DNA of 32,987 nt, taken from assembly GCA_004322015.1 (NCBI GenBank), contig SCQT01000003.1, positions 1-32,987 of the forward strand, given 5' to 3'. Shown here piece by piece: positions 1 through 32,987 of this stretch. A program made the position numbers and the translations under genes. Every line of letters starts with the position of its first letter. Position 1 is the stretch's first letter. The stretch comes from Chitinophagaceae bacterium. GTDB lineage: Bacteria > Bacteroidota > Bacteroidia > Chitinophagales > Chitinophagaceae. The notes beneath the pieces are model-generated. The model did not search any database. It was not told the origin of the DNA and saw only the letters and a program-made list of their open reading frames with translations.

Positions 1-99
1 ACCGAAACTATTTTTTCAAACTTAGGCATAGAGCTGAATTGTAATAAAATAAGAAAGCTATATGCTAAATGCTTAAACATTGGCTCCATGGCTGCTTAA
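1..99 (+). CDS. C-terminal end of an unidentified upstream gene (partial)
   Basis: Frame 1 is open from the first base to a TAA at 97-99 and gives 32 residues, ending in ...NIGSMAA. The other forward frames close early. The 31-nt gap to the next gene start matches the 30-60 nt spacing of the following genes, so this is probably the last part of the preceding gene of the same operon. The fragment is too short to assign a family. A chance open frame of this length is possible. Confidence 0.45.
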   Translation, partial: TETIFSNLGIELNCNKIRKLYAKCLNIGSMAA

Positions 100-130
100 T
101 TTTTATACCGAACTATTGAATATAAAAAAG

Positions 131-1492
131 ATGGAAAATAATCAAATCAAAATAGGATTCGTCAGTTTTGGAGAGGTTAACTCTCCAAAGGAATTCCTCG
201 AGAATAAACGTCAGGAGGCTTTAAAGGAGTTAATGTCCTTAGGCATAGAAATAATATCAACGGTACGAGTGGTTACAGATGATAGAGCGGAAAATGATGT
301 CAGTAGAGCTATCCACGATTTAAAAAGGGAAACCTTTGACACGCTGGTGATATGTATATTAGGCTGGATACCATCCCATACAGTAATTAAGGTGACTGAA
401 GAATTCAAACACAAACCAATAATATTGTGGGGGGTGTCGGGAAATATAAAAAATGAACATATCGTTACGACTGCTGCGCAAGCAGGAACTTCCGCTTTAC
501 GAAAGACTTTTGAAGATCTGGGTTATAAATTTATCTATGTCTATAATATCATCAATAAACCTTCCCCTTTAAAGAGAATAAAGAGTTTTTTATTAGCTGG
601 TTCTGCCACAAAAATTATTAGGTCCCAAAAGATAGGTATGATGGGATTTCGAGATATGAAGCTTTATAATACACTTTATGAAGGTGTTTCCTTAAAAGCT
701 ACGCTTGGAATAGATGTAGATTTTTTTGAAATGCATGAAATATTTCAGATTAGTGAGGCAATAGAGGCAGGATTAAAAGATGAGATTTATAAAAGGATTA
801 TTAAGGAATGGGAATTTATTCAACCAGTTGATGAAGGATTCCTAAGGAAGGGAATTACTTATTACCTCGCTATCAAAAAGGTTTGCGATGAAAATCGTTA
901 TAATGCCATATCTCTTAAAGATGTTGATGGTATGAAAAGGATTCTCAATTTTCCTCCTGCAATTATTTTCATGCTCCTCTCGGACCAGATGCATTTATGT
1001 ACTATTCCCGAGAATGATGTGATGGGGGCAGCTACCCAACTTATTATAAAACAAATTACGGGGCAATGTGCTGCTTATTTTGAGTTTTATGAATTTTTTG
1101 AGCAGGGTATTCTGATGGGAGTACCTGATTTTGTTCCATCGGAAATAGTTGTTGAGAAAGTAAGAGTTACTCAAGCCGCCTTTGGAGGGATTACCGGAGG
1201 GCTCTTGAATGTATCAACTGTTAAGACAGGGAAGCTTACTCTTGCGAGATTATCATATTCCGGTAACAAGTATTACTTGCATATCTGTACAGGAGAGAGT
1301 AAACTCAGGTCTTGGGAGGAAGCAGGATGGGATCAACCGGCACCACAGTTACCTAGCTTTGAAATATTTCTTGACTCCCCAATGGAAGAATTCGCCCAAA
1401 AGATATCGAGTCAACATTATATCGTTGCTTATGGGGATCATAAAGAAGCACTGTCAGATTTCTGTTATTTAAACGGAATTCAGGTTATCTAA
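131..1492 (+). CDS. L-fucose/L-arabinose isomerase-family protein
   Basis: Probable cytoplasmic aldose-ketose isomerase, about 453 residues from ATG 131. That start is preferred over an upstream in-frame codon at 80 because translation from 80 would overlap the preceding reading frame, and the core fold begins at once (QIKIGFVSFGEV). The N-terminal half has the Rossmann-like pattern of FucI/AraA-type isomerases (TLVICILGWIPSHTVIKV, then PIILWGVSG). The C-terminal half has PENDVMGA, where an acidic metal ligand is expected, and ends in QHYIVAYGDHKEAL, like the conserved histidine/glycine-aspartate tail of the family. The usual HCG-type motif is not visible; the corresponding stretch reads GILMGVPDFVP. 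The substrate may therefore differ from fucose or arabinose. It leads a five-gene cassette with a kinase and an aldolase, which supports a role in sugar breakdown. Confidence 0.72.
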   Translation: MENNQIKIGFVSFGEVNSPKEFLENKRQEALKELMSLGIEIISTVRVVTDDRAENDVSRAIHDLKRETFDTLVICILGWIPSHTVIKVTEEFKHKPIILWGVSGNIKNEHIVTTAAQAGTSALRKTFEDLGYKFIYVYNIINKPSPLKRIKSFLLAGSATKIIRSQKIGMMGFRDMKLYNTLYEGVSLKATLGIDVDFFEMHEIFQISEAIEAGLKDEIYKRIIKEWEFIQPVDEGFLRKGITYYLAIKKVCDENRYNAISLKDVDGMKRILNFPPAIIFMLLSDQMHLCTIPENDVMGAATQLIIKQITGQCAAYFEFYEFFEQGILMGVPDFVPSEIVVEKVRVTQAAFGGITGGLLNVSTVKTGKLTLARLSYSGNKYYLHICTGESKLRSWEEAGWDQPAPQLPSFEIFLDSPMEEFAQKISSQHYIVAYGDHKEALSDFCYLNGIQVI

Positions 1493-1542
1493 GACTACCT
1501 ATAAATTTTATTCGGAAATTGATAAAAAAATAATTGTATTTA

Positions 1543-2757
1543 ATGAAAGAATATAAAGAAAAAGGCGCCAGAAAATATGATGTGGCAATTGGAGGTTATT
1601 TCTGTGTTGATTTGATTCCAAGACTTAAAGATAATAAATCATTGACAGATATTTTTAAGATTTTAAGACCTGGAAAATTAACTGAAATTGATGGCATGGA
1701 TGCTGAATTAGGCGGCGTTGTTGCCAATACTGGCATTGCTTTGAAACGATTTACCAAGAATGTCTTTCTAAACGGGTTAATTGGTGATGATTTGATTGGT
1801 AAAACTGCTATGGAAAAATTAAGTTATTTTAATCTCCCCTTAGAAGGGATTAAAACATTAAAGGGGGGTGAAACTGCTTTTAGCCTGGTTATAGCACCCA
1901 ATGGAGTTGACCGTATTTTTCTGGAGTCACCGGGTTGTAATCAATTATTCGATAATAGTTTTGTAAATTTTGAAGCAATTTCCAAAAGTAAGATATTTCA
2001 TTTTGGTTACCCACCATTATTAAAACAATTTTATTTACAAGATGGGAACCAATTACTTGATATGTTAAGCTATATTAAAGAAATGGGCGTAATCACCTCT
2101 ATGGATTTCAGCTTACCAGACAAGGATTCCGAATCAGGTAATGTAAACTGGAGCGCTTTATTAGATCGTGTACTTCCTTTTACCGATATTTTTACGCCCA
2201 GCTTAGAGGAAGCCCTTCAGATACTAAATCCTCTTAAATATACTAAGGTACAATCAATTTTAGGTAGGAAGGATATTCTAAGTCTTATACCCATGGCCAC
2301 TATACGGGAACTTGGTAAGCGTATAATTGAGGCAGGGGCAAAGATAACGCTAATAAAAGCCGGTCATCGCGGCATTTATTTACGGACCGGTAACATATCA
2401 TCCCTTGTTGATCCTTTACTGTTAAATCTATCTGAAGATCATTGGAATTATAGAGAGATCTGGTGCCAAGCCTATCCGGCCGGCCAATGTGAGGGCAAAA
2501 ATGCGGATGGGGCAGGTGATATCGCAGTGGCTGCATTCCTCTCATCATTACTTGACGGAGAGGATCCCGAATCTTCATTAAGATACGCTGCAGTTGTTGG
2601 AAGAAATAAGATATGCCAAAACAATATTTTAGATAAATTATTTGATTGGGACAACATAACAAATCAAATATGGGCAATGAATAACAAGGTAATTGATCTA
2701 AAGGAGCCCCAAAATAATGATTGGGTGGATTTTAATATATCAGAAATTAAGTTGTAG
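1543..2757 (+). CDS. PfkB-family carbohydrate kinase
   Basis: Ribokinase/PfkB-type kinase of about 404 residues that phosphorylates a sugar or sugar acid with ATP. The N-terminus has the family start (YDVAIGGYFCVDLIP) and a glycine-rich ELGGVVANTGIAL sugar-binding segment. The signature near the C-terminus is NADGAGDIAVAAF, in which D326 of GAGD is the expected catalytic base. The protein is longer than the usual 300-330 residues, with an insertion before GAGD (about residues 285-318). ATG 1543 is chosen over a TTG three codons upstream. It lies 50 nt after the isomerase and 33 nt before the aminotransferase, so co-transcription is likely. An isomerase before it and an aldolase after it suggest it phosphorylates the ketose formed by the isomerase; that order is inference. 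Confidence 0.85.
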   Translation: MKEYKEKGARKYDVAIGGYFCVDLIPRLKDNKSLTDIFKILRPGKLTEIDGMDAELGGVVANTGIALKRFTKNVFLNGLIGDDLIGKTAMEKLSYFNLPLEGIKTLKGGETAFSLVIAPNGVDRIFLESPGCNQLFDNSFVNFEAISKSKIFHFGYPPLLKQFYLQDGNQLLDMLSYIKEMGVITSMDFSLPDKDSESGNVNWSALLDRVLPFTDIFTPSLEEALQILNPLKYTKVQSILGRKDILSLIPMATIRELGKRIIEAGAKITLIKAGHRGIYLRTGNISSLVDPLLLNLSEDHWNYREIWCQAYPAGQCEGKNADGAGDIAVAAFLSSLLDGEDPESSLRYAAVVGRNKICQNNILDKLFDWDNITNQIWAMNNKVIDLKEPQNNDWVDFNISEIKL

Positions 2758-2790
2758 AATAAATATGTTCAATTAAATAAATATCTAATT

Positions 2791-4176
2791 ATGAACCAAA
2801 CTATTAAAGTGTCAAAGAGTTGGTGGGAGAAAAGTGCAGAAGCACTCCCGAGTATTAAGAGCGAGGTACCTGGCCCAAATTCAAATGCAATGCATGCTAA
2901 GACCATCAGGTACATGAAAGGATTAAGTTCACAGGTTAAGCTTTTCCCTGTTTGTTTTGAGGAAGGGTACGGAATCTCCTTAACGGATATTGATGGGAAT
3001 CGTTATTTAGATTTCTCATCGGGGATATATGTTGCTTCTTTAGGGCATTGTCACCCTAAGATATCAGAAGCTATTTCCTTTTGGGCAAAGAAGTTAATGA
3101 ATGCCCATGATTTTACCACACCAATTAAAGAAAAGCTCATGGAGAAATTTGCATCAATTTTACCGGGGAAATTAAATGCTATTCAATTATATTCCGATGG
3201 GGCTAGTGCAGTGGAATCCGCTATAAGAGCTGCCCGTGCGATCAGTGGAAAACATGAATTTATCTCAACATATCGAGATTTCCATGGTAAAACAATGGCT
3301 GCTGTCAGTTGTGCCAGAATGTACAGGGGAGATACCTTAAGTTATGGGCCGACAAGGGCTCCTGGGTTTTACATGGTTCCCCGCCCCGATCCTTATCGTC
3401 CATTGTGGACAAAAGAAAACGGTACCATTGACACGGATGCATATATCAGATTTTATGAGCAATTTTTAACAGAGGCGACTGTGGGGAATGTTTCAGCCTT
3501 TGTGTTAGAACCCGCACAAGGTTGGGCGGGAAGTATTTTCCCTCCGGAAGATTTTTTCGGGAAGCTCAAAAATCTTTGTGAGAAGTATAATATACTATTA
3601 TATGATGACGAAGTATTGGCTGGAATGGGCAGAACCGGCGAGTGGCTCACTCTAAACCATTGGGACGTTGTTCCCGATATAGTAACCTTAGGAAAATCTC
3701 TTGGGAATGGATTCCCTGTAACAGCAATGATCGTTAGAGAAGAAAATGCGGAAGCCCTTGAAAAGATTTCCGCCTCGTCAAGCTATGGCGGGAATCCTAT
3801 GGCTTGTGCGGCTGCATTGGCTTCCATAGAAGTCATAGAAGATGAAGGTATCCTTGAGAATGTCAGAGAGGTCGGGAAATTTTTTATGAAACGAATGATA
3901 AAAATAAAAGAACAGCATCCAATTGTGGGGGATGTAAAAGGAAAGGGGTTTCTTTTGGGGATAGAACTTGTAAAAGATAAGAATACCAAAGAACCGTTCG
4001 AAGAAGCCGGAAAGCTTGTTTACCAAAAGGCGTTCCGAAAAGGGTTAGCGTGGATCCCGGCTGGTCATATCCTACGTATGTCCCCACCTTTAATTATGAA
4101 TGAAAAGTTCGCTTCTTTAGGATTGGACATTATCGAAGAGGCGATCGCAGAGGTGGAAAAAGAATTTGGCTACTAA
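2791..4176 (+). CDS. Class III PLP-dependent aminotransferase
   Basis: Fold-type I, class III aminotransferase of 461 residues (the ornithine/acetylornithine/4-aminobutyrate/dialkylglycine group). The N-terminal domain carries GISLTDIDGNRYLDFSSGIYVASLGHCHPKI split over the usual strands. The PLP pocket is visible: LYDDEVLAGMGRTG, with D273 expected to pair with the pyridine nitrogen, and TLGKSLGNGFP, with K302 as the Schiff-base lysine. YGGNPMACAAALA completes the class pattern. The family acts on omega-amino groups, amino sugars and aminocyclitols among others, and the sequence does not settle the substrate. Its place between a sugar kinase and a ceramidase-like hydrolase is unusual. It suggests that the substrate carries an amine, or that an aldehyde or ketone product is aminated. 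The class assignment is firm; the role is open. Confidence 0.88.
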   Translation: MNQTIKVSKSWWEKSAEALPSIKSEVPGPNSNAMHAKTIRYMKGLSSQVKLFPVCFEEGYGISLTDIDGNRYLDFSSGIYVASLGHCHPKISEAISFWAKKLMNAHDFTTPIKEKLMEKFASILPGKLNAIQLYSDGASAVESAIRAARAISGKHEFISTYRDFHGKTMAAVSCARMYRGDTLSYGPTRAPGFYMVPRPDPYRPLWTKENGTIDTDAYIRFYEQFLTEATVGNVSAFVLEPAQGWAGSIFPPEDFFGKLKNLCEKYNILLYDDEVLAGMGRTGEWLTLNHWDVVPDIVTLGKSLGNGFPVTAMIVREENAEALEKISASSSYGGNPMACAAALASIEVIEDEGILENVREVGKFFMKRMIKIKEQHPIVGDVKGKGFLLGIELVKDKNTKEPFEEAGKLVYQKAFRKGLAWIPAGHILRMSPPLIMNEKFASLGLDIIEEAIAEVEKEFGY

Positions 4177-4206
4177 TAAAATTTTATTAATCCTAAAAAT
4201 AATAAT

Positions 4207-5649
4207 ATGAGTACTAAAAATTCAGACCTTAGCAAATTGCTTATAGGTTGGGGTACAGAAGATATTACTCCTGCGGGGCCCGTCAAGTTATATGGGCAGT
4301 ATTACGAAAGGGTATCTAAATATGTCCAAAGCCCATTGACAGTTACTGCATGTGCTATTGAATCAATCGGAGCAAGTGGCGAAAAAGATCAGGCGGTGAT
4401 GGTCTCAATGGATTTGATATATTCTCCGAAAGATCTACAAGATTCTTTAAGAACTGTAATTAAGGAATTAGATGCTGATATCGAAGTAAATAAACTTTTT
4501 TTGAATGCCACTCATACGCATTCTGCCCCAGAACCCGATGTTCATAGTGACTATGGCAAGTTACTTTTAGACAAATTAAGTAAAGTCGTAATTTCCGCAT
4601 GGAACAATCGAAGAATGTCAGGAATAAGCAGGAACCTGGATTATGTTTCAATAGGCCATAATAGGAGGGTAAGGTATGCGGACGGCACTGTTGAAATGTA
4701 CGGGGAGACAAATAGGTCGGATTGTATCGGATTAGAGGGACCAGAAGACGATGGTGTAAATATGCTTTTTTGTTGGGACGAAACGAAAAACTTAACCGGT
4801 ATCATAATGAATGTTCCCTGTCCGGCTCAGGTAACTGAATCCAAGTATTTTATTTCTTCTGACTATTGGGGGGAATTCAGGAAACTTTTAGAGGAAAGGT
4901 TTAATCGTAAAATCTATGTACTTGCACAATGTGGGGCTGCAGGAGATTTATCACCTCGTGATTTACCGAGGGGATATAAAAAAGGCATGCCCAATATGTG
5001 GGACATTTCAGGAATGGAGGTCATTGGGAAAAAATTATTCAACTCCACAATGGACGCTTATACTATTGCACAAAAGAATATTCAGGCTAATACTTTTTTT
5101 AAGCATCTTGTAAAAAATATAAATATCCCTTCAAGGAAGATCAGTAAGGAAGAATATGAAGAAGCTCTCGAAATTTCCAACGAGATTCATGCACGGGAAC
5201 CTGAGGATCCCAATTCTCCCAATACTGCATGGAATAGATTTTTAAATGAAATAAAAGAAAATGAAAAGGTAAAAGATTTTGGACCCTGGGATAACAAAAA
5301 GAGTGATTTTGGGATTTTAAAGAAAAAGGATCTGCTAATTGAGCAATATAAGGGGCGAGGAAAACATCCATTTTATGAAATGGAACTCCACGTAATCCGA
5401 ATGGGAGATATTGCAATGGCTTCAAATCCATTTGAATTATTTGTAGATTATGGTTTTAGGATTATGGGAAGAAGCAAAGCAGAGCAAACGTTTCTGATTC
5501 AAATGAGCTGTGATATTATAGACTATCTGCCTACCGAAAGGGCGATTCAAGGCGGTGGATATAGTGCCATGTCAAATAAAGTCGGTCCAGAAGCGGGTAA
5601 TGTGTTGGTTGAAGAAACGACTTCAATGATTAATATGTTGTGGAAATAA
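4207..5649 (+). CDS. Neutral/alkaline ceramidase N-terminal-domain-like hydrolase
   Basis: Protein of 480 residues matching the catalytic domain of neutral ceramidases (Pfam PF04734 type). It starts with LLIGWGTEDITPAGPVKLYG. It has NATHTHSAPEPD, with H103 and H105 as expected zinc ligands, and CGAAGDLSPRD, where S249 matches the serine of the family NxGDxSP motif. No signal peptide is visible, so it is probably cytoplasmic, unlike secreted ceramidases. It also lacks the C-terminal domain of full ceramidases. Bacteroidota carry many such proteins in sugar operons with unknown substrates. Hydrolysis of an amide bond, such as an N-acylated sugar, would fit the neighbouring aminotransferase, but that is inference. 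A ceramide substrate is not supported here. Confidence 0.75.
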   Translation: MSTKNSDLSKLLIGWGTEDITPAGPVKLYGQYYERVSKYVQSPLTVTACAIESIGASGEKDQAVMVSMDLIYSPKDLQDSLRTVIKELDADIEVNKLFLNATHTHSAPEPDVHSDYGKLLLDKLSKVVISAWNNRRMSGISRNLDYVSIGHNRRVRYADGTVEMYGETNRSDCIGLEGPEDDGVNMLFCWDETKNLTGIIMNVPCPAQVTESKYFISSDYWGEFRKLLEERFNRKIYVLAQCGAAGDLSPRDLPRGYKKGMPNMWDISGMEVIGKKLFNSTMDAYTIAQKNIQANTFFKHLVKNINIPSRKISKEEYEEALEISNEIHAREPEDPNSPNTAWNRFLNEIKENEKVKDFGPWDNKKSDFGILKKKDLLIEQYKGRGKHPFYEMELHVIRMGDIAMASNPFELFVDYGFRIMGRSKAEQTFLIQMSCDIIDYLPTERAIQGGGYSAMSNKVGPEAGNVLVEETTSMINMLWK

Positions 5650-5663
5650 TATACAGTACTAAT

Positions 5664-6497
5664 ATGAAACTCTATAGGCTTAACAGAATCTTTAATCCAT
5701 CGTCAAAAAAATGTTTTAACGTGGCGATAGATCATGGACTTTTCAATGAATATAGCTTTCTAAAAGGAATAGAAGATATTGAATCAGTTATAACACGTAT
5801 TATTCAGGCAGATCCTGACGTTATTCAGTTGTCAATAGGGCAATTAAAATATTTACAGAGGATTCAGGGTAAACAGAAACCCTCTCTGGTCCTTAGGGCT
5901 GATGTGGCGAATGTTTACGGGAAGTCATTACCTGCTATTCCATTTAATAAGCTTATTGATAGTCCGGTAATTCAAGCTGTAAGAGCAGATGCCGCCTGCC
6001 TATGTATTAATTTATTTAGTATCCCGGGCGCACCAGAAGTTACTGCCCAGTCAATAGAAAATATTCTTCAGATCAAGCCACAATCAGATTATTATTGTAT
6101 GCCACTCATGATTGAACCCTTAGTTTTCAAATCTAACCAAGAGGCGGGAGGCTATATGGTGGATGGAGATTTAAAAAAGATCCTCCCTCTTGTCAGACAG
6201 GCAGTTGAATTAGGCGCAGATATAATAAAGGCTGATCCCTGCGATAAGATAGAAGATTATCATCAAGTTATTGAAATGGCTGGTGACATTCCTGTTTTAG
6301 TAAGAGGAGGGGGAAAGGTTTCAGATGAAGAAATAATAATTAGGACAAAAAATTTAATGGATCAAGGTGCCTCCGGGATCGTGTATGGCAGAAATGTGAT
6401 TCAACACCGTAATCCGGTTTTAATTACCAAGATTTTAATGGAGATTGTACACAATCATAAATCTGTAGAAGAATCTTTAAATCTTTTGAATAGATAG
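5664..6497 (+). CDS. DhnA/LsrF-type class I aldolase
   Basis: Class I (Schiff-base) aldolase of the DeoC/LacD/DhnA group (Pfam PF01791), about 277 residues, cytoplasmic. Motifs seen are CFNVAIDHGLFNE near the N-terminus, ADIIKADP with K189 as the probable Schiff-base lysine, and IPVLVRGGGK followed by GASGIVYGRNV in the phosphate-binding C-terminal loops. ATG 5664 is preferred: an earlier ATG at 5640 would overlap the stop of the ceramidase-like gene by 10 nt and adds residues with no family resemblance. The family includes archaeal-type fructose-bisphosphate aldolase and the AI-2 thiolase LsrF. As the last gene of the isomerase-kinase cassette it most likely cleaves the phosphorylated ketose. 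A thiolase or transaldol-type reaction cannot be excluded. Confidence 0.82.
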   Translation: MKLYRLNRIFNPSSKKCFNVAIDHGLFNEYSFLKGIEDIESVITRIIQADPDVIQLSIGQLKYLQRIQGKQKPSLVLRADVANVYGKSLPAIPFNKLIDSPVIQAVRADAACLCINLFSIPGAPEVTAQSIENILQIKPQSDYYCMPLMIEPLVFKSNQEAGGYMVDGDLKKILPLVRQAVELGADIIKADPCDKIEDYHQVIEMAGDIPVLVRGGGKVSDEEIIIRTKNLMDQGASGIVYGRNVIQHRNPVLITKILMEIVHNHKSVEESLNLLNR

Positions 6498-6531
6498 GGA
6501 GTAACCCAAAAGATATTTTGTTTATTAATAT

Positions 6532-6957
6532 GCTGTAAAAGGATTTTCAAAAAGTTTTTGGGCGAGCATCTGGATTGGATATTTTCGTTTTAGCCATTCC
6601 AATATTGTACGGATGGATGAAGTGCTTCGCCAGATATTTGACTGGAAACGAGTTTCGTCAGGAACCATCTACGGACGATTCTTTAAGAAATTTACTACCT
6701 CCATGAATCATGAAATATTTATTGAGATGTATAACTATTTTTTAAATCAGCTACATTTTGATAATGATACTATAGAGGTAGATGGTAGTACGGTTACTCG
6801 GTACGGTCAAGAGGAAGGGAGCCTAAGGGGGTATGTTCCTGAAATTTCGTACCTATAAACGAAGAAAATGGTATGAATGAAAGCTTATTTTCGAATATCA
6901 CTTCTTCGACACTGGTATTAGGTCTATCGGTATGAGTCTATTGTAAAACCCGGGATT
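6532..6957 (+). pseudogene. IS1380-family transposase remnant with internal deletion
   Basis: The frame of 6532-6858 reads GYFRFSHSNIVRMDEVLRQ and later TIEVDGSTVTRYGQEEGS. This matches the N-terminal part of IS1380-type DDE transposases up to the first catalytic aspartate (DGST). After GSLRGY the expected GYNPKKxGR block is missing and the reading frame changes. From about 6842 another frame gives KFRTYKRRKWYE, and a further frame from about 6890 gives a stretch ending V-stop-VYCKTRDYE. This resembles the WxLYRxRADxEN block near the third catalytic residue, with TGG changed to TGA at 6933. The copy is therefore a decayed transposase missing its middle. It lies between the aldolase and the MFS gene and directly precedes the MFS start codon. 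The N-terminal match is strong; the C-terminal match is weaker. Confidence 0.68.
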
Positions 6958-8382
6958 ATGAATGTTCTTCACGCTGTCCATACACTTAGCGGTCCTTCAG
7001 AGATTTCGAAAGAGAAACCACCTGTTCGGCGTGTATTAGTTTTTAGTATTGTTGCGATGGCGTTGTTGATGACAACAGTGGACTCCACTATTGTTGCAAC
7101 AGCCCTTCATACCCTTCAGATTGAGCTGCATACAACCATCAATTGGATAGGCTGGACTATTACAGCCTATGCTTTTGGATTTGTGCTTATGTTGCCCATC
7201 AGTGGAAAGTTAAGTGAGCGGTATGGACATAGGCAGATTTTCCTGCTTTCAATTATAACTTTTACGCTTGTATCACTCTGTTGCGGGTTATCATCTAATA
7301 TCTACATACTTATAGCCCTGAGAGTCATACAGGCTGTCGGAGGTGCAGGTATTACTCCTTCGGCGACCGGGATTATTGTGGATCATTTTGGGGAAGCACG
7401 CGACAGAGCAGTTAGCTTTTTTGGAAGTGTTTTTCCAATAGGCGGGATGATTGGCCCGATCTTCGGCGGGCTGTTCGTTACATACTGGACTTGGCGAGGT
7501 ATATTTTTTGTCAATGTACCGATTGGTATAGTAGTTATTGCTATGGCCTTACGGTATGTTCCGCATGGTCATCGCCCAAAGGTCCAAACTCATCTCCACA
7601 CAGATATATTAGGGATTGTTTTACTTGGAACCGGTGTACTTGCAGGCATGTTTGCCGCCAGTTATATGGGGGAGCAAAATGCAGATATTTTTTCTCCCAT
7701 GTTTATCGTTTTGTTAATCCTTGCCATAGTATCTATAACAGCTTTCTTTCTGCATATTGCCCATGTCAGGCAGCCACTTATTGCCCCTGTTCTCATTTAT
7801 GGAAAAGGATTCGGGGCAGTCAATCTGATCAATATACTTTTCGTTGGAGTAACGGCAGGTATAATTACCCTTGTTCCCCTTTACGCAACCACAAGGTATG
7901 GTATCAATGCCTTAAATTCAGGGATCCTGCTTGTTGCGTATGGTGTTGCTGCCATTGCATTGTCAGTTGTTGCTGCGATGATGCTGAGAAGAACGGGTTA
8001 CAGGTTGCCCTTATATGCGGGAAGTAGTATCATCATCGTTGGAACAATTCTGCTTGCGGTACCACAGAGGTGGGGTATTTCACCTTTTGCATGGTTAACC
8101 ATTTCTACTTTTCTCATTGGAGTCGGTTCTGGAGCTATTAATCCGTCTTGTCGTAATGCAGGTTTGCAATTAGCACCTCAACGTTCTTCTACAATTGCTG
8201 CTTTGCGTTCATTGTTCCTGCAGGTTGGAACTATTGTTACCATAGCTATAGCTACTGCCATCATTTCAGAATCTGCTAATTCAGGTCATGCACAAGCCTG
8301 GATAAATTTATCAGCGGCTGTTATTTTCGTTTTTTCCATACCGCTTATATCCAGAGTTCCCGAACATCATGGATCATGGTAG
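6958..8382 (+). CDS. MFS transporter, DHA2 (EmrB/QacA-like) type
   Basis: Integral inner-membrane protein of 474 residues with about 14 hydrophobic segments, the DHA2 arrangement of proton-driven drug:H+ antiporters. TM1 reads VLVFSIVAMALLMTTVDSTI and carries the D-S-T-I pattern common in the family. The loop after TM2 has the MFS motif A form GKLSERYGHRQ, and the fifth segment has an antiporter motif C-like GGMIGPIFGGLF. Drug efflux is the usual annotation. Here it lies between two sugar-breakdown modules, so import or export of a sugar or aglycone is also possible. Its start abuts the decayed transposase, so it may have lost its original promoter region or been brought here by the element. 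Confidence 0.88.
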   Translation: MNVLHAVHTLSGPSEISKEKPPVRRVLVFSIVAMALLMTTVDSTIVATALHTLQIELHTTINWIGWTITAYAFGFVLMLPISGKLSERYGHRQIFLLSIITFTLVSLCCGLSSNIYILIALRVIQAVGGAGITPSATGIIVDHFGEARDRAVSFFGSVFPIGGMIGPIFGGLFVTYWTWRGIFFVNVPIGIVVIAMALRYVPHGHRPKVQTHLHTDILGIVLLGTGVLAGMFAASYMGEQNADIFSPMFIVLLILAIVSITAFFLHIAHVRQPLIAPVLIYGKGFGAVNLINILFVGVTAGIITLVPLYATTRYGINALNSGILLVAYGVAAIALSVVAAMMLRRTGYRLPLYAGSSIIIVGTILLAVPQRWGISPFAWLTISTFLIGVGSGAINPSCRNAGLQLAPQRSSTIAALRSLFLQVGTIVTIAIATAIISESANSGHAQAWINLSAAVIFVFSIPLISRVPEHHGSW

Positions 8383-8942
8383 ATAATCCTTTCTTTGAAA
8401 ACAAAGATTGAGATGTACTTTATTTTAGTTGTTTAGGTAAAGAAGCAAAACTGCCCTTTTAAGGATTTAAAGCACATTCCTGACTATGTTGACCCATCAT
8501 TTCTGCACACCGAACCATCTTTTAACCAGGCATTGCTCAATCATTCGTAACGGGTAATCATTTTGCCTTCCGGCAGGTAAATTAATTTCTCTACGAACAC
8601 CTATCTAATGATAATCATGGTAATTTTTAGAGAGATACAATTGAAGCAACTCTAAAATGTCAATATAGTGATATTAATTGAAAATAAAGTCGTTTTTAAG
8701 AGAGAAAGTGCACAATAATTTTGTTGTCTAATTAGAATTATGGTCAACAGCAGTTATTTTCCCTATTTTACTATTGATTCATAATACTTGAAAAGGCGAG
8801 ATGGTCTAATCTAATAAGATGTGTTTTACCTATTTAACGGTTTGTTCTAATTTTCGAGGTTTCCGCCTAACAACAACATATACATTGGATTTCTATTATT
8901 TAATAAATCAATTTTTAAGTCCCAGTACAAAACCCACCAGAT
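8383..8942. other. 560-bp non-coding gap before the SusC gene
   Basis: No complete gene is seen. A weak hairpin lies at 8392-8407 (TCTTTG, loop AAAA, CAAAGA) just after the MFS stop and might act in termination, but there is no clear T run. On the minus strand around 8460-8570 a frame reads GKMITRYE-stop-LSNAWLKDGSVCRNDGS, coding-like but broken by stops; it could be a decayed gene end. The region nearest SusC is AT-rich and must hold the promoter of the SusC-led operon. A candidate -7 element is TACATTGG at 8879-8886, which fits the Bacteroidota consensus poorly. No regulator gene (hybrid two-component, AraC, LacI, ECF) lies beside it. Confidence 0.4.
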
Positions 8943-11900
8943 ATGAAAAAGTTTCAACTATGTCGTGATTTATTCGCCAACTGCAAAGGCGGAGGTAAAT
9001 TCATTTTAATGATTACAATTATTGTTCCAGCATTTATTCTCCCTATTCCAGGAAGTTTAATGGCGTTAGGAAACAGCAATAATATGTTTCTGAAGAACTA
9101 TTCCTTCACCCGTTTGAGAATTATTCCAAATAATGTGGAGGACACTACTATTACGGTACATGGCAGAGTCACCAATGTTGAGGGAACCCCCCTTTTTGAT
9201 GTTAGCATTCACTTAAATGGTACTGCTATAGGAACGAGTTCAGACCAAGAAGGGAAATACCAAGTCACCGTTCCCCGGGGAGGGTTATTAGTCTTTTCTT
9301 TTATAGGATATGAAACTCAAGCAGTTAAAATAGGTCAACAATCTATGCTAAATATTGAATTGAAGAAAAATGAAAAGCAATTGGGTGAGGTAGTTGTTAC
9401 GGCTTTAGGGGTAAAAGAGAATTCTAGTCAAATCACCTACGCTACTCAAACTATTGCGGGGAAGGCACTTACTACAGCTCCTTCAACTAATTTTGTGGAT
9501 ATGTTAACCGGGCAAGTGTCGGGAGTTAACATACACCAGAATGCGTCAGGAATCGGAGGCTCTGCTAATATAGTAATAAGAGGATTTAAATCTGTTCAGG
9601 GCTCTAATCAACCTTTAATCGTTGTTGATGGCATCCCAATAACAAACTTTTCATCAGACGTAATTAACCAAACCTTCACCAGCATGGATCAAGGGGATGT
9701 TCTTTCTACCTTAAACCCTCAGGATATAGCAAGTATTACAGTGCTAAAGGGAGCCTCGGCTGCTGCATTGTATGGAAGTGAAGCGGCTAATGGAGCCATA
9801 TTAATAACTACAAAACAGGGCAAGGCTGGTTCTACAGAGGTACATTTATCAACGGGACTAACAATAGATAAGGCCGCCTATGGCATACCAAAATTGCAAA
9901 ATTCATACGGAGAAACAGCACCTGGCTCAGAGGAGAGTTGGGGATCTCCTATATCGAACGCGCAAAACATTATTTCCGGATTCTTTCAGAATGGGATAAC
10001 AAATAACAATTCAATCTCTTTTTCATCAGGGAACGAGAAGTCCCAGACCTATGTTTCATATGGAAACACTTCTGCCCGAGGGATTATTCAGAGAAACAAC
10101 CTTTCGAGGAATACATTGAACGTTAACCAAACATCACATTATTTTAATAATAAACTGAGTATTAGCGCCAATCTCAGTATGATGAAACAAACAATGGATA
10201 ATCCAGTGGTAAGCGGATATCAAGCTACAGTTTTACGAGGATTATATGGGTTTCCAAGAGGATTGGATTTCACCCCTTATAAAAATTATGAGATATTCGA
10301 CTCTGTGAGGAATGTTTATACCCAACACTGGCCATTTATCACTGCTGATGATCAAAACCCATACTGGGTTGCAAATAAAAATGTGACGCAAAATAGTCAG
10401 GACAGGTCAATGGTGTCATTAACGGCGAAATACTTAATAACTGATTGGCTGAATATTCAGCTTCGGGGAAGCAGAGAAAAAGTAAGTGATCTAAATACCA
10501 TAGACTATTATTTGGGCACACAGGAAGCTTATGGAGGCTCAAACGGAGGATATCAATATCTAAATGAGACTAACACTCAATATTACGGAGATGCTTTATT
10601 AAATTTTATGAAAACTTTCAATAAATTTCGAGTAAATGCATTAATCGGAACGAGTATTAAAAATACAGAAACATACGGAGTAGCAGCGGGGAATTCCACT
10701 ACATTGTATATCCCAAATGTTTTTCTTTTACAAAACATGAGTGTGGCAAATGGCGTAACTGTTAGTCAATTGTCAAACCAACATGAACAGTTGCAATCGG
10801 TCTTTGGCAGTGCAAATTTATCTTATAACGAATGGCTTTACCTGAATGTTACTGGCAGGAACGATTGGGCTTCTACTTTGAGTTTTACACCCAATGTTTC
10901 ATTCTTTTATCCCTCTATCGGGTTGGGTTTGATATTAAATCAGGCGTTGAAACTTCCAACAGTAATAAGCTATGCAAAACTTCGTGGATCTTATGCAGTG
11001 GTCGGGAATGCGGTCCCCCTTTATGTAACTAATCCACAAAATCATATAAATAGTCAAGGCAACGTTAGATTTAATAATACAGCTCCATTTACAGATCTAA
11101 AGCCTGAAAAAACAAGATCTATTGAGTTAGGTGCAGAAGTCCGTTTATTTGAAGATCAATTTAGTTTAGATTTCACATACTATAAAAGCAATTCCATTAA
11201 TCAATTCTTCCCTATTGCAGTTCCTCCGGGCACAGGATTTAGCACACGTTTTGTTAACGCCGGAAATATTCAAAATTCAGGAGTTGAAATTAACGTCGGG
11301 TATTCAACACCCATTGGAAATCCTTTTCAATGGAAGTCAAATATAAATTTTACGCTTAATAGAAACGTGGTTAAATCTTTAGCATCCAGCCTAGGCATAA
11401 AGCAATTCGTATTGATAAACGATATAAATGACTATTCTTCCATCCTTACCATCGGCGGATCTTATGGGGATATTTATGGAACGGCATTAGAAAAAGATCC
11501 TAAAACCGGCAAGTTAATGATTGATACAAGTGGCGTCCCAATCCGAGCTTCAGGGCTGTCTTTTTTAGGTAATCCGAACCCTAAATTTCAAATGGGATGG
11601 AGCAATGATTTCAGCTATAAGAATTTTACATTAAGGATTTCCTTTGATGGACAAGATGGGGGGAAAGCTATGGACCTGACTGAACAAATGCTAGATCAGT
11701 TGGGGGTCTCCAAGGCCAGCGGCGTTGCAAGGGAAAGAGGTGGTGTAAAGGTCAACGGAATTGTAGCAGAAACCGGAGCTCCTATTAATACGGTAAGTGC
11801 ATACAACTGGTATCAAACTATTGGAGGAAGGGGAGGTGTAACAGGGGAATATATGTATGACCTTACAAATATTAGATTGAGGGAGATATCCATCGGTTAT

Positions 11901-12104
11901 TTATTACCCAAACGGATGCTAACAGGTAACTTCATAAAAAATATTGAACTTTCTTTAGTTGCAAGAAACATTGCATTTTTATACAATAAGGCACCGTTTG
12001 ATCCTGATCTCATATATGCCTCTCAAAATGGATATAACGGGGTCATGATATTTAATCAACCTTCGACCCGCAATCTCGGCTTTACTCTCAATGTAACTTT
12101 CTAA
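8943..12104 (+). CDS. susC: SusC/RagA-family TonB-linked outer-membrane transporter
   Basis: TonB-dependent outer-membrane receptor of 1053 residues that imports glycans captured by its SusD partner. A long N-terminus with a hydrophobic signal segment (about residues 20-40) precedes a carboxypeptidase-regulatory-like domain: VHGRVTNVEGTPLFDVSIHL through SFIGYETQAV. Next come the linker QLGEVVVTALGVKE and the plug domain, with the family marks SGVNIHQNASGIGG, IVIRGFKS and LIVVDGIPI, ending in GASAAALYGSEAANGAILITTK. The rest is the beta-barrel, ending in an aromatic residue as outer-membrane proteins do (TLNVTF). SusD follows after 30 nt. The start at 8943 gives a rather long leader; an internal ATG around 9009 (MITIIVPAF) could be the true start of the signal peptide. 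Confidence 0.95.
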   Translation: MKKFQLCRDLFANCKGGGKFILMITIIVPAFILPIPGSLMALGNSNNMFLKNYSFTRLRIIPNNVEDTTITVHGRVTNVEGTPLFDVSIHLNGTAIGTSSDQEGKYQVTVPRGGLLVFSFIGYETQAVKIGQQSMLNIELKKNEKQLGEVVVTALGVKENSSQITYATQTIAGKALTTAPSTNFVDMLTGQVSGVNIHQNASGIGGSANIVIRGFKSVQGSNQPLIVVDGIPITNFSSDVINQTFTSMDQGDVLSTLNPQDIASITVLKGASAAALYGSEAANGAILITTKQGKAGSTEVHLSTGLTIDKAAYGIPKLQNSYGETAPGSEESWGSPISNAQNIISGFFQNGITNNNSISFSSGNEKSQTYVSYGNTSARGIIQRNNLSRNTLNVNQTSHYFNNKLSISANLSMMKQTMDNPVVSGYQATVLRGLYGFPRGLDFTPYKNYEIFDSVRNVYTQHWPFITADDQNPYWVANKNVTQNSQDRSMVSLTAKYLITDWLNIQLRGSREKVSDLNTIDYYLGTQEAYGGSNGGYQYLNETNTQYYGDALLNFMKTFNKFRVNALIGTSIKNTETYGVAAGNSTTLYIPNVFLLQNMSVANGVTVSQLSNQHEQLQSVFGSANLSYNEWLYLNVTGRNDWASTLSFTPNVSFFYPSIGLGLILNQALKLPTVISYAKLRGSYAVVGNAVPLYVTNPQNHINSQGNVRFNNTAPFTDLKPEKTRSIELGAEVRLFEDQFSLDFTYYKSNSINQFFPIAVPPGTGFSTRFVNAGNIQNSGVEINVGYSTPIGNPFQWKSNINFTLNRNVVKSLASSLGIKQFVLINDINDYSSILTIGGSYGDIYGTALEKDPKTGKLMIDTSGVPIRASGLSFLGNPNPKFQMGWSNDFSYKNFTLRISFDGQDGGKAMDLTEQMLDQLGVSKASGVARERGGVKVNGIVAETGAPINTVSAYNWYQTIGGRGGVTGEYMYDLTNIRLREISIGYLLPKRMLTGNFIKNIELSLVARNIAFLYNKAPFDPDLIYASQNGYNGVMIFNQPSTRNLGFTLNVTF

Positions 12105-12134
12105 ATAAGATTCGTTAATTTAAAAATTAATAAC

Positions 12135-13739
12135 ATGAAAAGCAAGAAACTTTCTTCATACTTCGGTGTACTGCTAGTTTTTTTTGCAGTACTCTTTCTG
12201 GGATCATGTACTAAGGATTTCGAGAGTATTAACACTGATTCCAATGGGATAACCAATAAAGAGCTCCAGGTAGATTTTAATAATATAGGGCAATTCTTTC
12301 CTGCAATTCAACAAGCATTTAAAGTAAGTGACATACATAGTTTGGTTTCGATGGACGTAGGATACTACTTAGGGGCCGGAACTTACGGTGGATATTTTAT
12401 GAAATCGTACGGTGGGGGACAAGGTCCGGACACCTATACTTTCACCTCAGGAGTTTTAAATGAAATTATGTTTAATGATGGTTATAATAATCTAATGGCC
12501 CCCATTAATAACGTTGCACTTCGGGGGGCGCGGGTTTCTGCTCCAACATTTTGGGCAATTGCCCTGATTTTACAAGTTGCCGGAATGCAAAAAATAACCG
12601 ACATGTATGGACCTATTCCGTATAGTCAATTTGGCAAAGGCGGAGCCACCGTCAGTTATGATAATCAGGAATCTATTTATAACTTGTTCTTTTTACAATT
12701 GGACACTGCAATGAATACGTTGAAAAATTATATGGCAGCAAACCCGAATGCAACCCCTTTTGCAAAATTTGACGTTACGTACGGCGGTAGTTTTGCTAAG
12801 TGGTTGAAGCTTGCAAACTCCTTACGTTTGCGGTTAGCATTGCAGATTGTTAAAGTAGATCCATCTGAGGCCAAACTTCAGGCGGAAAAGGCTGTTGATC
12901 CGGCTAATGGAGGTGTGTTAACCTCCAATTCTGATAATGCGATGGTATCAGGTGGTCTCTATAATCTTGAGATCTTTCAAAGGGAATGGCAGGATAGTCA
13001 TGCAAACGCAGCAATAATTTCATACATGTCAGGGTATCACGATCCCAGGCTCAGTGAATATTTTGACCCATCAACTATTGTCCCTGGTGAATATGTTGGT
13101 CTTCGGACAGGTGGGATGTACTCCTCTGGAGGCATAGCTCAATCATTCTCTAAATTATCAGGTAACTTTACAAGGCAATCTCCGTACATCATAATGACAG
13201 CGGCAGAAGTTTATTTCCTGAGAGCTGAAGGTGCCTTGAGAGGTTGGAATATGGGAGGAGCTCCTGAGGATCTTTACAACAAAGGAATCGAAACTTCATT
13301 TGGGCAATGGGGAGTAGGAAGTGCCGCAGGAGCCTATATTAGTGACGATACAAGCATGCCGGCCAATTATGTTGATCCTTCGGTTCCTGCTAACAGTATC
13401 AATAGAATGACGACAATTCCAATTGCCTGGATGAACAATGCAACACAGGAACAAAATTTGGAGCAAATCATAACGCAGGAGTGGGTTGCAGACTTCCCTG
13501 ACGGGCCTTTAGCTTGGGATCTTTACCGTAGAACCGGTTACCCTAAACTTTTCCCAACTGCTAACAATTTTAGCGGAGGAACGGTCAACACTGCTATTCA
13601 AATCAGAAGGTTGCCTTATCCTCCAAACGAGTATGAAAATAACAATGCTGCTGTAACTAATGCGGTCAATAATTTGCTTGGCGGACCAGACAATGGAGGA
13701 ACCAGAGTATGGTGGGATGTTAATAAAGGAAATTTTTAA
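12135..13739 (+). CDS. susD: SusD/RagB-family glycan-binding lipoprotein
   Basis: Outer-membrane surface lipoprotein of 534 residues that binds the glycan and closes over SusC. The signal peptide ends in a lipobox FLGSC, with C25 as the lipidated residue, followed by TKDFESINTDSNGI, the typical start of the SusD-like (PF12741/PF12771) branch. The C-terminal portion carries QNLEQIITQEWVADFPDGPLAWDLYRRTGYP, split over the helix-turn-helix repeats of the fold, and RRLPYPPNEYENN, both characteristic of this branch. It is downstream of its SusC with a 30-nt gap, the canonical order. The glycan bound cannot be read from the sequence; the neighbouring GH78 enzyme suggests a rhamnose-containing ligand. 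Confidence 0.93.
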   Translation: MKSKKLSSYFGVLLVFFAVLFLGSCTKDFESINTDSNGITNKELQVDFNNIGQFFPAIQQAFKVSDIHSLVSMDVGYYLGAGTYGGYFMKSYGGGQGPDTYTFTSGVLNEIMFNDGYNNLMAPINNVALRGARVSAPTFWAIALILQVAGMQKITDMYGPIPYSQFGKGGATVSYDNQESIYNLFFLQLDTAMNTLKNYMAANPNATPFAKFDVTYGGSFAKWLKLANSLRLRLALQIVKVDPSEAKLQAEKAVDPANGGVLTSNSDNAMVSGGLYNLEIFQREWQDSHANAAIISYMSGYHDPRLSEYFDPSTIVPGEYVGLRTGGMYSSGGIAQSFSKLSGNFTRQSPYIIMTAAEVYFLRAEGALRGWNMGGAPEDLYNKGIETSFGQWGVGSAAGAYISDDTSMPANYVDPSVPANSINRMTTIPIAWMNNATQEQNLEQIITQEWVADFPDGPLAWDLYRRTGYPKLFPTANNFSGGTVNTAIQIRRLPYPPNEYENNNAAVTNAVNNLLGGPDNGGTRVWWDVNKGNF

Positions 13740-13790
13740 AAGAACGGTTAGAGGGCTATCATTGTCTTGAGTATTTTATAAGTCTATTGT

Positions 13791-15761
13791 ATGAAGTATT
13801 ATAGTTTTTGGTTGATTTTATTTTTACTTTTTGTATTTTCTTCCTGCCAACTTAGCAGGAACATAAACAGTGATTTCGCACTATATAAAAACAGTAATGA
13901 TTGGTCCCATGATTATGCCATGGGCAGCCCATCATGGGATACCTTTGAAAGATTACCGGGTAACCCTGTATATAGGGGTCATAAAGGCGAGGAGTGGCCG
14001 GTAAACGGATTCTTGTTTTTAGATCCCGTAAGCAGGGATTGGTATTTGTACATTGGTGTATATCGAGAATTCTATAAGAGTTATAAAGATTCTACACACA
14101 CCAGGGGAAGTAAGTGTATAGTTTATAAATCTTCTGATAAGGGAAAATCCTGGAAATTAATAGGAGATTTATTTCCTAATGATATGCCCTTTTTCAGTGA
14201 TTCTTTGAAATATGCGGGTGCCCCTGACGTGATGGTTACCTACGCAGATGGGAAATATCATATGGTATTTGATTGGGGCGCTAATGATTTCGATTGGGAA
14301 CATGCTTACCGGGGTGGGTTAGGTTACGCCGTTGCGGATAAACCAGAGGGCCCATGGATTGTATCGGCCAAGCCTATAAAAGTGGATACACAATTTTTAC
14401 ATAAGCCCTTATTAGGCAGATACTGGAGGATGTATGCTCCTATGATTGTCAAGCAGAAGAATGATTGGGTATTATTGTACATGATGGACACTCAACCGCC
14501 GCGTAGTTGGGCGCTGGCAGCCTCGACTTCCAAGGAACCATGGGGACCCTATACCCACACTACAATTTTACGTCATGCTGAGGTGAAGAAGCATTATCCA
14601 CCGCTCATAGAATATTTTCCTGCATTTACTTATAAAAAGTATGTTTATATTCCTGGTACTTCTGTGTCAATTAATAGGAATTATCAATATGTTCAACGTG
14701 TTAAAATAAAGGACGTTACTAATCCGGATAAATATAGAATATTCAATGCCGGTTCTTTTTGGCATCCAGAAAATGTCGAAAATGAATATGCGGGAATATG
14801 GGGACAAACATTCAGTGCTTTTATTGATAACAGAAATGATTCTATGTATGTGATGTTTCCTTCTAAAGATAAAAATGACTTTGGGACCATTAATTTAGCA
14901 AAAGCCTCCTGGAAACATTTATACAGGAATCAAGGATTCAATTTTGATGCGAACGAGGGGAATTCCTTTTTATTTATTAAAGAGGGTATAGATGTCGGTG
15001 AAATAAATATGAATTTCAGCCTTGACGGAACAATGCATTTAATTTGGGATTCTCATACTCCAATTGATATTCAGAATGGGTGGGGGAAATTTTCACTTGA
15101 TCAAAATAATGCAAATTATAAGGAGATAGTCATTAATAGAAGGAAATGGAAGATTAATGTATATGTTGACAACAATATTCAAACTATTGATTCAGGAACA
15201 ATCCAAAATTGGCAAAATACCGGAAACAACCTTATATTAAAAATAGTAAATAGTCAATATAGTCTTACCATAAATAGTACGGTACTTTGGGAGGGGAAAT
15301 TAAACGGCAATCCCGGCATAATGGGGGTGTTTCTTGATCCACATAGTTACCTTTATGCTAATAGCTTTTTGGTATCTGGAAAAAAAATTAAAGGCCATGT
15401 AACATACGGCTTTTACAGAGCCCTTGTGAATGCAGGGGATCAGGATAGCGATTGGACTTTCAAAAAAGATACCATGTTTCTCAATGGAAATGGAGCTGTA
15501 TCAAAGAAGGATTCAAGTTTTGCGAAGTGGAATTTTTTTGGAAAAAGGTTTAGCCTTTTTTCACCGAAGGGACCTCTTTATGGTACTGTTAATATATATC
15601 TAGACGGAAAGTTACTTAGGAGGATATCCCTCGAAGAAACCCAGCCCAAGAGGTCTTCAATGATCTTTCAGTCAGATACTTTTAGGCCGGGAGATCATGC
15701 AGTTTATATTGAATCTTCAGATGGACTACTTCCGGTTGATTGCATTAAAGTCGAACTTTGA
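13791..15761 (+). CDS. Beta-propeller glycoside-hydrolase-like lipoprotein (GH43/GH117-like)
   Basis: Secreted lipoprotein of 656 residues: hydrophobic leader, then FSSC with C19 as the lipid site. Residues about 45-380 show repeated blade-like segments typical of five-bladed propeller glycosidases (NPVYRGHKGEEWPVNG, GAPDVMVTYADGKYHMVFDW, YAPMIVKQKNDWVLLYMM, SKEPWGPYT). Acidic residues in these blades could form the active site, but I cannot fix the catalytic triad. A middle jelly-roll-like part follows, then a C-terminal beta domain (about residues 565-656) reading GPLYGTVNIYLDGKLL and FRPGDHAVYIESSD, as in many carbohydrate-active enzymes of Bacteroidota. It sits 51 nt after SusD, so it likely trims the same glycan at the cell surface. 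The precise family is uncertain. Confidence 0.65.
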   Translation: MKYYSFWLILFLLFVFSSCQLSRNINSDFALYKNSNDWSHDYAMGSPSWDTFERLPGNPVYRGHKGEEWPVNGFLFLDPVSRDWYLYIGVYREFYKSYKDSTHTRGSKCIVYKSSDKGKSWKLIGDLFPNDMPFFSDSLKYAGAPDVMVTYADGKYHMVFDWGANDFDWEHAYRGGLGYAVADKPEGPWIVSAKPIKVDTQFLHKPLLGRYWRMYAPMIVKQKNDWVLLYMMDTQPPRSWALAASTSKEPWGPYTHTTILRHAEVKKHYPPLIEYFPAFTYKKYVYIPGTSVSINRNYQYVQRVKIKDVTNPDKYRIFNAGSFWHPENVENEYAGIWGQTFSAFIDNRNDSMYVMFPSKDKNDFGTINLAKASWKHLYRNQGFNFDANEGNSFLFIKEGIDVGEINMNFSLDGTMHLIWDSHTPIDIQNGWGKFSLDQNNANYKEIVINRRKWKINVYVDNNIQTIDSGTIQNWQNTGNNLILKIVNSQYSLTINSTVLWEGKLNGNPGIMGVFLDPHSYLYANSFLVSGKKIKGHVTYGFYRALVNAGDQDSDWTFKKDTMFLNGNGAVSKKDSSFAKWNFFGKRFSLFSPKGPLYGTVNIYLDGKLLRRISLEETQPKRSSMIFQSDTFRPGDHAVYIESSDGLLPVDCIKVEL

Positions 15762-15814
15762 ATTGGTAGTCAGTGTTAAAGATTTATCCAATAATACTTT
15801 TAAAATATCATACT

Positions 15815-16618
15815 ATGTCATACTTTAAATTAAACCGAAAAGAAATAACCAATTACAAAAAAGACGGTTACATTATTGTAAGAGGATTTCTATCGAAAGA
15901 AGAAGTTGCCAAACTATCTAAAACCGCTTTCGGGGATGAAAATATTAAGAACCATGCTTTTGAGTTGAATGATAAAACAGGGAAAAAGACAAGACTTACG
16001 GAATGGTACAACCCACAAAATGATATCTATGGTATGCTGGCAAGATCTAAAAGGATGATAGAGTCAGTTGATAAATTAATGGATGGAGATGGGAAGGTTT
16101 GTCATTTTCATAGTAAGTTGATGCAGAAACAACCTAAAGTGGGTGGGGCATGGGAATGGCATCAGGATTACGGATACTGGTATAAGAATGAATTTCTGTT
16201 TCCTGACCAGATGATATCTGTAATGATTGCTATAACAGATGCAACTAAAGAGAATGGCTGTCTGCAAGTAATAAAAGGTTCCCATAAAATGGGGCGCGTT
16301 GAGCATGGATTATCTGGCGAACAAACAGGCGCTTCTGAACATTATGTTGATTTAGCTTTAAAAACGATGGATTTGGTATATGTGGAATTAAAAGCGGGAG
16401 ATGCCCTTCTTTTTCATAGTAACCTATTGCATCGATCAAACGCTAATCTCTCGAATAAACCGAGGTGGTCATTAATTTCCTGCTATAATAGGAGTAGTAA
16501 TGCACCCTATAATGAGTCATCAAAATCAAGTACCGTTCCTCTGAAAATGGTCCCGGATGAAGCAATGTTAGAATGGGAATTGCATGATATAAATGAAGCA
16601 GCAGATTTTGCAAAATAA
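15815..16618 (+). CDS. Phytanoyl-CoA dioxygenase (PhyH)-family Fe(II)/2OG oxygenase
   Basis: Cytoplasmic non-haem iron, 2-oxoglutarate-dependent oxygenase of about 267 residues from ATG 15815 (MSYFKLNRKEI). An upstream in-frame codon at 15773 would add residues with no family pattern. The N-terminal DGYIIVRGFLSKEEV is the usual PhyH opening. The facial triad is visible: WHQDYGYW gives H116 and D118, and LLHRSNAN gives H206, with R217 placed to bind 2-oxoglutarate. GCLQVIKGSHKMG is the conserved loop between them. PhyH proteins in sugar operons are thought to hydroxylate or demethylate small molecules. Here one might oxidise a methylated or deoxy sugar or an aglycone before the rhamnosidase and dehydrogenase steps; that is inference. 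Confidence 0.85.
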   Translation: MSYFKLNRKEITNYKKDGYIIVRGFLSKEEVAKLSKTAFGDENIKNHAFELNDKTGKKTRLTEWYNPQNDIYGMLARSKRMIESVDKLMDGDGKVCHFHSKLMQKQPKVGGAWEWHQDYGYWYKNEFLFPDQMISVMIAITDATKENGCLQVIKGSHKMGRVEHGLSGEQTGASEHYVDLALKTMDLVYVELKAGDALLFHSNLLHRSNANLSNKPRWSLISCYNRSSNAPYNESSKSSTVPLKMVPDEAMLEWELHDINEAADFAK

Positions 16619-16993
16619 AAGAATTAAAGACATTGACCATACAAGTTTCAGTTTGTAATAAACTAAAAAGCAGTTTGTCACGGCTGACTTTAGCGAACTT
16701 CGGACTATAAATAGAGGAGATAAACTATGATCATAGCATTTAGACAACTATGATTACTTTCAGTAAGAATGAACATGTTATTGGCAAATTCATAGCAGGT
16801 AATGAATGGCGGTTTTCTTTAAGCTATTTAAAATCTTTAAATGGGGATGCTAAAAATAAGAGGAGAATAGGACCGATAATTACGGGTGTATGAGATCATT
16901 TATTATTTCTGAAATATTTACAAAAGTCATAAAGTAAGCGAGTGGATAATTTTGAAATATGGAGTTATAAAATATTACTTTTTCAGTATAAAG
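16619..16993. other. 375-bp gap between the dioxygenase and rhamnosidase genes
   Basis: This is the only long gap inside the SusC-to-SDR run. A 47-codon open frame at 16750-16893 (MITFSKNEHVIGKFIAG...) has no recognisable family; its GNEWRFSLSYLKSL stretch vaguely recalls the start of glycoside-hydrolase beta domains and may be a decayed gene piece. The rest is AT-rich. The gap may hold a second promoter for the GH78-to-SDR genes, but I see no clear TAnnTTTG core or terminator. Confidence 0.35.
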
Positions 16994-19315
16994 ATGAAAC
17001 TACGCTATAATTTAGGAAAAAGGTATTTCCTTATTACCTTTCTATTGGTTTTTATTGGTCCAGGCAGAATGCTTTTTGGTGCGCCCATGCAACATTCAGG
17101 TTTATGGGAAGCACATTGGATCACTGCTGCTAAGAGCCAAAGTGCCACTAATACCTGGATATGCTTTCGCAAGGAAATAAAGATTCAGAAGAAGCCTGTC
17201 ATTGCCTTAGCAAAGATTGCAGTGGACAGCAAATATTGGTTGTGGATAAACAATAGGCTTGTCATATTTGAGGGCGGATTAAAAAGAGGCGCCACTCCCC
17301 GGGATACCTATTATGACGAGGTGAATATTGCTCCATATCTGCATAATGGAGTAAATACAATTGGTATATTACTTTGGTATTTTGGTAAAGATGGCTTTTC
17401 ACACAATAGTAGTGGAAAGGCTGGTATGGTTTTTCAATGTATTACTCCTGAAATGACCATATTAAGTGATGATTCATGGGAGGCAAGAATAGATCCTGCA
17501 TACGAAATTTCACCACTACCCCACCCCAATTATCGCTTGCCTGAATCAAACGTTTTTTATGATGCACGCAAAAGTTTAGGGCTTTGGTATTCTCCTGATT
17601 ATGACGCTGTTGCTCATGGTTTTGGAGCAGCTATGGAAATCGGGATACCCCCATGCGCACCATGGCATCAATTAATTAAGCGTCCTATTCCTCAATGGAA
17701 AGATTATGGATTAAATAAGTATGTTCGTAAAAGGATAATCTCTGGAAAGAATAACGATACTATAGTTTGTGTGTTACCTTATGATGCTCAAATTACTCCC
17801 TACCTGGATATAATATCACCTGCGGGTGAGAATATTAGCATACAGACAGATGCTCATGCAGACGGTGGCGCATTGAATGTCAGGGCGGGTTATATTACAA
17901 AAGAGGGCAGGCAAGCGTATGAAAGTTATGGATGGATGAATGGGAATAAAGTATATTATATTGTTCCCAAGGGAATTAAAATAATTGATTTAAAATATAG
18001 AGAAACAGGATATAATACAACTTTCCTTGGCAGTTTCAAAAGCAACTCGGCTTTTTTAAACCTATATTGGCAGAAGGCAAGACGTACCTTGTATGTTAAT
18101 ATGCGTGATAATTACATGGACTGCCCTGACCGGGAACGAGCCCAATGGCTTGGCGATGAAGTATTAGAATCAGGGGAAGCCTTCTACGCTTTGGATACTA
18201 TGAGTTATCTATTACAGAGAAAAGGAATGTATGAGATCATTGGATGGCAACGTCCTGACAGCACCCTTTTTGGTCCGATCCCTGCCGGCAATTGGAATAA
18301 GGAACTCCCCTGTCAGGTGTTGGCTTATATAGGATATTATGGCTTCTGGAATTATTATCTGTACACAGGGGACCGAAAAACAATTGAGGATCTTTATAAT
18401 AACGTAAAAAAATATGTGGCAGTGTGGAAGTTAAATGATAAAGGAACCGTTGTATTTCGTAAAGGCGGTTGGACATGGGGAGATTGGGGTGAGAATATTG
18501 ATACTGTGCTCCTGGAGAACGCGTGGTATTATTTAGCTGTAAAGGGGATGCGAAACATGGCAGAAGTTCTTTACAAAAAAAATGATGTGTTGTATTATCA
18601 AGGAATAATGGATACGCTAAAAGATGCCTTTAATAAACAATTTTGGAATGGGAATGCTTATCGCAGTCCGGCTTATAAATATGCAACCGATGACCGTTCC
18701 CAAGCATTGGCGGTGGTATCAGGGTTGGCTGACTCTACTAAGTACCCTGCTTTATTAAAAGTATTTAAACAGCAAGAGCACGCCAGTCCTTATATGGAAA
18801 AATACGTATTACAGGCTTTATACGTGATGGGTGATGCAGACTACGCATTAATCAGGATGAAGAAAAGGTTTGGGCCAATGGTTGATAACCCGGATTACAC
18901 TACTTTGTTTGAAGGATGGGGGGTAGGGAAAGAAGGGTTCGGTGGGGGAACGTTTAATCATGCGTGGAGTGGTGGCGGTCTTATATTGATGTCTCAGTAT
19001 ATATGTGGAATTAGTCCAATAGAACCAGGATATAGACTTTTTCATATGAAACCACAATTAGGAGTACTCCACTTCGCTCACGCCACGGTGCCTACAAACA
19101 GAGGAGAGATAAAGGTTTCTATTCAAAAGAGTGATAAACATTTTATAGTAAACCTGACAGTGCCTGAAGGTACAAAATGTGAGGTATCCATACCTGCTGT
19201 GTATGCACGCATCCTGTGTAATCAGAGACCCGTGAAGCCAGAGAAGCAGAATCAGGATAACGTTATTTTGATTGGGCCGGGAAGATTCCAATTTGATGCA
19301 GAAAAGGAGTCATAA
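16994..19315 (+). CDS. GH78-family alpha-L-rhamnosidase
   Basis: Exported glycosidase of about 773 residues. ATG 16994 (MKLRYNLGKRYFLITFLLVF) begins a standard signal peptide; a TTG at 16952 lies further upstream. After a galactose-binding-like N-domain (LWEAHWITA, DSKYWLWINNR, YLHNGVNTIGILLWYFG) comes the (alpha/alpha)6 barrel. The GH78 signature is at DCPDRERAQWLGDE, giving D376, E381 and D388, with E640 in TLFEGWG further on. The D-to-E-to-D spacing (5 and 7 residues) equals that of the characterised Bacillus enzyme RhaB (D567, E572, D579), where the distant E841 is the general base. Thus E381 is the likely acid and E640 the likely base. It is shorter than many GH78 enzymes. Co-location with dehydrogenase, lactonase and dehydratase supports release of L-rhamnose or a close 6-deoxy sugar. 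Confidence 0.9.
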   Translation: MKLRYNLGKRYFLITFLLVFIGPGRMLFGAPMQHSGLWEAHWITAAKSQSATNTWICFRKEIKIQKKPVIALAKIAVDSKYWLWINNRLVIFEGGLKRGATPRDTYYDEVNIAPYLHNGVNTIGILLWYFGKDGFSHNSSGKAGMVFQCITPEMTILSDDSWEARIDPAYEISPLPHPNYRLPESNVFYDARKSLGLWYSPDYDAVAHGFGAAMEIGIPPCAPWHQLIKRPIPQWKDYGLNKYVRKRIISGKNNDTIVCVLPYDAQITPYLDIISPAGENISIQTDAHADGGALNVRAGYITKEGRQAYESYGWMNGNKVYYIVPKGIKIIDLKYRETGYNTTFLGSFKSNSAFLNLYWQKARRTLYVNMRDNYMDCPDRERAQWLGDEVLESGEAFYALDTMSYLLQRKGMYEIIGWQRPDSTLFGPIPAGNWNKELPCQVLAYIGYYGFWNYYLYTGDRKTIEDLYNNVKKYVAVWKLNDKGTVVFRKGGWTWGDWGENIDTVLLENAWYYLAVKGMRNMAEVLYKKNDVLYYQGIMDTLKDAFNKQFWNGNAYRSPAYKYATDDRSQALAVVSGLADSTKYPALLKVFKQQEHASPYMEKYVLQALYVMGDADYALIRMKKRFGPMVDNPDYTTLFEGWGVGKEGFGGGTFNHAWSGGGLILMSQYICGISPIEPGYRLFHMKPQLGVLHFAHATVPTNRGEIKVSIQKSDKHFIVNLTVPEGTKCEVSIPAVYARILCNQRPVKPEKQNQDNVILIGPGRFQFDAEKES

Positions 19316-19338
19316 AATCACTTTTAAAAACATAGGAG

Positions 19339-21054
19339 ATGGGAGAAAAGGACTTAAGAAGCCGTAATTGGTTTGGTAGAAAAGGGAAGGATGGTTTCAT
19401 ATATCGTGCTTGGGTGAAGAACCAGGGGTTCCCTGATTATGAGTTTAATGACAAGCCGGTCATAGGTATTTGTAATACATGGAGTGAATTAGCACCCTGT
19501 AACGCACATTTCAGGGAATTAGCGGAGTCCGTTAAACATGGAATTTGGGAAGCCGGCGGCTTTCCATTGGAATTCCCAGTCATGTCTTTGGGAGAAACGC
19601 TAATGAAGCCAACAGCAATGTTGTACCGGAATTTAGTCAGCATGGATGTGGAGGAATCTATAAGAGCTAATCCCCTGGATGGGGTAGTGCTTCTCTGCGG
19701 CTGTGATAAAACGACCCCTGCATTAGTGATGGGTGCATGTAGTGTAGATATTCCAGCCCTTGTTGTATCAGGAGGAGCTATGTTGACCGGGCGATACCGG
19801 GGTAAAAGTATCGGGACGAGCGACGTATGGCGCTATCATGATGAGGTTCGTGAAGGCAGGCTGAAACAGGAGGAACTTAGTACCATAGAAGCAGCTATGT
19901 GCAGAAGTTGCGGACATTGTGCAGTGATGGGAACTGCCTCTTCCATGGCATGTATGGTGGAGTCTCTGGGGCTTTCACTTCCGGGGAATGCAGCCATACC
20001 GGCTGCAGATTCAAGACGTAAGACCTTGGCACATCTCTCGGGGGTACGGATAGTTGAAATGGTAAAGGAGAATATGAAGCCATCAGACATTCTTACCCGT
20101 AAAGCCTTCGAAAATGCTATTAAAGTCAATACCGCCATAGGCGGCTCTACTAACTTTGCTATACATTTATTAGCCATTGCAGGGAGAGCTGGGGTACCGC
20201 TTACTCTGGACGATATGGATCATTTGTCTGCCGGTATTCCATTGATCGTTAACCTCCAACCTTCAGGGGAATATTTCATGGAAGATTTATTTTATGCAGG
20301 AGGTCTGCCGGCGGTATTAAAGGAGTTGGATTCGATATTACACCGCGATTGTATGACCGTAAATGGTAAGACAATTCAGGAAAATTATAAAGATGCTGAA
20401 AATTATGACAAAGAAGTGATTGCTTCTTTAGATCAGCCATTTAATAAAGTGTCCGGATTGGGTGTATTAAAAGGTAATTTGTGTGAAGATGGTGCAGTAA
20501 TTAAATTATCGGCAGCAAGCCCTCATTTAATGAGGCATACGGGAAAGGCAGTTGTATTTGAAAATATCGAAGATTATAAAGCAAGGATTGATAGTGATGA
20601 GCTGGAGGTTGATGAGAATAGTATTCTTGTATTAAAAAATGTGGGCCCCAAAGGCTATCCGGGTATGCCTGAAGTAGGTAATATGGGATTACCTAAAAAA
20701 CTTCTTAATAGAGGAATAACCGACATGGTAAGGGTCTCTGACGGAAGAATGAGCGGAACTGCCTTTGGAACAGTGGTATTACATGTGTCGCCGGAAGCTG
20801 CCATAGGAGGTATTTTTGCCTTAGTGAAAACGGGAGATACAATATCCCTTGATGTTCCTAAGCGTTCCCTGATGTTGAACGTCAGCAAGGAAGAATTGGC
20901 TGAAAGAAAAAAAGAGCTTAAACTCTCATTACCGAGTGTGAACAGAGGGTATGTCGGCCTGTACATTGACCATGTCCTCCAGGCAAACGAAGGAGCTGAT
21001 ATGGATTTTCTAAGAGGAAAATCAGGTAGTCAGGTAGCCAGAGATTCTCATTGA
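19339..21054 (+). CDS. IlvD/Edd-family sugar-acid dehydratase
   Basis: Iron-sulfur dehydratase of 571 residues that removes water from a sugar acid to give a 2-keto-3-deoxy acid. The probable cluster cysteines are C45 (GICNTW), C122 (GCDKTTPA) and C194 (CGHCAVMGTASSM). The conserved PAADSRRK and KVNTAIGGSTN blocks follow, and the C-terminal swivel domain has GPKGYPGMPEVGNM and DGRMSGTAFG. The length and motifs fit the sugar-acid branch (L-arabinonate/D-xylonate/fuconate-type dehydratases) better than dihydroxyacid dehydratase IlvD of branched-chain amino-acid synthesis. It starts 23 nt after the rhamnosidase and precedes a lactonase, so the substrate is probably the aldonate of the released sugar. 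L-rhamnonate is usually handled by enolase-superfamily dehydratases, so the exact sugar acid is open. Confidence 0.88.
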   Translation: MGEKDLRSRNWFGRKGKDGFIYRAWVKNQGFPDYEFNDKPVIGICNTWSELAPCNAHFRELAESVKHGIWEAGGFPLEFPVMSLGETLMKPTAMLYRNLVSMDVEESIRANPLDGVVLLCGCDKTTPALVMGACSVDIPALVVSGGAMLTGRYRGKSIGTSDVWRYHDEVREGRLKQEELSTIEAAMCRSCGHCAVMGTASSMACMVESLGLSLPGNAAIPAADSRRKTLAHLSGVRIVEMVKENMKPSDILTRKAFENAIKVNTAIGGSTNFAIHLLAIAGRAGVPLTLDDMDHLSAGIPLIVNLQPSGEYFMEDLFYAGGLPAVLKELDSILHRDCMTVNGKTIQENYKDAENYDKEVIASLDQPFNKVSGLGVLKGNLCEDGAVIKLSAASPHLMRHTGKAVVFENIEDYKARIDSDELEVDENSILVLKNVGPKGYPGMPEVGNMGLPKKLLNRGITDMVRVSDGRMSGTAFGTVVLHVSPEAAIGGIFALVKTGDTISLDVPKRSLMLNVSKEELAERKKELKLSLPSVNRGYVGLYIDHVLQANEGADMDFLRGKSGSQVARDSH

Positions 21055-21121
21055 TTACCAATAAATTCAATGAGCCGAAAGGATTTTGTTGAGTATATAA
21101 TGTAGTGAATAACTAATAATA

Positions 21122-22012
21122 ATGATTGTTTCGAATTTAGATATACATACGGTTACCAATCATCGCTGCTTACTTGGTGAAGGAGTGGTGTGGGATGGCA
21201 TGGGAAAAACAGTGTCCTGGATAGATATTGAAAGAGGTAAAATTCATGAATATTCAACGATCCGGAAGAGTCATCGAACGATTAAGGTGAATCAGAAGAT
21301 TGGCTCTATTTCTTATACCACCAAAGGTAATTATGTGGCAGCTATGCAAAATGGTTTTGGGATTATTTATCGAGCGAGTGGAAAGATTAAGATGATCGCC
21401 AACCCTGAATCAGATTTACCCAATAATCGCTTTAATGATGGCAAATGTGATCCAGCGGGAAGATTCTGGGCTGGTACAATGTCTCTTAATGAGGAACCTA
21501 ATCGGGGAAGCGTTTATGTTTTAGATAAGAACCTGTCAATAACTAAAATGATAAGTGGAACAACTATTTCAAACGGAATGGCTTGGGACATTAATCGAAA
21601 GAAGTTTTATTTTGTTGACACGCCCACATTTACCATTGCTTCTTATGATTGTGATACAAACACTTCACAGATTACCGGTAAAGAGATTGCAGTGAAAATC
21701 CCTGCGAAAGAAGGAAGTCCTGATGGAATGACTATTGATAAGGAAGGAATGCTTTGGGTTGCACACTGGGATGGATGGCAGGTTGCAAGGTGGAATCCGC
21801 TTAATGGGCAGAAAATTGGAGAGATCAGATTACCTGTGTCCAGAGTTACCTCTTGTACATTTGGGGGGGATAATATGGATAGCTTATATATAACATCGGC
21901 AAAAATAGGGCTTAGTAAAAATGAATTAGGGAGCCAACCTTTAGCAGGAGCTCTGTTTGTAGTTAAAAATTGTGGGTATAGAGGATTACCTATTTCCAAA
22001 TTTACCGAATAA
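21122..22012 (+). CDS. SMP-30/gluconolactonase-family sugar lactonase
   Basis: Cytoplasmic six-bladed propeller lactonase of 296 residues that opens an aldonolactone to the acid with one divalent metal. Metal-site residues are in place: E20 (LLGEGVVWD), N105 in NNRFNDGKCDPAGRFWAGTM, N151 (TTISNGMAWD) and D201 (GSPDGMTID). These positions are close to those of SMP-30 (E18, N103, N154, D204). It starts 67 nt after the dehydratase. With the SDR genes it gives the expected order of an oxidative pathway: dehydrogenase, lactonase, dehydratase. No signal peptide is present. Confidence 0.9.
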   Translation: MIVSNLDIHTVTNHRCLLGEGVVWDGMGKTVSWIDIERGKIHEYSTIRKSHRTIKVNQKIGSISYTTKGNYVAAMQNGFGIIYRASGKIKMIANPESDLPNNRFNDGKCDPAGRFWAGTMSLNEEPNRGSVYVLDKNLSITKMISGTTISNGMAWDINRKKFYFVDTPTFTIASYDCDTNTSQITGKEIAVKIPAKEGSPDGMTIDKEGMLWVAHWDGWQVARWNPLNGQKIGEIRLPVSRVTSCTFGGDNMDSLYITSAKIGLSKNELGSQPLAGALFVVKNCGYRGLPISKFTE

Positions 22013-22059
22013 GGTCTATGAGCGGGATGTTTGAATAATTATATTAATAAAAAAGCGAA

Positions 22060-22817
22060 ATGACAATGGCAAGATTCGAAAAACAAGTGGCAATTATTTC
22101 AGGCGGAGCGGATGGTTTAGGTAAAGGAATAGCACATCGCATTGCTTCAGAAAGAGGGATAGTGGTATTGTTAGACAAAAATGGATCTCTATTGCAAAAA
22201 ACGATTAGAAGTTTCAGTGATAACGGTTATACTGTGAGGGGCTATGAAATGGACGTTTCATTAGAAAAGGATGTTCAGCAAACAATTCAAAAAGTATTGG
22301 ATGAATTCGGAAAGGTGGATATTATGGTTAATTCGGCGGGATTGTGGGGCCGACAAATACGAAAATTACTGACTATGAAGTGGAAAAGTATGATGAAATA
22401 TACAGGATAAATCTAAGAGGATCATTCTTAATGACTAAGTATGCCGTAAAAGCAATGGAAAAAAATAACTATGGACGCATTTTACTTTTAGCGTCAATTG
22501 CCGGAAAAGAAGGTAACCCTTTTATGGCAGGTTATTCTTCAATGAAGGCGGGGGTCATAGGATTAGTAAAAGGTGTGGGTAAGGAATATGCGGAGACAGG
22601 TATAACGGTAAATGGACTGGCTCCCGCTGTTATAAGAACAGCCATGAATGAGAATACCGCTCCGGAACAATTAGCCTATATGGCGGCTAAGATACCCATG
22701 AAGCGGCTGGGCACTATTGAAGAAGTAGCATCCATTGCCGCCTGGATTGTATCAAAAGAATCCAGTTTTAACACCGGTTTTATATTTGACATATCAGGAG
22801 GCAGGGCTACTTATTGA
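22060..22817 (+). pseudogene. SDR-family sugar dehydrogenase, interrupted by a frameshift
   Basis: Short-chain dehydrogenase that would be 252 residues if one base were restored. The first frame (22060 to about 22349) has the cofactor motif ISGGADGLGKGIA and VDIMVNSAGLWG. The second (about 22350-22817) continues with PTNTKITDYEVEKYDEIY and holds the catalytic serine in LLASIAG, YSSMK as the YxxxK pair, and GFIFDISGGRATY at the end. The break is at the run GGGG, 22346-22349, where a fifth G would give WGPTNT in one frame. The rest shows no decay, so it may be a sequencing error, slippage or a very recent mutation. As the sugar-1-dehydrogenase candidate it would feed the lactonase next to it. 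ATG 22066 is an alternative start. Confidence 0.85.
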
Positions 22818-22839
22818 TTAAAACTGAAATAATTTTACT

Positions 22840-23592
22840 ATGGCAAAAAGGGTCATCATATTGGGAGGGTCTTCAGGAATTGGAGAGGCTACGGCCAAGC
22901 GATTTGCCGGTGAGGGATGGCAAGTATTAATAGCTTCACCGGATTTAGGAAAATGTATGGAGGTAATGAATAAACTGGAGGGTAACAATCATGTAGTGTA
23001 TTCACTGGATATTCGTGATGATAAGCAGGTCGAAGGATTACATCAAATCGTCAAAGCCCAATTTGGGAGTTTTGATGTATTGATAAACAGTATAGGAATA
23101 TCACAGCATCTTGCGCTTATTGAATCGGACTTTTCATTGTGGGACAGCTCCTTACAGATAATGTTGTACGGGTCAGTAAAAGCTTGTAGGGCATTAGTAC
23201 CGTTGATAAACAGCGGCGGCAGGATTATTCATATTACTTCCATCCATTCTCAACGAGTAGCCAAAGGGAGCTCTGCATACGGAATGGCAAAGGCTGCTAT
23301 CGCTCAACTTACCCGTTCTCTTGCAATAGAATTGGCGCCCCGTAACATCCTTGCAAACGCTATTGCTCCGGGATTTATTGAGACCCCTATGTCGGTTAAA
23401 GAAGACGGCAAAAATGAACTTGATTCAGATTGGTTCAAGGATAATTATATCAAAGGAGATCATCTTCCTCTGAAGAGGGCGGGAAAGCCGGAAGAAGTGG
23501 CGGGAGTGGCCTGGTTTCTTGCCGGTCCCGACGCAACCTATATAACCGGTTCTGTAATTACAATTGACGGAGGATTGACTATAACTTTTTGA
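22840..23592 (+). CDS. SDR-family oxidoreductase
   Basis: Classical short-chain dehydrogenase/reductase of 250 residues, cytoplasmic, NAD(P)-dependent. LGGSSGIGEATAKRFA is the nucleotide-binding motif, VLINSIGI stands for the NAG segment, HITSIHS gives the catalytic serine and AYGMAK the Y/K pair. It ends in GSVITIDGGLTI. It begins 22 nt after the frameshifted SDR and is the last gene of the sugar region. Two SDRs beside one lactonase and one dehydratase suggest two oxidation steps, for example sugar to lactone and later oxidation of a 2-keto-3-deoxy acid. Alternatively this copy could replace the damaged one. Which substrate belongs to which SDR cannot be read from sequence. Confidence 0.9.
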   Translation: MAKRVIILGGSSGIGEATAKRFAGEGWQVLIASPDLGKCMEVMNKLEGNNHVVYSLDIRDDKQVEGLHQIVKAQFGSFDVLINSIGISQHLALIESDFSLWDSSLQIMLYGSVKACRALVPLINSGGRIIHITSIHSQRVAKGSSAYGMAKAAIAQLTRSLAIELAPRNILANAIAPGFIETPMSVKEDGKNELDSDWFKDNYIKGDHLPLKRAGKPEEVAGVAWFLAGPDATYITGSVITIDGGLTITF

Positions 23593-23756
23593 GCAAGATA
23601 CCTTTTATCCAACTTGTCGCATCCTGAGCTGTTCTTCTAAATAGGGAGATTTACAATCTATTTTCTGAGGCCGGTACATTGTACATTTATTCATTTTGTC
23701 CAAAACGACCCCTTATATTGTCTTTTTTACACCTCCCTGACCCCCTTAAGGTCATT

Positions 23757-23764
23757 TATCTTTG
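23757..23764 (+). promoter_or_regulatory. Bacteroidota-type -7 promoter element (TATCTTTG)
   Basis: TATCTTTG fits the TAnnTTTG consensus of Bacteroidota housekeeping promoters. It lies 34 nt upstream of ATG 23798, in the gap that follows the sugar region, and so probably starts a new transcription unit for the SRPBCC and NTF2-like genes. The -33 element is not clear. The same spot argues that the upstream in-frame TTG at 23762 is not the start codon. Confidence 0.6.
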
Positions 23765-23797
23765 TGTAGTCATTTTCAGACTTCTAAAATTTATAAC

Positions 23798-24265
23798 ATG
23801 AAAAGCACCATGATTAAAAACGATTATCACAGCATCATCTCTGCTAATGTGAGCGCTGAAAAAGCATTCCATGCCATCAACAAAGTCTCAGACTGGTGGG
23901 CGTCAAATATCAACGGTAAATCGGAAAAGCTGCATGACATTTTCCGGGTAAACTTCGGAAAGACTTATGTGGAATTCAGGATCACCGAAATGATCCCCAA
24001 CAAAAAAGTGGTGTGGTTAGTCACCGACTGTCATCTGGATTGGATTCATGATAAAAAAGAATGGAAAGGAACCAGTATGATATTTGATATTACATCCAAA
24101 GGAAACGCTACTCGCGTGGATGTAACTCATGCTGGTCTCGTTCCGGAAATTGAATGTTATAATGATTGCATAAAAGGTTGGGATTTTTATATCAAAGACA
24201 GCTTATATCATTACCTGACTGAGGGAAAAGGGAAACCTGAGTCCATAGGCAGAAATAGTAACTAA
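23798..24265 (+). CDS. SRPBCC/AHSA1-family protein
   Basis: Small cytoplasmic protein of 155 residues with the START/Bet v 1-like (SRPBCC) pattern: NVSAEKAFHAINKVSDWWA for the first strand-helix part, then EFRITEMIPNKKVVWLVTD and a C-terminal helix near WDFYIKDSLYHYLTEGKG. ATG 23798 is chosen because a promoter element overlaps the earlier TTG. Members of this fold bind hydrophobic ligands, and many are uncharacterised. It is a close paralogue of the gene at 25690-26133, sharing NKKVVW, VTDC, DKKEW and GLVP-IECY. The two copies flank the NTF2-like and TfoX genes, which suggests a local duplication. Function unknown. Confidence 0.85.
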   Translation: MKSTMIKNDYHSIISANVSAEKAFHAINKVSDWWASNINGKSEKLHDIFRVNFGKTYVEFRITEMIPNKKVVWLVTDCHLDWIHDKKEWKGTSMIFDITSKGNATRVDVTHAGLVPEIECYNDCIKGWDFYIKDSLYHYLTEGKGKPESIGRNSN

Positions 24266-24291
24266 TCATATAAAATTAAAAATCAAAAAAC

Positions 24292-24660
24292 ATGGAAACA
24301 AAAGAATTATTGGAAGCGTATTATAACGGGCTAAACCAAAAGCACGGATGGGATTCCGTTATTGCAGATGATTTCCAATTCATCGGCGGGGACATGACCA
24401 AACCAGAACCTGTAGTCGGAAAACAAGCCTATATTGAGATCCTTAACCGTTTCAGCAGGCTTTTTAAAACCATGCGCATCAAAGAAATGATCATTGATGA
24501 AGATAAGGCATTTGTCTGTGCCAATTATGATTATGTTTTTCCAAATGGGAAAACCATCAATGGAAATGTATCAGAATGGTGGAAAGTAAAGAATGGGAAG
24601 CTGAATGAATTAACGATATTCTTTGATACTCTTTCATTTCAAAATCTGCTTACTCATTAA
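24292..24660 (+). CDS. NTF2-like (SnoaL/ketosteroid-isomerase fold) protein
   Basis: Protein of 122 residues with the cone-shaped NTF2/SnoaL pattern: helical start KELLEAYYNGL, DDFQFIGGDM, VGKQAYIEILNRF, then strands ending in GKTINGNVSEWWKVKNGKL and LTIFFDT. Such proteins bind or isomerise small molecules, and many are of unknown function. It follows the SRPBCC gene after 26 nt and probably shares its transcript. A decayed relative lies directly downstream. Confidence 0.8.
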   Translation: METKELLEAYYNGLNQKHGWDSVIADDFQFIGGDMTKPEPVVGKQAYIEILNRFSRLFKTMRIKEMIIDEDKAFVCANYDYVFPNGKTINGNVSEWWKVKNGKLNELTIFFDTLSFQNLLTH

Positions 24661-24671
24661 AACATTCCAAA

Positions 24672-24897
24672 ATGAAACCACGTGGAATTGCCAAGTAATT
24701 TGCGGACGGAAGCCTGACCTGCTCTCTATTCAGTAGAATTAACGACGCCTTCCGGCACAAAAGCAGGCTTTTAATTAGCAGATTATATCGAAGTAAATGA
24801 TTCCGTCGTAGTAAGTGAAATAGTGTATTTTTTTGATCCGGTGGCATTTGCCAAAGTAATGAGTTTTATGCAAGATTATATGAAAAAATATTCCTGA
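24672..24897 (+). pseudogene. Decayed NTF2/SnoaL-like gene remnant
   Basis: The frame from 24718 to 24897 reads YSVELTTPSGTKAGF, then a stop (TAA at 24766-24768), then LADYIEVNDSVVVSEIVYFF and DPVAFAKVMSFMQ, ending in a TGA. The order (TxxSGxK, DYIEV, FFDPVAF) is the C-terminal half of SnoaL-like proteins and parallels the tail of the intact neighbour (IFFDTLSFQ). Upstream, ATG 24672 opens a different frame with an early stop (MKPRGIAK-stop-FADGS). The gene has therefore lost frame and gained stops. The intact TfoX gene begins immediately after the remnant. Confidence 0.65.
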
Positions 24898-24898
24898 T

Positions 24899-25396
24899 AT
24901 GGCGGTTGATGAAAAATTAACCGGACGCGTTAGAGATGCATTGTCCCATTTGCCGAATGTGGAAGAAAAGAAAATGTTCAGAGGCATTACCTTTTTGGTG
25001 AATAGTAAAATGTGTGTCAGCGTCAGTGATGACCACATAATGGTTCGCTTTGATCCTGCTATGCATGAAAAGATATTAAAGGCAAATGACTGTCAGGATG
25101 TTGAACCCAGATTTTGCTACAGCAAAATCTCTGCGGAGCAGCGACGAAAAATTAGCTTTTTAGCTAATTTTTGTCGGGGTCAACCTCGACATTCTGGCAA
25201 AAAGCCGGAATCGTCGGCCCGAAGGGCAAATTTTGCAGCTAACTGCAAAATTTGGGTTGAAATGGGTAAACGAAAATATAAAGGGTATGTGTATGTAAAT
25301 GAAAATGCCATTCCGTTTAAAAAAGATCTCGATTATTGGATCAGACTTGCCCTGAGCTTTAATGAAAAGATCCGTTTTAAAAATACCGAAAAATAG
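24899..25396 (+). CDS. TfoX N-terminal-domain protein carrying an in-frame palindromic insertion
   Basis: 165-residue open frame. Residues 1-68 read as the start of a TfoX/Sxy N-terminal domain (LSHLPNVEEKKMFRGITFLV, then MCVSVSDDHIMVRF), and residues from about 121 complete it (MGKRKYKGYVYVNENA, DYWIRLALSF). Between them are about 52 residues rich in Arg, Lys and Ser with no relation to the domain. These are encoded by a structured DNA element flanked by the direct repeat GTTGAA. Removing one repeat copy plus the element (156 nt, 52 codons) restores the compact domain of about 113 residues, with CQDVE joined to MGKRK. The family is named after a competence regulator, but stand-alone N-terminal domains have unknown roles. 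The host gene stays open; whether the protein still folds is unknown. Confidence 0.8.
   Translation: MAVDEKLTGRVRDALSHLPNVEEKKMFRGITFLVNSKMCVSVSDDHIMVRFDPAMHEKILKANDCQDVEPRFCYSKISAEQRRKISFLANFCRGQPRHSGKKPESSARRANFAANCKIWVEMGKRKYKGYVYVNENAIPFKKDLDYWIRLALSFNEKIRFKNTEK
25100..25261. mobile_element. Palindromic MITE-like element with 6-bp target duplication, inserted in frame
   Basis: GTTGAA occurs at 25100-25105 and 25256-25261 and brackets 150 bp that begins CCCAGATTTTGC and ends GCAAAATTTGGG, a 12-bp terminal inverted repeat with one mismatch. Inside are consecutive stems: 25109-25130 (10 bp, perfect, loop AC); 25131-25141 (4 bp); 25142-25176 (15 bp with one bulged G, loop TTTT); 25191-25211 (8 bp with one G-T pair); 25217-25227 (4 bp); and 25227-25254 (12 bp, perfect, loop CTAA). 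No transposase fits in it, so it would need to be moved in trans. Insert plus duplication is 156 bp, a multiple of three, with no stop in the host frame. Confidence 0.75.
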
Positions 25397-25532
25397 CCTT
25401 AGTAGAGAAGAAGGATAAAATAATGAAAACCTTATTACCTTCTCTGTTCGTTATAATAGGGTTGGACCTTTCAGTTTGCAGATGATAAGGTAATAAGGTT
25501 AAACTACCGGGAAATAATTTTCTGTACTAAGG
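25397..25532. repeat. 136-bp nested inverted repeat after the TfoX gene
   Basis: The outer arms CCTTAGTAGAGAA (25397-25409) and TTCTGTACTAAGG (25520-25532) pair with one mismatch. The inner arms AACCTTATTACCTT (25428-25441) and AAGGTAATAAGGTT (25487-25500) pair perfectly over 14 bp. The left arm can alternatively fold on itself, AGAGAAG (25403-25409) with CTTCTCT (25439-25445). It starts immediately after the TfoX stop codon. It may be a second small non-autonomous element, or a structured transcript end or attenuator. No clear target duplication is visible, and it does not share the arms of the element inside TfoX. Confidence 0.65.
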
Positions 25533-25574
25533 TCAGATTAGGAAAGGAAAAATGAGAGGATATCTCCGGAAGAG

Positions 25575-25582
25575 TATTTTTG
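25575..25582 (+). promoter_or_regulatory. Candidate Bacteroidota -7 element (TATTTTTG)
   Basis: TATTTTTG matches TAnnTTTG and lies 108 nt before ATG 25690. It follows the nested inverted repeat, so the SRPBCC genes downstream may form their own transcription unit. The region is T-rich, which raises the chance of a random match, and no firm -33 element is seen. Confidence 0.4.
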
Positions 25583-25689
25583 TTTATTTTTCCTTCCCAA
25601 TCCCAAAGGTTCGGGACGCAAAGCAAAGGAAGCTTTTAGATGTCCTTTTGATTACAGACTTGAATTTTTTAAATAAAAATCGAAACCAC

Positions 25690-26133
25690 ATGAAAAACAA
25701 AAATTATCACAGAACCATCACAGTCAATGCTTCTCCGGATGAAGCCATGAAAAAGATCAGCAAGGTAAATCTTTGGTGGAAAAAAGATTTTTCAGGCAGC
25801 GCCGAAAAATTGAATGATAAGTTTACCGTACTATTTGATAAGGAAGGGATAGCCTTTGTAAATTTTCGGGTGAGTGAATTAGAACCAAATAAAAAAGTAG
25901 TCTGGGAAGTAACCGATTGTTCCCTTCCCTGGTTGAACGACAAAAAAGAATGGAACGATACGGAAGTTACGTTTGAAATCTCATCAGTAAATGATCAAAC
26001 CCACATTGATTTCATCCACATCGGATTAGTTCCGGGAATTGAATGTTATGAGGTCTGCGAAAAGGGATGGGATGGTCATGTTACCAATAGCTTGGTAAAA
26101 TTTATGAATGAGGGAGTAGGGCTGCCTCAATAG
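25690..26133 (+). CDS. SRPBCC/AHSA1-family protein (paralogue of 23798-24265)
   Basis: 147-residue Bet v 1-like protein from ATG 25690. An earlier in-frame ATG at 25552 would add 46 residues unlike the family and would place the start in the leader, upstream of the candidate promoter. It shows NASPDEAMKKISKVNLWWKK, FRVSELEPNKKVVWEVTDC, NDKKEW and HIGLVPGIECYEVC, matching the gene at 23798 block by block. This is a clear tandem-duplication pair separated by about 1.4 kb. Ligand unknown. Confidence 0.85.
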   Translation: MKNKNYHRTITVNASPDEAMKKISKVNLWWKKDFSGSAEKLNDKFTVLFDKEGIAFVNFRVSELEPNKKVVWEVTDCSLPWLNDKKEWNDTEVTFEISSVNDQTHIDFIHIGLVPGIECYEVCEKGWDGHVTNSLVKFMNEGVGLPQ

Positions 26134-26157
26134 AAATTAAAAAGCATAAAAATCAAA

Positions 26158-26574
26158 ATGAAAACAATCAATCAAAAAATAGAATTTAAAGATGCAAGGG
26201 CAGGTGATTTATTTGATATGTTTCTAAACTCAAAGCATCATTCAGCCATCAGAGGAGGGATTGAGGTTAAAATACAACCAACAGAAGGTACAGCATGGAT
26301 TATAGATAACGGGCATCTTTACGGGAAAGTGTTGGAAATAGTTCCCGGGAAACTGATCGTGCTGCGGTGGCGCAGTGCGGCTTCAACACCCACACCGGAT
26401 GATTTAGATATGATAGTGGTGCTACGTTTTGAACAAAATGGAGATGATGCTTTAATCGAACTTACTCATTGCAATGTTCCTGATGGCAGATATGATATCA
26501 TTAACCGGAGTTGGTATGAGCGGTATTGGGAGCCATGGAAGAAATATGTACAAGTTCAATATTCAAATCAATAA
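26158..26574 (+). CDS. SRPBCC/AHSA1-family protein
   Basis: 138-residue protein with the shorter AHSA1 pattern: a helix with DLFDMFLNSKHHSAI, GTAWIIDNGHLYGKVLEIVP, LIVLRWRSA, and a C-terminal helix ending in YERYWEPWKKYVQ. It starts 24 nt after the paralogous SRPBCC gene, so they are probably co-transcribed, but it is only distantly related to it. The fold usually binds a hydrophobic ligand, and the family name derives from the Hsp90 co-chaperone Aha1. No specific role can be given. Confidence 0.83.
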   Translation: MKTINQKIEFKDARAGDLFDMFLNSKHHSAIRGGIEVKIQPTEGTAWIIDNGHLYGKVLEIVPGKLIVLRWRSAASTPTPDDLDMIVVLRFEQNGDDALIELTHCNVPDGRYDIINRSWYERYWEPWKKYVQVQYSNQ

Positions 26575-26602
26575 AGATATTTCACTCTAAGAAGTACCTG
26601 TT

Positions 26603-27016
26603 ATGATAAACACGATGCCTTTCCTGATATTTGAAGGACAATGTGCCGAGGCCATGAACTTTTATCACGATTGCTTTGGCGGTGAATTAACTATTTTGAA
26701 GGTAGAAGATACACCCATGAAGGCCGGATTGAAAGAGAAAGATCATAAGAAAGTAATTTATGCTTTGCTGAAAAATGACATGGTGGAAATTTCTGCTACA
26801 GACTGGTTACATCCGACCAGGCAACCCAAACAGGGAAACACAGTTGCCATTTACATTGAAGGGAGTTCTACAGGTGATCTTGAAAAAATATTTGATAAAT
26901 TATCTGTTGGAGCTGATCAGGACCTGCTGGACCCCCTGACGGCCGTGCCATTTGGAACCTATGGACATTTGGCGGATAAGTTCGGAGTACATTGGTTTTT
27001 CAGGTCGGAAAAATAA
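26603..27016 (+). CDS. VOC-family (PhnB/glyoxalase-like) protein
   Basis: 137-residue vicinal-oxygen-chelate protein of the PhnB type. PFLIFEGQCAEAMNFYHDCFGGE is the first beta-alpha unit (positions about 6-28), and PFGTYGHLADKFGVHWFF is the typical ending of the second unit. Such proteins bind metal and small ligands; some confer resistance, and most are uncharacterised. The start could also be ATG 26615, four codons later. It closes the group of small ligand-binding proteins. Confidence 0.85.
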   Translation: MINTMPFLIFEGQCAEAMNFYHDCFGGELTILKVEDTPMKAGLKEKDHKKVIYALLKNDMVEISATDWLHPTRQPKQGNTVAIYIEGSSTGDLEKIFDKLSVGADQDLLDPLTAVPFGTYGHLADKFGVHWFFRSEK

Positions 27017-27067
27017 GCGCCAGCTAATCCCAATTATCATCTGAATTTTCATTCAACTCTTTCACCT

Positions 27068-27075
27068 TACCTTTG
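27068..27075 (+). promoter_or_regulatory. Bacteroidota-type -7 promoter element (TACCTTTG)
   Basis: TACCTTTG matches the TAnnTTTG consensus. It lies 18 nt before ATG 27093 of the RNA methyltransferase gene, a spacing that would give a very short leader, as is common in Bacteroidota. The preceding gene stops at 27016, so a new transcription unit is plausible. Confidence 0.6.
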
Positions 27076-27092
27076 CAGCATAAAAATACCTG

Positions 27093-27755
27093 ATGCAAAA
27101 GCTGAGCATGGATGCATTGAACCGTAAGACTGTTCCGGAATTTCGGGATGCGGAAAAGACCCCGCTGATACTGATTTTAGATAATATCCGCAGCATGCAC
27201 AACGTAGGTTCGGTATTCCGTACGGCTGATGCTTTCCTGCTTCAGGGTATTTATTTATGCGGATATACGCCTGCTCCGCCACATCGCGATATTCATAAAA
27301 CAGCTTTAGGCGCCACGGAAACAGTGCAATGGAAATATTTCAAGCATGTTACCGATGCTATTTCTCAATTGAAGAAAGAAAATTACAGTATTTATGCAGT
27401 CGAACAAACGGATGACAGCATTCTTCTGCAGGATTTTGGTCCTGCTGATAACCGGCCACTGGCATTGATCTTCGGGAACGAGGTCAGTGGTGTAAGCGAA
27501 GATGCGCTGGCGTTATGTGACGGCTGTATAGAAATTCCCCAATATGGTATGAAACATTCATTAAATATTTCAGTGAGCGCCGGAATTGTGGTATGGGATG
27601 TATTCAATAAGCGGAAAGCTCAAGGCTCAAGGCTGAAAGCTCAAGGCTCAAGGCTCAAAGCTCAAAGCTCAAAGCTCAAGGCTGAAAGCTCAAAGCTCAA
27701 GGCTGAAAGCTCAAAGCTCAAGGCTGAAAGCCAAAAGCTCAAGGCCAAAAGCTAA
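27093..27755 (+). CDS. SpoU/TrmH-family RNA 2'-O-methyltransferase with a repeat-encoded tail
   Basis: SPOUT-fold methyltransferase that transfers a methyl group from S-adenosylmethionine to a ribose 2'-OH of tRNA or rRNA. Motif 1 is LDNIRSMHNVGSVFRTADAF, motif 2 LIFGNEVSGVSEDAL and motif 3 IPQYGMKHSLNISVSAGIV, all intact; the knot is therefore complete by about residue 172. The core is about 175 residues. The remaining 45 are a Lys/Ser/Ala/Gln-rich tail of KLKAESS-like heptads, encoded by a 7-nt minisatellite that continues past the stop. The tail may form a basic helix that touches RNA, or it may simply be tolerated. The exact target nucleotide is unknown. Confidence 0.88.
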   Translation: MQKLSMDALNRKTVPEFRDAEKTPLILILDNIRSMHNVGSVFRTADAFLLQGIYLCGYTPAPPHRDIHKTALGATETVQWKYFKHVTDAISQLKKENYSIYAVEQTDDSILLQDFGPADNRPLALIFGNEVSGVSEDALALCDGCIEIPQYGMKHSLNISVSAGIVVWDVFNKRKAQGSRLKAQGSRLKAQSSKLKAESSKLKAESSKLKAESQKLKAKS

Positions 27756-27776
27756 TAGCTAATAGCCAACAGCCGA
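27616..27776 (+). repeat. Heptanucleotide minisatellite, 23 units of ARGCTSA
   Basis: Twenty-three successive 7-nt units of consensus AAGCTCA/AGGCTGA run without interruption; the last six drift (AAGCCAA, AAGCTAA, TAGCCAA, CAGCCGA). Several three-unit blocks (21 nt) repeat exactly, which gives the seven-residue protein period. The stop codon of the methyltransferase (27753-27755) lies inside the array. Gain or loss of one unit would shift the frame and change the C-terminus. Confidence 0.92.
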
Positions 27777-27812
27777 TATCTAAAGTTTAAAAGAACATAA
27801 GTCAGAATATTT

Positions 27813-28670
27813 ATGACCACTATCAGCAAATATTTTTCTCTGGTAAAATTCGCACATACCATCTTTGCCATGCCCTTTGCACTGATCGGTTTTTTTTTAG
27901 GCGTAAGGACAAGAGAGAGTCAGCATTACGGATTGTTGCTATTATTGGTGATCTTATGTATGGTATTTGCCAGGAGCGCTGCGATGTCGTTCAACCGCTG
28001 GGCAGATGAAAAGTACGACAAATTGAATCCCAGGACCAATCGGCGTGAAATACCCACCGGAGAAATAAAGAAAAACCATGCATTAATTTTCGTTATCCTC
28101 AATTGCATCTTATTTATCCTCACCACTTTTTTTATTAACAGGCTTTGCTTTTATTTATCTCCGGTCGCATTGTTAATCGTTCTGGGGTACAGCTACACCA
28201 AACGTTTTACGGCATTATGTCATTTGGTGCTGGGGCTGGGATTGTCTTTGGCGCCCATTGGCGCTTTTATAGCCGTTACCGGGCATTTTTCGTTATTGCC
28301 TGTGATGTTTTCTATTGTGGTATTATGCTGGGTTTCGGGCTTTGATATTATTTATGCACTCCAGGATGATGCTTTTGACAGGGAAAATAATTTACATTCT
28401 CTTCCGGTGAGGTTAGGAAGGGAAAGAGGATTATTGTTTTCTTCTGTATTGCATGCTATGGCTGCCGTGCTGGTTATTATTGCGGGGATATACGGAGGTT
28501 TCCATTGGGTATATTGGTTAGGCGCTTCCATATTTATTGGCATGCTGGTCTATCAGCATTTGTTAGTGAAACCTGATGATCTTCGTAAGGTGAATATTGC
28601 CTTTATGACTGCGAATGGGATCGCCAGCTGTATTTATGCCGTGTTTGTAATCGGAGCCATCTTTATATAA
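27813..28670 (+). CDS. UbiA-family prenyltransferase
   Basis: Polytopic inner-membrane enzyme of 285 residues that joins a polyprenyl diphosphate to an aromatic acceptor in quinone synthesis. The two aspartate-rich Mg-binding motifs are present: NRWADEKYDKLNPRT followed by IPTGEI, and LQDDAFDRENNLHSLPVRLG. Eight or so hydrophobic segments surround them, starting with LVKFAHTIFAMPFALIGFFLG. The sequence is of the 4-hydroxybenzoate prenyltransferase type. In Bacteroidota without ubiquinone such proteins are often linked to menaquinone synthesis by the futalosine route (MqnP), a plausible role here that the window does not prove. Confidence 0.85.
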   Translation: MTTISKYFSLVKFAHTIFAMPFALIGFFLGVRTRESQHYGLLLLLVILCMVFARSAAMSFNRWADEKYDKLNPRTNRREIPTGEIKKNHALIFVILNCILFILTTFFINRLCFYLSPVALLIVLGYSYTKRFTALCHLVLGLGLSLAPIGAFIAVTGHFSLLPVMFSIVVLCWVSGFDIIYALQDDAFDRENNLHSLPVRLGRERGLLFSSVLHAMAAVLVIIAGIYGGFHWVYWLGASIFIGMLVYQHLLVKPDDLRKVNIAFMTANGIASCIYAVFVIGAIFI

Positions 28671-28707
28671 ATCATGAGAAATCACAATGTCTAAAAAACA
28701 AATAATT

Positions 28708-28759
28708 CTCAATACTCAATATTCAATGTTCATAAGCAATAAAACAATAAAACAATAAG
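28708..28759 (+). repeat. Short tandem repeats in the UbiA-RuvX gap
   Basis: Two small arrays lie side by side: four heptamers CTCAATA, CTCAATA, TTCAATG, TTCATAA (28708-28735), then CAATAAAA twice plus CAATAAG (28737-28759), which ends 4 nt before the RuvX start codon. The 7-nt period matches that of the array at the end of the methyltransferase gene, though the unit differs. Confidence 0.6.
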
Positions 28760-28763
28760 CCCT

Positions 28764-29174
28764 ATGCCCCGCATTCTTGCCATAGATTACGGAAAAAAAA
28801 GGACCGGAATTGCTGTGACGGATCCGTTGAAAATGATTGCTACAGGATTAACGACTGTTCTCACCCATGAACTGATTCCTTTTTTAAAAAAATACTTTCT
28901 TCGGGAAGAAGTTGAAAAGATTATTATAGGTTACCCTAAAAATTTGAATGATACTGATACAGATGCCACTCAATCAGTCAGGGAATGTGTGCGTATTTTG
29001 AAAAAAAATTTCCCCGATAAACCTGTTGAAATGTTGGATGAAAGATTTACTTCCAAAATAGCTTTACAAAGTATTGTAGCTTCCGGTATCAATAAAAAAC
29101 AAAGGCGTGATAAGGGTTTGATAGATGAAGTCAGCGCTACCGTTCTTCTTCAGGATTATCTTCGGTCAATTTGA
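28764..29174 (+). CDS. ruvX: RuvX/YqgF-family Holliday-junction resolvase-like nuclease
   Basis: RNase H-fold protein of 136 residues, the normal size. Motifs are ILAIDYGKKRTGIAVTD (first catalytic aspartate D7), KIIIGYPKNLN, EMLDERFTSKIA and a final GLIDEVSATVLLQDYL with the last acidic residue. The family is implicated in processing of pre-16S rRNA 5' ends and in Holliday-junction resolution. It directly precedes peptide deformylase with only 27 nt between the reading frames, an arrangement seen in many bacteria of this phylum. Confidence 0.92.
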   Translation: MPRILAIDYGKKRTGIAVTDPLKMIATGLTTVLTHELIPFLKKYFLREEVEKIIIGYPKNLNDTDTDATQSVRECVRILKKNFPDKPVEMLDERFTSKIALQSIVASGINKKQRRDKGLIDEVSATVLLQDYLRSI

Positions 29175-29176
29175 TG

Positions 29177-29184
29177 TAATTTTG
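29177..29184 (+). promoter_or_regulatory. Bacteroidota-type -7 element (TAATTTTG) that decides the deformylase start
   Basis: TAATTTTG fits TAnnTTTG and begins 3 nt after the RuvX stop. It overlaps an in-frame GTG at 29184 that could be taken as the deformylase start. If this is the promoter, transcription begins near 29190 and only ATG 29202 can be used. That start also gives the normal N-terminus. Confidence 0.5.
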
Positions 29185-29201
29185 TGAAAAATTCACTCAT
29201 T

Positions 29202-29780
29202 ATGGTTTTACCGATTACAGCGTATGGCAATCCGGTATTAAGGAAAAAAGCAGAAGATATTCAAGCGAACTATCCCGGATTACAGGAACTGATCGCCAAT
29301 ATGTGGGAGACTTTATATGCCTCTCACGGGGTCGGATTGGCAGCACCCCAGGTGAATCTGCCAATCCGTCTTTTTTTGGTGGACAGCAGCCATGTGCTGG
29401 AGCAATTGGAGGATAAAGAAAGAGAGGAATATGGCGATGATAGAGGTATAAAGTCGGTTTTTATCAATGCGAAAGTGGTGGATTTAAATGGTAGTCCATG
29501 GGCTTATGAAGAAGGGTGTTTGAGCATTCCCAAAATTCGTGAAGATGTAGATCGCCCCGAGACTGTGACTATTGAATACCTTGATGAACAATTTCAGCCC
29601 CGCAAAGGGACCTTTTCCGGGCTTACCGCCAGGGTCATTCAGCATGAATATGACCATATTGAAGGCAAGCTTTTCATTGACTATCTGAAGCCTTTGAAAA
29701 AAAGATTATTGAAAAAGAGATTAGAGGATATAGTAAAGGGGAAGGTAAGTGTGGATTATAAAATGCAGTTTGCAAAATAA
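29202..29780 (+). CDS. def: Peptide deformylase
   Basis: Metalloenzyme of 192 residues that removes the formyl group from the N-terminal methionine of new proteins. All three motifs are intact from ATG 29202: GVGLAAPQ (residues 43-50), EGCLSIP with metal ligand C106, and QHEYDHIEG with H148 and H152 as ligands and E149 as the catalytic residue. The loop between motifs 1 and 2 is slightly long (LEDKEREEYGDDRG), as usual in Bacteroidota forms. GTG 29184 is rejected as the start because a promoter core overlaps it. Confidence 0.95.
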   Translation: MVLPITAYGNPVLRKKAEDIQANYPGLQELIANMWETLYASHGVGLAAPQVNLPIRLFLVDSSHVLEQLEDKEREEYGDDRGIKSVFINAKVVDLNGSPWAYEEGCLSIPKIREDVDRPETVTIEYLDEQFQPRKGTFSGLTARVIQHEYDHIEGKLFIDYLKPLKKRLLKKRLEDIVKGKVSVDYKMQFAK

Positions 29781-29818
29781 TCGTTGTACTTTTATACATT
29801 CAATCAGCGTATCCTTCT

Positions 29819-30370
29819 TTGTCATTGTCAACTATATATTCTGAAACGGAGTTCGTTTCCCTGTTAAGGCAGGAAGAAGAAGATGCGTACAGTTACTTAT
29901 ATGATCATTACAGTGCGGCATTATTCGGCATCATTCTCAGGATCATTCCGGTACAGCAGGAAGCGGAAGACGCACTTCAGGAAGTATTTATTAAAATCTA
30001 CCACCATATCGGGAATTATGATGCGGCCAAAGGCAGGCTTTACACCTGGATGTTGCATATTGCACGTAATACCGCCATTGATACCCTCCGTTCCAAAGAA
30101 TTTCAAAAAGCAAAAAAAATCCATGCCTTAGATGAATCCGTAAATAATGAGATGAATGACTTATCCTCTGTTTCTAATATGGATCATGTAGGCTTGGATA
30201 AGGTACTTTCTGCTTTAAATGAGGATCAGAAACAGGTCATTATCATGGCTTATTTTGAAGGATATACCCAGGAAGAAATATCAAAAGAATTGGGGATCCC
30301 GTTAGGGACGGTGAAAACGAGGACCCGCAATGCTTTAATACAATTGAGAAAACTATTGAAAATAACTTGA
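29819..30370 (+). CDS. ECF-type RNA polymerase sigma factor
   Basis: Sigma-70 family, extracytoplasmic-function type, 183 residues. Region 2 spans DAYSYLYDHYSAALFGIILR to GRLYTWMLHIARNTAIDTLR and contains AEDALQEVFIKIY. Region 4 has EDQKQVIIMAYFEGYTQEEI and LGIPLGTVKTRTRNALIQLR. There is no ATG near the N-terminus; TTG 29819 or TTG 29825 must start it, which is unusual and would reduce expression. The next gene, an anti-sigma factor, overlaps its stop by 4 nt, so the two are translationally coupled. Confidence 0.92.
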   Translation: MSLSTIYSETEFVSLLRQEEEDAYSYLYDHYSAALFGIILRIIPVQQEAEDALQEVFIKIYHHIGNYDAAKGRLYTWMLHIARNTAIDTLRSKEFQKAKKIHALDESVNNEMNDLSSVSNMDHVGLDKVLSALNEDQKQVIIMAYFEGYTQEEISKELGIPLGTVKTRTRNALIQLRKLLKIT

Positions 30371-31197
30371 ATATAGAAGAATACATATCATCCGGCATCA
30401 TTGAAAGTTATGTGCTTGGTTCGCTTTCTCCCGGAGAAGCGGCTCAAGTGGAGTCTATGGCAGTATCCCATCCTGAAATCCAACAAGCCATTGAATCATA
30501 TCAAAAAACGCTGGAATCTTTAGCTGACCAGGACGCTGTACAACCACCCGTTCAATTGAAATCCCGTGTTATGAATGCGATAAGGGATGAGAAAAATAAA
30601 CATCCGCAAATACCAGGCAAAGCAATCACTGAAGATAATAAACAAAATACCATCCTTTTATCTTTAAATAAGTGGAAAAAATTGGCGGCAGCCGCTGTCA
30701 TTCTGTTAATTGCCAGTATAGCACTGAATGGTGTTTTTATCGGCAAATACCGGCAATATAAAGACCGCTATGACCTGTTGACCTCTAATCAGCAGCGACT
30801 TTTCACTCAGAACCAGGCATTGCAAACCAGCTTAGCCCGTGTACAAAAAGGCATGCATGTATTGATGAATCCTGCAATGAAGCCGGTTGTTATGGAAGGT
30901 GTTACTGCACATCCGGGAATGTTGGCTACAGTTTATTGGGATCCTCAGAGCAGGCATGCGTATCTGGCTAACTTCAATCTCCCCGCACCGCCATCAGGCA
31001 AGGCTTATCAGCTTTGGGCTATAGTTAATGGCAAACCTGTCAGTATGGGCATGTATAACCCCACCAATGAAAATGAATTGGTAGCTATGGCAAATGTACA
31101 ACCCGGTAATGTGCAGGCTTTTGCCATTACGCTTGAAAAGCAGGAAGGCAGTCCCACGCCAACTATGAGCCAAATGTATGTGATGGGAAAAACCTGA
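30367..31197 (+). CDS. RskA-like anti-sigma factor
   Basis: Membrane-anchored anti-sigma factor of 276 residues. The N-terminal part (IISSG-like start, ESYVLGSLSPGEAAQVESMA) is the zinc-less anti-sigma K-type sigma-binding helix region. One transmembrane helix follows at about residues 106-127 (LAAAAVILLIASIALNGVFI), then a coiled stretch and a periplasmic RskA C-terminal domain with APPSGKAYQLWAIVNGKPVSMG. The TTG start at 30367 overlaps the TGA of the sigma gene (TTGA), a coupling that keeps the pair in balance. It should hold the ECF sigma factor inactive until an envelope signal releases it. The fasciclin gene downstream is a candidate target. Confidence 0.88.
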   Translation: MNIEEYISSGIIESYVLGSLSPGEAAQVESMAVSHPEIQQAIESYQKTLESLADQDAVQPPVQLKSRVMNAIRDEKNKHPQIPGKAITEDNKQNTILLSLNKWKKLAAAAVILLIASIALNGVFIGKYRQYKDRYDLLTSNQQRLFTQNQALQTSLARVQKGMHVLMNPAMKPVVMEGVTAHPGMLATVYWDPQSRHAYLANFNLPAPPSGKAYQLWAIVNGKPVSMGMYNPTNENELVAMANVQPGNVQAFAITLEKQEGSPTPTMSQMYVMGKT

Positions 31198-31359
31198 CTT
31201 CTATTCTCGTTATATTTTTATTTCACCTTTCATTTTTCTCTCCTTTTAAAGGTTTTTGCATCTTATTTTATTTGTTGAAATCCAAATCAACAGAAATACC
31301 GTATTTGATATAAACCGGTTTAAGAGAAACTATTTCATTCATCTAAAAAATATTTAATC

Positions 31360-31935
31360 ATGAAAAGTACTTCATTTAAAACAGGCTTATATGTCATGGC
31401 GCTTTTATTTTTAACATTTGGATTTTCTATGGCACAAATGAAATCAGAAAAACCAAAAATGGTAGGGGGCGCACTTATGTATCCTTCCAAAAACATTATT
31501 CGAAATGCGGTCAATTCAAAGGATCATACTACTTTGGTAGCAGCCGTGAAAGCCGCAGGATTGGTTTCCACCTTAGAAGGCCCTGGCCCATTCACTGTTT
31601 TTGCACCTACCAACGAAGCATTTGATGAATTACCTGCAGGTACTGTCAACACCCTTTTAGAGCCGGCAAACAAGGCGGAACTTACGGCTATTCTGACCTA
31701 TCATGTAGTTCGGGGTAAATTAAATTCAAGAGCTTTAATGCACATGATCAAAAAAGGGCATGGTAAAGCCATGTTAAAAACCGTCAATGGCGGTATGCTC
31801 ACCGTAATGATGAAGGGTCATCATCTTTGGGTAATAGATGCTAAAGGTGATAAAGCCGAAGTTACTATCCCTGATGTATATCAATCTAATGGTGTCATTC
31901 ATGTGATCAATAAAGCGCTTTTACCAGGTTCGTAA
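31360..31935 (+). CDS. Secreted fasciclin (FAS1) domain protein
   Basis: Exported protein of 191 residues. A signal peptide (TGLYVMALLFLTFGFSMAQ) is followed by one FAS1 domain. The H1 motif reads GPFTVFAPTNEAFDEL, the middle has LTYHVVRGKL and the H2 motif is NGVIHVINKALLP. FAS1 domains act in cell-surface adhesion and matrix contacts. In Bacteroidota and other bacteria single-domain secreted forms often sit near ECF sigma/anti-sigma pairs, as here. A 162-bp gap separates it from the anti-sigma gene, so it may have its own promoter. Confidence 0.92.
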   Translation: MKSTSFKTGLYVMALLFLTFGFSMAQMKSEKPKMVGGALMYPSKNIIRNAVNSKDHTTLVAAVKAAGLVSTLEGPGPFTVFAPTNEAFDELPAGTVNTLLEPANKAELTAILTYHVVRGKLNSRALMHMIKKGHGKAMLKTVNGGMLTVMMKGHHLWVIDAKGDKAEVTIPDVYQSNGVIHVINKALLPGS

Positions 31936-32023
31936 GGGATGGGATGTTTTCATGTAAAGAATGAGGGACATCGGTTCCCCTTTCATTTTGGTTCATTTAC
32001 GTTTTATCATAAAAATATTAATC

Positions 32024-32464
32024 ATGAAAATCAATAAAAAAATCAGGATTATCATTTTATCTGTATTGGGAATAACCTTTTTATTTTTTGCCGTATTGCT
32101 GGTGCATATTACCATGATGGTAAAAGAAATGAGGGATCTTCCTTATGCCACCATCCAGATGGCAAGGGCAGATTTTAAACAACCTGTAGATTCCATCCAT
32201 GCCCTGCAAATTGAAAACAAAGTATTGAAACAAGAGGGTGTAAAGTCTGCTTATTTTAATCCAAAGGATTATACGCTCGTTTATACTTTCGACAACAGGG
32301 TTAATAATGCCAAAAAAATTTATGACAATGCCGTCAAAAACGATGGCTTTAAATCAGCCCGATACATTGTATCTGCGTCATATCTGTCAAAAGGTTGTCC
32401 TGTAATGAATGATAATAATTTTTATGGAAAGCTGACTGCTTTCGTCGGCAAATTTATTAACTGA
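32024..32464 (+). CDS. Small membrane-anchored protein with HMA-like C-terminal region
   Basis: 146 residues from ATG 32024, preferred to an earlier in-frame start at 31961 because the hydrophobic anchor (about residues 8-30, IIILSVLGITFLFFAVLLVH) then begins normally. The rest should face the periplasm. Residues about 60-115 (LKQEGVKSAYFNPKDYTLVY, then AKKIYDNAVKNDGFKSARYI) have the alternating strand-helix rhythm of heavy-metal-associated domains, but no CxxC metal site is present. The single cysteine is near the end (KGCPV). I do not recognise a characterised family. It lies between a fasciclin protein and a globin-like lipoprotein. Confidence 0.7.
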   Translation: MKINKKIRIIILSVLGITFLFFAVLLVHITMMVKEMRDLPYATIQMARADFKQPVDSIHALQIENKVLKQEGVKSAYFNPKDYTLVYTFDNRVNNAKKIYDNAVKNDGFKSARYIVSASYLSKGCPVMNDNNFYGKLTAFVGKFIN

Positions 32465-32490
32465 TATTTTAAATTTAAAAACTCTATATC

Positions 32491-32987
32491 ATGAAACTTA
32501 AATCAATATAGCTATTAGCAGCGGTAGCTTTGATAGCAGGAATTTTTACATTAAATTCCTGCAAAAAGAAAACAGTAACGCCTCAACTGGCAACTACGCC
32601 ATTATATGATACATTAGGATGGTTCGCAATGGGCGGCACAGGACCCATAGTTATGGGCGATGGTACCAAAATGATATCGGATCCCGACAACTCAGGACAA
32701 ATGATACAGGCAGGCAGGTTAGCAATACGCACCGTAGTAAAGCAGGCCATTGGCGTCATTGCCGGCGACACTTCACTGGCCGTTTATTTTCCAACACTTT
32801 TGGCGGAGGTAAAGGCAGGAAATACTACCGGTTTCTCCAAGTTATTAAAAAACTTTACAGATTTGGTGCAACAGGCAGTAAGTGGTCAAAAGGGATTATA
32901 TACCGGCTTATCTATGGTTGCCGCACATAATCATGCAACCAATCCGCGATTTGGCTCTGATCAGAATCCAACTTCAGATAGTTCTGA
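32491..32987 (+). pseudogene. Truncated-haemoglobin-like lipoprotein with an early amber codon (partial)
   Basis: From ATG 32491 the frame reads MKLKSI, then TAG at 32509-32511, then LLAAVALIAGIFTLNSCKKK, a normal lipoprotein signal with C24 as the lipid site. After that the frame is open to the window end. The body resembles group 1 truncated haemoglobin: PLYDTLGW, then AIRTVVKQAIGVIAGDTSLA and YFPTLLAEV, a helix with FSKLLKNFTDLV, and LYTGLSMVAAHNH, where a proximal histidine is expected. Apart from the stop no decay is seen. A start downstream of the stop (TTG 32530) would leave too short a signal. It could be a real nonsense mutation or a sequencing error. The C-terminus is outside the window. 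Confidence 0.65.

Follow-up and report, generated by a model that had tools for sequence, protein, structure and literature searches.

The TfoX_N-domain gene of the window (by which we mean the whole analysed stretch of 32,987 nucleotides from a Chitinophagaceae bacterium, contig SCQT01000003.1, genome G000) is interrupted by a densely palindromic segment of DNA, and the locus raises the question of what this segment is, how it came to lie inside a conserved gene without closing the reading frame, and why it is built of hairpins. Our analysis confirms that positions 25106-25256 represent a non-autonomous element of mobile type with IS1380-type ends, i.e. a MITE. The features on which the following account draws are these:

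6547-6858, plus strand: decayed IS1380-family transposase fragment, located some 18 kb from the MITE on this contig
24899-25396, plus strand: TfoX_N-domain gene carrying the insert, 165 aa (113 aa without the insert)
25101-25105, no strand: left copy of the target duplication, TTGAA, placed by sequence and family boundary
25106-25256, plus strand: MITE of 151 bp, abutting hairpins within a CCC/GGG outer pair
25106-25119, plus strand: left terminal inverted repeat, CCCAGATTTTGC and two further bases; the IS1380 counterpart is CCCGGATTTTGCAG
25109-25130, plus strand: hairpin 1, 9-10 bp, with outer pairs that co-change among copies
25131-25141, plus strand: hairpin 2, CTGC/GCAG, from RNA fold and covariation
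25142-25176, plus strand: hairpin 3, a covarying 11-bp stem on a CGAC/GTCG base; loop A-rich or T-rich depending on the copy
25173-25216, plus strand: central hairpins; in this zone other copies have or lack whole-hairpin cassettes
25227-25254, plus strand: terminal hairpin with a stem of 12 bp
25243-25256, minus strand: right terminal inverted repeat, CCCAAATTTTGCAG
25257-25261, no strand: right copy of the target duplication, TTGAA

The first letters of the element are CCCAGATTTTGC and the last GCAAAATTTGGG, and its terminal repeats (CCCAGATTTTGC and, on the opposite strand, CCCAAATTTTGC) span 12 bp with one mismatch. An earlier reading of the locus, made from its letters alone (hereafter the sequence-only reading), had given the same repeats to an element of 150 bp, which proves to be 151 bp long; the duplication GTTGAA that it proposed is present as well, shortened to the 5-bp TTGAA on either side, with the right-hand G being part of the element. 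The length of the duplication was fixed by comparing copies of the family and not from the window copy by itself. The terminal inverted repeats are conserved across this family, whose 19 complete copies (140-265 bp) lie dispersed at different sites and are too short to contain the transposase gene of an IS1380 insertion sequence.

The element is not a solitary one. A DNA search of its own genome (300 contigs) revealed seven full or partial places, among them, besides the window copy, a second complete one at C204, one at C64 that runs off a contig end and partial ones at C299, C6 and C76. The same-genus genome G001 (Chitinophagaceae bacterium isolate FW021_bin.37) holds at least 29 copies: a DNA search yielded 13 matches there, and an exact pattern scan of the contig collection found 28 contigs, 27 from FW021_bin.37 and one from another Chitinophagaceae MAG (L133), the lower bound being made up of these 27 contigs and two further copies (L038 and L075). 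The question whether the segment was a single copy with no relatives is thus answered by a multi-copy family spread through a Chitinophagaceae genus. Viral contigs gave no exact pattern match, and plasmids gave no match to the element. A left-arm covariance model (R1) matched 4 of 396 genomes, G000 included, with at most 12 candidates scored per genome, so that absence counts as weak evidence; G001 holds the element but appears neither among the model matches nor among the genomes listed for the 37-bp unit described below, and we take it as lying outside those samples. Plausible members outside the genus were found by the model in G058 and G256, with the hairpin order of the MITE in different letters (by eye); TTAAA stands on both sides of the G058 member (by eye), and the flanks of the G256 member are unequal. 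A further match, in G234, looks like chance and was rejected.

Several individual places deserve mention in their own right. At C263 (L016, 1501-1545) a 28-bp miniature consists of both end motifs fused, with TTTAA still on each side. The diverged member in G256 (L137, about 1429-1570) lies directly upstream of a rimM-like and downstream of an rpsP-like ORF, and at L008 (1500-1540) a solo terminal hairpin sits just behind the stop of an rpiA-like gene, the stop itself being made by the edge of the repeat (both by eye). At L004 (1423-1593), a small ORF continues into a partial copy after about 27 codons, its original end being replaced.

The target duplication holds for the family as a whole. 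Counts of duplications and reading frames used 17 of the 19 complete copies, since one end of L006 and of L118 is a contig edge, and the zero stop counts of these two are artefacts. Identical 5-mers flank 13 of the 17 copies, compared with a mean of 3.6 identical pairs when the right 5-mers were shuffled (13 was reached in none of 100,000 shuffles). Five different 5-mers occur as matching pairs (TTGAA, TTTAA, TTTAT, ATAAA and TTAAA), and each of the 34 5-mers has T as its second and A as its fourth letter. The four copies with unequal 5-mers are L107, L121, L126 and L132, of which the last shares its right flank with L117, suggesting recombination.

The MITE has the same ends as IS1380-family insertion sequences of G037 and G143, two genomes from other families of the same order. 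G037 has five places, and G143 four, at or near contig ends and with transposase pieces, where TTNAA-type 5-mers occur with CCCGGATTTTGCAGT. The five contig-end places of G037 show CCCGGATTTTGCAGTAGGAATTAAG beside the AT-rich 5-mer and then, inward, the transposase C-terminus; in G143, CCCGGATTTTGCAGTT is followed by the transposase N-terminus at two places and stands beside the C-terminus at two more, and in both genomes the two ends would belong to one element. Matches to the IS1380 model NF033539 (0.001 for the C-terminal piece of G037 and 1.4e-7 for the N-terminal piece of G143, one piece per genome) lie below the full-length cut-off, as those of fragments must. A full-length relative in G291 (L094) reached 249.5 bits against a cut-off of 180 and ends in CCCGGATTATGCA. 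Both IS1380 copies of G291 carry unequal 5-mers (TTAAA/TTTAA at L094, TTAAA/TTGAA at L083), and hence a clean 5-bp duplication on an insertion sequence was not seen here; Table 2 of PMC3281130 gives a 5-bp direct repeat for IS1247, a member of the IS1380 family.

Neither G000 nor G001, both of them fragmented assemblies, yielded an intact IS1380, and the exact ends were not observed on any complete insertion sequence, the pieces in G037 and G143 being broken by contigs. Of an autonomous element with the same terminal repeats, which the sequence-only reading advised looking for, G037 and G143 thus show IS1380 ends, with no intact copy in G000 or G001. A search for PF13701 in G000, G001, G037 and G058 gave nothing over the cut-off, which is weak evidence, as it also missed the IS1380 relic of G000; a weak match in G001, a 390-aa ORF, was discarded, its locus having no MITE ends. 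The relic itself (6547-6858) shares 40% identity with an IS1380 transposase (E 1.6e-21) and matches NF033539 with E 1.4e-6, below the full-length cut-off, and no matching ends were found near it. It shows that IS1380-type elements have been present in the genome. By eye, its neighbours are an aldolase-like ORF on one side and an MFS-like transporter ORF on the other. The interior of the MITE is unlike that of IS1380 (by eye), so the element does not appear to be a simple deletion derivative. An attC-like reading of the ends was dropped by eye, as the ends of the window copy fail to fit both core sites of the attC consensus.

Insert and duplication together (151+5 = 156 bp) add exactly 52 codons to the host gene with no stop, as read at the outset, and 12 of the 52 added residues, counted on the translation, are Arg or Lys; the sequence-only reading had described an Arg/Lys-rich segment. 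The TfoX_N match of the protein (PF04993, E 4.9e-15) covers just positions 1-52 of 91. Each of the 21 aligned homologues of relatives (out of 24 loci; L063, L067 and L071 were not aligned) lacks the 52-residue segment, with a single clean gap and rejoining at the same place; the possibility that TfoX proteins naturally carry it thus finds no example among these 21. The fused TfoX-domain protein is presumably made and tolerated. Comparison with sequences of solved structures gave no match for the protein, and a single-sequence AlphaFold model of all 165 aa (mean pLDDT 41.5) was too poor to place the insert.

In-frame fusion is a real but rare outcome of insertion in this family. With the duplications included, only 6 of 102 frames across the 17 copies are free of stops, and a stop-free frame combined with a length divisible by three occurs only in the window copy and at C204, both in G000; each lies inside an ORF in precisely that open frame, on opposite strands of the element. 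These are the only two complete two-flank copies of their own genome, so that in-frame copies number 2 of 2 there and none of 15 elsewhere. The C204 copy splits the start of an ORF of 590+ aa that has no Pfam or NCBIfam family; the split segment is, by eye, a signal peptide, and translation may therefore also start downstream of the insert. The C204 frame equivalent to that of the window copy is closed twice, by a stop that the TTTAA duplication of C204 supplies and by one in the interior, so that openness is particular to the window copy. When the insertions are removed, a stop-to-stop frame of at least 100 codons runs across the junction at 5 of the 17 empty sites (window, C204, L134, L109 and L110), with the site at L109 and L110 lying within 11 codons of one frame end, and at the remaining 12 no 100-codon frame does. 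The L134 copy (6957-7141) frameshifts a Y1 (IS200-like) transposase gene, a mobile element within a mobile element, and this Y1 gene has flanking palindromes of its own, of GGCTCC type (by eye). At C64 a short frame matching a winged-helix domain reads into the element and ends within it; since no ORF of at least 80 aa includes this frame, its host may be a remnant. The earlier suggestion of a transposon shaped to be tolerated inside genes loses ground with so few open frames and only 2 of 17 copies keeping the frame, but it is only weakened, since these two are the only complete two-flank copies of the window's own genome. Survival in genes probably filters for rare open copies and does not reflect a design of the family.

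As for its structure, the window element folds as RNA into seven hairpins that abut one another within the closing CCC/GGG ends, and it has perfect stems of 10, 11 and 12 bp; the sequence-only reading had counted six stems, three of them of 10-15 bp. Its statement that the element is almost entirely hairpins is upheld. With an RNA folding energy of -71.8 kcal/mol (shuffled sequences average -37.4; z -8.7; none of 200 as good) the element lies far beyond chance, its DNA fold gives z -9.3, and three further copies fold with z -9.6, -8.5 and -9.6.

The stems also covary among copies. The left-arm alignment (A1, n=25, 20 distinct) used 25 of 33 available arms with eight near-identical ones omitted, and 93.8% of its cells pair, the truncated L004 adding unpaired cells; both sides have changed in 6 of 29 pairs (a number reached by 6 of 500 shuffles). 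Covariation scores 0.090, as compared to 0.044 in shuffles (0/500) and no more than 0.045 in slid alignments. No excess was seen for further pair types (9 against 9.7 shuffled; 429/500 as high). For the right arms (n=19, 10 distinct), covariation amounts to 0.063 against 0.014 in shuffles (4/500), with one pair in three states and compensatory change at 1 of 12 pairs; their doubly changed pairs and further pair types were reached by 80/500 and 47/500 shuffles, respectively. In all of these comparisons, related sequences can exceed shuffles. The loop of hairpin 3 is T-rich in 20 of 25 copies and A-rich in 5, as if it had been flipped, which favours template switching that restores the palindrome as at least part of the cause; with this process plausible, the covariation is no proof of a role in RNA.

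How much of this could be accounted for without an IS1380-type transposase? A likeness to the Rickettsia palindromic elements (RPEs) had been noted from the beginning, and an element of that kind, kept open in one frame and spreading in genes as a protein insert, would agree with the size, the palindromes and the in-frame position in TfoX, and also with the stop-free C204 copy, which makes two of two complete copies in the own genome. We nevertheless consider it unlikely: in-frame copies are two of 17 overall and absent from the other genomes, open frames are scarce, the two fusions lie on opposite strands of the element and share no peptide, one copy frameshifts a Y1 gene, and most empty sites have no 100-codon frame to enter. 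Membership in the Rickettsia family is accordingly not supported. An assembly chimera or a natural domain insertion might be thought of in a genome assembled in 300 contigs, but it is hardly credible with both halves of the gene matching the same family, an exact rejoining and a perfect duplication; moreover, the window copy differs from the compared copies, which makes a misjoin via an identical repeat unlikely. Terminal hairpins and the Y1 transposase gene in G001 could be taken to suggest a REP-type palindrome that a Y1 (RAYT) transposase mobilises by way of single-stranded DNA. This is very improbable given the target duplications, which Y1 transposition is, to our knowledge, not known to make; in addition, the Y1 gene of G001 is flanked by palindromes of another type and has received a copy of the element. 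Both the 5-bp duplications and the size of 140-265 bp set the family apart from REP/RAYT repeats, which are 20-40 bp hairpins as listed in PMC3733652.

A different kind of explanation holds that the element is kept for the structure it would form as RNA or as a cruciform, with a role in mRNA stability, termination or protein binding, the genic copy being a by-product. The strong folds of four copies (z -8.5 to -9.6), the compensatory changes in left and right arms with covariation above shuffles, and the similar layout seen by eye in G058 and G256 are in its favour. Against it, further pair types of the left arms do not go beyond shuffles, double changes and further types of the right arms do not stand out from them, no Rfam family was found at gathering score, and template switching, with which the hairpin-3 loop fits, restores pairing in palindromes without selection; we therefore hold this explanation to be possible but doubtful. 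Taken jointly, the dispersed family, the matching 5-mers, the homologues lacking the insert, the IS1380 ends and the IS1380 relic make it highly probable that the element is a MITE which a transposase of IS1380 type mobilised in trans. The ends CCC-RR-ATTTTGC-AG match the terminal repeats of IS1380-family DDE insertion sequences, and a transposase encoded elsewhere, as the shared ends suggest, would insert the element at an AT-rich 5-mer (WTNAW, mostly TTNAA) which becomes duplicated. The window copy landed at a TTGAA of the TfoX_N gene in its one stop-free frame and added 52 codons at one place of the domain. The contiguous hairpins between the ends are acquired and dropped as entire cassettes.

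The length range of the complete copies is due to whole hairpins being present or absent. Among the 19 complete copies, a 37-bp unit occurs in 6, a 42-bp unit in 9 and a CAGACGCTTCGGTCTG hairpin in 10, and the position of the 37-bp unit in C204 differs from that in the G001 copies. Our analysis revealed the same 37-bp unit in a second dispersed repeat of G000, whose complementary frame arms vary from copy to copy (GGTTCTTTTGT / ACAAAAGAAC at C125, CTTTCTTTGG / CCAAAGAAAG at C88). With up to 3 mismatches, the unit was listed for 2 of 396 genomes of the order, G000 and, at two places, G058, a genome of another family; G001, although it holds the unit, is absent from this list. For the 42-bp unit, 2 of 6 genomes gave matches, at 5 places in G000 and 23 in G001; in G000 it lies within the second repeat, where it splits the 37-bp unit, and in G001 its neighbours are those of the MITE in 15 of the 23 places, all that were opened. 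At L120 a left half of the MITE family is joined to a right side that resembles the second repeat family (by eye). The second palindromic repeat, with a loop carrying 37-/42-bp cassettes, was observed at L012, L013, L014, L015, L017, L018, L019, L020 and L021, and the contigs of the own genome with this repeat are C171, C208, C88, C125, C202, C183 and C161. We tentatively suggest that the 37- and 42-bp units may be mobile themselves, entering loops or junctions of larger palindromic repeats, nesting into composites, and crossing repeat families and genera by a process without clear duplication, e.g. template switching between hairpins; no clear duplication was seen around them. The MITE would in that case be a carrier which collects and spreads hairpin cassettes.

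The locus links a hairpin-tiled repeat family of Bacteroidota to IS1380 transposition and supplies, from outside Rickettsia, an example of in-frame fusion of a MITE with a conserved domain. The family is unusual in its all-hairpin build and in exchanging hairpin cassettes with another repeat family, and not in its category as a MITE. The series of copies differing by whole hairpins could show how palindromic repeats grow, and could also tell selection from template-switch mutation behind the covariation of repeats. The open-licence literature on IS1380 and MITEs, as excerpted, describes no such family and offered no link between MITEs and IS1380 in Bacteroidetes, and the papers listed on MITEs and Chitinophagaceae look unrelated by title.

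Compared with known systems, the family is like the IS1380-family insertion sequences (NF033539) in its terminal repeats CCCGGATTTTGCAGT and AT-rich flanking 5-mers, and unlike them in having no transposase gene and an interior of hairpins. EFAR elements of Enterococci, which have a modular build, resemble it as a MITE-like complex palindromic repeat and differ in ends and host, and we know of no sharing of cassettes between them and a second repeat family. In the relevant part of PMC3733652, EFAR elements are named as MITEs and NEMIS, ERIC, RUP and Nezha are listed as bacterial MITEs; such MITEs in general are there given 70-300 bp, terminal inverted repeats, a non-coding nature and strong structures, as in the present family, from which they are distinguished by its IS1380-type ends, its whole-hairpin cassettes and the pairing of almost every base. 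The Rickettsia palindromic elements share with it a length of about 150 bp, palindromes and an in-frame position within an ORF (PMC10969869); the MITE family has no conserved frame or peptide, and 15 of its 17 complete copies are not in-frame inserts. As to the earlier remark that no such family was known in Bacteroidota, searches of open-licence papers listed no in-frame palindromic elements there, but a composite MITE of the phylum has been published, namely BrickBuilt of Porphyromonas gingivalis (PMC4596501; mentioned also in PMC5771137), which resembles the present family as a composite MITE in Bacteroidota and differs from it in containing a minisatellite in place of hairpin cassettes.
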